Shown one piece after another: positions 1 through 64,000 of a DNA stretch of 64,000 nucleotides (its first letter is position 1; the number at the start of each line of letters is the position of its first letter). Below the pieces are notes generated by a model. The model did not search any database. It worked only from the letters and a program-made list of their open reading frames with translations, and was not told the DNA's origin. Position numbers and translations under genes: made by a program. Origin of the DNA: Candidatus Latescibacterota bacterium (lineage in GTDB: Bacteria > Latescibacterota > UBA2968 > UBA8231); NCBI GenBank assembly GCA_022819745.1, contig JAJEGS010000035.1, positions 1 through 64,000 of the forward strand, written 5' to 3'.

Positions 1-140
1 AGGAGGATGCCGGCGGTGGTTTGAATGCGGGATTGGGGTATCAGTGGAACCAGTTGGTGTTCGACTATGCGTATGACATTGGGTTGGATTTGACCGAGAC
101 CAATGGCGCTCATCGGTTCTCATTCGCATACGAATTCTAA
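1..140 (+). CDS. C-terminal end of an outer-membrane beta-barrel protein (PorV/UPF0164-like), partial
   Basis: Only the last 45 codons lie in the window, read from base 3 to a TAA at 138. The sequence alternates polar and hydrophobic residues and ends in RFSFAYEF, with the C-terminal phenylalanine that outer-membrane barrels use for BAM recognition. The next gene ends in the nearly identical RFSFACEF, so the two are probably tandem paralogues. Family assignment comes from that neighbour. A terminator hairpin follows 23 bases after the stop. Confidence 0.6.
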   Translation, partial: EDAGGGLNAGLGYQWNQLVFDYAYDIGLDLTETNGAHRFSFAYEF

Positions 141-162
141 AGTCCATCCTTTAGGTGAATGC

Positions 163-200
163 AAAAGGGCCGGCCTGCTTTAGGTCGGCCCTTTTGTTTT
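163..200 (+). terminator. Rho-independent terminator after the first barrel gene
   Basis: The arms AAAGGGCCGGCC and GGTCGGCCCTTTT form a GC-rich stem with a short loop, followed by TTTTGTTTT. It separates the partial barrel gene from its downstream paralogue, so each probably forms its own transcription unit or the second is partly attenuated. Confidence 0.8.
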
Positions 201-220
201 GAGGGCAGGAGTCAGGTCTC

Positions 221-1111
221 GTGAAAATTGGAATTAGCATCCTCTGCGTGGCCTTACTAGCCACTTCGAGTGCCGGGTACGTCAATATCCAGAACTTGGG
301 TTCCGGCGTTCGGTCTTTGGGGCTGGGTAACAGCTTGGTGGCGGTGGCGGACAATTCCGATGCGGTGTTTATCAATCCAGCGGGGTTGGGGCAACTGATG
401 CGGCGGCAGGTGACATATACGGATGGGGGGATAAAAAAGGAGTATGAGATAGGGCGGTATATGGCATCATTTGGCATGCCACTAAATGCAAAGTTGGGCT
501 TGGGTTTGGGCTATGAGCGGATTGGCTCGTCGCTGGTGAGCGAGAACGGGGCGTTTGTGTCGCTGTCGTATCAGGCCCTGAGTCAGCTATATGTGGGAAT
601 CTCGGCCAAGTATCTGTTTTCGATCGTCAACCCGATACTCGATTACGAGGGGGAGACAGCAACGGCATCAGGAGTAGATGTGGGCTTGTTGTGGCAAAAT
701 CCGTTTCCTGGGGCGCAGATGGGCTTGTTCTTAAAAAACGTGTATCAGGATAGCAAATTGCCAACAGCGATAGATGTGCATGTGGGGGCTGGCTATCGGG
801 TGGGGACACAGGCGTTGCTGTCAGTGCAATATATGCGACTCGATGTGACAAGGAGGGAATTGAATTTTCTTCATCTTCAACATGGGTGGATGATAGGGGG
901 GGAGGCTTACTTACCGCAGGGGTTGGTGCTGCGGGCGGGGAGAGAACACAAGTTCAGACACGAGTCCGACGGCGACGACAGGGTGTTATTGAGTGTGGGA
1001 TTAGGGTTTCGATTGGAGTATCGGGGGGTTGGGCTGTTGTTAGACTACGCTAATCGTGACGGTTTGGACCTATACAACGACCACCGATTTTCCTTTGCCT
1101 GCGAATTCTAA
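221..1111 (+). CDS. Outer-membrane beta-barrel protein, PorV/UPF0164-like
   Basis: The 296-residue product has a signal peptide (residues 1-19, KIGISILCVALLATSSAG). It then carries the PorV/UPF0164-type opening with GSGVRSLGLGNSLVAVADN and a 'FINPAGLG' motif near residues 51-58, where the family places its conserved Asn-Pro-Ala. The rest is glycine-rich amphipathic strands ending in phenylalanine. It should be a barrel or barrel-like lipoprotein partner in the outer membrane; substrate or role is unknown. The start is GTG, supported by AGGAG nine bases upstream. The gene before it is a paralogue. PorV members can be type IX secretion parts, but no other T9SS gene is visible, so that role is not claimed. 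Confidence 0.75.
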   Translation: MKIGISILCVALLATSSAGYVNIQNLGSGVRSLGLGNSLVAVADNSDAVFINPAGLGQLMRRQVTYTDGGIKKEYEIGRYMASFGMPLNAKLGLGLGYERIGSSLVSENGAFVSLSYQALSQLYVGISAKYLFSIVNPILDYEGETATASGVDVGLLWQNPFPGAQMGLFLKNVYQDSKLPTAIDVHVGAGYRVGTQALLSVQYMRLDVTRRELNFLHLQHGWMIGGEAYLPQGLVLRAGREHKFRHESDGDDRVLLSVGLGFRLEYRGVGLLLDYANRDGLDLYNDHRFSFACEF

Positions 1112-1145
1112 AGGCCGTCCCCGAATCGGGACGGTCTTTTTGTTT
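1112..1145 (+). terminator. Rho-independent terminator after the second barrel gene
   Basis: CCGTCCC and GGGACGG form a stem around a short loop and are followed by TCTTTTTGTTT on the plus strand. The T-tract touches the end of pyrH, which converges from the right. On the minus strand the T-run is only three bases, so it probably serves the plus gene mainly. Confidence 0.75.
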
Positions 1146-1878
1146 ATTCTATGATGTCTTCATCCACATCCGTCACCAAGGTGCCTAGGTCTTGGCCTCG
1201 GCAGATGCGCTCTATAGTTCCCTTGTCAGAGAAGTCGAAAAAGTGCATGGGCATTTGATGATCGCGCGCCAACAGGACGGAGGATTGATCGACGATAGTG
1301 AGGTCTTCTTGGATGATGGTGTTGTAGTGCATTCTCTGGTAACGCCTCGCCTGGGGATCAGTGCGGGGGTCGGAAGTATAGATGCCGCTGACTTGATTCT
1401 TGGCAAAAAGTAGGGCTTGGGATCGCGTCTCAATCGCGCGGTGGGCCGCGGTGTAATCCGTAGTGACATACGGGTTGCCAATGCCGGCGGCAAAGATGAC
1501 GATGTAGTGCTTTTCTAGATGGTGAATTGCGCGCAGCCGAATAAAAGGCTCGGCTACCGTGTTGATGGGAATAGCGCTCATCACCCGGACTTCGGCGTCG
1601 GATTTAGAGGTGAGGACCCCGCGCAGCATCAAGCTGTTGATCACCGTCCCCATCATGCCGATGTTGTCGGCTTCAGCTCGTTCAATACCCCACTGACTGG
1701 CGAGTGTGCCGCGGAATATGTTGCCGCCACCAATGACGATGGATATTTCGACCCCACAGGCGTGCAAGTTGAGGACTTCGTCGGCAATGTGCTCTAGAGA
1801 TTCAGGGTCGAAGCCCACGTCGTGCGTGCCAGAGACGGCTTCTCCGCTCAGCTTGAGTAGGACTCGCTTGTATCGCAT
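1144..1878 (-). CDS. pyrH: UMP kinase
   Basis: The 244-residue enzyme phosphorylates UMP to UDP, the committed step toward UTP and CTP, in the cytoplasm. It belongs to the amino-acid-kinase fold rather than the adenylate-kinase fold. Visible marks are the KLSGE phosphate-binding motif at residues 9-13, IGGGNIFRG at 49-57, and the FAAGIGNPYVTTDYTAAHRA block that holds the UMP site. Length matches the bacterial family (about 240). It lies five bases after the purB stop and is probably cotranscribed with it. The usual neighbours rpsB, tsf and frr are absent, so pyrH has been separated from the common ribosomal cluster and paired with purine synthesis. Confidence 0.96.
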   Translation of the reverse strand: MRYKRVLLKLSGEAVSGTHDVGFDPESLEHIADEVLNLHACGVEISIVIGGGNIFRGTLASQWGIERAEADNIGMMGTVINSLMLRGVLTSKSDAEVRVMSAIPINTVAEPFIRLRAIHHLEKHYIVIFAAGIGNPYVTTDYTAAHRAIETRSQALLFAKNQVSGIYTSDPRTDPQARRYQRMHYNTIIQEDLTIVDQSSVLLARDHQMPMHFFDFSDKGTIERICRGQDLGTLVTDVDEDIIE

Positions 1879-1883
1879 AGAGG

Positions 1884-3332
1884 TCAGAGCAGCCGCCCCT
1901 TTTCGATGGCGTGTGCCTCTGGATGAGCCGCGGCCAATTCCTCTACCCGGCCTACGAAAAGCTCGACTTGCTGGGTGGCTGCGCCCGTGAGGTGACGACT
2001 GCGGGAGATTGTGTCGGTGATCTCTTCTTCGCTAAGCGGAAAGCGAGGATCCGCATCCAAGCGATGCGCCAATTCGCTGGTGCTTTGGCCTCGTTCGCGC
2101 ATGTCGATAGCCGCAGCTAGGGCGTGCTCTCTAAGAGCGGTGTGGGCCTGTTCGCGGCCGGCACCGCGTTGGACGGCTTCCATCAGCAGCGTCGTGGTGG
2201 CGAGGAAGGGCAGGTAGCGGTCGAGATCGCGGACAATTACCGCTTCATAAACGCCCATATCGTCGAGGATATGGAGCGTGGTTTCGAGCATACCATCAAA
2301 GGCGAAGAATCCATCGGGAAGGGCTACGCGGCGCACGACCGAGCAGGAGACGTCCCCTTCAAACCACTGATCGCCGGCCAGTGCGCCTAGCATGTGGACG
2401 TAGCCGCCGAGGACGACCTGCAACCCATTGACGCGCTCGCTGCTGCGGGAGTTCATTTTGTGCGGCATAGCCGAAGAGCCGACTTGTCCGGCGGCAAAGC
2501 CCTCAGTGAGCATGTCGTGGCCAGCCATCAGGCGAATCACCCGGGCCAGATTGGCAACACCAGCTCCGAGTTGGTAAAGGCAGCTTAACACCTCAAAGTC
2601 GAGGCTGCGGGGATAAATCTGGCCGACGGCCCCTAGTTCCCGTTGAAAGCCGAGGTGGTGCCGCACTCGGCCTTGGAGTTGATCTAGCTTGTCAGCGTCG
2701 GCGTCGAGCAGGGTCAGTTGGTCAACGGCTGTGCCGACTGCGCCTTTTAACCCCCGCAGGGGATAGCGCTGGACGAGTTCGGCGAGGCGGTCAAAGGCGA
2801 CTAGCATCTCCTCGCCGAACATGGCGAGGCGCTTGCCAAGCGTAGTGGGTTGCGCGGCCGCGTAATGGGTCCTGCCAGCGACTGCCAGTTCCTTCCATTG
2901 CAGCGCCCGCTGGCCTAGGCGCAAGAGGAGGGCCACGTACTTGGCCTGTATATGCTGCAAGGAGCGAAGGATCTGATACTGCTCGACATTGTCGGTCAGA
3001 TCGCGGCTGGTCATACCCTTGTGAATGTGCTCGCAGCCTGCAAGACTGCAAAACTCTTCGATGCGCGCCTTGACATCGTGTCGCGAAACGGCTTCGCGGC
3101 GCGCGATGGATTCGAGATCAACTTGATCCTTGACGCGCTCGTAGGCGCTGATGGCTGCGGCGGGTACGTCCAACTTTAGGTCGCGCTGTGCTTTGAGAAT
3201 GGCAATCCACAACTCGCGCTCGAGGACGATCCGACCGCGTTCAGACCACAGATCTTGGATCGCCTGACTGGCGTAGCGCTGGGCGAGGACATTGGCGATG
3301 ACTGTAGGCATGACGTGATTTATCATAAGCAT
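1884..3332 (-). CDS. purB: Adenylosuccinate lyase
   Basis: The enzyme cleaves SAICAR to AICAR and adenylosuccinate to AMP in purine synthesis, releasing fumarate. The fumarase/aspartase-superfamily signature GSSAMPHKMNSRSSERV sits near residues 285-300, and TSRDLTDNVEQ and GRTHYAAAQPTT supply other active-site blocks. At 482 residues with this spacing it resembles the animal-type ADSL branch more than the shorter Bacillus type (about 430). The start is uncertain. ATG codons at 3332 and 3311 both lack a clear ribosome site; the second gives MPTVIANVLAQRY, a more usual N-terminus. pyrH follows directly. Confidence 0.95.
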   Translation of the reverse strand: MLMINHVMPTVIANVLAQRYASQAIQDLWSERGRIVLERELWIAILKAQRDLKLDVPAAAISAYERVKDQVDLESIARREAVSRHDVKARIEEFCSLAGCEHIHKGMTSRDLTDNVEQYQILRSLQHIQAKYVALLLRLGQRALQWKELAVAGRTHYAAAQPTTLGKRLAMFGEEMLVAFDRLAELVQRYPLRGLKGAVGTAVDQLTLLDADADKLDQLQGRVRHHLGFQRELGAVGQIYPRSLDFEVLSCLYQLGAGVANLARVIRLMAGHDMLTEGFAAGQVGSSAMPHKMNSRSSERVNGLQVVLGGYVHMLGALAGDQWFEGDVSCSVVRRVALPDGFFAFDGMLETTLHILDDMGVYEAVIVRDLDRYLPFLATTTLLMEAVQRGAGREQAHTALREHALAAAIDMRERGQSTSELAHRLDADPRFPLSEEEITDTISRSRHLTGAATQQVELFVGRVEELAAAHPEAHAIEKGRLL

Positions 3333-3357
3333 TAGGCATCATAAACGCCAATGCGCG

Positions 3358-4770
3358 TCAAATTAGCCCTAGCCACCGCCAATAGAGCAAGTTGAGCGGA
3401 CAGAGCAGGACCAAGGATATTGTGGAAATAAGGCCCTGGGCGAGGACGAGTTGCTGCATGGAGAGCTGCCGAAAACCATAGGCCACCATGAAAGGTGCTG
3501 ACTGGTAGGGCAAAAAGGCCAAGGTCGTAGCCATGGCTACGCTGAATGCTGCCGATAGCGGCGAGATCCCATGCTGGCCCCCTAACTCCATCAGCGGGAT
3601 GGTTGCTACGCCGGCTACGGCGGCTATATCCATCAGGAAATCAAGAGGGAGGGCGATCAAACAAAGCGACAGATGCTTGCCCAGCCAGCCGTATTCCTCC
3701 AACGCCAGATACTCACTGCAAGCCGCGATGAACAGATGGTTAAATCCGGCCGCGTCCAAGGCGTGGCCCAACGTGAGCAGGGCGACAATGTAAACTAGGA
3801 GCGCGAAACGCACCTTGACCAAGTCGCCAAAACGGAGCAGGCCCCCACGCGGCCAGAGGAACAACACCACTAGACCCAAGCCAATATAGACGGGCTGGAT
3901 GTGGTGCAAGAGATCCGTGGCCCACAAGCCCACGCCCGCAAGGAGAATGTACAGAGCGCGCCGCTGGACACGGGTCAGCGGTGCGCTCTTAGAGGAAGGG
4001 ACTTGCTGGATGACATGGCCGTCGAGGTGGCGGCCAAAAAGCATCCAGATCGCGCCGAGCGATACTAACGTGCGCAAAAAGCCGATGACAGGAAACATCC
4101 AATACAGCCAAGTGGCCCAAAATATGGGTGTGCCTTGGGTTTTTTCGTATTGGCCGGCCAGTACCAAGTTGGGCACGGAGCCGGTCAAAAGTCCACAGCC
4201 TCCGAAATACGTGCTGCAAAGCAGGGAGAGTAGCACCGCGGCCTTGAGATGCGGCGATGGGCGGATGGGCAGACGCTCGACGAGAGCGATGCCAATTGGC
4301 ATCAGGAACAAGACGCGGATTACTCCGGACGGGATTAGGAAAGCCGTCACTAACCCGATCAGGTGCAATTGGCAGAGTAGGAAGAAGGGGCGTTGCGACA
4401 GACGGGACTGGAGCCAAGATGCCAGCGCGTCTCCGAGGCCCGTTTTGGTCACCCCTAAGCTCAGGGCCATGCCGGCGAGGACGAGCCACACCGTCTTAGA
4501 GACGAAAGGGGCTAGGCTCTGCTCAAAGCTCAGTAGGCCAACGACCGGAATCAGGACGAGCACCCCCGCCGAACTCAGCGCGATGGGTATGGGTTCGGTA
4601 GTCCAAAAGAACAGGGCAAAAAGGGCGATGCCAAGGGCGTTTTGCACGGGGATAGGTAGCGCGGTCAACGGGGCAGCAAAGCCTAAAAGGAGGGCCGCGA
4701 TACCCAATAGCAAGCCCACCCATTGTTTAGGCGCTAACTTGGATATGGTCAGAGAGAGTCGGTGGATCAA
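3358..4770 (-). CDS. SLC13/DASS-family sodium:anion symporter
   Basis: The 470-residue inner-membrane protein has about a dozen hydrophobic segments across its length. Early residues include the DASS hallmark FFWTTEPIPIALSS, which precedes the first re-entrant hairpin. The family imports di- and tricarboxylates or inorganic anions such as sulfate with sodium ions; substrate cannot be read from sequence. The start is TTG, preceded by AAGG. It lies 25 bases upstream of purB on the same strand and could share its transcript. A divergent promoter region separates it from the McrBC pair. Confidence 0.85.
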   Translation of the reverse strand: MIHRLSLTISKLAPKQWVGLLLGIAALLLGFAAPLTALPIPVQNALGIALFALFFWTTEPIPIALSSAGVLVLIPVVGLLSFEQSLAPFVSKTVWLVLAGMALSLGVTKTGLGDALASWLQSRLSQRPFFLLCQLHLIGLVTAFLIPSGVIRVLFLMPIGIALVERLPIRPSPHLKAAVLLSLLCSTYFGGCGLLTGSVPNLVLAGQYEKTQGTPIFWATWLYWMFPVIGFLRTLVSLGAIWMLFGRHLDGHVIQQVPSSKSAPLTRVQRRALYILLAGVGLWATDLLHHIQPVYIGLGLVVLFLWPRGGLLRFGDLVKVRFALLVYIVALLTLGHALDAAGFNHLFIAACSEYLALEEYGWLGKHLSLCLIALPLDFLMDIAAVAGVATIPLMELGGQHGISPLSAAFSVAMATTLAFLPYQSAPFMVAYGFRQLSMQQLVLAQGLISTISLVLLCPLNLLYWRWLGLI

Positions 4771-4819
4771 GGGACCTTGGGGGCTTGAGGGAGAGCAAAA
4801 AATAAAAAAGGCCCAGCTT

Positions 4820-4849
4820 TTGAAAAGAGCGGCCCAAACCTATTATCTT
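4820..4849 (+). promoter_or_regulatory. Candidate sigma70 promoter for the McrBC pair
   Basis: TTGAAA at 4820-4825 and TATCTT at 4844-4849 are separated by 18 bases and lie just upstream of the mcrB-like start. The same TATCTT hexamer occurs in the promoter before the shell-protein operon. The call is by consensus only. Confidence 0.4.
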
Positions 4850-4867
4850 GCATAGAGGATACGTACA

Positions 4868-6298
4868 ATGGCGCAATTGAAATCGATCCGCCTGCGCTTA
4901 GACAAGCCTTTGACCGGGCCGTACGACCGACTTTTGCGTCGTCCCGGCCCCGAGGTCGCCGCACTGGCAGCGGGCGAGACAATGGCGATCATTCGTGGCA
5001 CGCGGCTGCTAAAAGCCATGCCCTTATGGGAAAGCGAGGCCGCGTGTTATTACGCCACAGGCAAGGCAGACACTGGGTGGTCGCCGGAAGATTTTAGGGA
5101 CGCAGAGCAAGCCGAGCGCTGGGCAGAGCATGGACTGGTGAATTCGCTGGCTGTGCCCGTAGGTTACTTCAAGCTACCCAATGCCGCTTGGGTCAGCGCA
5201 CTGGCGGCCGAGCTGACGCCGTGGACGGCTCAAGCCGTCGAAACATGGCGGGCGGGGATTGAGCGGGACATTTGGCTGACCGTATTGAGGGTGTATCGCT
5301 GTGCGCCCGTTCAACCGAAATTTTTGCGTCAAACGGGTCTGCACCTGCGCGTCCGGCCCTTTGAGGTCGAGCAATTGCAGCCGGTCGTTTTAGAAAGCGA
5401 GATAGAGCGGCGAATGGAACAGATACAAGAGGCTATAGAAAGACACGCTCGCGGCGGCACCCGTGCGGGCGCAAGCTACGACGCCCAGGCCTTCACCGCG
5501 GAGACCGGCTACAGTGCGGAAAAGCTAAAGGGCTGGATTGACCAATGGCGGCGCAAGCAGCAACTCATCCTATACGGCCCGCCCGGCACCGGCAAGACGT
5601 ACTTGGCTGAGCGCCTAGCGCGCTATTTGGTGGATGACGGCGGTTTTAGCGAACTCGTGCAATTCCACGCTTCGTACGCGTATGAGGATTTCGTCCAGGG
5701 CATTCGACCCCAAGTGGTAGAGGGCGCACTGCACTACGAATTGGCCGCCGGGCACTTTCGGCGGTTTTGCGCCAAGGCACGCCAAGCTGGAGAAAAGCCC
5801 TGCGCGTTGATCATCGACGAAATCAACCGCGCAAACCTCGCGCGCATTTTCGGCGAGCTAATGTACCTGCTAGAATACCGCGCCCGCCCGATCACCTTGG
5901 CTGCTGGCGGCCCCGAATTTTCGATCCCCGCCAACGTCTATCTCATCGGCACGATGAACACGGCCGATCGGTCAATCGCCTTGGTTGACCAAGCCATGCG
6001 GCGGCGATTCAGCTTTGTCCGGCTGTGGCCCAACTACCAGCTTTTGGCAAATTATCTCGCTAACAGGGGGATACCCCCGGAGAAATTGGTCGCGCTAGTA
6101 AAAGAAGTAAATCAATCCATCGGGGACGAGGACTGCGAACTGGGCATTTCTTTCTTCATGGTCGCCGATATCGCAACAGCGCTGGCACACATTTGGCAAG
6201 GCGAGGTCGAGCCGTATCTGGAGGAGGTGTTTTTTGATCGCCCGGACCAGATGGCGCGCTTTCGCTGGTCCAAGGTAGCCGGGCGTTTGCAGGATTGA
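4868..6298 (+). CDS. McrB-like AAA+ GTPase subunit of a modification-dependent restriction system
   Basis: The 476-residue protein is the motor of an McrBC-type enzyme, which cleaves DNA carrying modified bases. The AAA+ domain fills the C-terminal half: Walker A GPPGTGKT at residues 237-244, Walker B LIIDEIN at 314-320, and MNTADRS beginning at 363, the McrB-specific motif that replaces the NKxD guanine motif. Residues 1 to about 200 should hold the target-recognition module, but they match no fold I recognise (not an obvious DUF3578, EVE, YTH or SRA domain). ATG is preceded by GAGG nine bases away. The stop overlaps the mcrC start. The pair reads against its minus-strand neighbours. Confidence 0.88.
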   Translation: MAQLKSIRLRLDKPLTGPYDRLLRRPGPEVAALAAGETMAIIRGTRLLKAMPLWESEAACYYATGKADTGWSPEDFRDAEQAERWAEHGLVNSLAVPVGYFKLPNAAWVSALAAELTPWTAQAVETWRAGIERDIWLTVLRVYRCAPVQPKFLRQTGLHLRVRPFEVEQLQPVVLESEIERRMEQIQEAIERHARGGTRAGASYDAQAFTAETGYSAEKLKGWIDQWRRKQQLILYGPPGTGKTYLAERLARYLVDDGGFSELVQFHASYAYEDFVQGIRPQVVEGALHYELAAGHFRRFCAKARQAGEKPCALIIDEINRANLARIFGELMYLLEYRARPITLAAGGPEFSIPANVYLIGTMNTADRSIALVDQAMRRRFSFVRLWPNYQLLANYLANRGIPPEKLVALVKEVNQSIGDEDCELGISFFMVADIATALAHIWQGEVEPYLEEVFFDRPDQMARFRWSKVAGRLQD

Positions 6299-7461
6299 GC
6301 GTGCGACGCTACGAGTTGATCGAAGAGGAAGTGGCGGCGATACCGGCTGCCGAGCTTGCGGTCGAACAGGCCCTGCACCTGCACGCCCAATATCCAAAAG
6401 AGTTGGAGTTCGGCTTCCCTAGCCCGCTCAATGGCCAGTGTTATCAGCTCAGATCGCGGGGCTATGTCGGCGTGGTGCCATTGGGCGCGGATGCCGCCTT
6501 GGAAATCAATCCCAAGATACGCTGCTCGCTGCTCATGTCCATGCTAGAGTACGCCTATCAGTTGCCCAAAATCAGTGAGCACAAGGCCCCGGCCACGATG
6601 GGGGATATCTACGAGTTTTGGGCCGAGGTACTCGCGCACAAAGTCTTGCAACGGGTGCGGCGCGGGCTGTTTTGGGATTACCAAACTCGCGAGGGCCTCA
6701 GTCGGTGGGTGCGGGGGCGCATGTACCCCCAACGCAGCGGTCTGGGCGTCCATTCCTACTGTCGGTTTGCCGAGCACACGCCCGATATCATCCACAATCG
6801 CATCTTGGCCAACGCGCTGTCCGGCCTGCGGCGCTTTGCCTTCCGCCGCGAGAGCGTTCGGCAGATGGTCGGTCGAGCTTGGTGGACGCTGAGCGAGCTA
6901 AATTACCGCCATATTCGCCCCGCAGATTGCCTCGGCATAGCGTATCACCGGCTAAACGAGGACTACCAGCCCATGCACGCACTGTGTTATCCCTTGCTGC
7001 AACAGCGCAGTCCGGCTTGGGGGGTGGGGGCCGAGGAAGGACCGGCGTACCTGTTGCACATGCCAACCTTATTCGAGCGGTTTTGCACGGCGTTTATTGA
7101 CCACAAGCTCAATCACAAGGTCGAACTAAAAGCTCAGTATCACACGCGACTGAAGGGAACGGAGCGGCTTTCCTTTCGCTTGGACATGGCTCTGTTTTCA
7201 GCGGCAACCGGGCAGCCACTGGCGGTAATAGATGCAAAATACAAGGCCGATGGCCCCGTAGAAAGCGATGTGCAACAGGTGGTCGCCTATGCGGTACAAC
7301 TCGGCACGCACCGGGCCTTTTTGCTCTATCCGAGTAGCGATGTGGACGAGCAGTTCGAGGTTGGTCCGGTGGCCGTGCAAGCGCTCGGGTACGATTTCGG
7401 AGCTGAAGATATAGAGAAAGCAGGCCAGCACGTGATCAGCAAAATAGAAAATGCTATATAA
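6295..7461 (+). CDS. McrC-like PD-(D/E)XK endonuclease subunit
   Basis: The 388-residue partner of McrB carries the nuclease. An N-terminal region contacts the AAA+ ring. The C-terminal restriction-endonuclease fold has Asp297 in RLDMALF and Asp313-Ala-Lys315 in VIDAKYK, followed by VQQVVAYA, the usual glutamine helix. No catalytic residue is missing, so the enzyme looks active. The start is TTG at 6295, overlapping the mcrB stop in ATTGA; GTG at 6301 is an alternative. The gene ends inside an AT-rich repeat that occurs elsewhere in the window. Confidence 0.88.
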   Translation: MSVRRYELIEEEVAAIPAAELAVEQALHLHAQYPKELEFGFPSPLNGQCYQLRSRGYVGVVPLGADAALEINPKIRCSLLMSMLEYAYQLPKISEHKAPATMGDIYEFWAEVLAHKVLQRVRRGLFWDYQTREGLSRWVRGRMYPQRSGLGVHSYCRFAEHTPDIIHNRILANALSGLRRFAFRRESVRQMVGRAWWTLSELNYRHIRPADCLGIAYHRLNEDYQPMHALCYPLLQQRSPAWGVGAEEGPAYLLHMPTLFERFCTAFIDHKLNHKVELKAQYHTRLKGTERLSFRLDMALFSAATGQPLAVIDAKYKADGPVESDVQQVVAYAVQLGTHRAFLLYPSSDVDEQFEVGPVAVQALGYDFGAEDIEKAGQHVISKIENAI

Positions 7462-7481
7462 AAATTTATATGTAAACAAAA
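7454..7481 (+). repeat. AT-rich repeat, copy 1
   Basis: CTATATAAAAATTTA is followed by TATGTAAACAAAA (7469-7481). The last 13 bases recur exactly at 30418-30430 and, inverted, at 33865-33877. The copy contains the mcrC stop codon and fills the gap to the convergent dctM gene. It shows no long hairpin, so it is not an ordinary terminator. Confidence 0.6.
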
Positions 7482-7493
7482 CAAACAAAAAAT

Positions 7494-8747
7494 TTAAGAC
7501 TCAACGAGAAACAAACTCAAATCAGCCCAGTAGGTAATCACGACCAAGCAAGCCAACAAAATCAACAGAAAAGGCAGGGAAACTCGGTAGAGCCGGTGTA
7601 CGGGCTGTTCAAAGCGAATACTGGCAATAAAGAGGTTAAGTCCAACTGGCGGCGTCGAATAGCCGATTTCCAAGTTGGTCAAGAAAATGATCCCGAGGTG
7701 AATGGGGTGTACATCGTATGCTTCGGCGATGGGCAGGATCAAGGGCACCACGATGAGGAGGGCGGAGAACATGTCGATCATACAGCCGACCGCTAGCAGA
7801 AACACATTGAGGAGAATCAAAAAGAGCAGGCGGCTGCTGATGTGAGTCTCTATATAGGCGAGCAAGCGCGTTGGAATTTCCGCATCAATGAGGTAATTGG
7901 TATAGGCCATGGCCGCGGCCAAGACGACAAAAATGCCGCCGACGAGTACCATGCTGTCGCAGATGATCTTCGGCAGTTGCCCAATGGGGACCTCGCGGCG
8001 AATGAGCACTACCACCACTAGAGCGTACAGGGCGCTCAAGGCCGCGGCTTCGCTGACGGCGATAAAGCCTCCGTAGATCCCCCCGAAAATCACCACCGGC
8101 AGCAGAAGCTCCCAACTACAAGCGACAAAGGCCCGCGGTAATTCGCGCCATCCGGTAGGACGCTCGGGAGCGGCATTGCGACGACCTTGGAACAGGCTGT
8201 AGCAAGACAGGGCACCTACCAAAAGCAAGCCGGGGGCGATACCCGCGATAAAAAGCTGATCTACCGGCGTCTCGGATACAATGCCGTAGATGATCAGCGG
8301 CAAACTCGGTGGAAAGAGTAATCCCAAGCTGCCCGAAGTGGTAATTAGTCCGAGGGAAAATGAATCGGGCAGGCGCTGCTGGCGCAGAGCAGGCAATAGC
8401 AGTCCGCCGAGCGCGACAATCGTCATCCCCGAAGCTCCGGTCAAAGCCGTGAAGAGGGCACAGACGATAATGGCCATAATGGCCAATCCTCCCGGCAGCC
8501 AGCCTAGCAAAGCTTGAGAGAATCGCACCAGCCGAGACGCTGCGCCGCTTTCAGCGAGGAGAAAACCCGTGAGGGCAAAGAGCGGAATAGCCGTTAAGGT
8601 CGGCGTTTCGGCTAGCCGGTACATCTCGATGAAGACGACGGTTAAATCGATCTCGGCGATGGAGAAGTGCAAAAGGGCCATCGCGCTGATGATCACAAAG
8701 AGCGGGACGCCGGCTAGGGCGGCTAGGGTTGCTATGAGGCTGCTCAC
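7494..8747 (-). CDS. dctM: TRAP transporter large membrane subunit (DctM)
   Basis: The 417-residue integral membrane protein is the sodium-coupled channel of a tripartite ATP-independent periplasmic transporter. It has about twelve hydrophobic segments, and family motifs such as TGASGMTIVALGGLLLP and LGLLFPPSLPLIIYG. An upstream in-frame ATG would add 32 non-hydrophobic residues and overlap dctQ deeply. The better start is GTG at 8747, which overlaps the dctQ stop as GTGA. It forms the end of the dctP-dctQ-dctM run with the TatT gene ahead. Confidence 0.93.
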   Translation of the reverse strand: MSSLIATLAALAGVPLFVIISAMALLHFSIAEIDLTVVFIEMYRLAETPTLTAIPLFALTGFLLAESGAASRLVRFSQALLGWLPGGLAIMAIIVCALFTALTGASGMTIVALGGLLLPALRQQRLPDSFSLGLITTSGSLGLLFPPSLPLIIYGIVSETPVDQLFIAGIAPGLLLVGALSCYSLFQGRRNAAPERPTGWRELPRAFVACSWELLLPVVIFGGIYGGFIAVSEAAALSALYALVVVVLIRREVPIGQLPKIICDSMVLVGGIFVVLAAAMAYTNYLIDAEIPTRLLAYIETHISSRLLFLILLNVFLLAVGCMIDMFSALLIVVPLILPIAEAYDVHPIHLGIIFLTNLEIGYSTPPVGLNLFIASIRFEQPVHRLYRVSLPFLLILLACLVVITYWADLSLFLVES

Positions 8748-9220
8748 GGGCGATCTGCCGGAGTGCGAAGGCGGCGCATACCCTGCAAGAGAAAGCGCAG
8801 CGCCATCAGGCCAAAGACGAGGGGAAAGCACAATTGGGCGATCCAAGCGGGGACTGCAAAGAAAGCCGTCGTGCCGAATGCGCGTTCATCGAGCACAAAG
8901 CGCCCAGCGATATAGGCTAGATAGGAGCAAAGCGCGGCGGCAAAAAAGTCCGCGCCACTCAGGACAATAGCTCGCACCCGGGCGGGTAGCAGGCGCAACG
9001 CAGCGTCAATGCGGATGTGTTTGTCGAGCCGGGTGGCCACCAACGCGCCGGCTAGTCCAATCCACAACACGAGGTGTCGTACGAGACTTTCGGTGCCCAA
9101 GAAGGTGATGGAAAACAGATTGCGCGCGAGAATCTGACCACAGGTCAGCGCCAGCAGGCAGGCGACCAAAAGGACGAGGAAGCCGGTTTCAAGGCGGTGG
9201 AGGACGTGCTGACCGCTCAA
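8744..9220 (-). CDS. dctQ: TRAP transporter small membrane subunit (DctQ)
   Basis: The 158-residue protein has four predicted membrane helices (about residues 10-33, 46-65, 84-108 and 124-147), standard for DctQ. It stabilises DctM and helps dock the periplasmic binding protein in the inner membrane. Overlaps of four bases with both dctP and dctM point to translational coupling and a single complex. Confidence 0.9.
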   Translation of the reverse strand: MSGQHVLHRLETGFLVLLVACLLALTCGQILARNLFSITFLGTESLVRHLVLWIGLAGALVATRLDKHIRIDAALRLLPARVRAIVLSGADFFAAALCSYLAYIAGRFVLDERAFGTTAFFAVPAWIAQLCFPLVFGLMALRFLLQGMRRLRTPADRP

Positions 9221-10221
9221 GGGGAAGTCCGGCGAGAGTCTTGGAGGTGTCGCGCTATTTGCTCGTGGGCCTCACGGGAAAAGGCTTGGCCCACGAGTTC
9301 GGCTTCGGCGCTGGTGACGAGGTCCTTAAAGGTCTCTACATCGTTTGGGTTGACCTCGACCAGCGACAGGCCGTTGGCCTGTAACACGGTCATGGCTTCG
9401 TCGTTTTCGCGGCGGTTGCGCTGATTCAGAGCGGCCATGCGCTGCCGAGCTATGCGGTGGATGTGTTCGCGATCTTCGGCGGGAATTTTGTCGAAAGCTC
9501 GCTTGTCGATCAAGAGTGCGCCTAGGGTGTAGTTGATGGGCAGTTGGGTGACGTATTTTGCCCGGGTAAACCATTGGAGGACAATGGTCGCCGATGGCGA
9601 AGCGTACACCACATCGATTAGGTTAGTCTGCAACCCGAGGAGGACGTCCGGGATGTTCAGGGGAACCGAGGTGACGCCGGCTAAGCGGAAAAGCACGGAG
9701 GTAAGCGGTTCGTCGGGTAGCTGCCATACCTTTTGGGCGCGCATGTCCTCGACAGTAGCTACGGGTTGCTGCGAGAGAATGTGGACAAAGCCGATGTCGG
9801 CCCAACCGAGAAAGATATAGCCCCGTCCCTCGTATCCCTGTCGGTAAAAGGCATCCATTTTCTCGAGTACGTAATCCACTTCGGCATAGCTGTCGAAGAG
9901 AAAGGGCATTTGCAGCGCGAGGACATCGGGCAAGGTCTGGCTGACGCCTTGGCCGCCAAAATTACCGCCGTGAAGCTGGCCGATGCGCATCTTGCGCAAT
10001 ACGACCTTCTCGTCGCCTTGAACGCCACCGGGATAGATTTTGAACCCTACGTTGCCATCTGTCTCCTGCCGCACGTCTGCATCAATGGTGCGGAGGACAG
10101 TGGCCCAGCTACTACCCTCCGGGGCGAGGGTCGCAATTTTGAGGAGGTGATTGGGTTGGGCCGCGACAGAGCTGGCTATGAGTGCGGCAACGACCGCGAA
10201 AAGTCCCTTAAAAGAAATCAT
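9217..10221 (-). CDS. dctP: TRAP transporter periplasmic substrate-binding protein (DctP/TatP type)
   Basis: The 334-residue protein opens with a Sec signal peptide (cleavage near AAQ, residues 20-22) and continues with LKIATLAPEGSSW, the usual DctP start. The conserved arginine of the ligand site is expected in the QKVWQLPDEP region near the middle, where most of the family has an R before the carboxylate; I cannot settle it by eye. The gene overlaps the preceding TatT gene by 14 bases, so this is probably the TatP of a TatT-TatP pair as described in Treponema pallidum (Tp0956/Tp0957). Ligand unknown; hydrophobic or carboxylate ligands are known for the family. Confidence 0.9.
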   Translation of the reverse strand: MISFKGLFAVVAALIASSVAAQPNHLLKIATLAPEGSSWATVLRTIDADVRQETDGNVGFKIYPGGVQGDEKVVLRKMRIGQLHGGNFGGQGVSQTLPDVLALQMPFLFDSYAEVDYVLEKMDAFYRQGYEGRGYIFLGWADIGFVHILSQQPVATVEDMRAQKVWQLPDEPLTSVLFRLAGVTSVPLNIPDVLLGLQTNLIDVVYASPSATIVLQWFTRAKYVTQLPINYTLGALLIDKRAFDKIPAEDREHIHRIARQRMAALNQRNRRENDEAMTVLQANGLSLVEVNPNDVETFKDLVTSAEAELVGQAFSREAHEQIARHLQDSRRTSP

Positions 10222-11077
10222 CGGCTTGGTCCAGTAAGATCTGCGCCTGTCTTTGGGCGGCGATGTTTTGCAAGGTAAGCTCCGGTACGGCGTCTGCCGA
10301 GCTGGTTAGGGCTTGGTTGAGCAGGGATTCGTATAGCGCCCGGTCAAAAGTGCTCCGAGCATAGAATTTGGCTTTGGCTACGTACACCATGAGCACCTGT
10401 CCTTTGCCGATGGCCACGGCTCGGTCGAAGTGCTCGGCGGCCTTTTCCGGGTTGCCGCCCAACATCGGCGGCAGGGCTGCGTAATAGGATCCCAAGAAGA
10501 CATGGGAAGTCCCGTATTGAAAGGTCTCGTCTTGGGCCACGATCCACTGCATGAGTTTAATGACTTTGGGCAATTCGGCCAGTGCCGCCATGGATTCAAT
10601 GTTGGCACTAATCCAAGCTCCCCAACTCGAAGCGGCCCAGAACACGGTCGGCAGGTCTGAAGCCTCTAAGTCGTCAGTGACGCGGATAAATTCAGCATAC
10701 GGTGCTTGGAGTAAGTCTGGTTGACTGAGGCGCAGGGCGAGGGCTTTGAGGCCGTTCACCTTGCCCCGGTGGTACAGATGCTTGGCCCGTTCAGGATCAT
10801 CGACTTCGACCAAAGTGGCATAGGAAGTATATATCTCAGCAGCACTTAAGAGCAATTGCGGGTCTTGCGGATTGGCCACTAGCAGCCCTTCTAATAAGAG
10901 CAAGAAGGTAGGCACGCCCGAGGCGACCAAATCCAAGTCGTCGTGGCGAGCGGTGGCTGCACTGACATCCTCGATCAGCGATCCCACTAACGCGGACTGC
11001 AACCTAGCCGCGCACCCAATTGGCCCAAAGGCTAGGGTCGTCAGCAAGAGCATTGTCAAGAGGTGTTTAGCTACCAT
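10208..11077 (-). CDS. TatT-like TPR lipoprotein of a TRAP transporter
   Basis: The 289-residue protein has a lipoprotein signal (cysteine 22 in GPIGC) followed by helical hairpins typical of the TAtT family, including the LYHRGKVNGLKAL and AEHFDRAVAIG segments and the YYAALPPMLGGNPEKA loop. In Treponema, TatT trimers bind the periplasmic binding protein TatP and have a ligand-conducting pore. It precedes and overlaps dctP here, exactly the expected arrangement. It presumably sits in the periplasm anchored by lipid. Confidence 0.85.
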   Translation of the reverse strand: MVAKHLLTMLLLTTLAFGPIGCAARLQSALVGSLIEDVSAATARHDDLDLVASGVPTFLLLLEGLLVANPQDPQLLLSAAEIYTSYATLVEVDDPERAKHLYHRGKVNGLKALALRLSQPDLLQAPYAEFIRVTDDLEASDLPTVFWAASSWGAWISANIESMAALAELPKVIKLMQWIVAQDETFQYGTSHVFLGSYYAALPPMLGGNPEKAAEHFDRAVAIGKGQVLMVYVAKAKFYARSTFDRALYESLLNQALTSSADAVPELTLQNIAAQRQAQILLDQADDFF

Positions 11078-11120
11078 TCGGACCCAAAAAATCGGCTAAG
11101 AGGGGTTCCTCGTTGATTTT

Positions 11121-12203
11121 CTAACCCCTAAGTCCGCGAGTTTTGTCACTGTCCATCTCCCCTTCAGGCTCTGTCCTGACGCGTAAGCACTGCCAAGGGT
11201 CGTCGTCTTCAGCACAGGCCGCAAAAATTTCCAAGGCACTGGCCAAGTCTTCGCCGCGCGCTCGATAAACAGCGGAAAAGAGCGTTAGATTGGTGTTGTA
11301 GCGACGATAAGACAGGAGGCGCGCATTGTTTAGTTCCCACTGGAGGAATCCATTGTAATAGTTGTGGGTGAACTGCGGTCTAATGAGGGCGAAATCCCGC
11401 TGGCGCTCGGCAAAAACGACCTGCCTGTCGCGGAGTACAACACTGTGGGGCAGCTCCAGTGAGTAGAGGCTATCGAGCGCCGCGACGGTCTCAGCCATGA
11501 AGTGCCGAAAGAGCGCCGCGTCTGCTCGGCGCACCTCGGCCTGTTGCAAAAGCGGGGTATCGGCTCCGAAGTGCTGCGCCAAGAAGAGCAGGGATCCTTG
11601 ACGGCCGACGAAGGTCGCCAAGCTCTCGTTGTAATCGGTCTGCCCTGGGGCATAGACAAGGGCGTGCGTCAGTTCGTGGAGGATCAAATCGGCTAGTTGA
11701 TCGGGCGCGTAGCCGAGCATTGGGCTGAGAATCGGATCGGAAAAAAATCCCAAGGTGCTGTAGGCACTGACCGGGCGGACAATGGCATCGTACCCTGCGG
11801 CGGCGAGGGCATCGCGCTGCTCGTCGGCCAAATCGCGGCGGAAGAAGCCTTTGTAGGGGACCTCGCCGACGAAAGGAAAATCCCAAGTATAGGGCGAGAA
11901 GCGGTCGGGCGGAGAAGCGCTGACATTCCAACTGATCGGACCGCCGCCCGTATCGTAGAAGGTCGTGTAATGATCGTCTGTTTTCAGACCCACGCTTTCG
12001 GCGTAGCGGAGAATGGCTTGAATCAGCTCCAGTTGCGTCCGAGTTTGTTCGGCTAAATCGGGGCGGGCGAGGAGAACTTGGACTGAAATGCGCTTGTACA
12101 CCACGCGGCTTTGGCCGCGGGCCAGATGCCAATAGTAATTGAGATTGCAGCCACAAATGCCCAACAGGCCAAACCCGATGAGAAATCGAAATAACAGAGG
12201 CAT
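11121..12203 (-). CDS. Putative lipoprotein aminopeptidase (COG4324 family)
   Basis: The 360-residue protein has a lipoprotein signal ending at LGICGC and a zinc-peptidase signature: HELTH at residues 176-180 with a third ligand, Glu193, in YNESLATFVG thirteen residues on. This matches the predicted-aminopeptidase family COG4324/PF10023. It should act in the periplasm or on a membrane surface; substrate unknown. It stands 43 bases upstream of the TatT gene on the same strand and may share its transcript, but a functional link is only suggested by proximity. Confidence 0.8.
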   Translation of the reverse strand: MPLLFRFLIGFGLLGICGCNLNYYWHLARGQSRVVYKRISVQVLLARPDLAEQTRTQLELIQAILRYAESVGLKTDDHYTTFYDTGGGPISWNVSASPPDRFSPYTWDFPFVGEVPYKGFFRRDLADEQRDALAAAGYDAIVRPVSAYSTLGFFSDPILSPMLGYAPDQLADLILHELTHALVYAPGQTDYNESLATFVGRQGSLLFLAQHFGADTPLLQQAEVRRADAALFRHFMAETVAALDSLYSLELPHSVVLRDRQVVFAERQRDFALIRPQFTHNYYNGFLQWELNNARLLSYRRYNTNLTLFSAVYRARGEDLASALEIFAACAEDDDPWQCLRVRTEPEGEMDSDKTRGLRG

Positions 12204-12250
12204 CCGCGGCCAAAGCCACTTGTGCGTCTTAATTAGGAAAGCGCGCCAAC

Positions 12251-12736
12251 CTAGGGTTTGCTGACGATCTTTTCCCCATCGAAAATCACATTGCCTTCTT
12301 TGTCGAGGACGCGACCGTCGTTGGTAAACTCGTACTTCATGGATTGCCCCAAGGTCAGGTGGCGTTGGACTTCCTTTAGGTCTTGGTACTTCTCGATTAG
12401 TTTTTCAATCGGCCCTTCAAACGAGGTCTGATGCCGCTTGGGGCGATCCTTGTTGTGGGCGGCCCGCTCTTCAGCCGTCATAATGGGCAGGCGCTCGGCA
12501 GCGGGGGTGAACCGCCCGGCCATGGCCTGTTGGCGGCGATACTTCTCGTGGCGCTTTTCCGACTCGGTCAGCATTTCTTCGGGAATGGTTTCGAAGCTAG
12601 TATCTTGGTCCGCTCCTTGTTCCCGGCGTTTTTGCTGCTCTTCTTGGACCTCACGCGAAAGGCGCTGTTGACGCTCGTGGTCCAAGCTAGTGTCGGTACC
12701 TAATCTCCGCAGTACATGTCGCGCGGCCTTGTTCAT
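12251..12736 (-). CDS. Charged protein of unknown function
   Basis: The 161-residue product is rich in Glu, Lys, Arg and Gln, with long helical, possibly coiled-coil stretches at residues 20-70 and 105-135. It has no signal peptide, membrane segment or cysteine. The last 30 residues are less charged and contain YEFTNDGRVLDKEGNVIFDG, which could fold as a short beta hairpin. I do not recognise a family. It is transcribed away from mreB, and the 201-base gap between them holds inverted repeats. Confidence 0.6.
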   Translation of the reverse strand: MNKAARHVLRRLGTDTSLDHERQQRLSREVQEEQQKRREQGADQDTSFETIPEEMLTESEKRHEKYRRQQAMAGRFTPAAERLPIMTAEERAAHNKDRPKRHQTSFEGPIEKLIEKYQDLKEVQRHLTLGQSMKYEFTNDGRVLDKEGNVIFDGEKIVSKP

Positions 12737-12785
12737 AGGAATGGGCTACCTCCCTGAAAATTGCGTGCAGTGTGTTCACAATTGG

Positions 12786-12834
12786 CTAGCGCTAGAAAAT
12801 ATAAGGGGGCGGATGATTTGGCAAATCCAAATCA
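12786..12834. promoter_or_regulatory. Two inverted repeats between the unknown gene and mreB
   Basis: A perfect 10-base palindrome, CTAGCGCTAG, lies at 12786-12795. A second inverted repeat, TGATTTGG and CCAAATCA around CAAAT, lies at 12814-12834. Both sit in the divergent intergenic region. The second could be an operator or a leader hairpin for mreB. No T-tract follows, so termination is unlikely. Confidence 0.4.
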
Positions 12835-12937
12835 CCTTGGTTATTATAGATAGATACCAACGGATGCTCTCGATGCCGGGGAGCTCAATACCAAGGCTTA
12901 TAGAGTCGAGATTTAACTTTTTGGATGGAGATACAAG

Positions 12938-13957
12938 ATGAGCGTTTTTTCGCGTTTTTTTTCGCATGAAATAGGGATAGACTTGGGCACCGCCAATACC
13001 TTGGTGTATGTCAAAGGCAAGGGAATCGTCCTCAACGAACCCTCGGTTGTCGCCCGCCAAGTCTCCACCCAAAAAGTTATCGCCGTCGGTGCAGAGGCCA
13101 AGGAAATGATGGGGCGTGAAAACGCTGGGATTCAAATAATTCGTCCCTTGAAAGACGGCGTTATTGCCGATTTTGAAGTTACCGAAGAGATGATTCGCAG
13201 CTTTATACGCAAAGTAAAAAAGAACAAACTTTTCGTGCGGCCCAAGATCGTGGTAGCGGTCCCGGCAGGCAGCACTGAAGTAGAGAAGCGGGCCGTGCGA
13301 AACTCCTGCGAGCGCGTGGGGGCCAGAGAAGTCCATTTGGTCAGCGAGCCGATGGCCGCAGCTATCGGCATGGGATTGCCCGTTCACCAAGCCGTCGGCT
13401 CAATGGTTATCGATATTGGTGGCGGGACGACGGAGGTTGCCGTAATTGCCCTTTCAGGTCTAGTCGAACACGAGTCGCTGCGGGTGGCTGGGGAAGCTAT
13501 GGATCAGTCAATTTCCGAGTGGATGCGCAGAAAGCACAACCTGCTTATTGGCGTCCAAGGTGCTGAGAGCATCAAGTGGAAAATCGGGTCGGCAACGGAG
13601 TTGGAAACAGAAGAGAGTATGCCGGTGCGCGGGCGCGACACTGTAGCCGGGCTACCCAAAGTCATGCAAGTAGATTCCGTTGAGATACGAGAAGCCCTAT
13701 CCGGTTCCGTAGCTCAAATTGTCGCTAGCGTGCGCCGAGTGCTGGAGAGGATGCCCCCCGAATTGGCGGCAGATATCCTCGATAGGGGCATGGTGCTCTG
13801 CGGCGGAGGAAGCATGCTGCGGGGGCTGAGGGAACACCTGCTTGAGGCGACGAATTTGCCTACGTATGTCGACAGTGAAGACCCCCTCTCGGCCGTGGTG
13901 CGAGGCAATGCCCGCATTCTCGAAGAGTTTGATAACTACCGCCAAGTTCTACTCTAA
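12938..13957 (+). CDS. mreB: Rod-shape-determining actin homologue MreB
   Basis: The 339-residue protein forms membrane-associated filaments that guide cell-wall elongation. GIDLGTANTLVYVKGKGIV near residues 12-30 is the phosphate-1 loop, VIDIGGGTTEVAV the phosphate-2 loop, and VLCGGGSMLRGL the adenosine motif. Length and all motifs are standard. The ATG at 12938 is preceded by GGAG about eight bases away. mreC follows after seven bases; mreD, the class B PBP and rodA do not follow, so the elongasome operon is split. Confidence 0.96.
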   Translation: MSVFSRFFSHEIGIDLGTANTLVYVKGKGIVLNEPSVVARQVSTQKVIAVGAEAKEMMGRENAGIQIIRPLKDGVIADFEVTEEMIRSFIRKVKKNKLFVRPKIVVAVPAGSTEVEKRAVRNSCERVGAREVHLVSEPMAAAIGMGLPVHQAVGSMVIDIGGGTTEVAVIALSGLVEHESLRVAGEAMDQSISEWMRRKHNLLIGVQGAESIKWKIGSATELETEESMPVRGRDTVAGLPKVMQVDSVEIREALSGSVAQIVASVRRVLERMPPELAADILDRGMVLCGGGSMLRGLREHLLEATNLPTYVDSEDPLSAVVRGNARILEEFDNYRQVLL

Positions 13958-13964
13958 CTGAGTT

Positions 13965-14726
13965 ATGGTCAATACTCGAGAGCTCATCGTCATTGGACTA
14001 GCCTTTGCCTGCGCCTTGGTTTTGATGGGCTTACCTACATCCTATAAGACCTATATCGCCGAGCGCTGCCAAGCCGGTTTAGCAGCATCAGGACAAGCAC
14101 TATTTTCGCGCGTCATCCGCTCTACTCGCAACGAGGAGAAGAGCCGTTTTCTCCTGACTCAAAACGTAGCTCTAGCCCTTGACAACATGCAGCTCCAGGA
14201 AGCTGGATGGGAAAATATGCGCCTGCGCAAAGCCCTGTCCTTTCGGCCTCTAGACGGGGGTACGCGCGTTATTTCTGCCGAGGTGATCGGCCGCGACCCC
14301 GACCACATCTACGACGCGATCGTCATCAACGTTGGTCGCGACCACGGCGCAGATAAGGATATGCCCGTGGTGACACCTGAAGGGCTCGTCGGTCACATTG
14401 CCCAAGTCGGCGGATCGGACTCGGTCGTGCAGTTGTTGATGCGCACGAGAGTGAGTGCTTTGATCCAAGCGACGCGCGCCCAAGGCATCGTCTCGTGGAT
14501 CGACGGCCAGTTCCGGTTGCGATTCGTCGAATCGAGCAATTTGGTGCGGGAGGGCGATTTAGTTGTATCATCGGGGTTGGGCGGGCGATATCCCAAGGGC
14601 ATACCGATTGGCACGGTGGTGGCGGTGAATCAAGAGAAACGAGCCCCGGTCTTTTTGCGGGTTATCCTCAAGTCGATTGTGGATTTCTCTGTCCTCGAAG
14701 AGGTTTTCGTACTCGGCAAAAACTAA
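13965..14726 (+). CDS. mreC: Rod-shape-determining protein MreC
   Basis: The 253-residue protein has an N-terminal membrane helix (about residues 7-24), a short coiled coil (residues 60-85), then the two beta-barrel domains of MreC with motifs such as VITPEGLVGHI-like VVTPEGLVGHIAQVG and GDLVVSSGLGGRYPKGIPIG. It links the cytoplasmic MreB filament to periplasmic wall synthases. The stop is followed by the HU promoter rather than mreD. Confidence 0.93.
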   Translation: MVNTRELIVIGLAFACALVLMGLPTSYKTYIAERCQAGLAASGQALFSRVIRSTRNEEKSRFLLTQNVALALDNMQLQEAGWENMRLRKALSFRPLDGGTRVISAEVIGRDPDHIYDAIVINVGRDHGADKDMPVVTPEGLVGHIAQVGGSDSVVQLLMRTRVSALIQATRAQGIVSWIDGQFRLRFVESSNLVREGDLVVSSGLGGRYPKGIPIGTVVAVNQEKRAPVFLRVILKSIVDFSVLEEVFVLGKN

Positions 14727-14742
14727 GAGAGTGCCGCTCGCC

Positions 14743-14771
14743 TTGACAGGGCATAAGCCGTGCCATATCCT
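14743..14771 (+). promoter_or_regulatory. Strong sigma70 promoter for HU, the 30-residue protein and tRNAs
   Basis: TTGACA (14743-14748) and TATCCT (14766-14771) are spaced by exactly 17 bases, an almost ideal housekeeping promoter. Transcription would begin near 14778, giving a leader of about 55 bases before the TTG start of HU. No terminator is evident before 15553, so the tRNA genes may be on the same transcript. Confidence 0.75.
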
Positions 14772-14833
14772 TTAAAACTGTCTGTTGGCGTGATAGTTAC
14801 GCAATTTCAACCCATCCGAATAAGAGTGCGGTC

Positions 14834-15175
14834 TTGACGAAAGCTGATATCGTACGTCTAATCGCCGAGGGAACAGGGCTTACCAAGACGGATACCGCGG
14901 CTGTGGTCGATGGCTTTATTGAATCCGTAGTCGAGGCTTTGGAACGGGAAGATCACATTGAGATTCGCGGTTTTGGCACCTTCAAAGTAGTAGAGCGTGC
15001 ACCGCGCACCGGTCGCAATCCACGCACGGGTGCCGAAGTAAAAATCGCCGGTCGCAAGGCCCCGACATTCAAGCCCTCAAAGGAATTGCGGGCGCGCGTC
15101 AATGGGGAAAACGCAGAGGATAAAGATCCAGGAGATAGAAAAGATGCCCTGTGGCAGGAAGAGAAAGCGGCATAA
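14834..15175 (+). CDS. HU/IHF-family DNA-binding protein, first paralogue
   Basis: The 113-residue protein matches HU over residues 1-91: KADIVRLIAEGTGLTK helices, then GFGTFKVVERAPRTGRNPRTG, the beta-arm with the intercalating proline region, and FKPSKELRARVN. It compacts or bends DNA as a dimer. The start is TTG. About 20 extra residues at the C-terminus are produced because the frame runs over the ribosome site and first ten codons of the next small gene. A second HU lies at 58872. Confidence 0.93.
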   Translation: MTKADIVRLIAEGTGLTKTDTAAVVDGFIESVVEALEREDHIEIRGFGTFKVVERAPRTGRNPRTGAEVKIAGRKAPTFKPSKELRARVNGENAEDKDPGDRKDALWQEEKAA

Positions 15176-15236
15176 GATCGCTACGCACAAGCGCAAGAAG
15201 AGACTGCGCAAGAATCGGCACAAGAAGAACGTCTAG
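15144..15236 (+). CDS. 30-residue basic ribosomal-type protein (AURKAIP1/COX24 family)
   Basis: The 30-residue product, from MPCGRKRKRHKIATHKRKKR through LRKNRHKKNV, is almost entirely Lys, Arg and His. It matches the very short proteins annotated as AURKAIP1/COX24-domain in Bacteroidota-type genomes. Relatives are mitochondrial small-subunit protein mS38 and mycobacterial bS22, which suggests binding to the 30S subunit near the decoding region. AGGAGA sits eight bases before the ATG. The gene begins inside the 3' end of HU in another frame, overlapping by 32 bases, and a tRNA-Arg gene starts five bases after its stop. Confidence 0.85.
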   Translation: MPCGRKRKRHKIATHKRKKRLRKNRHKKNV

Positions 15237-15241
15237 GCTAG

Positions 15242-15318
15242 GGGCTAATAGCTCAGCTGGATAGAGCGCCGGTCTCCGGAACCGGAGGTCCCAGGTTCGA
15301 ATCCTGGTTAGCTCACCA
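15242..15318 (+). tRNA. tRNA-Arg (anticodon CCG)
   Basis: The acceptor arms GGGCTAA and TTAGCTC pair (one G-U), the anticodon stem CCGGT/ACCGG closes the loop CTCCGGA, and the T-arm contains GGTTCGAATCC. The 3' CCA is encoded. It reads CGG codons. Confidence 0.95.
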
Positions 15319-15351
15319 TTTTGTCGCCAGAGTATGGTCGGATAATTGAGT

Positions 15352-15429
15352 CGGGGTGTGGCGCAGCCCGGCTAGCGCGCTTCCTTGGGGTGGAAGAGGT
15401 CGCTGGTTCAAATCCAGTCACCCCGACCA
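15352..15429 (+). tRNA. tRNA-Pro (anticodon GGG)
   Basis: Acceptor arms CGGGGTG and CACCCCG pair perfectly, the anticodon stem is CTTCC/GGAAG with loop TTGGGGT, and CCA is encoded. The D-arm GCGCAGCCCGGCTAGCGC is shared with the next tRNA, suggesting a local duplication. Confidence 0.95.
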
Positions 15430-15472
15430 TTTTTATAGTAGTATAGAGATTGCAGCTTTTGTTTGCCCACGT

Positions 15473-15550
15473 CGGGGTGTAGCGCAGCCCGGCTAGCGCA
15501 CCTGCTTCGGGAGCAGGGGGTCGCCGGTTCAAATCCGGCCACCCCGACCA
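15473..15550 (+). tRNA. tRNA-Pro (anticodon CGG)
   Basis: Acceptor arms CGGGGTG and CACCCCG pair, the anticodon stem is CCTGC/GCAGG with loop TTCGGGA, and CCA is encoded. Outside the anticodon stem and variable region it closely resembles the GGG isoacceptor 44 bases upstream, as expected after tandem duplication and anticodon change. Confidence 0.95.
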
Positions 15551-15552
15551 CT

Positions 15553-15593
15553 AATTAAGTCCCTGTGAGCTTTTGACTTACAGGGACTTAATT
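15553..15593 (+). terminator. Terminator after the tRNA cluster
   Basis: A perfect 14-base inverted repeat, AATTAAGTCCCTGT and ACAGGGACTTAATT, surrounds a 13-base spacer and is followed by TATTTG. It begins three bases after the last tRNA CCA and ends the HU-tRNA unit before ychF. Confidence 0.7.
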
Positions 15594-15610
15594 TATTTGC
15601 GATATGAGGT

Positions 15611-16702
15611 ATGGCTCTTTCCATCGGCATAATCGGCTTGCCCAATGTTGGCAAATCAACGCTCTTCAATGCGCTGACAGGAGATGGGGCCGAGGTATCT
15701 AATTACCCATTTTGCACAGTGGTCCCCAATGTAGGCACCGTCGAAGTGCCGGATCCGCGCTTGGAGCGGCTAAGCAAGGTCATTCAGCCGCAATCTACAA
15801 CGCCTACTAACATCCGCTTTGTCGATATTGCCGGGTTGGTGCGGGGCGCGAACGAAGGGGCCGGGTTGGGCAATCAATTCCTCGCCCACATCAGAGATGT
15901 CGATGCCCTAGTTCACGTGGTGCGCTGTTTTGACGACGCGCAAATAAGCCATGTGGATGGGGCGATTGATCCCTTGCGCGATATTGAGATCATTGAAACG
16001 GAGTTGCTGCTGGCTGATTTGGCGGTGATGGAAAAGGCCGTGCCCCATCTAGACAAAGTGGTCCGCTCTGAGCCGCGTAGCACGCGCGCGCACGAGCTGG
16101 CGGCCTGCGCCAAGGTCTTAGAGGGATTGCAGCGCGGAATGGGCGCGGCGGCGATGGGGTTGACCCCAGAAGAAAGGGACGCGCTCGCTGCGTATAGCTT
16201 GCTAACGGCAAGGCCGGTGCTTTATGCGGCCAATGTCGGGGAAGTAGAAGCTGGCGTGCCGGGGCCGTGGGTGGATCGGCTAGTCGAATGCTATGGAGCG
16301 GACCAAGTGCTGGTCGTCTCGGCGCAGCTCGAAGCAGAGATCGCTGGTCTGAGTCAAGAGGAGAGAGGAGAATTCGTCCGGGAATTGGGGCTGGAGCATG
16401 GAGGGATAGAGCGCTTAGTCCAGGCCGGATACAAGTTGCTGGATCTGCTTACTTTCTACACGCTCGCCAACGGCAAGCTACAGGCTTGGCAGTTGCCGAG
16501 TGGGGAAAAGGTTTCACGTGCAGCCGGACGGATCCACACGGACATGGAGAAGGGGTTTATTCACGCCGAACTGGCCTCTTGTGAGCAGCTAATTACTATG
16601 GGGGGATGGGCACCGCTGAAAGCAGCCGGACAATTGCGTAGCGAAGGCCGGGATTACGTCGTCGCTGATGGGGATGTCATCACCTTCCTTTTTAAGGCTT
16701 GA
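15611..16702 (+). CDS. ychF: YchF-type Obg-family ATPase
   Basis: The 363-residue cytoplasmic P-loop protein binds the 70S ribosome and prefers ATP to GTP. GLPNVGKST at residues 9-17 is the G1 loop, DIAGLVRGANEGAGLGN the G3 and switch II region, and NVGE takes the place of the NKxD motif, the reason for ATP preference. The C-terminal TGS domain includes FYTLANGKLQAWQLPSGEKVSRAAGRIHTDMEKGF. All landmarks and length fit. It stands alone between the tRNA terminator and a fresh promoter. Confidence 0.96.
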   Translation: MALSIGIIGLPNVGKSTLFNALTGDGAEVSNYPFCTVVPNVGTVEVPDPRLERLSKVIQPQSTTPTNIRFVDIAGLVRGANEGAGLGNQFLAHIRDVDALVHVVRCFDDAQISHVDGAIDPLRDIEIIETELLLADLAVMEKAVPHLDKVVRSEPRSTRAHELAACAKVLEGLQRGMGAAAMGLTPEERDALAAYSLLTARPVLYAANVGEVEAGVPGPWVDRLVECYGADQVLVVSAQLEAEIAGLSQEERGEFVRELGLEHGGIERLVQAGYKLLDLLTFYTLANGKLQAWQLPSGEKVSRAAGRIHTDMEKGFIHAELASCEQLITMGGWAPLKAAGQLRSEGRDYVVADGDVITFLFKA

Positions 16703-16725
16703 GGCCCAGAAGAATCACGTTGGGG

Positions 16726-16740
16726 AACGCTTTTTGCGTT
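16726..16740 (+). terminator. Weak hairpin after ychF
   Basis: AACGC and GCGTT enclose a TTTTT loop 23 bases after the ychF stop and run straight into the -35 box of the next promoter. The stem is only five base pairs and the following T-run is short, so termination would be inefficient. Confidence 0.35.
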
Positions 16741-16769
16741 TTGACGGAAGGTGTTAGGTCGCCTATCTT
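16741..16769 (+). promoter_or_regulatory. Sigma70 promoter of the shell-protein operon
   Basis: TTGACG (16741-16746) and TATCTT (16764-16769) are separated by exactly 17 bases. The start codon of the shell protein is 30 bases beyond the -10 box, leaving a very short leader. The promoter shows that the operon is transcribed independently of ychF. Confidence 0.7.
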
Positions 16770-16799
16770 CTGCCGTTTAAACAAGAGCGAAACAGGCCA

Positions 16800-17093
16800 A
16801 TGGGATGTGCCTTGGGCATGATTGAAACTCGCGGCTGGGTGGCTATGGTCGAAGCGGCAGACGCGATGGTCAAAGCCGCTGAGGTTGAGGTAGTCGGCTG
16901 GCAGCAAGTAGGCGGTGGGCTAGTCTCGGTCATCGTCCGCGGAGATGTGGCCGCTGTGCGCGCAGCTATCGAAGCTGGTGCCGTGGCCGCAGCGAGTGCA
17001 GGTGAAATAGTCGCGCTCAGCATCATTCCCCGGCCGCATGAGAGCACGGAAGCTGCCTTATCCCTAATCCACCTCCCGGCAACTGCATGGTAA
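16800..17093 (+). CDS. Bacterial microcompartment hexameric shell protein (BMC-H)
   Basis: The 97-residue protein has one BMC domain over its full length: [24 protein letters not shown], then the pore-lining loop [19 protein letters not shown], and the closing IIPRPHES. Such proteins form hexamers that tile the shell of carboxysomes or metabolosomes. The ATG at 16800 gives the canonical N-terminus; ATG at 16818 would cut the first strand. No pentamer (BMC-P), aldehyde dehydrogenase or other shell gene lies nearby. It overlaps the next gene by seven bases. Confidence 0.93.
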
Positions 17094-17917
17094 TTGGGGC
17101 AAAAATCATCTTGGCAACGGCTCTACTGGGCTGGGCTGCATGGTACCTTGAACCGGCTGAGTTGCTTGCAGCTGCTGGACAGGTCGGTAGGGATAAAGTG
17201 CTCATCTGCGGGGCCATTGCCCTAGTGGGCATCGGCGTGCAATGGATGAAGTGGCAGCTATTGTTGCGCGACCAAATCCCTGAGGCCACCAGGCGCGATG
17301 CACTCTATTCGTTGCTGGGTGGTGCTGCCCTCGGCCTGGTGACACCGAGCCGTTTGGGCGAGTTGGGCCGCGGCGTTTTCTTGGGGCGGAGCCGGGCCAA
17401 GGCCGCGCTGCTGACGGCAGTGGACAAGTTGAGTTCGGCCGCGGTCACGTTGGGTTTGGGGGCGGTAGCCGCGTGGACTTTATGGCCCCAACTCAGGGGT
17501 TTTTTGCTGTTGCTATGCTGCATCCTCGGCGTACTGCTGTATTGGGGCTGGTGCCGCTGGAAAGCGAGCGAGCCGATTGCATGGGGGGCTATCGCCGGAT
17601 TATCCGTCTTGTTCAACGTGGTATTCATGGCGCAATTTTTCTATTTGGTTACCGCCAGTGTGGCCGCCAGCTCAGCGGTTGTGCTGGCGGTGCCGGTGAT
17701 ATTTGCCCTGAAAACCCTGCTGCCCTTGGGGTTTTTGGATCTAGGGGTCCGCGAGGCCGCGGCCATTCTGGTATTTAGCAGCCTCGGCTTAGAGCCACAA
17801 CCTGCTTTTGTAGCCAGTATCCTGATTTTTGTCTGCAATGTGTGCTTGCCGGCTGGTTTGGGCTGGCTGTGGATTGGTAGCCGCCGACTGCGGATGATGG
17901 GAAAGGTTGCCTTATGA
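17087..17917 (+). CDS. Flippase-like integral membrane protein (LPG synthase TM/UPF0104 family)
   Basis: The 276-residue protein has about seven to eight membrane helices and the family motif [11 protein letters not shown] near residues 86-96, followed by a second conserved DLGVREAA segment. The family includes the flippase half of MprF and AglD/YbhN-type proteins; the role here is unknown. It overlaps the shell-protein gene upstream and the aldolase gene downstream (ATGA), so all three are translated as one unit. Membrane location is at odds with a cytosolic compartment, so a direct functional link is not assured. Confidence 0.75.
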
Positions 17918-18636
17918 ATTCGGCGTATGCAATAAAAAAAGAAATATGCGAAGTAGGGCACAGGGTCTATCAGCGAGGGTACGTAGCAGCCAACGACGGC
18001 AATATCAGCGTTCGCATAGAGGATGACCTAGTGCTGTGTACTCCGACCGGAGTGAGCAAGGGCTATCTGAGTGCAGACATGCTGGCTACCTGCGATATGG
18101 AGGGCCGACAGGTAGCGGGATCGATGAAAATATCGTCGGAAATCCGCATGCACCTCGAAATCTACAAGTTGCGGCCCGACGTCCGCGCCGTCGTCCACGC
18201 ACACCCGCCGACCGCGACGGGTTTTGCCGTTGCTGGCATTGAGCTGACTCAGTGCGTATTGCCCGAGGTCATCGTCAGCCTCGGGGGCATTCCACTCGCG
18301 GATTACGGCACTCCCGGCGGTCCCGATATCGTCGAGCCGATGAAGCCGCTTTTGCGGCAATACGACGCCGTTTTAATGGCCAATCACGGAGTGGTAACCG
18401 TGGGCCAACACGTCATGGACGCCCATTTCAAAATGGAGACTGTCGAACACTTTGCCCATATCGCCTTGGTGGCGCACCAACTCGGCGGTATCCGCACGCT
18501 GGGGGGTAAAGACGTGGAAGATCTCACGAATCTGAGAAATCGCTTTGGAATTGGAGATCTGCCGTCTTGTGAGGTGGAAGGAGAAAGCGATATCGTCGAG
18601 CGAATTACCAAGGAAGTTCTGCGCCAACTGCGCTAG
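17914..18636 (+). CDS. Class II aldolase/adducin-family protein (fuculose-phosphate aldolase type)
   Basis: The 240-residue enzyme keeps the zinc triad His95, His97 (VVHAHPP) and His158 (MANHGVV) and an acid near Glu76 (SSEIRMH). The phosphate-binding loops NDGNIS (residues 27-32) and TGVSKG (45-50) are present. Relatives cleave L-fuculose- or L-rhamnulose-1-phosphate to lactaldehyde and DHAP, or act on related substrates. In planctomycete-type microcompartments a class II aldolase supplies lactaldehyde to the shell, so its pairing with a BMC-H gene is meaningful. No clear encapsulation peptide is visible at either end. Confidence 0.85.
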   Translation: MNSAYAIKKEICEVGHRVYQRGYVAANDGNISVRIEDDLVLCTPTGVSKGYLSADMLATCDMEGRQVAGSMKISSEIRMHLEIYKLRPDVRAVVHAHPPTATGFAVAGIELTQCVLPEVIVSLGGIPLADYGTPGGPDIVEPMKPLLRQYDAVLMANHGVVTVGQHVMDAHFKMETVEHFAHIALVAHQLGGIRTLGGKDVEDLTNLRNRFGIGDLPSCEVEGESDIVERITKEVLRQLR

Positions 18637-18647
18637 CTCGGCACGCG

Positions 18648-19658
18648 ATGCGAGGAAGTATGAGGTTTATAGGATTAATCGCTGCGGTAATCGGGATCGC
18701 AGTTCCGGCTAGTGGCCAAGCCATCGTCGAAGCGGTCCAGCGTGGAGACTCCCTCTTGGCGCAGGGCCAGCCTAAGCAGGCGTTAGCCGAATACGAAAAG
18801 GCGCACGAACTGGGTGCTGGCAGCGCGATGTTTCTCAATCGCTTGGCCAGCCTCTACATGCAGACCGGCGGCTATAAACAGGCAGCCGAATCGCTGCGGC
18901 AATCGCTCGCTGAAGACCCTAGGCAGCTACCAGTATATTCGGCGTTGGGAGAGGCATTCTTGGCTATGAGCCAGTTAGATTCGTCTATTTTTTACGTCGA
19001 ACAAGCGAGTATTCTGGCCCCGTCCTCAACCAAAGTCCACAGCACCCTCGGTTATCTCTACATGCAGGCCGGGCAGAGCGAAAGGGCGCGCGAACGCCTA
19101 GACCGAGCCTTGGCACTAGATGCCAAAAACGCGGAAGCCTATCGCCTATATGGATATTACTACGCGGAAAAAGACTCGGTAGATCAAGCTATCGAACAAT
19201 ACCAAAAGTTGGCGGAGTTGTCGCCGGACAATGTAGAAGCCTACAACAATATCGCCTTCCTCCTCGCCGGAGCCGGACGCTATGCCGAAGCACTTGAGTA
19301 TTACAAAAGAGCTAAAGATCAGGCGCAGGATCCCTACCTAGCCCAAGCAATCACGGCTAAAATCGAAGAGGTGCAGGCGATGCTGGCCGGTGAGATGCGG
19401 GCGCGCTACATATTAGTCGAAACAGAAGCATCCGCACGGGAAATCCTCAAAAAAATGGCTCAAGGAGCCGATTTTTCCCAACTCGCGCAGCAGCTTTCCA
19501 TCGCACCCAATGCCAATCAAGGTGGGGATTTGGGTTTTTTTGGGCCGGGTGAACTCATGCCTGAAATTGAGGAAGTGGTAGTGCAACTGAAAATTGGCGA
19601 AATAAGTCCAGTCGTGGAATTACCCATGGGGTACATTGTAGTACAGAGATTGAATTAG
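18648..19658 (+). CDS. TPR protein fused to a parvulin-type prolyl isomerase
   Basis: The 336-residue protein starts with a signal peptide (residues 5-24) and has about five tetratricopeptide repeats across residues 25-235. A C-terminal parvulin domain follows (RARYILVETEASAREILKKM, then GGDLGFFGPGELMPEIEE, to MGYIVVQRLN). It is expected in the periplasm as a folding factor or chaperone for secreted or outer-membrane proteins. The start could be ATG 18648 or 18660; GAGGA lies a few bases before the second. It follows the aldolase gene by 11 bases but shares no obvious function. Confidence 0.82.
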   Translation: MRGSMRFIGLIAAVIGIAVPASGQAIVEAVQRGDSLLAQGQPKQALAEYEKAHELGAGSAMFLNRLASLYMQTGGYKQAAESLRQSLAEDPRQLPVYSALGEAFLAMSQLDSSIFYVEQASILAPSSTKVHSTLGYLYMQAGQSERARERLDRALALDAKNAEAYRLYGYYYAEKDSVDQAIEQYQKLAELSPDNVEAYNNIAFLLAGAGRYAEALEYYKRAKDQAQDPYLAQAITAKIEEVQAMLAGEMRARYILVETEASAREILKKMAQGADFSQLAQQLSIAPNANQGGDLGFFGPGELMPEIEEVVVQLKIGEISPVVELPMGYIVVQRLN

Positions 19659-19666
19659 AATAAGTC

Positions 19667-19699
19667 GCGGCTAGGGCACCCCAAGGGCACCCTAGCCGC
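19667..19699 (+). terminator. Strong hairpin after the TPR-parvulin gene
   Basis: GCGGCTAGGG and CCCTAGCCGC form a perfect 10-base stem. The spacer contains a second copy of GGGCACC. No T-tract follows, so it may be an RNA-stabilising or Rho-assisted end rather than an intrinsic terminator. Confidence 0.45.
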
Positions 19700-19814
19700 T
19701 GGGAGGGATACGAACCATGACCGGAATGGCTCGCACGGATTAAACGCCCCAAAAAGAGAGAGGTTCCACGTTAGTGCTACTTTTTTGAATATTCAATATC
19801 TAGGGGTAGCAAGG

Positions 19815-20306
19815 ATGAACGCGGATGAACTGCGCGATGCTGAGGAGCGACTTGAAGCCTTGGAGTCGCTGGCCAAGCTGTTTGGACATTCATGGCTCGA
19901 ATACGTCAAGAGCCAGATACAGGACGAAAAAATAAGAGCCTATCTGACGGTTTTTGACGATGCTTTTCCCGGGCTGGACCACGTCGTCGAATTCGTGCGC
20001 CAGAATGCTCCAGCACTTGCTGCCGGTGAGGGAGTCCAAGAAAATTTTGCCAGCTTGACACAGGCACTTCTACAGCGCCAGGTAGAAGACGCAGGTTTGC
20101 CTACCAGCGATGCGGAAGTTGTAGGAGAAATCACTGCGCCCGACGACTCCGGTGCTGATGCCGAGAAAAGCATCCGAGCTGCGCCTGACGACACCGATGA
20201 GAACATTGAGGTCTTGCGCGGCGAGGAGCAAGAGGATGCAAGAAAACCGACGAGCGATGAAGAAGAGTTGAAAAACGAGGACGAAATAGATGCCCTTTTT
20301 GGCTAA
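19815..20306 (+). CDS. Acidic protein of unknown function ending in DEIDALFG
   Basis: The 163-residue product has a helical N-terminal half ([22 protein letters not shown] onward) and a low-complexity acidic tail from residue 105 on. There is no signal peptide or membrane helix. The last residues, EDEIDALFG, resemble the short DEIDAL-type peptide found in flagellar switch proteins, where it binds a partner. The ATG at 19815 follows AAGG directly and AGGGG further up; a TTG at 19785 would add ten residues. It sits between a hairpin and thrC. Confidence 0.55.
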
Positions 20307-20341
20307 ACAAGCCCGAAGCCACCCCAACAGAGCGAGTTGGC

Positions 20342-21706
20342 ATGCCCTATTCCTATAATGCTTGGTTCCAGTGTATCAACTGCGAGGACGAGCACTATCC
20401 GCTAAACGAAATAGTCTATCACTGTCAAAAGTGTGGAGGGCTGCTCGAAGTACGCCACGATCTAGAACCCTTACAGCGGCGCTCGGGCGGCGAGTGGCGG
20501 GCGCTCTTTGATCAGCGCTACATGAGTTCGGTGCATCCATATGGGAGTTCGGTTTGGGGCAAGAAAGAGATGGTTTGCCCCCTCGTCGAAGACGAGAATG
20601 TGGTTTCTATGTACGAGGGGGGAAGCAATCTGCTCTGGGCCGAGCGCTTGGGAGCCGAATTAGGCATGAAAGATCTGTGGATAAAGCAATGCGGCAATAG
20701 CCACACGGGTTCGTTTAAGGACCTAGGCATGACCGTATTGGTTTCCATGGTCAACCAGATGATTGCCGAGGGCCAGTCTATACCCGCGGTAGCCTGTGCC
20801 TCAACCGGGGACACCTCGGCGGCGTTGGCTGCGTATTGTGCGGCCGCTGGCATTCCGGCAATCGTGTTGTTGCCCAAAGACATGATCTCCACTTCTCAGC
20901 TTATCCAGCCCATAGCCAATGGTGCGCTGACGCTTGCCCTGCGCACCGATTTCGACGGGTGCATGGCCTTGGTGCAGGAAATCTGCCGTCGCGACCAAAT
21001 CTATCTGGCCAACTCGATGAATTCGCTCCGCATTGAAGGGCAGAAGACTATCGCGATTGAGCTGCTACAGCAATTTCACTGGGAGGTCCCCGACTGGGTC
21101 GTTATCCCGGGCGGCAATCTGGGCAATGTCAGTGCCTTGGGGAAGGGGTTTATCGAGGCCAGGCAAATGGGTCTTATCGACAAGCTGCCGCGCCTTGCTG
21201 TCGCCCAAGCCGCTCAGGCCAATCCGCTCTATCTCAGTTATCTCGACGGATTCCGCACCTTTGAGCCGCAAACGGCCCGCGACACCTTGGCCAGCGCCAT
21301 CAAGATCGGCAATCCCGTAAGCAGGGAGCGGGCCATTCGCACCTTGCAGCACTTCGACGGTATCGTCGAAGAGGCTACGGAAGACGAATTAGCTAACGCC
21401 TGTGCAAGGGCCGACCACAATGGGCTTTTTACCTGTCCGCACACGGGCGTTGCCTTAGCTGCGCTAGAGAAAATGATTGCAGCCGGGCGCGTCGAGCCCA
21501 AGAGTCGAGTGATCGTAATATCTACGGCGCACGGGCTGAAGTTTCCAGATTTCAAAGTGAAATACCACGAAGACCAATTGCGGGAATTTCACGTCGAACC
21601 ACAGCATCGCAACCTGCCCATTGAGGTCGAGGCTGAGTACGAAGCCGTACATCGGGCTGTCCTTGAGGCCATTGAGCAGCGGACGCTGGCTACGGCCCTC
21701 CACTGA
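20342..21706 (+). CDS. thrC: Threonine synthase
   Basis: The 454-residue PLP enzyme makes L-threonine from O-phospho-L-homoserine. An N-terminal zinc-ribbon-like segment (CINC and CQKC, residues 11-34) precedes the fold-type II core. The PLP lysine is in GSFKDLGM, the phosphate loop is [19 protein letters not shown], and [14 protein letters not shown] is the second conserved block. No other threonine gene is nearby, but the next gene draws on the same homoserine branch. Confidence 0.94.
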
Positions 21707-21719
21707 AAGAGCAAATACA

Positions 21720-22901
21720 ATGAACCGCGATGATTTTGTCGGAGAATCGACCCGTTCCGTACACGGGGGGGGGGAACGGGATAAGTTCGCCCAGTCCCTC
21801 ATCGACCCCATTGCCCAGACGGCCACCTATACTTTTGCCGATCTAGATGAATTTGTCGCTTTTAAGGCTGGCGAAAAATCACTCTATGAATACGGGCGCT
21901 ATGGCAATCCGACCCAGCGGGCAGCCGAGCGTCGAATAGCCGCCTTAGAAAACGCCGAAGCCGCTTTGCTTTTTCCGTCGGGCATGAGTGCGATTACCTC
22001 GGTGCTCTATGCAATGCTGCGCAGTGGGCAACACTTGGTGCTGATGGAAGATTGCTACCGCATGACGGCCAAATTCTGCGAGGTTTTGGCCAAATTCGGC
22101 ATTGAATCGACCATAGTTAAGCCCGGCGATATGGATGCGTTGGTGGCTGCGGTGCGCCCGGAGACCCGCTTGATCTTTACCGAGTCTCCGACCAATCCCC
22201 ATTTGCACGTCCTCGACTTGGAACAACTCGTCGCTTTTGCCAAACAGCGGCGTCTCAAGGTTATCATCGACAGCACCTTGGCCACGCCGGTCAATCAGCG
22301 GCCGCTCGATTTCGGGGTTGATTTGGTCATCCACAGTGCCACCAAATATCTCGGTGGGCATAACGATCTGATGGCGGGTGCCATCTGCGGCAAGGCTCCT
22401 TTAGTCGAGGCCATTGGCGAATACCAACGAATCACTGGCGGGATCGTTGACCCCAACACCTCGTTTTTGTTGATCCGGGGGTTGAAGACTCTCGCATTAC
22501 GCGTTCTGCGGCAAAATGATACAGCCATGACAGTAGCCCTGTTCCTAGAAGCTCATCCCCAAATTCGTCAGGTCTTTTACCCGGGCCTCGAAAGCCACGT
22601 CGATCACCGCGTCGCCAAAGAGCAAATGCGCGGTTTTGGCGGGTTGATCAGCTTTGAGATCGACGGCACCCCCGAGCAGACGCGGAATTTCGTTCATCGG
22701 CTAGCCGTTCCTTATCTCGCCCCGAGCTTGGGAGGAGTGGAGACACTGGTCTCACATCCGGCTACTGTTTCCTATTACGATTTGAGTGAGAAGGAGCGAC
22801 TGGCTATTGGTATCACCGACCAGTTAGTGCGCTATGCCGTGGGCATTGAGGACGCCGATGAGCTCATCGGCGATATAGCGCGCGCGCTTGAGAAAGTCTA
22901 A
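21720..22901 (+). CDS. Cystathionine gamma-synthase/lyase-family PLP enzyme
   Basis: The 393-residue protein belongs to the Cys/Met metabolism PLP family. YEYGRYGNPTQRAAERRIAALE near residue 60, FPSGMSAITSVL and the PLP lysine in SATKYLGGHNDLMAG are present. It likely joins activated homoserine with cysteine (transsulfuration toward methionine), but a lyase role cannot be excluded. The ATG at 21720 begins 13 bases after the thrC stop; an upstream in-frame ATG inside thrC is rejected. Both genes use O-activated homoserine, so co-regulation makes sense. Confidence 0.88.
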   Translation: MNRDDFVGESTRSVHGGGERDKFAQSLIDPIAQTATYTFADLDEFVAFKAGEKSLYEYGRYGNPTQRAAERRIAALENAEAALLFPSGMSAITSVLYAMLRSGQHLVLMEDCYRMTAKFCEVLAKFGIESTIVKPGDMDALVAAVRPETRLIFTESPTNPHLHVLDLEQLVAFAKQRRLKVIIDSTLATPVNQRPLDFGVDLVIHSATKYLGGHNDLMAGAICGKAPLVEAIGEYQRITGGIVDPNTSFLLIRGLKTLALRVLRQNDTAMTVALFLEAHPQIRQVFYPGLESHVDHRVAKEQMRGFGGLISFEIDGTPEQTRNFVHRLAVPYLAPSLGGVETLVSHPATVSYYDLSEKERLAIGITDQLVRYAVGIEDADELIGDIARALEKV

Positions 22902-22905
22902 GGAG

Positions 22906-23334
22906 TCAGAAGTTCAAGTCGGCCAAAAGCACGGTCCAAGGCAGGGAAGAGACTTTGCGGTACAGGTCGCTGTCGCTGGTCACGGCTTGACAGCGGAGAT
23001 GGGCGCCTAAGGCGATGAAACCGGCGGCGTACATGCTAATGGAATGCTCAAAGGCGATTTGAGTGGCTTTGCGGGTAATTTCGGCGTTGTAGGGCACAAT
23101 ATCCAAGTGCATGTACTCCAAGCTGGCCAAGGCGTCGTCGATATGGGTGCGATCGAATTGGCGGCTTTCCTTGAGGACATGGGCTAGTTCATATATAGAT
23201 TGATCAAGCACGGTCAGCGCGATTCTTTCCGCTAGCTGCTCTTGGCGAAGGCCAAGGGCCTTGTGGGTATCCATATCGTGCGCTGAAGAAAACCACTTCA
23301 GCATAACGGAGGTATCTAGCGCGTAGCGAATCAC
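22906..23334 (-). CDS. PIN-domain protein, VapC-like, with one acidic residue missing
   Basis: The 142-residue protein has the PIN fold pattern: Asp7 in YALDTSVMLKW, Glu49 in YELAHVL and an Asp pair at 121/123 in TSDSDLY. The third acidic position, normally the Asp of a YDA motif, is Ala103 here (SMYAAGFIAL). VapC toxins are Mg-dependent RNases that need these acids, so catalysis may be weak or lost. The GTG start overlaps the stop of the ribbon-helix-helix gene as GTGA, the classic antitoxin-toxin order. Confidence 0.82.
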   Translation of the reverse strand: MIRYALDTSVMLKWFSSAHDMDTHKALGLRQEQLAERIALTVLDQSIYELAHVLKESRQFDRTHIDDALASLEYMHLDIVPYNAEITRKATQIAFEHSISMYAAGFIALGAHLRCQAVTSDSDLYRKVSSLPWTVLLADLNF

Positions 23335-23588
23335 CGCGCTTGCCTTTCCGCGCGCAGGATCTTAAGAGGATCCCAAGGCAATGCCTTTTCGCGCAAGCTG
23401 TCTTGGAGCGCCATTCCGTGTTCAATAGCGGCCTGTTTTCGCTGGTACTCATACGTTGCTTCCCGTTGTTGGCAGTACGCCATAAAGGCTAGGCGCAGGA
23501 GTTTGCTGCGGCTTACGCCTTCTTGCTGCGCAACCTGGTCGATGCGTTTGAGCAGATCGTCCGGCAGCATGATATTTACGCGCGCCAT
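23331..23588 (-). CDS. Ribbon-helix-helix (CopG/RHH) antitoxin-like regulator
   Basis: The 85-residue protein opens with ARVNIMLPDDLLKRIDQVAQQEGVSRSKLLRLA, a textbook ribbon-helix-helix DNA-binding domain. The C-terminal 45 residues would wrap the PIN partner. The start at 23588 is set by AGGAAAGG upstream; a longer frame to 23657 has no such site. It precedes and overlaps the PIN gene and probably represses both. Confidence 0.82.
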   Translation of the reverse strand: MARVNIMLPDDLLKRIDQVAQQEGVSRSKLLRLAFMAYCQQREATYEYQRKQAAIEHGMALQDSLREKALPWDPLKILRAERQAR

Positions 23589-23714
23589 AAGGCCTTTCCT
23601 TTTATCCGACAAGCGGCGGGAAGTTGCCAAGGTAGTTTTGCACCAACGGGCTGTCAAGACGGGCCTCTTGCCTTAGTTTGGGTCGATCTTTAATGTTACA
23701 ATTGGGATTAGAGC

Positions 23715-24665
23715 ATGAAAAATCACTTGAAAATATTATCGGGCTCCAGCAATCCACAACTGGCCCAAGAAATATGTGATTACTTAGACATCGCGCCCGC
23801 TCGCCGCCAGATCGTCCGTGCGCCAAACGACAATATAAAGGTTAAAGTTGAGGAGAACGTACGCGAAGACGACGTCTTCGTCATCCAGACCTCAGCATCT
23901 CCGGTCAATCATCATTTTGTTGAACTGCTGTTACTAATCGACGCGCTCAAGTACGCATCATCGCGCCGAATCACGGCTGTGTTGCCCTATTATCCGTATG
24001 TGCGCTCCGACAAAAAGGATGAACCGCGCATTTCTATTAGCGCCCGCCTCGTCGCCGACTTGCTGCAAGCCGCCGGGGCTGACCGGATCTTGACAGTTAC
24101 CTTGCACAGCTCGCAAATCGCAGCGTTCTCGCGCATTCCGGTGGACCAACTGTGGGCGACGAGCTTACTGTGCAATTTTATGCGGCTGAAGGGCCTCAGC
24201 AACGCCGTGGTGGTGTCGCCCGACGTAGGGAGTGCCGATGAAGCCAGCGCGTACGCGCGCCGACTCGGCTTGCCGCTGGCCATTATGGACAAACGCCGCC
24301 ACGCGGACGACGAAAAAGCCGAAATCAAAAATATGATCGGTGAGGTCGCCGGCCGCGATGCCTTGCTCTTCGACGACGAGGTGTTGACGGGGGGATCTAT
24401 GATGAAGTCGATCGAGGTGCTGAAAGAAAGAGGTGCGCACCGCATACTGGCTGGCTGTACGCACGGCGTTTTTTCTGGACGAGCCTTAGAGAGGATCGAT
24501 GCCTCCTCGGTGGAAGCGTTCGCCACTACGAATACTATTCCCTTACCTGCGGACAAGCCAAGGCGCAAAATCGCCGTGCTGAGCGTGGCCCGATTGTTGG
24601 GGGATGCCATCAAAGCTATTCACCACGGTGAGTCTGTGAGCCGCTTGATTGAATGGGAGGACTAG
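23715..24665 (+). CDS. prs: Ribose-phosphate pyrophosphokinase (PRPP synthetase), catalytic paralogue
   Basis: The 316-residue enzyme makes PRPP from ribose 5-phosphate and ATP. The ATP loop YVRSDKKDEP holds Arg97, the catalytic flexible loop DKRRH (residues 192-196) supplies Lys193 and Arg195, and FDDEVLTGGSM is the PRPP loop. All key residues match active enzymes. It heads a cluster with DUF5989, apt and a second PRPP-synthetase-like gene. PRPP feeds adenine salvage by Apt just downstream. Confidence 0.94.
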   Translation: MKNHLKILSGSSNPQLAQEICDYLDIAPARRQIVRAPNDNIKVKVEENVREDDVFVIQTSASPVNHHFVELLLLIDALKYASSRRITAVLPYYPYVRSDKKDEPRISISARLVADLLQAAGADRILTVTLHSSQIAAFSRIPVDQLWATSLLCNFMRLKGLSNAVVVSPDVGSADEASAYARRLGLPLAIMDKRRHADDEKAEIKNMIGEVAGRDALLFDDEVLTGGSMMKSIEVLKERGAHRILAGCTHGVFSGRALERIDASSVEAFATTNTIPLPADKPRRKIAVLSVARLLGDAIKAIHHGESVSRLIEWED

Positions 24666-24668
24666 TTG

Positions 24669-24830
24669 ATGGTAAGTAAATTGAGTATATTAGCTGAGTT
24701 GTGGGATTTTATGAAGGTGCGCAAAAAGTGGTGGTTGGGGCCGATATTTTTCACTTTGATTCTGTTGGGATTGTTAATAGTCACGACCCAAGGGTCGGCG
24801 GTGGCTCCGTTTATTTACGCACTATTTTAA
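24669..24830 (+). CDS. DUF5989-type single-span membrane microprotein
   Basis: The 53-residue product has an amphipathic N-terminus (ILAELWDFMKVRKKWW), one membrane helix (about residues 24-41) and a C-terminal QGSAVAPFIYALF. This layout matches DUF5989 proteins, usually found near SxtJ-type membrane proteins and carbamoyltransferases. GGAGG is eight bases before the ATG, and only three bases separate it from the prs stop. Its role is unknown. Its position inside a nucleotide operon is unusual as far as I know. Confidence 0.8.
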   Translation: MVSKLSILAELWDFMKVRKKWWLGPIFFTLILLGLLIVTTQGSAVAPFIYALF

Positions 24831-24832
24831 GT

Positions 24833-24871
24833 TCTATAATATATAATATGTAAAACATATGTAAAACAAAA
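24833..24871 (+). repeat. AT-rich repeat, divergent copy before apt
   Basis: TCTATAATATATAATATG is followed by two tandem TATGTAAAACA units (24848-24858 and 24858-24868), then AAAAATG, the apt start. It resembles the 13-base TATGTAAACAAAA repeat with one extra A. apt has no Shine-Dalgarno site behind it, so this A-rich leader may serve initiation. Confidence 0.4.
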
Positions 24872-25378
24872 ATGAAAAACCTAATCCGCGAAATTCCCAA
24901 CTTCCCGCAAGACGGCGTCTCGTACAAAGACATCACGCCGCTGCTCAAAGACCCTGCTGGTTTATCCGCTGCGGTCCAAGCTATGCTCAAACCCTTTGTG
25001 GACGCCGAAGTGGACCTAGTCGTCGGCATAGAGGCCCGCGGATTCGTGTTCGCGGTGCCCATAGCACTCGAATTTGGATGCGGTTTTGTGCCCGTGCGCA
25101 AACCAGGCAAGCTGCCGGCGGCCACGCTGAGTCGCGATTACTCCCTCGAATACGGCGAGACCTCCTTAGAAATCCATACGGATGCCATCGCGTCGGGGCA
25201 GAAGGTCTTGGTCGTGGATGACGTTTTAGCCACCGGAGGCACCTTGGTAGCGACGTGTCAAACGCTCGAAGAGCTAGGAGCGGTTGTTGTGGGCATCAGC
25301 GTTTTGGCCGAGTTGAGCTTTTTGTCAGGCCGCGACCGCTTGGCCGAGTACAAATTGGAAAGCGCTATCGTCTATTGA
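24872..25378 (+). CDS. apt: Adenine phosphoribosyltransferase
   Basis: The 168-residue enzyme converts adenine and PRPP to AMP in purine salvage. IREIPNFPQDGVSYKDITPLL is the N-terminal hood, GIEARGFVFAVPIA the purine-side loop, and VVDDVLATGGTL the PRPP loop. Length is standard. It follows the PRPP synthetase gene and DUF5989, so its substrate is made by the same operon. The initiation region lacks a Shine-Dalgarno site and is unusually A-rich. Confidence 0.95.
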   Translation: MKNLIREIPNFPQDGVSYKDITPLLKDPAGLSAAVQAMLKPFVDAEVDLVVGIEARGFVFAVPIALEFGCGFVPVRKPGKLPAATLSRDYSLEYGETSLEIHTDAIASGQKVLVVDDVLATGGTLVATCQTLEELGAVVVGISVLAELSFLSGRDRLAEYKLESAIVY

Positions 25379-25414
25379 AACCCGAACCCAAAGCAATGGA
25401 GACACGATACCTTT

Positions 25415-26083
25415 ATGTCGAGTGAACGTCGTAAACTAAGCAAGAGTGAACTCCGCGAAGATGAGTTCGTCGAATGGATCATGGAAGCGGTCGAATACGT
25501 CAAAGAGCGTGCCCGTCTCTTTGTCGGTGGGACCGTTGCCGTGATCGCGGTCATTGTGGCCATCAATTATTTCATCGAGTCCAAGGAGGCTGATCGGCGC
25601 AAAGCTGCGGCTCTGCTCGGCGATGTGCTGATGGTCGAACAGGGCGGAGAACTGACCGAAGCGATCCGCCTAGCCGAGGAGTTGGTGTCCTCCTATGCCG
25701 GGACCCTAGCTGCAGCCCAAGGGACCGTGCTCTTGGCCAATCTCCACTACGCTCAGGGCCGTTATGTTGAGGCCCGGGGCTATTACCAGACCTACTTGGA
25801 CAACTACGAGCCTTTAGATGTGTTGGCCTATGCCGCCCAAAGCGGTCTAGGTGCCTGCCTTGAAGCCGAAGGGCAGCTTGTGGCCGCGGCTGAGCACTAC
25901 GAAACGTATGCCACCGAGCAGGCCGGGACTATCCGCGAGGCGATGGCGCGGATGGAAGCAGCCCGCATATATGGGTTGGCCGGCCAAAGCAACAGGCAAC
26001 AGGCCCTACTTGAACAGGTCAGTCGCACATTTGCCCAGTACCCAATTGCCGCACAAGCTCGAGCGGCACTAGCCATGTTCTAA
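25415..26083 (+). CDS. Membrane-anchored TPR protein (YfgM-like)
   Basis: The 222-residue protein has a charged cytosolic N-terminus, one membrane helix (residues 37-54) and TPR-like helices across residues 60-222, with motifs such as LANLHYAQGRYVEARGYYQTYLD. The layout matches YfgM/BamD-like ancillary proteins, which act at the Sec translocon or in outer-membrane assembly. Its place between apt and the second PRPP-synthetase gene suggests only cotranscription. Confidence 0.75.
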   Translation: MSSERRKLSKSELREDEFVEWIMEAVEYVKERARLFVGGTVAVIAVIVAINYFIESKEADRRKAAALLGDVLMVEQGGELTEAIRLAEELVSSYAGTLAAAQGTVLLANLHYAQGRYVEARGYYQTYLDNYEPLDVLAYAAQSGLGACLEAEGQLVAAAEHYETYATEQAGTIREAMARMEAARIYGLAGQSNRQQALLEQVSRTFAQYPIAAQARAALAMF

Positions 26084-26094
26084 AGGACCTGTTG

Positions 26095-27018
26095 ATGGGC
26101 CGTGCAGATATCAAGGTTTTCGCCGGGCGGAGTAATCCCGCATTGGCCGAGGGCATTTACCAGTCGCTGGCCCTTGAGCCAGGGCGCATCGAGTTTATCG
26201 ACTTTAGCAACGAAAATATAAAGGTGAAGATTTGCGAAAACGTGCGCGGACGCGATGTGTTTTTTATCCAAACTTCGTGTCCGCCCGTTAGCGACTACTT
26301 GATGGAGTTGCTCATAGCCCTCGACGCCCTAAAATACGCCTCGGCCGGTCGCATCACCGCGGTCTTGCCCTACTATCCGTATGCGCTGGCCGACAGCAAA
26401 GACGAGCCAAGAATTTCCGTGACGGGTCGCTTAGTGGCCGACCTGATCGCCGAGGCAGGGGCGGACCGCATTCTCACCATGACTTTACATAGCCCGCAGA
26501 CTATGGGGTTTAGCCGGATTCTAGTGGATCAACTAAGCGGCGTCCCGGCAATATGCTCCTACTACGCCGACCTCGACCGAGCTAACTTAGTCGCGGCCGC
26601 TCCGGACATCAGCCGCGCCAAGGTCACCGAAACCTATGCCCAGCGATTGGGGTTGCCTCTCGTCGTCGTTGATCAAGCGGCCGGGGAAAACAGGGTCATT
26701 GGCGACGTAGCCGACCGAGATGTCGTATTTTTCGACGACGCGATCATTACTGGTGCTTCCATCCTCAAGGGAGCTGCCGCGGTCAAGGAGCGCGGGGCGT
26801 GCAAAGTCTATGCCGGTTGCGTCCACGGCACTCTAACCAAGGAGACGATAGCGCGGCTGGATCAGTCCAACTTCCAAGCCTTAGCCATTACTGATACGAT
26901 CCCCTTGCCGGTAGATGCCCGCACCCCTATGGTGCAGGTGTGCTCGGTAGCCTCGCTCTTTGCCAGCGCCATCCGCGCTATCCACGAAGAAACGTCCATC
27001 AGCGCACTATTCAACTGA
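26095..27018 (+). CDS. PRPP synthetase-like paralogue lacking catalytic-loop residues
   Basis: The 307-residue protein aligns along its whole length with the upstream prs product: NENIKVKICENVRGRDVFFIQT, YYPYALADSKDEPRISVTGRLVADL and FFDDAIITGAS. Three key sites differ. Arg97 of the active paralogue becomes Leu98. The catalytic DKRRH loop becomes DQAAG (193-197), so Lys193 and Arg195 are Gln and Ala, and the loop is about five residues shorter. It is probably not a PRPP synthetase on its own. A regulatory subunit role, as for mammalian PRPP synthetase-associated proteins, is an inference. The start at 26095 follows AAGGA; TTG at 26092 is possible. Confidence 0.85.
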   Translation: MGRADIKVFAGRSNPALAEGIYQSLALEPGRIEFIDFSNENIKVKICENVRGRDVFFIQTSCPPVSDYLMELLIALDALKYASAGRITAVLPYYPYALADSKDEPRISVTGRLVADLIAEAGADRILTMTLHSPQTMGFSRILVDQLSGVPAICSYYADLDRANLVAAAPDISRAKVTETYAQRLGLPLVVVDQAAGENRVIGDVADRDVVFFDDAIITGASILKGAAAVKERGACKVYAGCVHGTLTKETIARLDQSNFQALAITDTIPLPVDARTPMVQVCSVASLFASAIRAIHEETSISALFN

Positions 27019-27030
27019 GGCGGGTGCCCC

Positions 27031-27753
27031 TTGAAAATCGCAGTACTCGCCGATATTCACGCCAATCTCGAAGCGCTAGAGGCCGTATTAATCGCTGTGG
27101 CCAACGCTGGTGCCGAGCGCATCATCTGTTTGGGAGACATCGTGGGATACGGTCCCGATCCTTTGGGCTGTATCTATCGGCTCAAGGAGGTAGAGGCCCA
27201 AATCGTATTGGGCAACCACGACCAAGCGATGCTAGAGCCGGTGGGCATTCAATCTTTTAATCTGTTGGCCCGTTCTTCGCTCTACCAAGCCTACGAGATG
27301 TTGGGGGAGGAAGAACGCGATTTTTTGCGGCAAGGGGTCTTTCGGCGCGTGGAGCACAACGCGGCTTTGTCCCACGCCAATCCCCTCAAGCCCGAAGAAT
27401 GGGAACCCCTCCTCATGTACGATCGCGTCGCTTGGTGCATGAGCCACCTCAAATGGCCCTTGGCTTTTGTCGGCCATACGCATGAGGCGCGCATTTACTG
27501 CAAGATGCGCGACAATCCCATACCGCTGACCTCGGCTACGGCCGCCGTAGGGAATCACCAATTCTTGGTCTCCGTCGGCAGCGTCGGCCAACCGCGCGAT
27601 GGGGACTGGCGGTCGGCGTACACCCTGTGGGATACCGACGAACAATGGGTCGAACTCCAGCGCGTCGAATACCCAGTCAAGCTGACCCAGCAGAAAATCG
27701 ACAATCTCGGCTACCCCAACTACCTAGCCGAGCGCCTCGCCAAAGGGGAGTAG
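27031..27753 (+). CDS. Metallophosphoesterase, YfcE/calcineurin-like
   Basis: The 240-residue protein has the binuclear metal motifs of the calcineurin-like family: DIHANLEA (DxH), GDIVGYGPDP (GDxxxxG), GNHDQAM (GNHD) and FVGHTHEARIY (GHTH). It likely hydrolyses a phosphodiester or phosphomonoester; substrate is unknown, and PrpE- or YfcE-type enzymes are the closest by pattern. The start is TTG, 12 bases after the PRPP synthetase-like gene. Confidence 0.85.
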   Translation: MKIAVLADIHANLEALEAVLIAVANAGAERIICLGDIVGYGPDPLGCIYRLKEVEAQIVLGNHDQAMLEPVGIQSFNLLARSSLYQAYEMLGEEERDFLRQGVFRRVEHNAALSHANPLKPEEWEPLLMYDRVAWCMSHLKWPLAFVGHTHEARIYCKMRDNPIPLTSATAAVGNHQFLVSVGSVGQPRDGDWRSAYTLWDTDEQWVELQRVEYPVKLTQQKIDNLGYPNYLAERLAKGE

Positions 27754-27770
27754 GCAGGGGCTGGTCGCAC

Positions 27771-28676
27771 ATGCAGGGCCGGATCATCAGAGTTTCTGGG
27801 CTACAGTGCCTCGTCGAGGTCGAGCAAAGCCACTGGCAGTGCAAAATTAGAGGCCGCCTCAAGGCAGGAGACCGCAAGACTAGCTCTCCAGTCGCCGCCG
27901 GCGACTGGGTTGATATCGTGCCGACAGCCGAACGGACGGGCATCATCGAAGCAGTGCATACCCGCTCTTCCAAGTTCTCGCGTGGGGCCAGTGGAACGCG
28001 CCCGTTTGAGCAGATCCTCTTTGTCAATATGGAGCAATTGGTCATCGTCGTGGCCGCCAGTCAACCAAAGCCCCGCCGCGGCTTTATCGACCGAGCGATT
28101 GTCATGGCCATAAAGGGGAATCTCCAGCCCGTGTTCTGCATCAACAAGGTCGATTTAGTCTCCCGTGAAGCGGTGGACACGCTGACGGCACCCTACGAAG
28201 CACTTGGTTATCCAATCTATCGCACCAGTGCTCTACGAGGCGATGGCATGGATGCGTTCAAAGCAGCCCTTATCAACCGCAGCACGGCCGTGGTCGGCCA
28301 ATCTGGGGTTGGCAAATCGACCTTGCTCAACGGTGTTGAGCCGGGGTTGGGACTAAAGACAAAAGAAATAATGAAGCGCCACGACCGGGGCCGGCACACG
28401 ACCACGGTCGTGCATTTGTTTAAGCTACAACAAGGTGGCTATGTGGCCGATACACCAGGGGTTAAAGAACTCCGCTTATGGGGGGTAAAATCCTCTGAAC
28501 TAGCAGCGTATTATCCCGAATTAGAACCCTTGCGCGGCCAGTGCCAATTCGGCGATTGTAGCCACTTACACGAACCCGGTTGTGTGGTCCGGGCGGCGGT
28601 GGCAGCTGGTCGCATCGCGTCGGCGCGCTACGAAGGGTATCGACGCATCTTCGAAAGTTTGAGTAGCGATGAGTGA
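27771..28676 (+). CDS. rsgA: Ribosome small-subunit-dependent GTPase RsgA
   Basis: The 301-residue circularly permuted GTPase matures the 30S subunit. An OB-fold N-terminus (QGRIIRVSGLQCLVEVE) is followed by the motif order G4 (NKVD), G1 (GQSGVGKST, 176-184) and G3 (DTPG). A C-terminal zinc knuckle has Cys and His residues (CQFGDCSHLHEPGC). The ATG at 27771 gives the normal N-terminus; an in-frame upstream ATG inside the phosphoesterase gene is rejected. hprK overlaps its end by eight bases. Confidence 0.94.
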   Translation: MQGRIIRVSGLQCLVEVEQSHWQCKIRGRLKAGDRKTSSPVAAGDWVDIVPTAERTGIIEAVHTRSSKFSRGASGTRPFEQILFVNMEQLVIVVAASQPKPRRGFIDRAIVMAIKGNLQPVFCINKVDLVSREAVDTLTAPYEALGYPIYRTSALRGDGMDAFKAALINRSTAVVGQSGVGKSTLLNGVEPGLGLKTKEIMKRHDRGRHTTTVVHLFKLQQGGYVADTPGVKELRLWGVKSSELAAYYPELEPLRGQCQFGDCSHLHEPGCVVRAAVAAGRIASARYEGYRRIFESLSSDE

Positions 28677-29610
28677 ACTGACGATCAAGGATTTGCTCGC
28701 CACCTATGGGCAGCAACTGCGGCTGAAGCTGATCGCTGGTGCTGAGGGCCTACAGCGAACCATCAACAACAGCGATATCCATCGCCCCGGCTTGGCCCTG
28801 ACGGGTTTTGTTGAGTTGTTTACTTTGGATCAATTACAGCTTTTGGGCAATACGGAAGCAGAATACTTGCGCACCTTGTCCGCAGGCGGACGGCGGCAGG
28901 CGCTCAAAATCATATATCAATTTGATATTCCATGCGTGGTTTGGACCGGTAGGGGACGCATGTTTCCCGAGTTACGACAGCTCGCCGATGAGTGCGCGGT
29001 ACCACTTCTGAAGTCTGGATTCAACACGGCCGAGTTTACCCATCTCGTCCGTTTTTATCTCGACGAGATGTTCGCGCCCCAAATGTCCATGCACGGGACG
29101 CTGGTCGATGTTTCTGGGGTAGGGTTGCTCTTTCGCGGTCGCAGCGGCATTGGCAAAAGTGAAGTCGCCTTGGATTTAGTCGAGCGAGGACATCGGTTGG
29201 TGGCCGACGATGTGGTCATCATCAATCGCAAGCCCCAAGGCATTTTGGTAGGCTGTAGCTCGGAAATGCTCCAAGACCACATCGAAATTCGCGGGATTGG
29301 TATCTTGGATGTAAAAAAGATGTTTGGCGCGTGGCGGACTCGGCGGCAGAAGCGGGTGGAGGTCGTGGTCAACCTCGTCGATTGGGACGAAAAATACGCC
29401 TACGAACGCCTTGGTCTTGAAGATAATAAGGTAATAATCCTCGGTGTCGAAGTACCCGAGGTTTTCATACCGCTGTTCCCCGGCAAAAATATCACGGTAC
29501 TCGCCGAGACGGTAGCGATAGATTATCTCTTGCGCTTGGACGGGGAGTACGCGGCACGGACATTTAGCAACCGGCTCCAAGAGCAAATTAAGGCGAGCAA
29601 AAAACCATGA
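28669..29610 (+). CDS. hprK: HPr kinase/phosphorylase
   Basis: The 313-residue enzyme phosphorylates and dephosphorylates a serine of HPr. Its Walker A loop is GRSGIGKSE (157-165), followed by VADDVVIINRK and the family signature EIRGIGILDVKKMFG. Both halves, including the N-terminal DRTGG-like domain, are present at normal length. No PTS gene or HPr is visible in the window, so the target is unknown; many FCB and PVC genomes keep hprK outside a full PTS. It overlaps the neighbours on both sides. Confidence 0.93.
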   Translation: MSELTIKDLLATYGQQLRLKLIAGAEGLQRTINNSDIHRPGLALTGFVELFTLDQLQLLGNTEAEYLRTLSAGGRRQALKIIYQFDIPCVVWTGRGRMFPELRQLADECAVPLLKSGFNTAEFTHLVRFYLDEMFAPQMSMHGTLVDVSGVGLLFRGRSGIGKSEVALDLVERGHRLVADDVVIINRKPQGILVGCSSEMLQDHIEIRGIGILDVKKMFGAWRTRRQKRVEVVVNLVDWDEKYAYERLGLEDNKVIILGVEVPEVFIPLFPGKNITVLAETVAIDYLLRLDGEYAARTFSNRLQEQIKASKKP

Positions 29611-30410
29611 TGACGCTCGGCGTGGCAGGCCATGCTCGCGAGATCGCCGTCCATCGGGACGCCTTGCAGGGTTGTCGCGATATCCAGCTCATACACGAAG
29701 CCGACTGTGCCGCAGTCTTGGAACAGAAGATAGATGGGCTGGTGTTGTTGCACGTGGAAGATAAATCGCATTGGATCGGCGTGGCCTTAGCGGCCGGTCT
29801 GCACGTTATGGCGACCCATCCAGTACAGGAGCTGAGCCATTCTGGGGTGTGCGTACTGTCCTTGGGGAAGCATACGCATCTTTGCTCGGCTTTAGCCGCT
29901 CAACAGGGCATAGCGCATTATTCTCTGGAGCTTTCTTTTGATTCGGCTTTATTCCACTCGCTTGGTCGCGAGACGATCTGCAACCAAGCGGCCTTGGACG
30001 TATGCGACCTATTGTTGAGTGCATGGGGACCGGTAGATGTGCTGTACAGCAGGATGCGCAACTTCTTTCATCTTGGTCGGATGGAGGACGTGTCGGTCGC
30101 GCTGCTGCGGATGCGCAACGGCGTCGAAGGTTCGGTTGCATTCATGGACTTTCCGGCTGTGGCTCCGACTTTGCGAGTCCGCTCGTATGCACAGGACGAA
30201 ATGGTCGATACGTCTTGGCCTTGGGCGTGGGAAGCGGACGATCTAGCGGCGTACTATCGCAATTTCGTCGCCTGCATCCAAGGGCGCGCCCAGCCGTTAT
30301 TGAGTTTAGAGCAGGTGGCCGAAAGCTATCGTCTTTTGGAATGGATCCGTACGTCGGCGAGACAAGATGCGATTTTGAATCGCAAGCAAATAAAATATAA
30401 TTTCCTATAA
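29607..30410 (+). CDS. Short Gfo/Idh/MocA-like protein, probably degenerate
   Basis: The 267-residue protein begins with a nucleotide-binding-like strand and loop (TLGVAGHAREIAVHRDAL), then KIDGLVLLHVEDKSHWIGVALAAGLHVMATHP, which matches the family block ending in E-K-P, here A-T-H-P. The catalytic lysine is therefore missing. At 267 residues it is about 70 shorter than usual. The C-terminal half is a reduced form of the substrate domain. It may be an inactive or regulatory relative. ATG overlaps the hprK stop as ATGA. An AT-rich repeat begins at its stop codon. Confidence 0.6.
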   Translation: MMTLGVAGHAREIAVHRDALQGCRDIQLIHEADCAAVLEQKIDGLVLLHVEDKSHWIGVALAAGLHVMATHPVQELSHSGVCVLSLGKHTHLCSALAAQQGIAHYSLELSFDSALFHSLGRETICNQAALDVCDLLLSAWGPVDVLYSRMRNFFHLGRMEDVSVALLRMRNGVEGSVAFMDFPAVAPTLRVRSYAQDEMVDTSWPWAWEADDLAAYYRNFVACIQGRAQPLLSLEQVAESYRLLEWIRTSARQDAILNRKQIKYNFL

Positions 30411-30430
30411 AATTTTTTATGTAAACAAAA
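30404..30430 (+). repeat. AT-rich repeat, copy 2
   Basis: CCTATAAAATTTTT is followed by TATGTAAACAAAA (30418-30430), identical in those 13 bases to copy 1. It overlaps the stop codon of the Gfo/Idh-like gene and fills the gap to a convergent gene, the same arrangement as copy 1. Confidence 0.6.
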
Positions 30431-30443
30431 AATAAAAAAACAA

Positions 30444-31418
30444 TCAACTACCAATCTTAATATAATCAGACGCATTATCGAGCAGCTTTTCGCGGTTTTC
30501 GTAATAGCGCATCGTCGTCTTTAGATCCTTGTGGCGCAAATGGGCTTGCACCTGTTGGGGCTTGGCTCCGCCTTCAATCGCCAAAGTGCAGCAGGTGTGG
30601 CGGAACATGTGCGCGGTGATGTTTTGGGGGAGACCGGCGCGCAGGGCATACTTCTTGACGATGTGATTTACCGATTGGTCGGTCAGCGGCTGACCCCGAG
30701 ACTGGTTGCGCGACAGGCTGATGAAGACCTTGCCGGCGACCGGCAAGCCCTTTACCTGTAATTGCTCTTTGTATAGTTCAAGATGATGTAAGACGACGTT
30801 TTGTAGTTTGATCTCCTGAGCTACGCCCGATTTAGTCTCGGGCAGGTGCAGGATATAAAAGACGCCCTCCAAGGAAATATCCTCCCAAGCGACGCCTGCC
30901 ACTTCAGAGCGGCGCAACCCGCCGAACGTGAGCAAGTGAAACATCGCCGCATCGCGCGTGCGGACCAAATCGTCTTTTTCTTCGGCGATGGCTTGCTGGA
31001 TTTTGTTCAGCACCTGATTGGAAAGCGCTTTGCCAGCCAGTGTTTCATCTACCTTGTAGCCGCGCACCAACGTAGAGTCAGTGGGATTCTTCTCGATGTG
31101 GCCCAAGGCAACCAGCATCTTGAACAACGACTTCAGGCTAGACAATTTTCTGTTAATGCTGCTGCGCTTGTAGCCTTCGCTGGCGAGCTGATTTCTAAAG
31201 GCGACCACGTGCTCAAAGGTGATTGACTGCAAGACGGCGAGCGACACTTCATTTAGTTCCATGCCAATGGATGCAAAGAAATGCTGGAGATCGGCGTAAT
31301 ACGCACGCCGCGTGCGCTCGCTGAGTTGGCCGCTGAGAAATTGTTCCAAAGGGTCGTCCGCGACCAACGCTGGTGTCGGCGTCAGTTTGCGGACGACTGG
31401 ATTGAGAGTCTGGCTCAT
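30444..31418 (-). CDS. Tyrosine recombinase, XerC/XerD-like
   Basis: The 324-residue protein has an N-terminal SAM-like core-binding domain (residues 24-115) and a catalytic domain with the full set Arg169 (GGLRRSE), Lys196 (ETKSG), His270-x-x-Arg273 (HMFRH), His296 and Tyr305 (RYYEN). It cuts and rejoins DNA at specific sites. It could be the chromosome-dimer resolvase or the integrase of a mobile unit. No second phage or element gene is close, so the Xer role is slightly favoured, although a 324-residue length with a long N-terminal tail is a little above typical Xer proteins. Confidence 0.85.
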   Translation of the reverse strand: MSQTLNPVVRKLTPTPALVADDPLEQFLSGQLSERTRRAYYADLQHFFASIGMELNEVSLAVLQSITFEHVVAFRNQLASEGYKRSSINRKLSSLKSLFKMLVALGHIEKNPTDSTLVRGYKVDETLAGKALSNQVLNKIQQAIAEEKDDLVRTRDAAMFHLLTFGGLRRSEVAGVAWEDISLEGVFYILHLPETKSGVAQEIKLQNVVLHHLELYKEQLQVKGLPVAGKVFISLSRNQSRGQPLTDQSVNHIVKKYALRAGLPQNITAHMFRHTCCTLAIEGGAKPQQVQAHLRHKDLKTTMRYYENREKLLDNASDYIKIGS

Positions 31419-31565
31419 TGAATGCTCACAGGGCTAAAGTTTGCAGTATCACAAATATAGCGAACCTCGCGGCATTTTGCCGCCGCATTTCACGTGGGAT
31501 TCGCCTAGTTTTTATACTATTGATAATGCCTGTTATCGTTAGTATGATGAATAAAATTAAAAAAA

Positions 31566-33332
31566 CTATAATTTTCGCAATAAACGCTCCATATCGCTCA
31601 ATTTCATCTTTGCCATGATTGGCTTGCCTGTCGGACTTATATGCGGCGCGTCAACCTTTAACAATTCGTTGATCAAGTGCGCCATCGCCTCGGTGTTCAG
31701 CTTCTGTCCCTTCTTGATGCTCGCTTTGCGTGCATAAGCCAGGACGAGTGCTTCGCGCCAAGATTGTCCCGAATGTTCGCCGTCGCACACGTCGTTCAAT
31801 AACTGATAAAAAACATCGCCTTCGCCGAAGCGGTCCAGTTCGGCGGGAACGGCTTCCACCAACACCGTCCGCTCGCCAAAATCCCGCACCGCAAAGCCTA
31901 GCTTGGCAATATCATCCCGCACTTGGTTGAAAACCTCGAAATCCGCCGCGCCCATTTCTAGTTGTATAGGAAAGAGCAATTGCTGGCTCTCGCCGGCCAT
32001 GCCCTCCATTTGCGCCATGGCTCGATCATAGTTGACGCGTTCATGCGCAGCCTGTTGATCAATGAAGAGCAAGCCGTCGAATACCTCGACGAGGATATAT
32101 TGGTTGTGGACCTGCCACATCGCGGCGTCTTCGGCCACGGCGATTTTGGCCGCGGCTGGAGCCACCAAGGCCATAGTGAGCTGGTCATCTGCATACTCTG
32201 CGGACTCAGGCACTGCGGACGTAGCCCTCTGCAATACTGGCGACGTTGGTTCTCCCACGCGCACTGCTTCACTTCGCTTTAGTGAGAAAACTGGCTCAGT
32301 ACCTGCAGCACTGCTGTCGTAGACAAAAGATTGCGTGTCGGGCAGGCGCAAACTCTGTCGGACGCTACTCTCAAGAGCGGTAATGACCTGCCCTTCGTTA
32401 GCCAAGCGAATTTCCCGTTTCGTCGGATGGACATTGACGTCGATTTTCCTTGGGTCCATATCGATCCAGAGCATGAATACCGGATGATGGCCTTCGGGGA
32501 GTAAACCTTCAAAGCACCGCTGTACGGCGTTGGCTATCAATCGCGAAGAAATGGGACGCCCCTGTACGATGAGGTATTGCTTGCTCTTGCTTCGGCCGCA
32601 GTGTTCGGGACCGGCTAAAACCCCTTCGATTTTGAGGCCTTCTTCCTTGTATGCGAGATCCAATAGTTCGGCGTCGGGAGCAGTCTGGATGCCCAACAGC
32701 TCGGCAGCCCGCTCCCGACGAGATACCGGGGCGTAGTTCAATACCTGGCGATCTTGGTGCAAGAATTCAAAGCCAAGGGCCGGATAACCAGCGGCTAAAT
32801 GGATGATGGTTTGCGCCACGTGGCGAGCTTCCGCATCGACGGAGCGGAGAAACTTGCGGCGGGCTGGTGTATTAAAAAACAGGTTCTTTACCACGATGGT
32901 CGTGCCACGCGCTCGGCCCATACTGTGCATCTCCCGCTCTATTCCCCCTTCTACAACCAAGCGCGTCCCCACTTCATCTTCCTTCGCTCGCGATTCTATG
33001 ACTAGGTGTGCTACCGCACCAATGCTGGCTAGGGCTTCGCCGCGAAACCCTAGCGTCTGAATGCGAAACAGATCGGCAACTGAAGCCATTTTGCTCGTGG
33101 CATGACGGCGCACGCATAGAGCCATATCCTCCCTGTCCATGCCCGAGCCATCGTCGGTCACGACGATCAACTGCTTGCCACCGGCCTTGATTTCCACGCG
33201 GATTCTAGTAGCCCCCGCATCGATCGAGTTTTCGACCAATTCCTTCACGACCGAAGCTGGCCGTTCTACAACCTCGCCAGCGGCTATTTTCCCAATGAGA
33301 CTTTCGTCGAGAACGCGAATATTACTCGCCAT
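31566..33332 (-). CDS. mutL: DNA mismatch repair protein MutL
   Basis: The 588-residue protein has the GHKL ATPase N-terminus (IGKIAAGEVVERPASVVKELVENSIDAGA, then DDGSGM and HATSKM) and a C-terminal dimerisation domain. The endonuclease motif usually written DQHA-xx-E-xxxx-E is DQQA-AH-E-RVNY-D here, and the expected CPHGRP is SPTGKP. Nicking activity is therefore uncertain. mutS is not in the window. The gene follows an FtsH-like membrane protein gene with six bases between. Confidence 0.94.
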   Translation of the reverse strand: MASNIRVLDESLIGKIAAGEVVERPASVVKELVENSIDAGATRIRVEIKAGGKQLIVVTDDGSGMDREDMALCVRRHATSKMASVADLFRIQTLGFRGEALASIGAVAHLVIESRAKEDEVGTRLVVEGGIEREMHSMGRARGTTIVVKNLFFNTPARRKFLRSVDAEARHVAQTIIHLAAGYPALGFEFLHQDRQVLNYAPVSRRERAAELLGIQTAPDAELLDLAYKEEGLKIEGVLAGPEHCGRSKSKQYLIVQGRPISSRLIANAVQRCFEGLLPEGHHPVFMLWIDMDPRKIDVNVHPTKREIRLANEGQVITALESSVRQSLRLPDTQSFVYDSSAAGTEPVFSLKRSEAVRVGEPTSPVLQRATSAVPESAEYADDQLTMALVAPAAAKIAVAEDAAMWQVHNQYILVEVFDGLLFIDQQAAHERVNYDRAMAQMEGMAGESQQLLFPIQLEMGAADFEVFNQVRDDIAKLGFAVRDFGERTVLVEAVPAELDRFGEGDVFYQLLNDVCDGEHSGQSWREALVLAYARKASIKKGQKLNTEAMAHLINELLKVDAPHISPTGKPIMAKMKLSDMERLLRKL

Positions 33333-33338
33333 ATATCT

Positions 33339-33863
33339 TCACAACTCAGCCCAGAGCCGATCGGCTTGTTGCCGAAATTCGGTTTGGGTAATTTTGCCTT
33401 GTTTGAGCGCGGTTTCCAAGTCGCGCAAGCGGCGGCGCGGTCCTCCTCCCCCTTTGATATCTAGCCGTATTTGGGACCAGATATGCCATCCTCCCACTCC
33501 GAGCAATAAGGCGATGAAAACCACACCTCCCCACCACGAGGCACCTTGTTCTTGACGCACTGCGCCCCCCTTTTGTCGCCAGTCTTCGGCCACGGTTGAG
33601 TCGGGCTCGGCTAGCTCGATTCGCTTGGCTACCGCCTCGCCGTTGATCCCTTGGACGCGGACGGCTCTTGTAAGCTGCCAAGCAAATCCTTGGGGTTGCA
33701 CGATCAGATACTCAATTTGATCGGATACGAGAAGCCGATCAAATTGTTCTCTAGTAACTAGTACGGCCATAGGACTCAGCATGTTGAACAGCAACACGAC
33801 CGCCAATAAGAAGGATGCCACCGCAAGAGCGAAATATGTAGGTTGTGTTTGTTTTTCTTTCAT
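33339..33863 (-). CDS. Membrane protein resembling the FtsH N-terminus, with a SHOCT domain
   Basis: The 174-residue protein has a membrane helix (about 9-30), a periplasmic segment (31-107), a second helix (108-127), a GGGG linker near 136-140 and a C-terminal SHOCT motif (RRLRDLETALKQGKITQTEFRQQADRLW). The helix-periplasm-helix-Gly layout and the opening VTREQFDRLLVSDQIEYLIV resemble the non-AAA N-terminus of FtsH, but no ATPase or protease domain follows. It could bind FtsH or mimic it; this is an inference. The gene starts 29 bases from an inverted AT-rich repeat. Confidence 0.65.
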   Translation of the reverse strand: MKEKQTQPTYFALAVASFLLAVVLLFNMLSPMAVLVTREQFDRLLVSDQIEYLIVQPQGFAWQLTRAVRVQGINGEAVAKRIELAEPDSTVAEDWRQKGGAVRQEQGASWWGGVVFIALLLGVGGWHIWSQIRLDIKGGGGPRRRLRDLETALKQGKITQTEFRQQADRLWAEL

Positions 33864-33864
33864 T

Positions 33865-33890
33865 TTTTGTTTACATATTAATTTTTATAG
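33865..33890 (-). repeat. AT-rich repeat, copy 3 (minus orientation)
   Basis: Read on the minus strand, CCTATAAAAATTAA is followed by TATGTAAACAAAA (33877 to 33865), matching copies 1 and 2 in both the TATAAAA and 13-base parts. It lies between the leuS stop and the ATG of the FtsH-like gene, whose start follows after two bases. No Shine-Dalgarno site is present there. Confidence 0.6.
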
Positions 33891-33934
33891 GATGTTTATT
33901 ATTAATGATTATTCTCAAATGAACAGCCACAATT

Positions 33935-36847
33935 CTATATCACGATATTGACAATTTTATCCGGCACCCATATGAACCGCTTTATCGCCGTTTCATCGGC
34001 CACGTATTTCTGTATAATCTCCATGTCGAGCACCAAGGACTTTATCTTTTCCTCTCCGATGCGGACCGGCACTTCGACTTGTCCGCGCATTTTGCCGTTG
34101 ACCTGAATGGGTACTACGATCATGTCCTCGGCGGCCTTGGATTCATCCCACTCAGGCCAATTCTGACGACTGAGATCTCCCCTCCCAAAGCCCGCCAGTT
34201 CCCAGATTTCCTCGGCAACATGCGGAGCAAAGGGTGAGAGCAGGATCAAGAAGGGCTTGGCAACGGCCTGTGGCACTTCGTCTAAAGACACCAATTGGTT
34301 GTTTAGCTCGATCAAGGAGGCGATAGCAGTATTAAACCGCAGCCCTTCGATGTCCTCGGTTGCCTTCTGGATGGTTTGGTGCAGCTTGCGTTCCAGATCC
34401 GTCGTCAACGCAGCACTCTCTCCTATCTTCACGCGTCGGTCCGAATCGACAAAGTTGCGCCACACGCGCTGCAAGAAGCGCTGCATCCCGCGAATGCCTT
34501 CCATGCTCCACGGCGCACTCGCTTCGAGCGGCCCCATGTACATTTCGTATAGCCGCAGAGTATCCACGCCAAATTCCTCGCCGACCTCTTCCGGCGGCAA
34601 CCCATTTTTGTAGCGCTTGCCCATTTTGCCGAAAGACCGGCGTAGCACCTTTCCCGTCCCCTTCTCAACAGGCTCCCCGTCGCGGAACTCGACCTCGCGG
34701 ATGTCGATATATACACCTCGCTCGTCCTGAAAGGCATCCGCGGTCATCATCCCTTGGTTGAACAACTTCTTAAACGGCTCAGGCGTGGATACGTGGCCTA
34801 AGTCGTAGAGGGCCTTGTGCCAAAACCGGGCGTAGAGCAAGTGCAACACTGCGTGTTCAGCACCGCCGATGTAGAGATCAACGGGCATGAAGTAGCCCTC
34901 CTTAGCCGGGTCACAGAAGACTTCTTCGTTGTGCGGATCGATAAAGCGAAGATAGTACCAGCAAGAACCGGCCCATTGGGGCATGACATTCAGTTCGCGC
35001 TGGCAGGCCACCCCGTCAATTTCCACCGTCGTCCACTCCGTTCCAGCCCGGTGCAACGGCGGTGAAACGGGTTGGGTGGGATCGTCGGAGGTTTCCGGTC
35101 TGAAATCCTCTAGGTCCGGCAGTACCACCGGAGGCTCGACCGCGACGGAATATCCGTCGGGGTGCGTGGCCAGTGGAAAAGGTTCGCCCCAATAGCGCTG
35201 CCGAGCGAAGGTCCAGTCGCGCAGTTTGTAGTTTACCTCGGCTTGGCCTCGCCCTTGGGCGACTAGTGCATTAATTATCTGAGCTTTGGCTTCAACCGTT
35301 GCCAAGCCGTTAATGGTATATGGATTATCACCGCCTCGCCTTGGAGGCGAGCCGTCCGCCTTCAGTACGGGAGGCGAATTAATCGCAGTCCCCTCCCCAG
35401 CATACCACCCCTCAACTCGTCCTTCCTCTCCAGTAACTACCTTTATAATGTCCAAGTTATAGGCGGTGGCGAAGGCGAAATCGCGCTCGTCGTGAGCCGG
35501 CACCGCCATAATGGCTCCCGCGCCGTAGTCCATACTGACGTAGTCGGCGACGAAAATGGGGATTTTTTGTTCGTTGACCGGATTGCGGGCGTAGATGCCA
35601 GAGAAGATGCCCGTTTTTTCCTTGGTTTCATCCGCCGTGGAGACAGCAACCTGAGCTACGTACTGGGCTACCGCTTCCCGGATGGAGTCCCCTCCCCCTT
35701 TCCATGGCTCCGGCGTCTCCTCCGGCCAAGCGTTGGGAACTAGGTAGGCTTCCCCGGCGGGATCCACCAGCGGATGTTGAGGGGCAATCGCCATAAAGGT
35801 CGCCCCAAACAGCGTGTCGGGACGGGTCGTGAACACGGGCAATTGCCCAGCGACCGCGTCGCTTTGCGGGTCGAGGACATCGAAGCTCACTTCAGCCCCT
35901 TCGCTGCGGCCGATCCAGTTGCGCTGCATCCGTTTGATAGGTTCTGGCCAGTCGAGCCGAAAGGGCGCGCCGTTGCGGTCCTCCAGCTCAAAGTCCAAGT
36001 CCTCTAAGAGCCGCTCGGCATAGGCTGTTATGCGCATCGTCCATTGTCGCAACGGTTTGCGGTACACGGGAAAATCGCCCCGCTCGCTGCGGCCTTCATT
36101 AGTCACTTCCTCGTTGGCCAACACAGTACCCAAGCCCGGGCACCAGTTGACAACGGCCTCTTGCTGGTACGCCAGTCGATAGTTGTTCAACACGGCTTGC
36201 TGTTGGGCCGTGGTCAGTGCGGACCAAGCTGTATCAGTGCCCAGTACTTGGCGATCTGTGGCCGACAAGGCCCTGCCAGCCGCAAATTGGGCTTCTAAGT
36301 CGGCAATGGGCTTGGCTCGCCCCTTTATTTGGCGTCCATTGCCATCTTCCCAGACTTCGCCTGTGTCGAAATAGCTATCGAATAGCTGGGCAAAAATCCA
36401 CTGGGTCCAGCCATAGTACGACGTCTGCGACGTAACCACTTCGCGGGTCCAGTCGAACGACAGCCCGAGGAACTGCAACTGGCTGCGCATAGCATCGATA
36501 TTCTGCTCAGTAACGGTTGCCGGATGGATGTTGTGTTCAATGGCGTATTGCTCGGCCGGCAAGCCAAAACTGTCGAATCCCATCGGGTGCAGGACGTTAA
36601 ATCCCTGCATCCTTTTGTAACGACTGTAGATGTCGCTGGCGATATACCCTTTGGGATGGCCGATGTGCAACCCCGCGCCACTGGGATAGGGAAACATATC
36701 GAGAATGTAGCACTTAGGTTTGTTGTCATCGAAGCCGGGGTTTCCCGGCCCCAGTGTTTGATAGGTATTCTCCTGCTCCCAATGGGATCGCCATTTGGTT
36801 TCGATGGCTTGGAAATTGTATTGACTTTTTTTGGTTTTAGTTGACAT
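33935..36847 (-). CDS. leuS: Leucyl-tRNA synthetase
   Basis: The 970-residue class I synthetase charges tRNA-Leu. HIGH is present as GLHIGHPKGY in the first 80 residues; the editing domain contains ARNPVNEQKIPIFVADYV and TRPDTLFGATFMAIAP. The KMSKS element appears as GKMGKRYKNG, so Ser becomes Gly and the second Ser becomes Arg. The protein is longer than E. coli LeuRS (860), mostly through an insertion near residues 145-220. The start is ATG 36847, which has AAGGA five bases upstream; the ATG at 36853 directly follows that site and is less likely. Confidence 0.95.
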   Translation of the reverse strand: MSTKTKKSQYNFQAIETKWRSHWEQENTYQTLGPGNPGFDDNKPKCYILDMFPYPSGAGLHIGHPKGYIASDIYSRYKRMQGFNVLHPMGFDSFGLPAEQYAIEHNIHPATVTEQNIDAMRSQLQFLGLSFDWTREVVTSQTSYYGWTQWIFAQLFDSYFDTGEVWEDGNGRQIKGRAKPIADLEAQFAAGRALSATDRQVLGTDTAWSALTTAQQQAVLNNYRLAYQQEAVVNWCPGLGTVLANEEVTNEGRSERGDFPVYRKPLRQWTMRITAYAERLLEDLDFELEDRNGAPFRLDWPEPIKRMQRNWIGRSEGAEVSFDVLDPQSDAVAGQLPVFTTRPDTLFGATFMAIAPQHPLVDPAGEAYLVPNAWPEETPEPWKGGGDSIREAVAQYVAQVAVSTADETKEKTGIFSGIYARNPVNEQKIPIFVADYVSMDYGAGAIMAVPAHDERDFAFATAYNLDIIKVVTGEEGRVEGWYAGEGTAINSPPVLKADGSPPRRGGDNPYTINGLATVEAKAQIINALVAQGRGQAEVNYKLRDWTFARQRYWGEPFPLATHPDGYSVAVEPPVVLPDLEDFRPETSDDPTQPVSPPLHRAGTEWTTVEIDGVACQRELNVMPQWAGSCWYYLRFIDPHNEEVFCDPAKEGYFMPVDLYIGGAEHAVLHLLYARFWHKALYDLGHVSTPEPFKKLFNQGMMTADAFQDERGVYIDIREVEFRDGEPVEKGTGKVLRRSFGKMGKRYKNGLPPEEVGEEFGVDTLRLYEMYMGPLEASAPWSMEGIRGMQRFLQRVWRNFVDSDRRVKIGESAALTTDLERKLHQTIQKATEDIEGLRFNTAIASLIELNNQLVSLDEVPQAVAKPFLILLSPFAPHVAEEIWELAGFGRGDLSRQNWPEWDESKAAEDMIVVPIQVNGKMRGQVEVPVRIGEEKIKSLVLDMEIIQKYVADETAIKRFIWVPDKIVNIVI

Positions 36848-36866
36848 AATCATCCTTATAAGACAT

Positions 36867-38171
36867 TCATGGATAGAGACGCTGCATCATGCGCGGAAAT
36901 GGAATGGTCTCGCGCACGTGCTTGACACCGCACAACCAAGCGACCACCCGCTCGATTCCCATGCCGAAGCCAGCGTGCTCGACCGAACCATAGCGCCGCA
37001 AGTCGAGATACCAGCTAAAGGCTTCTTGTGGCAATTGATGCGTGGCGATTTTGTGCTGCAAGACAGCGAGGTTGTCTTCGCGTTGCCCACCCCCGATGAT
37101 TTCCCCGTACCCTTCGGGTGCCAACAGGTCCATGCACAGAGCTAAGCGGCGGTCTTGGGCATCTTCCTTCATGTAGAATGCTTTGACTGCACTGGGATAG
37201 CGGTGGACGAAAATCGGCGACTCAAACTGGGAGGCGAGGAGGGTTTCGTCGTCCCCGCCCAAATCACTCCCCCATGCGATGTCGCTGCCCAAGGCTGTCA
37301 GACGCTCGACGGCTTCATCGTAGGTCAGGCGCGGAAAGGGCCGGCTGACCTGTTCCAGTTTGGTGGTATCTCGCTCAAGCAGCTTTAGCTCTTCGCGGCG
37401 ACGGTCGAGCACGCGGTCGAGCACGTATAGAACCATGTCCTCGGCTAAGGCCATCGCACCCTCTAAATCGCAATACGCCATCTCTGGCTCGATCATCCAA
37501 AACTCCGTCAGGTGCCGGCGAGTCTTAGATTTTTCAGCGCGGAACGTCGGCCCAAAACAATAAACTTTGCCCAAGGCCATGGCGGCCGCTTCCATATAGA
37601 GCTGGCCGCTCTGTGTTAAATAAGCCGTGTCATCGAAATACGCGGTCTCAAACAGAGTCGAGGTCCCTTCACAGGCTGCGGGGGTAAAGATCGGCGCATC
37701 CACGAGGACAAAGCCACGCGTTTCCATGAAGTCGCGGCAGGCTTTGCCGATTTCGCTGCGGATCTTGAGAATGGCCCCCGGACGAGAAGACCGCAGCCAC
37801 AAGTGGCGGTGGTCGAGGAGAAAGGACACGCCGTGTTCCTTGGGTGTAATAGGATATGGTTCAGCTTCTTGCACGACTTCGAGGTGGTGGACCCCCACCT
37901 CATAGCCGATGGGCGAGCGCGCTTCCTGCCGCACTTGACCGTGGACTACGAGCGAAGATTCTTGGGGCAAGTGATCGCACTGCTCAAATAGCTCGGCCTC
38001 GACATCCCCCTTAAAAACAACGCATTGCACTACACCACTGCCGTCGCGCAGTTGCAAAAAATGCAGTTTGCCGCTCGAGCGCTTGTTGTACAACCAACCG
38101 CGCAGCACCACTTCTCGGCCCTCGTAGCGACCGATATCAGCCACCTGAATCAACTCCATTTGCTTATCCAT
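36867..38171 (-). CDS. asnS: Asparaginyl-tRNA synthetase
   Basis: The 434-residue class IIb synthetase charges tRNA-Asn directly. An N-terminal OB fold ([25 protein letters not shown]) binds the anticodon. Motif 2 is [21 protein letters not shown] and motif 3 is [20 protein letters not shown]. The AsnRS identity follows from these motifs and from length. It lies 19 bases upstream of leuS, forming a small synthetase operon. Confidence 0.95.
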
Positions 38172-38189
38172 ATACCATTATATAATAAG

Positions 38190-38220
38190 AAAAGACTATC
38201 GAGCTATACTCGATAGCCTT
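38190..38220 (-). terminator. Terminator after pnp
   Basis: CTATCGAG and CTCGATAG form a perfect 8-base stem with a CTATA loop. On the minus strand it is followed by TCTTTTCTTATT. It ends the rimP-to-pnp transcript 30 bases after the pnp stop and precedes asnS. Confidence 0.75.
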
Positions 38221-38246
38221 CTCTTCGTCTAGCGCAAGACCAACAC

Positions 38247-40316
38247 TTACTTCTTTAGTAGGGCCTTGTGGCTAAGTCGCATCTTGCCGCCGGTGTCGAT
38301 TTCGAGAACCTTGACGGCTATCGTGTCCCCTTGCCCAACGACGTCTTCGACCTTGTCCACGCGCCGATGCGCCAACTCGGAGATGTGCAACAGGCCCTCC
38401 TTGCCGGGTAGAATCTCGACGAAGGCCCCAAAGGGCATGACCCGTTTGACAACCCCGTCGTATTCTTTGCCAACCTCGGCGTCGGCCGTGATTCCCTCGA
38501 TCATGCGCCGTGCTTCTTCGGCTGGCCCCGCCTCAACCGAGGCAATGGTAATCGTGCCGTCTTCATCGACATTGACCGTGGCACCGGTCTTTTCGATCTC
38601 GCGGATAGTTTTGCCACCCGGGCCGATGACCGCGCCGATTTTGCTCTGGTCAATCTTGACAAACTCAATGCGCGGTGCCCAGCGCGAAAGCTCGGGCCGC
38701 GCCGCGCTCAGGCATTCATCCATAAGGGCCAAGACTTTGTCCCGGCCCTCTTTGGCTCGGTCGAGGGCTTCCTTGAAAATGTCTAGCTGCAAGCCCTGGA
38801 TCTTGATGTCCATCTGAATCGCGGTAATCCCGTCCTTGGTGCCAGCGACTTTGAGGTCCATGTCGCCGAGAAAATCTTCGGCGTCGCGGATGTCGGTCAG
38901 CAATTCGTACTCGTCCCCTTCCTTGACCAAGCCCACGCCCGTACCGCACACCGCAGTTTTAACGGGAATGCCAGCGTCCATCAAGGCGAGCGAGCAGCCA
39001 CACACCGTGGCCATAGAACTAGAACTGCTCGACTCGGTTATATCGGACACTAAGCGAATTGTGTAGGGAAAGGACTCGACCGAGGGGATGACCGGCTCTA
39101 AGGCGCGCTCGGCCAGATGGCCATGGCCAATGTCCCGACGTCCCGGCCCGCGCTCAAAGCGCACTTCGCCGACCGAATACGGCGGAAAGTTATAATCCAA
39201 GTAATAGGACTTAAACCGCTTGCCCTGCAGATCATCGGCCATGCGCTCATCGAGCTTAGTGCCCAGCGTCGCCACGCAGAGCGCTTGCGTCTGTCCGCGC
39301 GTAAACAGTGCCGAGCCGTGCGTCCGCGGCAACACCGTACTCTCGCAGGTGACGTCGCGCACCGCATCGAGCGCGCGGCCGTCGATGCGCCGCTTATCCT
39401 TGAGGATCATAGTGCGCATGTCGGCCTTGAGCAGCGCTTCTAGCTCGGCTAAGATGAGCTTTTCCGAGTCTGGAAAGCGCTCGGCCAACCCCTCCAAGAC
39501 ATCGGCGTTAATCGCGTCGATGCGCTCTTGCCGCTCTTCTTTGCGCGGGCTTCTGTTGGCCTCGGCGATGCGCTCTTGCGCCAACTCGGCAACGGCGCTG
39601 ACCAGTTCGGGATCGGATTCTGCGACCTCGACGACAAGTTTCTCCTTGCCGACTTCAGCAACCAGCCGCTCTTGTAGCTCTACCAGTGCGGCGATGCACT
39701 CGTGGCCAAAGGCCAGCGCATCCACCAGATCTTGCTCGGCAATCTCGTGGGCACCCCCTTCGACGCTGACGATGGAATCGGCCGTACCGCAGACGATGAT
39801 TTCGAGATCGGACTCATCTAGCTGGGTAGAAGTCGGATTGGCGACAAACTCACCGTTGATGCGCCCGACTCGCACGGCTCCCATAGGGCCAGCAAAGGGA
39901 ATGTCGGAGATACTCAAAGCCGCTGAAGCCCCGATTAAACCCAAGACATCGGCGTCGTTTTCGCCATCGTACGAAAGCACCGAAACATAGACTTGGATCT
40001 CATAGGGAAACTTCTTGGGAAACATCGGCCGAATAGGGTGATCAATTAACCGGGCACTCAGGGTTTCCTTTTCGGAGGGGCGCCCTTCGCGCTTGAAGAT
40101 GTTGCCCGGTATCTTGCCGCCAGCGTAGGCCTTTTCCCGGTAATCTACGATCAAGGGCAGAAAGCCCCGATCTTCCGGCGTGTTGGTCCGGCAGGCCGTT
40201 ACCAGTACTACGGTCTCTCCGTATTGTATCCACACGGCCCCATTGGCTTGCTTGGCGATTCTGCCCGTTTCAATCGACAGACTCCGCCCGCCTATTTCGA
40301 GTTCGAGTTTAGTCAT
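38247..40316 (-). CDS. pnp: Polynucleotide phosphorylase
   Basis: The 689-residue enzyme degrades RNA 3'-to-5' by phosphorolysis. Two RNase PH domains flank an all-alpha linker. The second PH core contains the SDITESSSSSSMATVCG motif and DAEDFLGDMDLKVAGT. KH (IGPGGKTIREIEKTGA) and S1 (GVVKRVMPFGAFVEILPGKEGLLHISELAH) domains close the protein. ATG 40316 gives MTKLELEIGGRSL, the usual start; an upstream in-frame ATG adds an unrelated tail. It follows rpsO as in many bacteria. Confidence 0.96.
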   Translation of the reverse strand: MTKLELEIGGRSLSIETGRIAKQANGAVWIQYGETVVLVTACRTNTPEDRGFLPLIVDYREKAYAGGKIPGNIFKREGRPSEKETLSARLIDHPIRPMFPKKFPYEIQVYVSVLSYDGENDADVLGLIGASAALSISDIPFAGPMGAVRVGRINGEFVANPTSTQLDESDLEIIVCGTADSIVSVEGGAHEIAEQDLVDALAFGHECIAALVELQERLVAEVGKEKLVVEVAESDPELVSAVAELAQERIAEANRSPRKEERQERIDAINADVLEGLAERFPDSEKLILAELEALLKADMRTMILKDKRRIDGRALDAVRDVTCESTVLPRTHGSALFTRGQTQALCVATLGTKLDERMADDLQGKRFKSYYLDYNFPPYSVGEVRFERGPGRRDIGHGHLAERALEPVIPSVESFPYTIRLVSDITESSSSSSMATVCGCSLALMDAGIPVKTAVCGTGVGLVKEGDEYELLTDIRDAEDFLGDMDLKVAGTKDGITAIQMDIKIQGLQLDIFKEALDRAKEGRDKVLALMDECLSAARPELSRWAPRIEFVKIDQSKIGAVIGPGGKTIREIEKTGATVNVDEDGTITIASVEAGPAEEARRMIEGITADAEVGKEYDGVVKRVMPFGAFVEILPGKEGLLHISELAHRRVDKVEDVVGQGDTIAVKVLEIDTGGKMRLSHKALLKK

Positions 40317-40402
40317 TAGATATATCTTTTTGCTCTTTCCTTTGAGGTTTTGAATTCTGAGCGGCACTCGTACAAGCACTGCAGTGAGTCGTTTAGTGCG
40401 AG

Positions 40403-40669
40403 CTAACGGCGCAATCCCAACTCGCGGATCAACGCCGCGTACTCCTGCGGTTTTTTCTTTTGGTAGTAGCTTTGCAATCGCCTCCTCTTGCCTATGAGAA
40501 CAAGTAAACCTCGCCGCGTGGCAAAGTCTTTTTGCTGGTCTTTGAGGTGTTCGGTCAAGTGCCGGATGCGCTCGGTGAGAATGGCAATCTGCACCGGGGT
40601 GGCTCCCGGACCGCCTTCTTGCCCGAACTTCTCGATCAGTTCTTTCTTGCGCTCAGTTGTTATCGACAA
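40403..40669 (-). CDS. rpsO: 30S ribosomal protein S15
   Basis: The 88-residue protein binds 16S rRNA in the central domain. The sequence SITTERKKELIEKFGQEG, VQIAILTERIRHLTEHLK and RRRLQSYYQKK is clear S15. The start is TTG at 40669, six bases behind GGAGG. A TTG at 40675 abuts that site and is rejected. The order rpsO-pnp is widely conserved; in other bacteria S15 represses its own mRNA. Confidence 0.95.
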   Translation of the reverse strand: MSITTERKKELIEKFGQEGGPGATPVQIAILTERIRHLTEHLKDQQKDFATRRGLLVLIGKRRRLQSYYQKKKPQEYAALIRELGLRR

Positions 40670-40705
40670 CGGCAACCTCCGTATTTCACGCCGCGCTTTC
40701 CGCCT

Positions 40706-41092
40706 TCAGCACTTGGAAGCGAATAGGGCGCGTGCTTGGTTAATGTCTTTGCGAATTTGTCCTACCAGCTCGTCTGGACAGGCAAATGCGCGTTGGTCGC
40801 GCAGCTTTTTTACGAGGGCGACCTGTAGGGTTTGTCCGTAGAGGTCGCCGGTAAAATCGAGTATGTGCAACTCGATGACTAGCGCTTCTTCGGCAAATGT
40901 GGGCCGAGGGCCAATGTGAGCCACGGCCGACAAAATCCCACTTCCGGGGCATTGTACCTCGGCGGCAAATACCCCCTGCGGCAAAGAGTTATCGCCGTGG
41001 GGTAGCAAGTTCGCCGTGGGAAACCCCAGTGTTCTACCGCGTCCTTGGCCTGGCGTGACGCGACCGGAAAAATGAATGCCAGCACCTTCCAT
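40706..41092 (-). CDS. Stand-alone riboflavin kinase
   Basis: The 128-residue protein equals only the C-terminal flavokinase half of bacterial RibF: SGRVTPGQGRGRTLGFPTANL (the substrate and Mg site around PTAN), then GVFAAEV and VIELHILDFTGDLYGQTLQV. It converts riboflavin to FMN. The FMN adenylyltransferase half is absent, and the truB stop directly precedes the ATG (TAGATG), so no missing exon or frameshift is hidden upstream. A RibL-like enzyme at 60801 could supply FAD synthesis. Confidence 0.9.
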   Translation of the reverse strand: MEGAGIHFSGRVTPGQGRGRTLGFPTANLLPHGDNSLPQGVFAAEVQCPGSGILSAVAHIGPRPTFAEEALVIELHILDFTGDLYGQTLQVALVKKLRDQRAFACPDELVGQIRKDINQARALFASKC

Positions 41093-41989
41093 CTAAGGTT
41101 GGCGCAAAACGCACAGGGGCCGCAATGCCCCCTTCTCCCACCGTGCGAGACCAAACAAGGTTTGTGCTGCGTCAAAAACCGCGCAAACCTCGCGCGGTCC
41201 TGCGCCAGTGGGATGCTCAATTACCTTTCCATGGACGAAATCGGCTAGATTGCCTTCGTTCAGCTCCACGGCCGCCAGTTCGCTCAAGGCCAGCCGCGGA
41301 TGGACGAGGGCCTTTTCAATTTGGCCCGCTCTACTCAGACTAGCTACTTGGTCTAACGTCAGGGCTTTGTCCAGCCCGAGACCTCCGGCGCGCAGTCGGC
41401 GCAATTCCGCTAAATAAGCACCTGTCCTCAAGGCGCACCCTAGGTCGGCGGCCAGCGAGCGGATATATGTTCCTGCAGAGCAATGGATTCTCACCCTTAG
41501 TCTAGGAAAATCGTAGCCGAGCAATTCCATCGCGTGAATATGCACTCGGCGGGATTTGAGGACGACCTCGTCCCCGCGACGCGCCCGCTTGTACGAGCGC
41601 ACCCCAGCTACCTTTACGGCTGAATACGCTGGCGGAACTTGGTCTATGGCACCCGTAAAGTCGCGCAGAGCTTGGGCCACACTTTGGACGTTGGGAGGCG
41701 TGCAGTTGGCTTGGTGGCGGATCGGCCCTTCGACATCGCCCGTAGCACTCACAGCTCCCAGACAAATCTCGGCCTCGTATTCCTTATCTGCGCCGCTGAG
41801 CCACCTATTGAGCCGGGTATAGCGCCCCAAGCAAACGACCAAGACGCCGCTGGCCAAGGGATCGAGCGTGCCGCAGTGCCCAATGCGCCGCAATTGCAAC
41901 AGACGCCGGAGCGAGGCGATTATGTCGTGCGAAGTGGGGCCTTTGGCTTTGTCGATGACCAAAACCCCGGTCAGAGCCAGATCAACCAT
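41093..41989 (-). CDS. truB: tRNA pseudouridine-55 synthase
   Basis: The 298-residue enzyme makes pseudouridine 55 in the T-loop of tRNA. HCGTLDPLASGVL holds the catalytic Asp, and YEAEICLGAVSATGDVEG, PPAYSAVKVAGVRSYKRAR and CSAGTYIRSLAADLG are all normal. ATG 41989 is preceded by GGAG and overlaps the rbfA end by eight bases; a longer frame to 42004 is less likely. A PUA-like C-terminus is reduced. Confidence 0.95.
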   Translation of the reverse strand: MVDLALTGVLVIDKAKGPTSHDIIASLRRLLQLRRIGHCGTLDPLASGVLVVCLGRYTRLNRWLSGADKEYEAEICLGAVSATGDVEGPIRHQANCTPPNVQSVAQALRDFTGAIDQVPPAYSAVKVAGVRSYKRARRGDEVVLKSRRVHIHAMELLGYDFPRLRVRIHCSAGTYIRSLAADLGCALRTGAYLAELRRLRAGGLGLDKALTLDQVASLSRAGQIEKALVHPRLALSELAAVELNEGNLADFVHGKVIEHPTGAGPREVCAVFDAAQTLFGLARWEKGALRPLCVLRQP

Positions 41990-42335
41990 GCGGCGCTCCA
42001 CCAAGACTATCGATCAGGGCCGTCAAGCGCACGGCGCGCTCGGTGGTGTCGTCGTATGCAACCCGCAACTGGGGTGCGTAGCGCAAGCGCATGCGCTGGG
42101 CGATTTCTCGGCGTATAAAACCCAATCCCCGGTGCATCCCTTGGAGTACCTGCTTTTTGTCGTCTGCATTGCCGAGCGTGCTGACAAAAATCGTGGCATA
42201 ACTCATGTCGGCGGAGAGTTCCACATCCACTACTTGGACTAGCTGCAACCGAGGATCCTTCATCCGTCCTACAATGTCGGTCAGCTCGCGCAGCAACTGC
42301 CCGCGCACTCGGCTAATTCGTTGGGGGGAGGCCAC
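41982..42335 (-). CDS. rbfA: Ribosome-binding factor A
   Basis: The 117-residue KH-like protein aids late 30S assembly. ISRVRGQLLRELTDIVGRMKDPRLQLVQVVDVELSADMSYATIFVS is the standard N-terminal part and LRYAPQLRVAYDDTTERAVRL the end. The start is GTG. It lies between DUF503 and truB. Confidence 0.94.
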   Translation of the reverse strand: MASPQRISRVRGQLLRELTDIVGRMKDPRLQLVQVVDVELSADMSYATIFVSTLGNADDKKQVLQGMHRGLGFIRREIAQRMRLRYAPQLRVAYDDTTERAVRLTALIDSLGGAPHG

Positions 42336-42341
42336 TTGTGC

Positions 42342-42614
42342 TCAGTGTACTTCCATTTGGTAGTCGAGAATCTGCACTCGGGGGTCGCCTTCGACGAAGT
42401 TAACGATTCTAGTCAGCATCTCGTCGCAGTGTTCAACGGCCGAACTCACTACCGCAACCCCCAGCACTGCCCGCTGCCAAAGCGCATGGTCATCTACTTC
42501 GGCCACAGCCGCGTTAAAGCGGTTGCGGATGCGCCCCTTGAGGCTGTTGAGGACTTGCCGCTTGTCTTTGAGCGAATGGCTATCGCCGATGTAGAGTTGC
42601 ACTGCACAGCTCAT
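42342..42614 (-). CDS. DUF503 (YlxP-like) protein
   Basis: The 90-residue protein has the family start CAVQLYIGDSHSLKDKRQVLNSLKGRIRNRFNAAVAEVDD. DUF503 genes are often between infB and rbfA, as here. Function is not settled; a role in ribosome maturation is suggested by this context. The start at 42614 leaves a 25-base gap from infB. Longer upstream reading would run into infB and is rejected. Confidence 0.9.
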   Translation of the reverse strand: MSCAVQLYIGDSHSLKDKRQVLNSLKGRIRNRFNAAVAEVDDHALWQRAVLGVAVVSSAVEHCDEMLTRIVNFVEGDPRVQILDYQMEVH

Positions 42615-42639
42615 AACGATCAAAACAGATCGACTACCC

Positions 42640-44997
42640 TTAGAGCGTCCGCTCGGTCTCGACCATAACCAAGGATTCGACGATGTCACCTTCTGCGATG
42701 TCGTCGAATCCGGCAAATCCCATGCCGCACTCGAAGCCTTCAGAGACCTCGCGCACATCGTCCTTGAATCGCCGCAACGAAGTAAGCTCTCCGGTAAAGA
42801 CGACTTGGCCATCGCGCAAAACCCGCACTTGGTTACTGCGGGCGATGGTGCCGTCTTGCACCAAACAACCGCCGATCGTCCCCGTGCGGGACGAAGTAAA
42901 AATTTGGCGGATTTCGGCCCGGCCAACCACTTGTTCTTCGGTCGTTGGAGCCAAAAGGCCAGCTAAGGCGGCTCGCACATCCTCGATGACCTCGTAGATG
43001 ATGCGGTAGTTGCGAATCTCCACGCCCTCCTGCACGGCGAGGTCGCGGGCCGAGGGTTGGGTGTTCACGTGGAAACCGAGCAAAATGGCGTTAGAAGCCG
43101 CCGCCAATAGCACATCTGATTCTGAAATGGCCCCCACCGCGCTGTGAATGACGTTGACCCTCACTTCCTCGTGGGTTATGCGGCCCAGCTCTTCGGCAAT
43201 GGCCTCGACCGACCCATCGACATCGCCTTTGACCACCACCCGCAACTCTTGAATGTGGCCTTGCTGGATCTGATCGTGTAAGTCGCTGAGCGTAACTGTG
43301 CGCAGCTTGCGGTGATCCTGCTCGCGCTTGATGAGATGCCGCCGCTGGCTGAGGTCCTTGGCCTCGCGCTCGGAATTGGCAACAGCAAAAGTATCTCCAG
43401 CTTGCGGCACCCCGGGCAACCCGAGCACTTGGACGGGTACGGAGGGTTTTGCTTCTTCGACTCGCTGGCCATGCTCGTCGAGCAGGGCGCGGACCCTGCC
43501 GCTATGCACGCCGGTAATAAAAGGCTCGCCGACGCACAGCGTTCCCTCTTGCACCAAAACTGTAGCCACAGCCCCCCGCCCCTTGTCGAGATGGGCTTCA
43601 ACAATCGTCCCACGCGCTTTCTTATAAGGATTGGCCTGCAACTCAAGCAACTCGGCCACAATGAGGAGCAATTCCAGCAAGTGGTCTATGCCTTGTCCGG
43701 TCTTGGCGGAGATCTCGGCACAGGGAATCTGCCCTCCCCACTCTTCGATTAAAACCCCTCTTTCCGACAATTCCCGTTTGATCTTGTCTGCATCGGCCGT
43801 AGGTAAGTCTATTTTGTTAATCGCTACTACTAAGGGAACCTGCGCGGCCTTGGCGTGGTCGATCGCTTCAATGGTTTGCGGCATGACGCTGTCGTCGGCA
43901 GCCACGACCAAGATCACAATATCCGTTACTCTTGAACCACGCGCCCGCATCGCCGTGAAGGCCGCATGCCCTGGGGTGTCGAGGAACGTCACGCCGCGAC
44001 CATCTTCCATGTTGATCACATACGCCCCGATATGCTGGGTAATGCCGCCAGATTCTCCCTCGACCACCTTGCTTTCGCGCAAGTAGTCAAGCAACGAGGT
44101 TTTACCGTGATCGACGTGGCCCATGACGGTGACAACCGGCGGACGCGGCTCGGGTTCGCCGATTTCTTCCTCCTCGACAATCTCATCCAATTCGGCTTCT
44201 TCGGCTTCCAGCGGAACCACTTCAAAGCCAAACTCATCGGCCAGCGTCTGCATGATGTCCATATCGAGGCGTTGATTGATCGTCGCCATGGTACCCAACT
44301 GCAAACACAGGGCGATTACTTCGCTGACCTTGACGCCGAGTTGTTCGGCAAATTCGCCGAGCGTGATAAACTCACTGACCTTGATCTGGCGAATCTCACC
44401 GCCTTCCTCGGCACCGTCTTCGCGCGGGCCCCGCTCGTAGCGCCGGCGCACCCGCCCTTCGTTGAGCTGACTCAAGGTCCGCCGCACGCTTTCTTGGACT
44501 TCCTTAGCATCGGGTGCCCCTTTGCGCCGCTTCCCCCGGCGGCGCTTGGGCGGCGACCCGGGCAAATTGGCCTGGGCAGTTACTTCTCGCTTCTCGCCCA
44601 AGCCCTCGCGGATGCTTTCTAAGCTATCCTGCCCTTTGCCACGCCGGCGACCGCGACGACGCCCTCCCTCGTCCTTGTCGGGCAAGGGCACGGCGCGCTC
44701 CTCGGCCTGCCCTTCGACGCCCTGCTTGCGAGTCGCCGCCCCCCTTTCGCGACGACGCTCGGGTCTCAAGCTATCTGCCTGTTTGCGGCTGTCCTCTTTG
44801 GCCTTCTGCCGCTTTACTTCCTCTATCGAGCTTTTCTTTTCTTCAGCCAGCTTGCGGTCGATGGCCTCCAGCATCTCGGGCGTAAGTACGCTCATATGGC
44901 TTTTAACTTCCATATCCATGCCCTTGAGCATGGATATGAGCGCATCACTGGACAGCTTCTGTTCTTTGGCTACTTGATAAACCCGGCGCTTTTCCAA
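42640..44997 (-). CDS. infB: Translation initiation factor IF-2
   Basis: The 785-residue GTPase positions initiator tRNA on the 30S subunit. The N-terminal IF2_N part (MEKRRVYQVAKEQKLSSDALI) is followed by a long charged linker. The G domain begins at GHVDHGKT (293-300), with DTPGHAAF and NKIDLP. Domains II-IV end at ESLVMVETERTL. The start is TTG. It lies 14 bases after nusA, the conserved order. Confidence 0.96.
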   Translation of the reverse strand: MEKRRVYQVAKEQKLSSDALISMLKGMDMEVKSHMSVLTPEMLEAIDRKLAEEKKSSIEEVKRQKAKEDSRKQADSLRPERRRERGAATRKQGVEGQAEERAVPLPDKDEGGRRRGRRRGKGQDSLESIREGLGEKREVTAQANLPGSPPKRRRGKRRKGAPDAKEVQESVRRTLSQLNEGRVRRRYERGPREDGAEEGGEIRQIKVSEFITLGEFAEQLGVKVSEVIALCLQLGTMATINQRLDMDIMQTLADEFGFEVVPLEAEEAELDEIVEEEEIGEPEPRPPVVTVMGHVDHGKTSLLDYLRESKVVEGESGGITQHIGAYVINMEDGRGVTFLDTPGHAAFTAMRARGSRVTDIVILVVAADDSVMPQTIEAIDHAKAAQVPLVVAINKIDLPTADADKIKRELSERGVLIEEWGGQIPCAEISAKTGQGIDHLLELLLIVAELLELQANPYKKARGTIVEAHLDKGRGAVATVLVQEGTLCVGEPFITGVHSGRVRALLDEHGQRVEEAKPSVPVQVLGLPGVPQAGDTFAVANSEREAKDLSQRRHLIKREQDHRKLRTVTLSDLHDQIQQGHIQELRVVVKGDVDGSVEAIAEELGRITHEEVRVNVIHSAVGAISESDVLLAAASNAILLGFHVNTQPSARDLAVQEGVEIRNYRIIYEVIEDVRAALAGLLAPTTEEQVVGRAEIRQIFTSSRTGTIGGCLVQDGTIARSNQVRVLRDGQVVFTGELTSLRRFKDDVREVSEGFECGMGFAGFDDIAEGDIVESLVMVETERTL

Positions 44998-45011
44998 AAC
45001 TATTCCCTCAG

Positions 45012-46385
45012 CTACTCAGCCCTTTGGTCTGTCTCGTCTTCTCCACTCACAGCGGGCGCGGCAAGCACTTCTTCACTCTTTTGCCCAGCCGCTTCTTCCT
45101 CAGCGGTGATCAATGCTTCAATATCGACCTCACCATGTTCGGCAAGGTATGCGGCGGCAGCGACCTTTACCCCTTGGGCGGTTTCGGCCAACTCTAGGCC
45201 CGGCACGGTCTGTAACAGCTCTGTATCGGCCTCGGAGATCGCGGTGATGGAGTCGAAACCGGACGTGGTCAAACTCAGGGCAATCAACTCGCTAATACCA
45301 TCTATCTGGCGGAATACTTGCTGGTACTTCTCCTGCTTGGCGCGGCGCTCTTGGTATTGCCCGTCGGTGATGATATCGAGCCCCCAACCCGTCAGTTGGC
45401 TGGCGAGTTTGGTATTTTGGCCGCCCTTGCCAATGGCCAGCGATAGCTGCTCCTCTTCGACGATCACCACCGCGTGCCGACGGCGCGAATCCGTAATGCA
45501 GCGCACTACGGTGGCTGGGCTTAGAGCGCGGCTTATGAATATATCCGGCTCGTCGATCCAAGGAACGATATCTATGCGCTCGCCACTCAATTCTCGGACG
45601 ATGGCTTGCACCCGCGATCCTTTCACCCCCACGCAGGCCCCCACCGGATCGACGCGTTCGTCGCTGCTGCTAACCGCAATCTTGGCTCGCTCCCCCGGCT
45701 CGCGGGCCACGCCGTGAATCTCGACGATGCCCTCGGCTATCTCCGGCACTTCTGTCGCAAAGAGCTTCCTGAGGAATTCGGGCCGCGTGCGAGAAAGCAA
45801 GACCTGAGGCCCTCGGCTCGACTTGAGTACCTCGTATATATAGCCTCGCACCGCATCGCCTTGGCGGTAGCGCTCGCGGCGGATTTGCTCTTTGTATGGC
45901 ACGGCGGCCTCGGCCCGACCAAGGTTGAGAATGATATCGCCGTGGCTGATTTGTTGCACAGTACCGGATTCGACGAGACCGACCCGACCGATAAATTCGT
46001 CGTATATTCGCTCGCGCTCGGCTTCGCGGACCCGCTGAATGAGAATCTGCTTTGCAGTCTGTATGGCGTTGCGACCAAAGTCGGCGAAATTGAGCTGCTG
46101 TACCAGCACGGAACCCAGTTGGGCATGAGGGTCGATGTTGCGGGCATCGGCGAGGAGAATCTCTATGGATGGCTCGACCACTTCTTCGACGACGGTCTTG
46201 CGGGCATACACGGCCATCTTGCCCTGGACCGCGTCGATGTCAACTTCGTAATTTTCGGTATTGCCGTAGTGCCTTTTGGCGGCCGAAATTAGGGCGTCGG
46301 CAAGGGTTTGTACCACCAATTCCCGATCGACGTTTTTTTCGCGGGCAATCTGCCCCAAGGCTTCGACAATGTTTGCGTTGTTCAT
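45012..46385 (-). CDS. nusA: Transcription termination/antitermination protein NusA
   Basis: The 457-residue protein binds RNA polymerase and nascent RNA. The N-terminal domain, an S1 domain (ESGTVQQISHGDIILNLGRAEAAVP) and two KH domains (KGSRVQAIVRELSGERIDIVPW and LSLAIGKGGQNTKLASQLTGW) are present. The C-terminal tail has helix-hairpin-helix-like repeats and an acidic end. It sits between rimP and infB, the usual operon. Confidence 0.96.
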   Translation of the reverse strand: MNNANIVEALGQIAREKNVDRELVVQTLADALISAAKRHYGNTENYEVDIDAVQGKMAVYARKTVVEEVVEPSIEILLADARNIDPHAQLGSVLVQQLNFADFGRNAIQTAKQILIQRVREAERERIYDEFIGRVGLVESGTVQQISHGDIILNLGRAEAAVPYKEQIRRERYRQGDAVRGYIYEVLKSSRGPQVLLSRTRPEFLRKLFATEVPEIAEGIVEIHGVAREPGERAKIAVSSSDERVDPVGACVGVKGSRVQAIVRELSGERIDIVPWIDEPDIFISRALSPATVVRCITDSRRRHAVVIVEEEQLSLAIGKGGQNTKLASQLTGWGLDIITDGQYQERRAKQEKYQQVFRQIDGISELIALSLTTSGFDSITAISEADTELLQTVPGLELAETAQGVKVAAAAYLAEHGEVDIEALITAEEEAAGQKSEEVLAAPAVSGEDETDQRAE

Positions 46386-46408
46386 GTCTTTTGCTCGACC
46401 TTCGCTGC

Positions 46409-46861
46409 TTACAATTCTGGTTCGATGTTGGCTTTAGCAATATTGGCGCGTGCCACGATCTCGGCTGGGCTGTCGAGCTGAATCTGGTCAGCTTCCCAAG
46501 CGACCAGCCGACCTTTGACCGCTCGACCGGACGTGAGTACGACTTTTAGCAGCCGGCCCTGGGCGCGGGTAAAATCCCCATCGGTCTCTAGAGGCCGGTC
46601 CAATCCGGGCGAAGTAACTTCGAGCCGATAGCGTCCGGCAATGGGATCTTCTATGTCGAAAAGATCGGCCACTTCGCGACTGATTGACTCGCAGGTGGCC
46701 AGCGTTACGCCGCAATTTTTGTGAACCAATAATCTGACTAGCTGATTACCGTGGGCTCCGCTGAGTTCGATATCGACGAGTTCGGCCTCGTGCTCGCGGA
46801 CAATGGGTTCGACAAGAGCTACTATATCGGCCTTTAATGCGAATTTATCTACGGCGGAAAT
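46409..46861 (-). CDS. rimP: Ribosome maturation factor RimP with an apparent AUU start
   Basis: The factor promotes 30S assembly. From ATG/GTG/TTG codons only a 106-residue piece (from a TTG at 46729) can be read. The frame, however, stays open upstream and encodes the conserved RimP N-terminus, ALVEPIVREHEAELVDIELS, up to a TAA at 46877. The only recognised start codon in that region is ATT at 46859-46861. It gives 150 residues, the normal family length, with AAGGGGG ten bases upstream. AUU starts are otherwise best known from infC, where IF-3 makes initiation self-limiting. C-terminal residues are standard RimP. Confidence 0.88.
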   Translation of the reverse strand: MSAVDKFALKADIVALVEPIVREHEAELVDIELSGAHGNQLVRLLVHKNCGVTLATCESISREVADLFDIEDPIAGRYRLEVTSPGLDRPLETDGDFTRAQGRLLKVVLTSGRAVKGRLVAWEADQIQLDSPAEIVARANIAKANIEPEL

Positions 46862-46880
46862 ACGCGCTTTTCCCCCTTAA

Positions 46881-46907
46881 GCAAAAAAGTGGGCTATGAC
46901 GCCCACT
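46881..46907 (-). terminator. Terminator-like hairpin in front of rimP
   Basis: AGTGGGC and GCCCACT form a perfect 7-base stem with a 6-base loop; on the minus strand TTTTTT follows. It lies only 27 bases before the rimP start. It could end transcripts of the MerR gene upstream, or act as an attenuator because the best rimP promoter is further upstream still. Confidence 0.7.
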
Positions 46908-46926
46908 CGGGATTATAAAATATGGA

Positions 46927-46955
46927 ATTATATTAGTTTAGGCAAGAAGACTTAA
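46927..46955 (-). promoter_or_regulatory. Candidate promoter of the rimP-nusA-infB operon
   Basis: On the minus strand TTAAGT (46955-46950) and a perfect TATAAT (46932-46927) are spaced by 17 bases. A second TATAAT lies at 46917-46912 without a good -35 box. Transcripts from either would pass through the hairpin at 46881-46907 before reaching rimP. Confidence 0.6.
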
Positions 46956-46977
46956 CAGCCCTAGCCAAATGTCGACG

Positions 46978-47400
46978 CTAGAGGAGACGCAATATCTCGC
47001 GCAGTTCTTTTTTGGTCTCTTCGATCATTCTCAATGCGGCTTCCCGGCCCTGTACAGGCTCGGCGTTGGCTTGCGCCGCTGCTGGCGCGGGACTGTCCTG
47101 TTGTTGGGCAAGCAAAATAGACACTTGCTCGCCAACCTGACGCAGGAGCTCGGGTTCGTCTTTGAGCTTTTTCTTTACGCCTTGCGTCGTATAGCGCTCC
47201 TCATAGAGGAGGCGTTTGAGCAACAGGATGATCCCTATATCGCGTTCTCTGTAGGCCCTGTTTTTGCCACCGCGCGCGCGACGCGGTCGCAAACACACAA
47301 ACTCCTTCTCCCACGCCCTGAGCGTATAGGGTTGTAGTTGTGTGAGTTCTGCGACTTCGCTGATGCTGTAATACAGCTTGTTTTGCAATGGATTTTTCAC
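46978..47400 (-). CDS. MerR-family transcriptional regulator
   Basis: The 140-residue protein has an N-terminal winged-helix MerR domain (LYYSISEVAELTQLQPYTLRAWEKEF, then YRERDIGIILLLKRLLYEERYTTQGVKKKL). A predicted helical, Gln/Ala-rich C-terminus would dimerise; no metal-binding cysteine is seen. It resembles MerR-like regulators found singly in FCB genomes. The GTG start overlaps the der stop (GTGA), so it is cotranscribed with the der GTPase gene. Its target is unknown, but it may regulate the adjacent rimP promoter. Confidence 0.85.
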   Translation of the reverse strand: MKNPLQNKLYYSISEVAELTQLQPYTLRAWEKEFVCLRPRRARGGKNRAYRERDIGIILLLKRLLYEERYTTQGVKKKLKDEPELLRQVGEQVSILLAQQQDSPAPAAAQANAEPVQGREAALRMIEETKKELREILRLL

Positions 47401-48752
47401 GATCGCACTTCCCTGTATCCTTTGCGATGACGCCAGGCGATGCGCAAGGGCGTTCCCTCGAAATCAAACTCCGACCTCAGTCGATTTTCGATGTGGCGTC
47501 GATAATTTCCCGGCACGGAGCGGGGCAAATTGGTAAAGATCGTAAATGCCGGCGGGTTAATCGCGTGTTGGGTTGCGTAGAGCAGACGGATATCTCGGCC
47601 TTCTTGAGTCGCTAGGTACTCGCCAGAAAACTGCTGAATGATCTTGTTCAAGCGCGCGGTGGGAATCCGCGTCCGGCGCTTATTGCCCACCGCGGCCACC
47701 ACTTCGAGACACTTGTGAACCCGCCGCCCGGTCAAGCCCGATATGCACAGCACTGGATAGTTGCGCAAAAAAGGATAGCGATCGCGCAACTCGCTGCGGA
47801 ACTCGGCCACCGTTTTCTCGACGATTAAATCCCACTTATTGATCGCCACTACCAAACCACAGCCAGATTTTATCACTTGCTCCATGATGCGAGCGTCTTG
47901 CATGACCCACCCCTCGGCACCGTCTATGAGCACAACCGCTACATCGGCTTGATCAATGCTATTGGCCGCCCGGCGTGTACTGTAGAATTCCACTGGATCA
48001 TCGACCTTAGATCGCCGCCGCAAACCTGCAGTATCCACGAACTGCAGGTGGCTGTCCTGCCAAGTCAAGCGCAGTTGCGTTGGGTCGCGGGTCGTACCAG
48101 GCTGGTCGTGGACGATGGAAACCTGATAGCCGGCGAGGCGATTGATCAGCGTGGATTTGCCCACGTTAGGACGCCCGACCAAAGCGACTCGAATCGCCGC
48201 CTCGTCCCATTCTGGCCCATACGCCTCGGCCTCATCGAAGAGCGCAATAAGTGCATCGAGCAAGTCCCCGGAACGCCGCCCAGTCACGGCTGAAACCGGC
48301 AGGGGCTCCCCCAAGCCGAGCCGGTAGAATTCATCAAGCGACGCGACCGCCCCCACCTCATCGACTTTGTTGACGGCCAGCAAACACTTCCCGCCCCCGC
48401 TGCGCATCATGGCCCCCATCTCTTGGTCAAGGTCGGTCAAACCCGTAGTCCCATCGCATAGAAAAATCGCTATATCCGCTTCTGTTAGAGCCTTTGCCGC
48501 TTGGGAGCGCACAGCCACAGATAGTGCATCTTTGGCACTGGGCATGTAGCCCCCCGTATCGACCAAAGTAAAGGAGCGCCCTCCCCACTCGGCCGCAGCG
48601 AATATCTGATCTCGCGTGACCCCGGGCTGGCCATCGGTTATGGCCAATCGAGTCCCCAAGATGCGGTTGAACAGGGTCGATTTGCCCACGTTGGGCCGCC
48701 CGACAATCGCCACGATAGGCCGGCGATGGCTTTCGACGGTCTGGCTGCTCAT
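47397..48752 (-). CDS. der: Ribosome biogenesis GTPase Der (EngA)
   Basis: The 451-residue protein has two tandem GTPase domains, each with GRPNVGKST, and DTGG/DTAG switch motifs, followed by a KH-like domain (ATQHAINPPAFTIFTN, RLRSEFDFEGTPLRI). It matures the 50S subunit. ATG 48752 overlaps the DUF512 stop as ATGA; a longer frame upstream runs through DUF512 and is rejected. Confidence 0.96.
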   Translation of the reverse strand: MSSQTVESHRRPIVAIVGRPNVGKSTLFNRILGTRLAITDGQPGVTRDQIFAAAEWGGRSFTLVDTGGYMPSAKDALSVAVRSQAAKALTEADIAIFLCDGTTGLTDLDQEMGAMMRSGGGKCLLAVNKVDEVGAVASLDEFYRLGLGEPLPVSAVTGRRSGDLLDALIALFDEAEAYGPEWDEAAIRVALVGRPNVGKSTLINRLAGYQVSIVHDQPGTTRDPTQLRLTWQDSHLQFVDTAGLRRRSKVDDPVEFYSTRRAANSIDQADVAVVLIDGAEGWVMQDARIMEQVIKSGCGLVVAINKWDLIVEKTVAEFRSELRDRYPFLRNYPVLCISGLTGRRVHKCLEVVAAVGNKRRTRIPTARLNKIIQQFSGEYLATQEGRDIRLLYATQHAINPPAFTIFTNLPRSVPGNYRRHIENRLRSEFDFEGTPLRIAWRHRKGYREVRS

Positions 48753-50107
48753 TTTTCGCGCCCTATGTAGTAACCCAATTCGGTTAGCTGTCGCCCCTCT
48801 CCTTGCACGTTCACGCCTTGATCGGTCCAAATGCGCTCAAGTGATTCGACCAAGTCGTACCCCCCTACCGCGAGGGGGACGCCTATCTCTCCCGCAAGTT
48901 GGGGCACGGTCATGTCGTCTAGTGTCAAACCCTCGCCATTGATGCAATTGGGCGGCAGCAAGACCAAATCCCGCTCGATTCCATCGCGCACACGCGCCGC
49001 CATATCGCGGCCGGTCAGCAGGCCCGACACCGTGATCCCACGACCGAAAAAGTCGTTATCTACCGGTAGGAGATCGATCTGTACGTTCTCAATGGCGTTC
49101 AGCCTAGCCACTAGGGGCACGAGGATCGGCTCGGCCAAGCGGCCAGTCAGCAGACCGATCCGCATGGCCTCGGCCGTGTGTACTGGTAGTCTCTTGCTGG
49201 CCTCGTCCCAAGTGTCGAGAAAGGAACGGACCATGCCGATGCCGTTTTCTAGCTGAGGAAACGCATCGTAATACGACGCCCCTGGCATGGGCCGACCCGT
49301 CAGCAGAAAAATTTCGTCGGCCGCATAGACGAACCGCTCGCCAAAGCGCGCTTTGAATTGCGAGCCCCACAATTCGGCTGTATCTGCGTACTCAGCGGCC
49401 TTGGCCGGGGTCACCGGATCGAGTTGGGCAAGCTTGTGCCGATGATCGGTCAGCCCCACGGGCACGAGTGCGACCGAACGAACCGCGGGATAGTACGCAG
49501 ACAAATCGACTACGGTGCGCTCTAGGTGCGGTCCGTCGTTCCAGCCTGGGCAAAGCACGACCTGGGTGTGCATTTCAATGCCATTGGCGGCGAGTTTGCG
49601 CAAGCGCTCGTTGATATCGACGGTCGCTTTTGTGCGCCCGAGCATGACTTGTCGCAGCTCGGGATCGGTGGCGTGGACTGAGATGTATTGCGGTGTTAGC
49701 CCTTGTTCAATGATGCGGTCGATATCGCTTTCGCGGACATTGGTCAGGGTCACGTACGAGCCGTGGAGAAAGGAGAGCCGAAAATCGTCGTCCTCAAAAT
49801 ACAGGCTGCGCCGCATGCCCTTGGGCATTTGGTGGATAAAGCAGAAGACGCATTTGTTGTTGCAACTGCGCAAGCGCATATCCTCGAAGACCAGCCCTAA
49901 GGACTCGCCGCTCTGGCGCTCGATTTCGGCTTCGTATAATTCTTTGCCGCGCTCGATTTCTACGCAGATCACTTCCTCTGCGCTGTTGACCTGCACGTCG
50001 ATCAAATCGCGCACTTCTTCGCCGTTGATGCGCAAAATGCGATCACCAATGCAAAATCCCGCGCGCGCGCCGAGACTACCGGGCTCAATTTGTTTTACGA
50101 CAACCAT
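48749..50107 (-). CDS. DUF512 radical-SAM-like iron-sulfur protein
   Basis: The 452-residue protein has an N-terminal PDZ-like segment (GSLGARAGFCIGDRILRINGEEVRD), then a CxxxCxxC cluster motif, CNNKCVFCFIHQMP, and an (alpha/beta) core. DUF512 closes the protein. Function is unknown. Its position directly before der is also common in Firmicutes, which points to a ribosome-linked role, but this is inferred from context. Confidence 0.88.
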   Translation of the reverse strand: MVVVKQIEPGSLGARAGFCIGDRILRINGEEVRDLIDVQVNSAEEVICVEIERGKELYEAEIERQSGESLGLVFEDMRLRSCNNKCVFCFIHQMPKGMRRSLYFEDDDFRLSFLHGSYVTLTNVRESDIDRIIEQGLTPQYISVHATDPELRQVMLGRTKATVDINERLRKLAANGIEMHTQVVLCPGWNDGPHLERTVVDLSAYYPAVRSVALVPVGLTDHRHKLAQLDPVTPAKAAEYADTAELWGSQFKARFGERFVYAADEIFLLTGRPMPGASYYDAFPQLENGIGMVRSFLDTWDEASKRLPVHTAEAMRIGLLTGRLAEPILVPLVARLNAIENVQIDLLPVDNDFFGRGITVSGLLTGRDMAARVRDGIERDLVLLPPNCINGEGLTLDDMTVPQLAGEIGVPLAVGGYDLVESLERIWTDQGVNVQGEGRQLTELGYYIGREK

Positions 50108-50210
50108 AGTGAATTAAGCAATTAATCTACGTATCATAGTGTGGGGCAAGACGTTCTATCGGTAAAGGTATATGGATATTGGACCGACGGCAATACCTTG
50201 GAAAGAAATA

Positions 50211-50244
50211 AAAAAATCCGCCCGACCAAGTTGGCCAGGCGGAT
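50211..50244 (-). terminator. Terminator after tRNA-Gly
   Basis: ATCCGCC and GGCGGAT form the base of a long stem whose inner part also pairs, and TTTTTT follows on the minus strand. It lies three bases after the tRNA CCA end. Confidence 0.75.
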
Positions 50245-50246
50245 GA

Positions 50247-50321
50247 TGGAGCGGGAGACGGGAATCGAACCCGCGACATCAAGCTTGGGAAGCTTGCGCT
50301 CTACCCCTGAGCTACTCCCGC
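50247..50321 (-). tRNA. tRNA-Gly (anticodon CCC)
   Basis: On the minus strand GCGGGAG pairs with CTCCCGC. The anticodon stem CAAGC/GCTTG closes loop TTCCCAA, and the T-arm is GGGTTCGATTCCC. The CCA end is encoded. It reads GGG codons and sits between miaA and DUF512. Confidence 0.95.
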
Positions 50322-50361
50322 TAATTTTTGCGCCTAAGGTAAGGCGAGGCCCCAACCGCTG

Positions 50362-51312
50362 TCAACCCGCCCCACGACCCCATCGATACTCCCACTCGCC
50401 GACGATGCGCTGAACGACGCCGACCTTACCCCATACATCGAGGTCCAATTCGCGTAGGCGGCGGTCGCGGCGGCACCACGTTATTTGTCGCTTGGCCAAG
50501 TGACGAGTGCGCTGCTTGGTCTGTTCGATGGCCTCCTGCCAAGGGCAATGCCCGGCCAGCGCACTGCACATTTCGAGATAGCCCAAAGTCCCCAAGGCGC
50601 TGTCGCTTGGGTCGTAGCCCATTTCGCGCAAGGAGCGGACTTCCTCGACCCATCCCTGCTCGACCATTTGCTCGACTCGCTGGTCGATCCGCTCGTAGAG
50701 TCGGCTGCGCGCCATGGTCAGACTGATCATTTGCGGCTGCCGCACAAGGGGCCGTTCTTTGCGCTCTCGCCAGAGCTTACTGAGCGTGCCCTTCCCACCT
50801 ATAGCTACCTCTAATGCCCGCAGAATCCGCTGCGCGTCGCCCGGCTGTAAACGCGCGTGTGCGACCGGATCTCGACGGCCCAGTTCCTCGTATAGGGATG
50901 CCAGCCCCTCGCAATGCAGGCGCTTTTGCAATTCGGCGCGTATTGGCGCGTATTCGATTTCGTCCTCAAAACATCCGTCTAAGGCGCTCTGCCAGTACAA
51001 GCCCGTCCCTCCAACCATGATGGGAAGGCCCCCTCTATTCCAGACCTGCTCAATGATGTGCCGTGCGGCTCGGGCATACGCTCCCGCGCTGTAGTTTTCC
51101 TCGGGATCAAACACGTCGAGCAAGTGATGGAGGCATTGGTTCTGCTGTTCAGCGGTTGGTTTAGCCGTGCCGATATCCATGTAGCGGTAGATTTGCCGCG
51201 AGTCGGCCGAGATGATCTCCACTTTGGGCAAGTGCTGGGCTACTTCAAGGGCTATTTCTGTTTTGCCTGTGGCAGTGGGTCCGGTGATTAAGATTAGTGA
51301 TTTGTTTAACAT
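50362..51312 (-). CDS. miaA: tRNA dimethylallyltransferase
   Basis: The 316-residue enzyme adds an isopentenyl group to A37 of tRNAs that read U-starting codons. ITGPTATGKTEIALEVA is the P-loop, followed by ISADSRQIYRYMDIGTAKP and LPIMVGGTGLYWQSAL. The C-terminal region (TKQRTRHLAKRQITWCRRD) is typical. It ends 41 bases before tRNA-Gly. Confidence 0.95.
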   Translation of the reverse strand: MLNKSLILITGPTATGKTEIALEVAQHLPKVEIISADSRQIYRYMDIGTAKPTAEQQNQCLHHLLDVFDPEENYSAGAYARAARHIIEQVWNRGGLPIMVGGTGLYWQSALDGCFEDEIEYAPIRAELQKRLHCEGLASLYEELGRRDPVAHARLQPGDAQRILRALEVAIGGKGTLSKLWRERKERPLVRQPQMISLTMARSRLYERIDQRVEQMVEQGWVEEVRSLREMGYDPSDSALGTLGYLEMCSALAGHCPWQEAIEQTKQRTRHLAKRQITWCRRDRRLRELDLDVWGKVGVVQRIVGEWEYRWGRGAG

Positions 51313-51328
51313 ATTATAGATTATGGGA

Positions 51329-52999
51329 CTATTTAATTGATTCTTTTTTTAATAAAGCCGGCTCCACGATGATCGTTTTCTCGCGGCGCAACAGCGCCTG
51401 CCCAGGCGCACCGCCACGCGGCTTGGTGACGTGTTTTACCAAGGTGTACGCCACGGATACTTTTTTCGCCGTTTTACCCTTGCTCCAATACGCGGCTAAG
51501 GCTGCGGCCTCCTCAATAGTCTGTTTGCTGGGGGCTTCCTTGCGACCCTCGCTCCGCAGGACGACGTGCGAGCCTGCGTACCCCCGGGCGTGAAACCACA
51601 GATCGTTTTGGGCAGACATTTTGTGCGTCAGCACGTCATTTTCCTTGTTGTTGCGCCCGGCCCACACCGACCACCCCGTGGAGGTCCTATAACGCCGGGG
51701 ATGGGCTTGGGGCTGCTTGCTTGCCGTTTTGTCGGTACTTGTCACCTTGCTCTCCAACCAGTTCTGCAGCGCAGCGTCGGCTTCCCAAGTACCGGCATCG
51801 ACCGCACCAATCCAATGCTCGTATTGGGTGCACTGACGCTTGAGTTTGGAGAGGCGCTGCGGCAGGGCTTGTTGGCGGCGCTCGTATTTTTGCGCGGTTT
51901 TTAGATAGGATGCGGCGTTTTCCGCCAAGCTGCGGTTTATATCCAAATCAATACGCAGGGTCGATCCCCCTTCTGAATCGAAGAGATCGGTCAACTCTAC
52001 TTGCGCAGGCCGACCGGATAGCTGCCCGATGTTGGCCCACAGCGCATGCCCCTTGCGCTTGTATTCTTCGGCGCGCGCAGCCTCGTCGAATTCAGCTTGC
52101 ATGGCAGCCAAACGCCGCCGGGCATTTTTCAGAGTCTGGCTCAGTCGGCGGCGAATTTGTTGCTGCGCCTGCTGTGTCCGGCGCTGTGCCCGCTCCTTCT
52201 GGTACGCCGCCCATATCCCTGGGCTGACCGCGTCAAACTGCTCGTAGGTGCCTTGCAAACGGCGTGGCTCAAAGGCGGAAAAATGAACCCGGCCCGCCTC
52301 TTGCCATACATAGCTACGGCCAGCCACCGCACTGGCGTACGCCTCCGTGGCCGCGGTCCACAAGGCTGTGATCGGCTCGCCTCCCCCACCCTGCTGGCTG
52401 CGAAAGATCAGCTCGCGCACCACTGAGACATCCGCTCCAGCCAACCAGCGCCTCGCCGTCTTTTCCAAGGCTGTATCCGCACTCGCCAGTCGGTCGCGCC
52501 ACGCACTGAGTTGGTCCGTGCCGGGCAACAGTCGGCCCGATGGCTCGGGTGGTTGGTACGGCTTGCCTACGGGAGACTTATCCTTGGACGTTGCCCAACA
52601 GCCCAAAATTCCGCCATCGGCTTGGCGGTGGAGAACAAACCGCACCTTGTTGGGAATGAGTTCGCACACTAAGACGCCAAAGCTCGGGCGACCGTCGCGG
52701 TCTCGACGCTCTAAGCGCAAGCGCAAGATGCGCTCGCGACGCTCGGTTTCGACGGCCACGATCCGCGCTCGCACTAAGTACTTTTCCGGACCATCGCCCG
52801 CTCGCCAAGACCGCGGCCAAGCCTCGTGCCGCAGGCAGAGCAAGCCCTCTCGGCCGCTCACACCGTACAGCCAATTGCCCTCGTCAACCGCCAAGGCTAG
52901 TTCTGTGGACTGAGCATAGGCCTGCTCGATGACCGCCCCTTGCAGGCGTCTCTGTAGCTCCTGTGCGAGAGCTTGAATGGTGAAGTAATCAAACGCCAT
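51329..52999 (-). CDS. rqcH: RqcH/NFACT-family ribosome quality-control protein
   Basis: The 556-residue protein has the NFACT-N domain (FDYFTIQALAQELQRRLQGAVIEQAYAQS), a coiled-coil middle (residues 270-420) and the NFACT-R/DUF814 end (GWSVWAGRNNKENDVLTHKMSAQNDLWFHARGYAGSHVVLR). RqcH adds C-terminal alanine tails to peptides on stalled 50S subunits. The ATG is one base after the valS stop, and miaA follows. Confidence 0.92.
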   Translation of the reverse strand: MAFDYFTIQALAQELQRRLQGAVIEQAYAQSTELALAVDEGNWLYGVSGREGLLCLRHEAWPRSWRAGDGPEKYLVRARIVAVETERRERILRLRLERRDRDGRPSFGVLVCELIPNKVRFVLHRQADGGILGCWATSKDKSPVGKPYQPPEPSGRLLPGTDQLSAWRDRLASADTALEKTARRWLAGADVSVVRELIFRSQQGGGGEPITALWTAATEAYASAVAGRSYVWQEAGRVHFSAFEPRRLQGTYEQFDAVSPGIWAAYQKERAQRRTQQAQQQIRRRLSQTLKNARRRLAAMQAEFDEAARAEEYKRKGHALWANIGQLSGRPAQVELTDLFDSEGGSTLRIDLDINRSLAENAASYLKTAQKYERRQQALPQRLSKLKRQCTQYEHWIGAVDAGTWEADAALQNWLESKVTSTDKTASKQPQAHPRRYRTSTGWSVWAGRNNKENDVLTHKMSAQNDLWFHARGYAGSHVVLRSEGRKEAPSKQTIEEAAALAAYWSKGKTAKKVSVAYTLVKHVTKPRGGAPGQALLRREKTIIVEPALLKKESIK

Positions 53000-55759
53000 C
53001 TAGGCTTCGACGAGTTTGAGGCTGGCATTTAGTTTCTCTTGGGTGGCGCGGTATTCGGCTTGGCGTTGGCGCTCCTGTGCGACGATTTCGGGCGGCGCTT
53101 TGGTCAGGAAGCGGTCATTGGCCAATTTGGCATCTAGGCCCTTGAGCAGACCGTCCATCTTTTGGATCTCTCGTTTGAGCCGCTGCCGTTCTGCATCTAG
53201 GTCAATCAATCCCTCTAAGGGCACGAAAATCTCGGCCGCAGCCGTCATCGCGCTACCCGAAGCTGGCGGCCGGACGAGCCCTTGGCCGACTTGCACGGAT
53301 TCGGCCCGGGTCAACAGCGCGATATAGGGTATGGCTTGGCGCAGGGTTTGTTCGACCTCGTCCGAGGTAGCCGAAATCAAGACCTCAACTTTGCGGCCCG
53401 GTGGAACGTTCATCTCGCCGCGAATGATCCGCACCCCGGTCACTACCTCTTGCAGGCACTGCATTTGCGCTTCGGCCTCCTGGTCTATTAGCGCAGGATC
53501 GCATTCCGGCCAATCCGCGATCATGATGCTATTAATCGACGAGCCGTGGGGTAAAGCCTGCCACAAGGTCTCGGTGATAAAGGGCATAATGGGGTGCAAC
53601 AGCCGCAGGGCAGTTTCGAGCACGCGCACGAGATGCTCTTGGGCTGTGCGCCCAGCTTGGGGATCGCCTCCCTGCAAGCGCACCTTGGCCAATTCGAGAT
53701 ACCAATCGCAATAGTCGCGCCAGACGAAGTCGTAAATCGCCCGAGTCAAGTCGCTGAAGCGGTAGGATTGCATGGCCTCGGTCATCTCGCGCACGGCTAC
53801 CTGCAACCGGCTCCAGATCCAGCGGTCGGCCAACTCACTCCGCTCGCAGGGGCCGGGCTCGTATCCGTCGATGTTCATCAGCACGAAGCGAGTCGCATTC
53901 CACAGCTTGTTGCCAAAGTTGCGGCCGGCCTCCGCGCTGGCCGAAGCCTGCACTTGGTTGTTCTCTACGGCCGCATCAAAGCGTACATCCTGGATGGCTC
54001 CGGCCTGTGCCAACAGACAGTAGCGGGTCGCATCCGCACCGTAGCGCGCGACCAAGTCGAGCGGGTTGAGGCCCGTGCCCAAGCTCTTGCTCATGCGGCG
54101 GCCGTCTTGAGTCAGAATGGTCGGGTGCACTAGCACCGTCTTAAAGGGAATTTGCTCTACGAACTCTAGCGAGGTCATGGCCATCCGCAAAACCCACAAA
54201 TAGAGAATGTCGCGCGCCGTGATCATCAAATCCGTGGGATAAAAGTAATCCAGTGCGTCGCGTCTCTGCGGCCAGCCAAGGGTGGCAAAGGGCCACAGCG
54301 CGGAAGAAAACCACGTGTCGAGTACATCGGGGTCTTGCACCCAATCTCGGCCACCGCATTCGGGACAGGCCTCTGGCTTAGCCACACTAACCACGGGCTT
54401 GGCCCCGGCCGCCACCGAAACCCTGAAATTGCCCTCGCGCAGGGCTTGCTCCCGGTCCAGGTTGCCCATGGCGCTCAGCCCATCGGCGCTGCAATGGGTG
54501 CAATACCAAGCGGGAATGCGATGCCCCCACCAGATCTGCCGCGACAAAGCCCAATCGCGTATTTGATCCAACCACTCGATGGCATAGTGGCGAAAGCGGT
54601 CGGGCACGTATTGAATATCCTGCCGCACGAGCACGGGCCGCACCTTGGCCGCGATCTCCTTCATGTTCATAAACCACTGCTCCATCGGCAGGGGTTCGAC
54701 GACTGTGCCACACTTGTCGTGGTGGGGTACGGCGTGTTCGTGATCCTCTATTTTTTCTATCAGACCCTCGGCTTCCAACGCAGCCACGACGGCCTCGCGA
54801 GCCGCGTAGCGATCCAACCCCGCAAAGCGACCGGCCGCTTCGGTCATAACCCCGTCAAAGCCGATGACTTGGATTTGCGCTAGGTCGTGGCGCAAGCCTA
54901 GCTCGTAGTCGTTGGGATCGTGGGCGGGGGTCACCTTGACTGCGCCGCTACCCAGTTCGGGATCGGCGTATTCATCGGCTACGATGGGAATAACTCTACC
55001 TGTCAGCGGCAGTTCGACTTGCAGGCCAATCGCTTCGCGCCAGCGGTCGTCGTTGGGATGGACGGCCACGGCTGTGTCCCCGAGCATGGTCTCTGGTCGC
55101 GTGGTGGCGACCACGACTTGCAACTCACCCTCCCGGGCCGGGTAGCGAATGTGCCACAAGTGGCCGGCGACCTCGCGCTCTTCGGTCTCTAGGTCGGAAA
55201 TGACGGTGCGGCACTGCGGACACCAGTTGATCATGCGGGTTCCACGGTAAATCCACCCTTTTTCCGCAAAATGCTCGAAAGCCTGCAATACGGCCTCGAC
55301 GTACTCCTCGTCGAGCGTGAACCGCTCCCAGCGCCAATCGTAGCTGACCCCAAGTTGGCGCAACTGGTGGTAGATGGCGTCTCCGTATTTTTCCTTCCAC
55401 TGCCAAATCCGGTCGAGCATGGCGTCGCGCCCCAAGTCGTAGCGATTCTTGCCCTCGACCTCTAAAAGCTCCTGTTCGACCTTCATCTGGGTGGCAATGC
55501 CCGCGTGATCCGTGCCCGGCAGACAGAGCGTCTCAAAGCCCTGCATCCGCTTCCACCGCACTACTAAGTCGTGGATAGCGTGTTGAATCGCATGGCCCAT
55601 GTGCAGTTCGCCCGTCACATTCGGCGGGGGAATTGCTATGCTGTAAGGGGGCTTATCTGGGTTGATCCCCGCGTTAAAATGGCCGTTTTCCTCCCAGAAA
55701 TCGTACCATTTTTTTTCAATCGCCACGGGATCGTACGTCTTGGCCAATTCTTCCGTCAT
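53000..55759 (-). CDS. valS: Valyl-tRNA synthetase
   Basis: The 919-residue class I synthetase charges tRNA-Val and edits threonyl-tRNA. PPNVTGELHMGHA carries HIGH, and GRRMSKSLGTGLNPLD carries KMSKS. An editing insertion (CP1) and a C-terminal coiled-coil arm (EGLIDLDAERQRLKREIQKM) are present. ATG is preceded by AAGGA. Length is normal. Confidence 0.96.
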   Translation of the reverse strand: MTEELAKTYDPVAIEKKWYDFWEENGHFNAGINPDKPPYSIAIPPPNVTGELHMGHAIQHAIHDLVVRWKRMQGFETLCLPGTDHAGIATQMKVEQELLEVEGKNRYDLGRDAMLDRIWQWKEKYGDAIYHQLRQLGVSYDWRWERFTLDEEYVEAVLQAFEHFAEKGWIYRGTRMINWCPQCRTVISDLETEEREVAGHLWHIRYPAREGELQVVVATTRPETMLGDTAVAVHPNDDRWREAIGLQVELPLTGRVIPIVADEYADPELGSGAVKVTPAHDPNDYELGLRHDLAQIQVIGFDGVMTEAAGRFAGLDRYAAREAVVAALEAEGLIEKIEDHEHAVPHHDKCGTVVEPLPMEQWFMNMKEIAAKVRPVLVRQDIQYVPDRFRHYAIEWLDQIRDWALSRQIWWGHRIPAWYCTHCSADGLSAMGNLDREQALREGNFRVSVAAGAKPVVSVAKPEACPECGGRDWVQDPDVLDTWFSSALWPFATLGWPQRRDALDYFYPTDLMITARDILYLWVLRMAMTSLEFVEQIPFKTVLVHPTILTQDGRRMSKSLGTGLNPLDLVARYGADATRYCLLAQAGAIQDVRFDAAVENNQVQASASAEAGRNFGNKLWNATRFVLMNIDGYEPGPCERSELADRWIWSRLQVAVREMTEAMQSYRFSDLTRAIYDFVWRDYCDWYLELAKVRLQGGDPQAGRTAQEHLVRVLETALRLLHPIMPFITETLWQALPHGSSINSIMIADWPECDPALIDQEAEAQMQCLQEVVTGVRIIRGEMNVPPGRKVEVLISATSDEVEQTLRQAIPYIALLTRAESVQVGQGLVRPPASGSAMTAAAEIFVPLEGLIDLDAERQRLKREIQKMDGLLKGLDAKLANDRFLTKAPPEIVAQERQRQAEYRATQEKLNASLKLVEA

Positions 55760-55831
55760 ACCGCGTCCTTATCCTTGTGTTTAATAGAAGGTTAAACTAA
55801 AAATATAACCCTTTCCCCTGACCTGACAATT

Positions 55832-55859
55832 TTGCTCGCCGGGCTTGGCTGTCTATTTT
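55832..55859 (+). promoter_or_regulatory. Possible promoter for the murQ operon
   Basis: TTGCTC (55832-55837) and TATTTT (55854-55859) are spaced by 16 bases in the divergent valS-murQ gap. The match is moderate. Confidence 0.3.
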
Positions 55860-55896
55860 GTGTCCAGTTCATTTCATCTGTGCTAGGCGATTCAAT

Positions 55897-56823
55897 ATGG
55901 GAAACTGGTCCAAGCTGCAAACCGAACAGCGCAATCCAGCCACTGAACACATCGACGAAGTCTCGACGCTAGAGATGCTGGCGATCATCAATCGGGAAGA
56001 CGCCCTCGTGCCAACCGCGGTCGCCACGCAATTGGCCCCTATCGCCGAGGCAGTTGACTTGGTCGCCAGCCAGCTTGGGAACGGAGGCCGCCTGTTCTAC
56101 CTCGGCGCGGGCACCAGCGGTCGGCTCGGCGTATTGGATGCGGCTGAATGCCCCCCCACCTTTGGCGCAGCCCCCCAGTTGGTGCAGGGCTTAATCGCTG
56201 GCGGGCTAGCTGCCCTGTACCAAGCCGTAGAAGGTGCGGAAGACAGTCGCGAGGCTGCACTTAACGAATTGGCAAAGCGAGGGTTAGGGTCAGCCGATGT
56301 GCTCATGGGCATTGCCGCCAGCGGCGTAACCCCTTTCGTTATCAGCGGCATGGAGTACGCAGCGCAACGGGGTTGTCCGACGATCTTTTTTACGTGTAAC
56401 CCCACAGCCGCCGAGTCCGTTGTCGCGTCCATCAAGATCGTTCCCGAGGTCGGCCCGGAAGTCATTACTGGATCGACGCGTATGAAGGCCGGAACAGCAA
56501 CCAAGCTGGTACTCAACATGATCAGCACTGGCGCGATGGTGAAATTGGGCAAGACCTACGGCAACCTCATGGTCGATCTCCAACCCACCAATGCCAAGCT
56601 GCGCGACCGCGCTGAGCGCATATTTGCGACGCTGACCGGGGCCTCGCCGCAAGTGGCCGCCGCTCGGCTGCAAGCGGCTGAAGGAGGCTTGAAACTGGCG
56701 CTGGTCATGGAGTTGTGCCAACTAGATTGCGCCCAAGCACAGCATCTTCTCGACACCTGCGGTGGGAGCGTCAAGGCCGCCACCCTCGCCACTGGAGCAT
56801 CCCCTTGCAATACGCAGACCTAG
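55897..56823 (+). CDS. murQ: N-acetylmuramic acid 6-phosphate etherase
   Basis: The 308-residue enzyme cleaves the lactyl ether of MurNAc-6-phosphate, giving GlcNAc-6-phosphate, in cell-wall recycling. A SIS sugar-binding domain contains GRLFYLGAGTSGRLGVLDAAECPPTFG, and the conserved GSTRMKAGTATKLVLNM follows. ATG 55897 fits the normal N-terminus (WSKLQTEQRNPAT); 13 more residues are possible upstream but unusual. No transporter or MurNAc-specific kinase (AnmK) is adjacent. Confidence 0.95.
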   Translation: MGNWSKLQTEQRNPATEHIDEVSTLEMLAIINREDALVPTAVATQLAPIAEAVDLVASQLGNGGRLFYLGAGTSGRLGVLDAAECPPTFGAAPQLVQGLIAGGLAALYQAVEGAEDSREAALNELAKRGLGSADVLMGIAASGVTPFVISGMEYAAQRGCPTIFFTCNPTAAESVVASIKIVPEVGPEVITGSTRMKAGTATKLVLNMISTGAMVKLGKTYGNLMVDLQPTNAKLRDRAERIFATLTGASPQVAAARLQAAEGGLKLALVMELCQLDCAQAQHLLDTCGGSVKAATLATGASPCNTQT

Positions 56824-57749
56824 GCCGCACGAACTTGCGCCTGTCGGTCTTGGGACTTGGCACCGTGCAATTGGGCATAGCGTACGGCTGGGACCAACAG
56901 CCGCCGCCGCCGGATGACCGCGTGATTAAGTTGATCCGCCGCGCCTTGGAGCTAGGCATCAACTACATCGACACGGCCGCGGAGTACGGCCGCAGTGAAA
57001 GTCTCGTGGGCCGTGCGTGTGCTGGACTGACGTGTCAGCCCTTGATTGCTACCAAGCTCTCCATCCGAGATGCCGATAACGCAGGGCTATTGACCGGACA
57101 GGCGCTGCGTCAGTCCGTCGAACAGTCGCTGCGCCAGAGCTTGCAGAGGCTCGGCGTCGATGTGCTCGAACTCGTGCAGTTGCACAGCCTCGACACGCGC
57201 TTTGCAACCCCAGAACTGCTAGACCTGTTAGCGCAGTACTGCCAACGCGGCTGGGTGCGCTATTGGGGCGTTACCACGTACGGCGAAGAGGCTCCGCTCG
57301 ACGCCTTAGATCATCCTGAGCTAATTTGCTCGATGCAGATACCGTATAGCGCGCTCGACCGCCGGATGGAACGCAAGGTAATTCCCCGCGCCCAAGCACA
57401 GGGTACGGGCATCTTCCTGCGCTCGATCTTCCTCCAAGGCGTCCTGTCGCATCGGCTCGACTCGCTCCCGGCCGCGCTTGCTGATCTGTCCCCGTTGGTC
57501 TCCCCCCTGCTGAGGCTAGCGCAGGACGCAGGTATAGAGTTGGCTGAACTAGCTTTGCGCTTTGCGGCCTTTGCTTCCGGCGCTCATTCAGCTATTTTCG
57601 GCACCACGAGCGTCTCCGAACTCGAAGCCAATATCCGCGCAGTCGAGGCCGGTCCTCTGCCGCCCGATCTAGTAGCGGCCGTGCGCGCAATCGAGGTCGC
57701 GGATTCAGCCCTACTCAACCCCGGCAACTGGAGGTTATCTACGCCGTGA
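56805..57749 (+). CDS. Aldo/keto reductase
   Basis: The 314-residue NAD(P)H-dependent enzyme has the catalytic tetrad: Asp and Tyr in NYIDTAAEYGRSE, Lys in IATKLS and His in VQLHSLD. The (beta/alpha)8 barrel is full length. The start is TTG 56805, with GGAG eight bases upstream, overlapping murQ by 19 bases; a longer frame lies wholly in murQ. The substrate is unknown. It may reduce a sugar-derived aldehyde or keto acid linked to recycling. Confidence 0.88.
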   Translation: MQYADLGRTNLRLSVLGLGTVQLGIAYGWDQQPPPPDDRVIKLIRRALELGINYIDTAAEYGRSESLVGRACAGLTCQPLIATKLSIRDADNAGLLTGQALRQSVEQSLRQSLQRLGVDVLELVQLHSLDTRFATPELLDLLAQYCQRGWVRYWGVTTYGEEAPLDALDHPELICSMQIPYSALDRRMERKVIPRAQAQGTGIFLRSIFLQGVLSHRLDSLPAALADLSPLVSPLLRLAQDAGIELAELALRFAAFASGAHSAIFGTTSVSELEANIRAVEAGPLPPDLVAAVRAIEVADSALLNPGNWRLSTP

Positions 57750-58843
57750 ATGACCCCATGCCCGGCCAAGCAATTGGCGATTTAGAAACCCCGGTACTGC
57801 TACTTGATCTCGACCGCTTTGAATCCAATGTGCAGCACATGGCCGCGTATTGCCGCGACAATGGCAAGCAATGGCGGCCCCACAGCAAGGCACACAAATC
57901 TCCGGCCATAGCCCACATCGAGCTGGCCAACGGGGCCTGCGGCATCACCTGCGCCAAATTGAGCGAAGCCGAGTGGATGGTCGCGCATGGTGTACCCTCC
58001 ATCCTGCTGGCCAACCAGATCGTCAGCCCGGTGAAATTCGCCGCCTTAGCCCGCCTGCAACACCAAGCCGAAGTCATTGCCGCAGTCGATAATATCGCCG
58101 TCGTCGAACCGATGGCCGCCGCAGCCATCGACGAGGGCGTCCGCATCCCCGTGGTCGCGGAAATCGACATTGGCATGAAGCGGGTCGGTGTGGAGCCTGG
58201 CCCCCCTCTCTTCGCCTTGTCCAAGGCCATTAGCGACCAACCTGGGCTGACGTTCAAGGGCCTGATGGGCTACGAGGGCCACGTGCTCGACTGCTGGCCA
58301 CTGCCGGCCAAGCAAAAGGCCTGTTACCAAGCACTGGATATATTAGTAGAATCTCGTAACTTACTGGAAAAAAATGGGATACAGGTAGAAATCGTCAGTG
58401 CCGGTGGCACGGGTTCGTACGAGCTCAGTGCCCTCCACGACGGGGTCACTGAACTCCAAGCTGGCGGCGGCGTGTTCATGGACGTCATGTATCGCCGGAA
58501 ATGTCACGTCGAAGCGCTCACCCCAGCCCTAACGGTACTCACCTCGATCACCAGCCGCGCGGCTGACCGAGTCGTCGTCGATGCTGGCTTTAAGACGCTG
58601 TCGTCCGGCCACCAGCCGCCGGAGGTGTTGGGCCGAGACGATCTGCGCTTGCGCGGCCTGTCTGCCGAACACGGGATCTTCGACATCGTAGAAGGTCAGG
58701 CCGGCCCGGCTTTGGGTGAGCGGATCGAATTGCTCGTCGGTTATTCCGATTCGACGACCTTTTTGCACAATTACTTTGTCGCCGTCCGCAAGGGGCGCGT
58801 GGAGAAAATATGGGACATCTCGGCGCGGGGCCTCTTGCGCTGA
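57746..58843 (+). CDS. DSD1-family PLP enzyme (D-threonine aldolase/D-serine dehydratase type)
   Basis: The 365-residue protein has an alanine-racemase-like PLP barrel with the Schiff-base lysine in RPHSKAHKSP (residues 44-53), the block GYEGH, and SAGGTGSY and the C-terminal beta domain with a metal-binding His/Asp region (HNYFVAVRKG). Members split D-threonine or related beta-hydroxy D-amino acids, or dehydrate D-serine. The exact substrate is open. The GTG start overlaps the previous gene as GTGA. Confidence 0.87.
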   Translation: MNDPMPGQAIGDLETPVLLLDLDRFESNVQHMAAYCRDNGKQWRPHSKAHKSPAIAHIELANGACGITCAKLSEAEWMVAHGVPSILLANQIVSPVKFAALARLQHQAEVIAAVDNIAVVEPMAAAAIDEGVRIPVVAEIDIGMKRVGVEPGPPLFALSKAISDQPGLTFKGLMGYEGHVLDCWPLPAKQKACYQALDILVESRNLLEKNGIQVEIVSAGGTGSYELSALHDGVTELQAGGGVFMDVMYRRKCHVEALTPALTVLTSITSRAADRVVVDAGFKTLSSGHQPPEVLGRDDLRLRGLSAEHGIFDIVEGQAGPALGERIELLVGYSDSTTFLHNYFVAVRKGRVEKIWDISARGLLR

Positions 58844-58871
58844 CGCCGAGTAATAGCAACGGAGAAAACAG

Positions 58872-59156
58872 ATGACTAAAGCCGAAATCGCCCAGCAGTT
58901 AGCCCGGAGTACTGGCCTTTCCCAAGTAGATACCGCGGCCGTTATCGAGGGGTTCATCGAAGCCATAGCCCAAGCTTTGGAAAAGGGCGACCACGTCGAA
59001 ATCCGTGGCTTTGGCACCTTCAAGGTCGTGGAGCGCGCACCGCGTACTGGCCGCAATCCCAAAGCCGGCGCGACCATCGCAATCCCCAAGCGCAAGACCC
59101 CGACCTTCAAACCCTCTAACGCCGTAAAGAACAGAATCGTCCAGCGCCGACCATGA
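58872..59156 (+). CDS. HU-family DNA-binding protein, second paralogue
   Basis: The 94-residue HU protein has standard helices (AEIAQQLARSTGLSQVDTAAVIEGFIEAIAQALEKGDHVEI), the arm GFGTFKVVERAPRTGRNP and the end FKPSNAVKNRIV. It matches the first HU closely in the arm but has its own C-terminus. GGAG lies eight bases before the ATG. Cotranscription in a wall-recycling and enzyme operon is unusual. Confidence 0.93.
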   Translation: MTKAEIAQQLARSTGLSQVDTAAVIEGFIEAIAQALEKGDHVEIRGFGTFKVVERAPRTGRNPKAGATIAIPKRKTPTFKPSNAVKNRIVQRRP

Positions 59157-60256
59157 ACCTGCTGTTGATTTCGGTCGATAGCCTGCGCTTGGACTTTGCC
59201 CCCGGGATCAGTGCGGCTGTACGCACGCCCCGATTTTCTGCTTTGATGCGCGATTTTCACCTCTGCCAGCACTGCTTTTCGGTTTCTTCGGCAACTCGTC
59301 CGGTCCACACCTCGATTTTTACCGGGCTATACCCGTTTGAACACGGCATCGAAGGCCAGCATTCCCCCGCTATGCGGCAGGGCGTTGCCGACCTTTTCGA
59401 CCTCTGCCGTCGAGCTGGCTATGCGGTCGGCGCGTTTTCAGAAGCCCCGGACATTTTTACCGGCCTAAGTTACGCCAAGCACATCGCTCCCTTGCCCACC
59501 GACGAGCAACTCGTCGGCTGGCTACAACGTCGCGAGCCAACCGTTCTCTTCGTTCACTACTGGAGCGTTCATCCCCCTTATGGTGCCGCAGACGGGCTGG
59601 CCTTTGGGGAAGTGGGACAATTGCTCGCGGCTGGGCACATTGGCGAGGTACAGGCGCGTTATCGCGCTGCCATTGAACAGCTCTTTGAGCGGCATATAGC
59701 TCGGCTGTTGGCCGCCTTGGACCTAAGCGCGTGGGCCGTTTTCATCATCAGCGACCACGGCCAGAGCTGGCGGGACGACGAACCCTATCACGGCCAGACT
59801 CTGTGCAACGACGTGCTGCGGGTGCCTCAGTACTACCGACTCCCCTCGGAAGAACCCGTCGGGCGCGGATTAATTTCCCTCGTAGATCTTTTCCCTACTT
59901 TCCTGTCCCTGTTGGAGTTAGATCACTGCTACCGAGGCTTTGCCCGAGACATCCGCTCCCCTTCATCACCCGAGTACTACGTAGCCGAAATCGACCCCGG
60001 CCCAACCGCTCAACAAGGCCGCCAATGGTCCCTCTTCAACGCCAGCGCCAAATTCACCTGTGATCAATCAACCCAGCGCGAAACCTTGGTCGAGACGTTT
60101 AGCGAGCGACCGCTCCCAGCACTCGATACTCGCCCGTACCACCAAGCATATACAGCACTCAGAGCAGCTTCTAGTTATGTCCAAGCGGAGTTTGACCAGA
60201 CCACGGACCGCGCCCTCTTGCACCAGCGGCTGCGAGCTTTGGGTTATATGGATTAA
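59153..60256 (+). CDS. Sulfatase/alkaline-phosphatase-superfamily hydrolase
   Basis: The 367-residue protein has the superfamily metal motif SVDSLRLD near the start, the catalytic-loop region SVSSATRPVHTSIFTGLYPFEHGI, and SDHGQSWRDDEPYHGQ, which holds the second metal site. The sulfatase consensus is Cys/Ser-x-Pro-Ser-Arg; here it is SSATR, so formylglycine conversion is not expected in the usual way. It may be a Ser/Thr-nucleophile phosphatase or phosphotransferase. No signal peptide is seen, so it is cytosolic. It overlaps HU by four bases (ATGA). Confidence 0.8.
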   Translation: MNLLLISVDSLRLDFAPGISAAVRTPRFSALMRDFHLCQHCFSVSSATRPVHTSIFTGLYPFEHGIEGQHSPAMRQGVADLFDLCRRAGYAVGAFSEAPDIFTGLSYAKHIAPLPTDEQLVGWLQRREPTVLFVHYWSVHPPYGAADGLAFGEVGQLLAAGHIGEVQARYRAAIEQLFERHIARLLAALDLSAWAVFIISDHGQSWRDDEPYHGQTLCNDVLRVPQYYRLPSEEPVGRGLISLVDLFPTFLSLLELDHCYRGFARDIRSPSSPEYYVAEIDPGPTAQQGRQWSLFNASAKFTCDQSTQRETLVETFSERPLPALDTRPYHQAYTALRAASSYVQAEFDQTTDRALLHQRLRALGYMD

Positions 60257-60804
60257 TCTGAGAGGACGAACCCAGGCTTTAGGGCCTGATAATCCGCCCC
60301 CAGACAGGCAAAAATGTCGGCCCACCGGTGTGGGTAGGATGGATGGCTGTTATTGGGCGCGAAGCCCAGCTTGAGATAGCAGCGCAGAGCCGGAATGCGG
60401 AAGTCGTCGGTCAGCAAGTATATGGGCCGAGGGCCTAGCGTCTTGGCTTGGGCCACCGCCGCTGCTACGATGAATTTGCCTAGGCCGCGCCCCTGAAAGT
60501 CCGGGTGAACTGCAACCCAACCTATTTCCCAACACGGCCGCAGTTCACGGGTGCGGTCGTTGCAACCTGTACAGGCGACGATCTGCCCCTCGCACTCGAC
60601 GAAGAGTTGGACTCGAGTTCCTGCCAAGACGTCTTCTAGCCGCTGTCGATCCCAATGACCCAACTCCCCGTTGGCCTGCAATAGAGCCAGCCAGCCCTCC
60701 TCGTCGCCCGGCTGGTACGTCCGCAGGCGATAGCCGACCATTTCCGGTAAGTCCGGGGCCGTCTCGCGCCCATACCAGAGGATGAGCTGAGGCAAGGGAC
60801 TCAA
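60253..60804 (-). CDS. GNAT-family N-acetyltransferase
   Basis: The 183-residue protein has the acetyl-CoA motif A VHPDFQGRGLGKFIVAAAVAQA (residues about 100-122) and the end block YLLTDDFRIPALRCYLKLGFAPNNSHP. Substrate is unknown; the family acetylates many amines. The start is TTG, overlapping the RibL-like gene stop as TTGA. The 3' end overlaps the converging sulfatase gene by four bases. Confidence 0.85.
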   Translation of the reverse strand: MSPLPQLILWYGRETAPDLPEMVGYRLRTYQPGDEEGWLALLQANGELGHWDRQRLEDVLAGTRVQLFVECEGQIVACTGCNDRTRELRPCWEIGWVAVHPDFQGRGLGKFIVAAAVAQAKTLGPRPIYLLTDDFRIPALRCYLKLGFAPNNSHPSYPHRWADIFACLGADYQALKPGFVLSD

Positions 60805-61211
60805 GTCCGGCCTTCCCGACTCCGGAAGAAGGATGACTTAAACTGCTCGGGACAATGGGGCTGGAGCACGACGATTTCGCACTGGGGAAAGGCTTCGGCT
60901 AAGCCCGCTGGCCTCCTTTGGTCGTAGCCGAGGGCAATAATGTTGGGGGCGATCTCGCCGACGATGCGCAAAAAGTTGCACCCTTCGTGGCCGAGGCGGA
61001 CTTCGGTGACTTCGGGCAGCTTCGCCAGCGCAGCTTTGCGCTCATCTTGGGATTGGTCGGGATAGTGCCCCTTGATGCGTCGGACGTTCTCGTCGCGGGC
61101 GACCACGACGAACAGTTCGTCGCCCAGCGCAGCCGCCTGCGCGATGAAGGAGCGGTGGCCTGGGTGCAGATAATCAAAAGTGCCGCAGCACAGTACGCGA
61201 GTTTTACTCAT
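60801..61211 (-). CDS. RibL-like nucleotidyltransferase (FAD synthase candidate)
   Basis: The 136-residue protein has the cytidylyltransferase-like fold: CCGTFDYLHPGHRSFI (HxGH), VVVARDENVRRIKGH, and IIALGYDQ. The combination of GDELFVVVARD, a KG motif and LGYDQ matches archaeal RibL, which makes FAD from FMN and ATP (or CTP). TagD-type glycerol-phosphate cytidylyltransferases are the main alternative. Its presence beside a flavokinase-only RibF elsewhere in the window supports FAD synthesis. It lies between a SPOR lipoprotein and a GNAT gene, with overlapping ends. Confidence 0.75.
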   Translation of the reverse strand: MSKTRVLCCGTFDYLHPGHRSFIAQAAALGDELFVVVARDENVRRIKGHYPDQSQDERKAALAKLPEVTEVRLGHEGCNFLRIVGEIAPNIIALGYDQRRPAGLAEAFPQCEIVVLQPHCPEQFKSSFFRSREGRT

Positions 61212-61695
61212 CGGCGCGCTGATCTATCCAATACTCGACACCGCGATCCTTGGCAAAAATGCGGCCAAAGCGATCAGCGTCGGCGCGGTTGGCGAAATAG
61301 CCGATCCGCACCCGCACGCCAGCATCGCTCTGTACGCTATAGGCCGGATAGCCCGCGTCCTTCAATTCACGCACCTTCTGATCGGCGCGTTTCGCGTCCT
61401 GAAAGACGCCGACTTGAACGGTGAATTCGCCGTCGGGATCAAAAAATACGGGGCTAGCGTCGCCGGTATCGCTAGCGTCGTTAGCGTCACTGGCATCATT
61501 GGCATCGTTAGCATCACTGGCTCCGGCTGGGGTGGACACAGAGTCAGCCGGCGTTAAAATGACTATTTCGCTGCGGCCCGAGGGTTCGGATTCAGGGACC
61601 TGTTCGTCCTCGCGGACATCGCCGTCGGCGCATCCCCCGATCCAGAGGACTGTCCAAGAGAGCATCCATAGCCGATTGGGATTCGCCGCGCTCAA
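61204..61695 (-). CDS. SPOR-domain lipoprotein
   Basis: The 163-residue protein has a lipoprotein signal (Cys22 in LWIGGC), an acidic disordered linker, and a C-terminal SPOR domain (residues 88-158, FTVQVGVFQDAKRADQKVRELKDAGYPAYSVQ) that binds denuded peptidoglycan at division or wall-turnover sites. The TTG start at 61695 overlaps the hemL stop (TTGA); ATG 61665 would shorten the signal to about 11 residues before Cys, too short to be exported. A tandem repeat lies in the linker. Confidence 0.85.
   Translation of the reverse strand: MSAANPNRLWMLSWTVLWIGGCADGDVREDEQVPESEPSGRSEIVILTPADSVSTPAGASDANDANDASDANDASDTGDASPVFFDPDGEFTVQVGVFQDAKRADQKVRELKDAGYPAYSVQSDAGVRVRIGYFANRADADRFGRIFAKDRGVEYWIDQRADE
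61452..61527 (-). repeat. 9-bp tandem repeat in the SPOR lipoprotein gene
   Basis: About seven imperfect 9-base units encode SDA/NDA triplets (DANDANDASDANDASD) between the acidic linker and the SPOR domain. In-frame units allow length change by slippage without frameshift, so linker length may vary between strains. Confidence 0.75.
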
Positions 61696-62981
61696 TGTAT
61701 GGCCTTGAGCGCGTCAAAGTGAATGCGGAGCGTTTCTTCGATATCCCCTTCCCCATGGACGAGCGAGGGGAACATGCATTCGTATTGGGAGGGCGCTAGA
61801 TAGAGGCCCTGCTCTAGGCAAGCCCAGAAATAGCGCTTAAAGCGCGCCAGATCAACCGTTTCGACGCTGGTAAAATCCACCACCGGTTGCGACGTAAAAA
61901 ACATGCAGAGCATGGCACCGACCCGGTTTAGCGCGTAGTTCAAGCCCAGCTTCCGCAGGTTGTCAGCCATGCCATCTGCCAAATCGGCGCAGCGGCTCTC
62001 CAGCGTTTCATAGACTCCGGGTTCGGACAGCATGGTCAGTTGCTCCAAACCTGCGGCCATGGCGAGCGGGTTGCCCGATAAGGTGCCGGCCTGCGAGACC
62101 TTTATGCCCAGCGGAGATACGTTTTCCATGATCTCCCGCTTGCCGCCGTATGCAGCAGCTGGCAAGCCGCCCCCGACGATCTTGCCCAAGCACGTCAGAT
62201 CGGGCATCACCTCATAGCGCTCTTGCGCCCCACCCAGGCCGACGCGGAACCCGGTAATGACCTCGTCAAAAATGAGGACGATCCCCTCTTCGTCGGCTAT
62301 TTGGCGCAGCGCGGGGAGGAAACCCTCGCGCGGTGGTACGGTTCCCATATTGCCGGCCACTGGTTCGACGATGATGGCAGCGATCTGCCCGCTATTTTCC
62401 CGCGCAGCCGCGCGCACGGCAGCCGCGTCGTTATACGGCAGCGTCAAGGTCGAATCAACCACGCTTTGCGGCACACCTGGGCTGGTGGGAACCCCCAAGG
62501 TCAATGCCGAAGACCCAGCCTCACTCAAGAAGCTGTCCCCATGCCCGTGCCAGCAGCCCTCGAATTTGGCGATTTTGTCTCTGCCGGTATGGCCGCGGGC
62601 CAAGCGCACCGCCGCCATCGTCGCCTCGGTCCCCGAACTGACCATCCGCACCATTTCGATGGAGGGCACCATCTCCACAATGCGCTCGGCCAGCGCGATT
62701 TCCAGTTCGGTCGGGGCACCAAAACTAGTCCCCTTTGCACAGGCTTCCTGCACGGCTTTTACGACGCGAGGATGGGCATGGCCGAAAATGAGTGGCCCCC
62801 AAGAGCACACGTAGTCAATGTACTCGCGGCCATCGATATCAAAAATCCGCGAACCAGCCCCCCGGTCTATAAATCGAGGGCCACCACCCACCGCGCCAAA
62901 AGCCCGCGCCGGACTGTTTACGCCTCCGGGAATGACCTGCTGTGCTTGGGTAAAGGCTGCTGCGGATCTAGGTGCCGACAT
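61692..62981 (-). CDS. hemL: Glutamate-1-semialdehyde 2,1-aminomutase
   Basis: The 429-residue PLP enzyme makes 5-aminolevulinate for heme and related tetrapyrroles. PGGVNSPARAFGAVGG is the N-terminal hallmark, and MVSSGTEATMAAVRLARG, FDEVITGFRVG and the PLP-lysine region CLGKIVGGGLPAAAYGG are all intact. It implies the C5 pathway through glutamyl-tRNA. It leads a short run of four overlapping genes. Confidence 0.96.
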   Translation of the reverse strand: MSAPRSAAAFTQAQQVIPGGVNSPARAFGAVGGGPRFIDRGAGSRIFDIDGREYIDYVCSWGPLIFGHAHPRVVKAVQEACAKGTSFGAPTELEIALAERIVEMVPSIEMVRMVSSGTEATMAAVRLARGHTGRDKIAKFEGCWHGHGDSFLSEAGSSALTLGVPTSPGVPQSVVDSTLTLPYNDAAAVRAAARENSGQIAAIIVEPVAGNMGTVPPREGFLPALRQIADEEGIVLIFDEVITGFRVGLGGAQERYEVMPDLTCLGKIVGGGLPAAAYGGKREIMENVSPLGIKVSQAGTLSGNPLAMAAGLEQLTMLSEPGVYETLESRCADLADGMADNLRKLGLNYALNRVGAMLCMFFTSQPVVDFTSVETVDLARFKRYFWACLEQGLYLAPSQYECMFPSLVHGEGDIEETLRIHFDALKAIH

Positions 62982-63099
62982 GAGTCCATCTCAGAAGCTG
63001 TTGACTTGGAAGAAGCGCATTCAATCCAATGAATATCTGACCAACTCGACCGATGCGCAATAATGGCAAATCCCTACCCCGTTCTCTATCGGATCAGGG

Positions 63100-64000
63100 C
63101 TAGCTCCACTGCTCCAATTGTAAGAGTCCAGCCTCTTCTTCGGCCAAACGCTCGAGAACGACCAGCCGATACGCCCGCCCGCGCTCGTGGATCTCTAAGT
63201 CGGCCAAGACTTCCAGAGGATAGTCTTCAGCCTCCAAAAGGGCGATGAAGAGATCAAAATCAGCCACTTGAACCACGGCGATTCCACCGGCGCGCAACAC
63301 CCGCGCCAATTCGGCCAACTCAGCGGCAGGGTTTTCTCCGGCCAAGCTGAACGCGTAATCGAGGTACTCGCCCACAAAAGGCAGATGATCCAGCGCGGCG
63401 ATTAGGTCCGCTGGGATACTTACTAGCAAGCGCGGCGCAAACGCCTCTTGCAATACGGCCAATTCGCGCAGGTCGCGGCGCGCCCATAGGACGCATGCCC
63501 CCGGCTGTATAGCCACCAAGCGGGCCAAGCAATACGCCATGGCCGCATTCGGCCCTATGCCTTCCCCTAGCCGCAACCCCAACAGGGCACGCCGTCCGGT
63601 CAGTTGTAAGTGAAGGCGCAGCAGATCCGGCCCTTTGCCTAAGCGCAATCCGTGCCTGTCGCGCAAAGTCGCCGCCACGGCTGCGGTTAGCTCGGCCGCA
63701 CTGAATCGGTACCGGCCCCGCAGCGTCGCGCTCAAGGCAAAAGCGTGGGTATCAATCGCCGCAGACTGGACCTGAGCGAGGCTTTTAGCAGGAGTCAGAT
63801 CGCAGCGAGCGATGCGTTTGCAGATGTATTCAAGACCCGGTCGCCCTACCGTAACGCCGTGCATCTGACTAATTAAACCGGCGCACTGCATGGCCGAGCG
63901 CAACTGTAGCAGCCGCCCCGGGCTGCGCTTGTACGTGAAGAAAATCTGCCCCACGCGCCCGCCCGGTTCGACATCGACCTGCTGCACCTCGGGCGCGTAC
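63100..64000 (-). CDS. THUMP-containing methyltransferase-like protein, partial and probably degenerate
   Basis: The frame runs off the right edge of the window; at least 300 residues are visible. The N-terminal half resembles a THUMP RNA-binding module as in RlmL, Trm14 and TrmG10 families (KGPDLLRLHLQLTGRRALLGLRLGEG). The C-terminal half keeps a Rossmann-like pattern (ALDHLPFVGEYLDYAFSLAGENPAAELAELARVLRAGGIAVVQ), but the expected DPxCGSGT SAM loop is not seen where it should follow the THUMP part. It may be an RNA-binding protein that has lost activity, or the true start could shift the picture. GTG 63987 is an internal candidate start. Confidence 0.5.
   Translation of the reverse strand, partial: YAPEVQQVDVEPGGRVGQIFFTYKRSPGRLLQLRSAMQCAGLISQMHGVTVGRPGLEYICKRIARCDLTPAKSLAQVQSAAIDTHAFALSATLRGRYRFSAAELTAAVAATLRDRHGLRLGKGPDLLRLHLQLTGRRALLGLRLGEGIGPNAAMAYCLARLVAIQPGACVLWARRDLRELAVLQEAFAPRLLVSIPADLIAALDHLPFVGEYLDYAFSLAGENPAAELAELARVLRAGGIAVVQVADFDLFIALLEAEDYPLEVLADLEIHERGRAYRLVVLERLAEEEAGLLQLEQWS

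Follow-up and report, generated by a model that had tools for sequence, protein, structure and literature searches.

A conserved pair of PRPP-synthetase paralogues with complementary losses in one family of Latescibacterota: a candidate split active site

In known PRPP synthetases each active site spans the bent dimer: the regulatory flexible, pyrophosphate, catalytic and ribose-5-phosphate loops come from one chain, and Phe35, which stacks on the adenine of ATP, comes from the FLAG hairpin of its neighbour. The nucleotide site is thus made by two chains, with the FLAG coming from one subunit and the loops from the other (PMC12238573). In E. coli the purine lies between F35 of one chain and R96 of its partner (PMC6332680), and a cryo-EM structure shows ADP bound by R99 and H131 of chain B and touched by F35 and D37 from chain C (PMC9232217). 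Active enzymes of classes II and IV lack R96, having a related motif in class II and Thr in class IV (PMC13252144). Bacteria typically express a single PRPS enzyme, and published structures are described as limited to homomeric configurations, the structural basis of heteromeric partnership being called unclear by the authors (PMC12238573).

In yeast, two paralogous subunits, Prs1 and Prs3 (also Prs2 and Prs5, or Prs4 and Prs5), form the minimal functional unit. Prs1 has Phe35, which Prs3 is not known to keep. The yeast system is tied to cell-wall signalling, and its broken loop is interrupted by a long insertion. The subunit with the disrupted catalytic flexible loop is incapable of PRPP synthesis (PMC9221600). 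In mammals, PRPS1 and PRPS2 are accompanied by PRPSAP1 and PRPSAP2 (PAP41 and PAP39), which retain the FLAG region while losing the loops; PRPSAP2 is altered at the equivalents of D171, K194, R196, N200 and T225. PRPS1 has been studied standalone in vitro, and it was suggested that PAPs, having retained the FLAG region, pair with an active isozyme as a functional dimer (PMC12238573). A 2026 survey counted 37 pseudoenzyme events in a screen of a eukaryotic set (PMC13252144). Among the titles listed in a search of the openly accessible literature, none dealt with a pseudoenzyme or an obligate pair of PRPP synthetases in bacteria.

The window analysed here is a stretch of 64,000 nucleotides from a Latescibacterota bacterium. 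It contains two PRPP-synthetase genes, below called A and B, in the same-strand gene order threonine synthase, Cys/Met PLP enzyme, A, DUF5989, apt, TPR protein, B, metallophosphoesterase, rsgA, hprK (Table 1), where the hprK label rests on sequence and position rather than on a family search. B starts with the ATG at 26095, preceded by AGGA at a spacing of seven bases, and stops at 27016-27018; called mechanically, the open reading frame begins with an in-frame TTG at 26092. A scan for promoter-like and terminator-like sites gave nothing above chance (two against 2.7 expected and three against 5.8 expected, respectively), and in particular no terminator above chance between A and B. The DUF5989 ORF is found between A and apt in 16 of the 23 family loci read, two of the misses being at contig edges. 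Just upstream of A, on the minus strand, the region 22906-23657 of the window encodes a PIN-domain ORF (PF01850) and a ribbon-helix-helix ORF (PF07878/PF01402), a layout resembling the VapBC toxin-antitoxin systems.

Table 1. Positions in the window of the two synthetase genes, their active-site segments and the genes between them
Feature	Position	Strand	Remarks
A, catalytic-type PRPP synthetase subunit, 316 aa	23715..24665	+	open ORF; TIGR01251 344.9 bits
A, FLAG tip RAPNDNI	23817..23837	+	Ala36 codon 23820-23822 at the Phe35 position of E. coli
A, regulatory flexible (RF) loop YVRSDKK	23997..24017	+	Arg97 (24003-24005) intact
A, catalytic flexible (CF) loop DKRRHADDEK	24288..24317	+	Lys and Arg intact
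A, Ile312, at the E. coli F313 position	24648-24650	+	Phe lost
DUF5989 small ORF between A and apt	24669..24830	+	PF19451 4.7e-25
apt, adenine phosphoribosyltransferase (PRPP-using)	24872..25378	+	TIGR01090 200.4 bits, above cut-off
TPR-repeat protein between apt and B	25415..26083	+	TPR_16 1.3e-10
B, PRPP-synthetase paralogue and putative FLAG donor, catalytic loops degenerate, 307 aa	26095..27018	+	open ORF, Pfam, fold
B, Phe37 (E. coli F35), adenine-stacking FLAG residue	26203..26205	+	kept
B, RF loop YALADSK	26380..26400	+	Arg96 to Leu98 (26386-26388); Lys/Arg99 to Ser
B, pyrophosphate loop PDISRAK	26602..26622	+	G172 to S; newly fixed motif
B, CF-loop remnant DQAAG	26671..26685	+	alignment with A
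B, ribose-5-phosphate loop DDAIITGAS	26734..26760	+	D220/D221/T225 kept, G227 lost
B, Phe306 (E. coli F313, allosteric site 1)	27010..27012	+	kept in B

The family was represented by 25 genomes, which were searched with B and for which operon maps were drawn; the window's own genome is not among them, and G001, the nearest genome compared with the window, has 37% of sampled 31-letter words in common with it. The B-type set (n=141) combines 21 genomic sequences (20 family genomes and the window) with the best 120 of 6880 database matches. Two further homologue searches likewise listed the best 120 of 6328 and of 7988 matches. The truncated copy of G042 was left out of the A-type set (n=141), database sequences P0343 and P0345 were moved into it, and P0344 was left out of the single-type set (n=109, including T. 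thermophilus). Genomic and database rows overlap, redundancy was kept, and the rows are not independent. Conserved positions are given in E. coli numbering, where Arg96 is the R of YARQDR, and residues of B itself are numbered from its ATG. Six cis residues were scored: R96, the basic residue at 99, G172, K194, R196 and G227.

The N- and C-terminal Prs domains of the class I-like fold family span both proteins over their full length (Pribosyltran_N, 1.2e-43 in A and 2.5e-39 in B; Pribosyl_synth, 1.5e-25 and 2.5e-20); of the two, only A matches Pribosyltran. The proteins are about 49% identical. An AlphaFold2 model of B built on a 29-row alignment (pLDDT 85.9, below 50 only at RF-loop residues 96-104; pTM 0.87) has the synthetases of T. 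thermophilus, E. coli, human and B. subtilis as its ten best PDB fold matches (TM 0.91-0.95), and shows that the fold of B is retained, the model speaking to fold and not to assembly. In the RF loop, YVRSDKKDEPR of A is aligned with YALADSKDEPR of B, so that Leu98 stands opposite Arg97 of A and Arg96 of E. coli. In the CF loop, DKRRHADDEK is aligned with DQ-------AAGENR, leaving a gap of seven residues. At the R96, 99, K194 and R196 positions the window's B has L, S, Q and A.

These changes can be followed through the B-type set. R96 is absent from all 141 sequences (Leu in 140, Pro in one), that is, from 21/21 genomic B-types and from 120/120 database relatives listed, and therefore a sequencing accident can be dismissed. 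The basic residue at 99 is lost in 133 (132 have Ser99), G172 in 135 (it is kept in six, and in all A-types) and G227 in 130. The catalytic loop is less uniform: K194 is kept in 51 B-types, R196 in 61, and both in 33 (four of the 21 genomic and 29 of the 120 listed database sequences), whereas one or both are missing in the other 108. Each of the 141 lacks at least three of the six cis residues (range 3-6), and in 52, the window's B included, all six are gone. By its sequence, the window's B does not have the residues of a catalytically competent PRPP synthetase (K194, R196, R96/99).

A preliminary description of this DNA had already presented B as a second PRPP synthetase encoded in the same operon as A, with Leu98 in place of Arg97 and DQAAG in place of DKRRH in a shortened loop, and all of this is confirmed. 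Its further point, the loss of the loop Lys and Arg, holds for the window's B and does not define the paralogue, given the 33 B-types with both residues. Relatives keeping the Lys and Arg in a shifted alignment had been named there as counter-evidence, and at the level of the family such counter-evidence partly exists. A shift hiding the Lys and Arg in the window's B was also considered and rejected, because B relatives with a DKRR loop align unshifted, whereas the window's branch has the seven-residue deletion. Three changes of B had not been remarked upon, K99, G172 and G227, nor had the loss of Phe35 in A described below. The loss of R96 was dropped as sufficient proof that B is inactive, since active class II and class IV enzymes lack it (PMC13252144).

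Other parts of the B site are kept. D98, H131, D220, D221 and T225 are found in 140-141 of the 141 B-types and D170 in 132. Phe35 is kept in 140, the remaining sequence having a gap, and position 313 is Phe in 136 and Tyr in at most five. L96, S172 and R173 are newly fixed in B and are not drifting. The kept residues, together with these fixed ones, suggest that the pocket of B still does something, perhaps ligand binding. P0344, which lies beside the B clade in the tree (local support 0.885), has R96L as its sole change among the scored residues; this and the 33 B-types that still have the loop residues are the basis for a likely order of losses in B, which seems to have begun with Arg96, proceeded to 99, 172 and 227, and reached the catalytic loop last.

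A has the opposite pattern. Phe35 is lost in all 141 A-types sampled, being replaced mostly by Ala, Glu, Ser, Thr or Gly with none of these fixed, and is present in all 109 single-type relatives; beyond this close class, its conservation rests on E. coli, T. thermophilus and 13/13 other Latescibacterota synthetases. A also lost Phe7, Gly137, Lys175 and Phe313, all of which B kept, and further A-only losses are I72, E178, V211 and F296. Position 313 is L, V or I in 141/141 A-types. In contrast, R96, K99, H131, D170, K194, R196 and D220 are kept in 141/141, D221 in 136, T225 in 140, and N37 and N39 in 133 each. None (137) or one (4) of the six cis residues is lost in A-types, as in single-type enzymes (none in 104, one in five). 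Thus A has the other active-site contacts of a homomeric synthetase, whereas the Phe35 that each chain would take from its neighbour is present in 0/141.

The losses in A and B are complementary. Of the 114 sites that single-type relatives conserve, losses confined to B hit 6/12 cis substrate sites and 7/102 others (Fisher p 4e-4, to be read as descriptive, since the site list was chosen from papers after the alignment had been seen), and losses confined to A 0/12 cis substrate sites. The variability of site 35 is 2.38 bits in A and 0.06 in B, and this site ranks second of 315 for excess variability in A, although the complete FLAG segment of A ranks no higher than the top 8%. The catalytic loop varies more in B (2.21) than in A (0.34), being in the top 0.7% of windows for excess in B, whereas the variability of B is nothing unusual in the RF, pyrophosphate and ribose-5-phosphate segments, where 44%, 72% and 16% of windows, respectively, score as high. 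In 15 pairs from the window and five close genomes the median dN/dS is 0.064 for A and 0.066 for B, compared with 0.188 for apt, 0.119 for rsgA and 0.095 for hprK. Purifying selection on A and B is strong and equal, and stronger than on these three neighbours.

The A/B arrangement is conserved in one bacterial family. Eighteen of the 25 family genomes hold both genes in one operon, the A gene of G042 being cut by the contig start. In three (G041, G052, G063) one gene is at a contig edge and the other is unreadable; in one (G046) both are broken; and three (G045, G053, G058) have neither, G045 and G053 being without an operon contig in the hprK search. None of the 25 has one gene with the slot of the other readable and empty, and across the family the two genes are kept or lost together. 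B is open in 20 of the 25 and in the window. The L090 record also has A and B in the same operon, and its A, like that of G041, is 83% identical to the window's A. Relatives of B at 67% identity or more fill all of the best 120 of 6880 database matches.

The synthetase content of the genomes was read with PF13793, with TIGR01251 and by direct search for a divergent type. In the single-contig genomes G050 and G051 these searches turned up A and B and no further synthetase, apart from a weak TIGR01251 match of 26 bits inside the apt gene between A and B in G050. Hence PRPP in these two genomes would have to come from the pair unless an unrelated enzyme exists. No other synthetase is seen in 11 of the 18 pair genomes. 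The remaining seven have another synthetase-like gene, either a third-class synthetase (G054, G057, G061) or a divergent 405-aa type (G047, G059, G060, G064), and thus PRPP could there have a source besides the pair. Over all 25 genomes the third class occurs in five (G046, G053, G054, G057, G061) and the divergent gene in six (G046, G047, G059, G060, G063, G064), and the statement that the family has no other synthetase is rejected. The divergent type, exemplified by L115 432-1646 (G046:C554; 405 aa), scores 113.3 bits with TIGR01251, just over the cut-off, and its best PDB match is weak (1.6e-14).

Two genomes without an intact pair have a readable operon. In G058 (L105 7517-9675, G058:C1) an ALAD (porphobilinogen synthase) gene is at the place of A, and 110 bases between the TPR and phosphoesterase genes are at the place of B, in an operon that is intact in other respects. 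The genome is 86% complete, and the PF13793, TIGR01251 and divergent-type searches found no synthetase in it. The DUF5989 ORF persists there and is followed by an acylphosphatase gene. In G046 (L066 2858-5484, G046:C119; L065) both genes are broken by deletions, with stops in A in addition, while the neighbours are open. This genome is 84% complete and the contig is 94-96% identical to that of G047. The breaks could be a real loss or an assembly fault. The bin of G046 also contains a third-class synthetase (YGKGDKKD, GDKER) and a divergent one on other contigs, which would let the genome dispense with the pair.

By sequence only, neither protein has a complete site alone and the two have one together. 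Because the losses are complementary for a site made by two chains, A and B probably form an obligate heteromer, with one working site per bent dimer built from both proteins. After duplication, A would have retained all loops and lost Phe35; B would have retained Phe35 and lost Arg96, Lys/Arg99, Gly172 and Gly227 and later, in many lineages, Lys194 and Arg196. A bent A:B dimer would then have one complete site, made of the A loops and the B FLAG, and another damaged from both sides, and a single subunit, A or B, would be expected to make little or no PRPP. On balance, we favour the reading that this bacterial PRPP synthetase is obligately hetero-oligomeric and that its active site has been split by reciprocal degeneration, the loops residing in A and the FLAG Phe in B, and nucleotide control perhaps being split too. 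Several points speak against a heteromer: B retains more (D98, H131, D220, D221, T225 and mostly D170) than a dead site would seem to need, and L96 and S172 are fixed in it; three of its loop segments vary no more than usual; A mostly keeps N37 and N39, and the need for Phe35 in a class that has N37/N39 for D37/E39 is presumed; active enzymes without R96 exist; seven pair genomes have another synthetase-like gene; and G058 and G046 are incomplete.

The preliminary description had taken A for an intact active enzyme and B for a bacterial counterpart of the PAPs. A is not intact, Phe35 being lost in every A-type. The view of B stands in so far as B is a conserved, probably non-self-sufficient paralogue beside its partner and apt, although "active plus weak partner" is incomplete; the two-gene arrangement does recur in relatives, and the view that a bacterial case would be notable agrees with the contrast drawn in PMC13252144 between bacteria, with new classes, and eukaryotes, with pseudoenzymes. 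A fully PAP-like system, with A an active homomer and a non-catalytic B tuning assembly or ADP/phosphate control, would explain why A has kept its loops and its R96, K99, H131, D170, K194, R196 and D220 throughout and why B, which like the PRPSAPs retains the FLAG region (PMC12238573), alone kept Phe313 of allosteric site 1. However, if A:A sites work, it is hard to see why the Phe35 that acts in trans was lost from all A-types without a fixed replacement when all single-type relatives keep it, and we consider this explanation unlikely. It is still less probable that the two are isozymes, B being an active synthetase with a relaxed nucleotide donor. The active enzymes of classes II and IV without R96 (PMC13252144) and the 33 B-types with K194 and R196 agree with it, but most B-types miss one or both of these, all miss at least three cis residues, and the window's B lacks the whole six and seven loop residues besides.

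B could also be a separate ligand-binding protein, for instance a sensor of ribose-5-phosphate or PRPP, that does not join A. Its ribose-5-phosphate pocket (D220/D221/T225) is kept and the PDISRAK motif is newly fixed, as such a role might require; but Phe35 and N37/N39, whose counterparts in known structures act on the nucleotide of the neighbour, are fixed as well, and both genes are missing from G058 and both are broken in G046, which makes a sensor very improbable. Finally, the missing catalytic residues could be taken for decay of a duplicate, or for an assembly artefact. This is practically ruled out by a dN/dS equal to that of A, by the open frame in the window, in 20 of the 25 family genomes and in the 120 listed relatives, and by the confidently modelled fold (pLDDT 85.9).

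For the heteromer, yeast Prs1/Prs3 would be a closer model than PRPS with a PAP. Yeast Prs is eukaryotic and its loop is broken by insertion, whereas B has substitutions and a deletion. The PRPSAP1 and PRPSAP2 structures (2ji4, 2c4k) are among the PDB sequence matches of B, with bit scores of 150-153 compared with 245 for T. thermophilus. The PAPs have inserts in the catalytic loop and are not encoded in an operon; B has no inserts and mostly keeps D170 and T225. Judged by similarity only (49% identity to A, 57% to the synthetase of Latescibacterota family f5), B is not an orthologue of the opisthokont PRPSAPs, and these identities point to a separate origin. If the heteromer is real, the A/B pair would parallel the fungal Prs1/Prs3 and provide natural evidence for the functional dimer suggested for PAPs with a kept FLAG region (PMC12238573). 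PRPP synthesis is universal, and in most of this bacterial family it seems to depend on two subunits neither of which is complete. Being encoded in one operon, free of large inserts and, in two single-contig genomes, without another synthetase, the pair would be a simple system for studying how a live subunit is completed by a dead partner and how the two share control.

The nearest solved structure to B is PRPP synthetase II of T. thermophilus (5T3O, 7PN0; E 7.7e-72; 43% identity and TM 0.91-0.93 by fold). It has the class motif SDKKDxPRISI and, unlike A and B, has F35, R96, K194 and R196 all in one chain. The closest relatives outside the family are the single-type synthetases of Latescibacterota families f2, f5 and f7 (56-62% identity to A, 47-57% to B); the six genomes examined have one match of the class each, and all keep F35, R96, K99, G172, K194, R196 and G227. 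In family f4, two other synthetases are found 1-2 kb apart (L075 4731-8550, G034:C7, and G032:C25 149787-152736). One of the G034 copies carries Lys in place of R96. Since F35, K194 and R196 are retained in the two G034 copies, the f4 pair was set aside as a second case of a split site.

Allosteric control may be divided between A and B in the same way as catalysis. F313 of site 1 is retained in B. Position 147, whose aromatic residue stacks on ADP at allosteric site 2 of E. coli (PMC9232217), is Trp in 141/141 A-types and Ser in 137/141 B-types. However, almost all members of the class already differ at R102 and E133 of the allosteric sites, and divided control is thus only a lead. Val149 is found in 141/141 B-types. 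Positions 147-149, with Trp147 in A and Ser147 and Val149 in B, are a candidate knob-and-hole determinant or, alternatively, a change of allosteric site 2.
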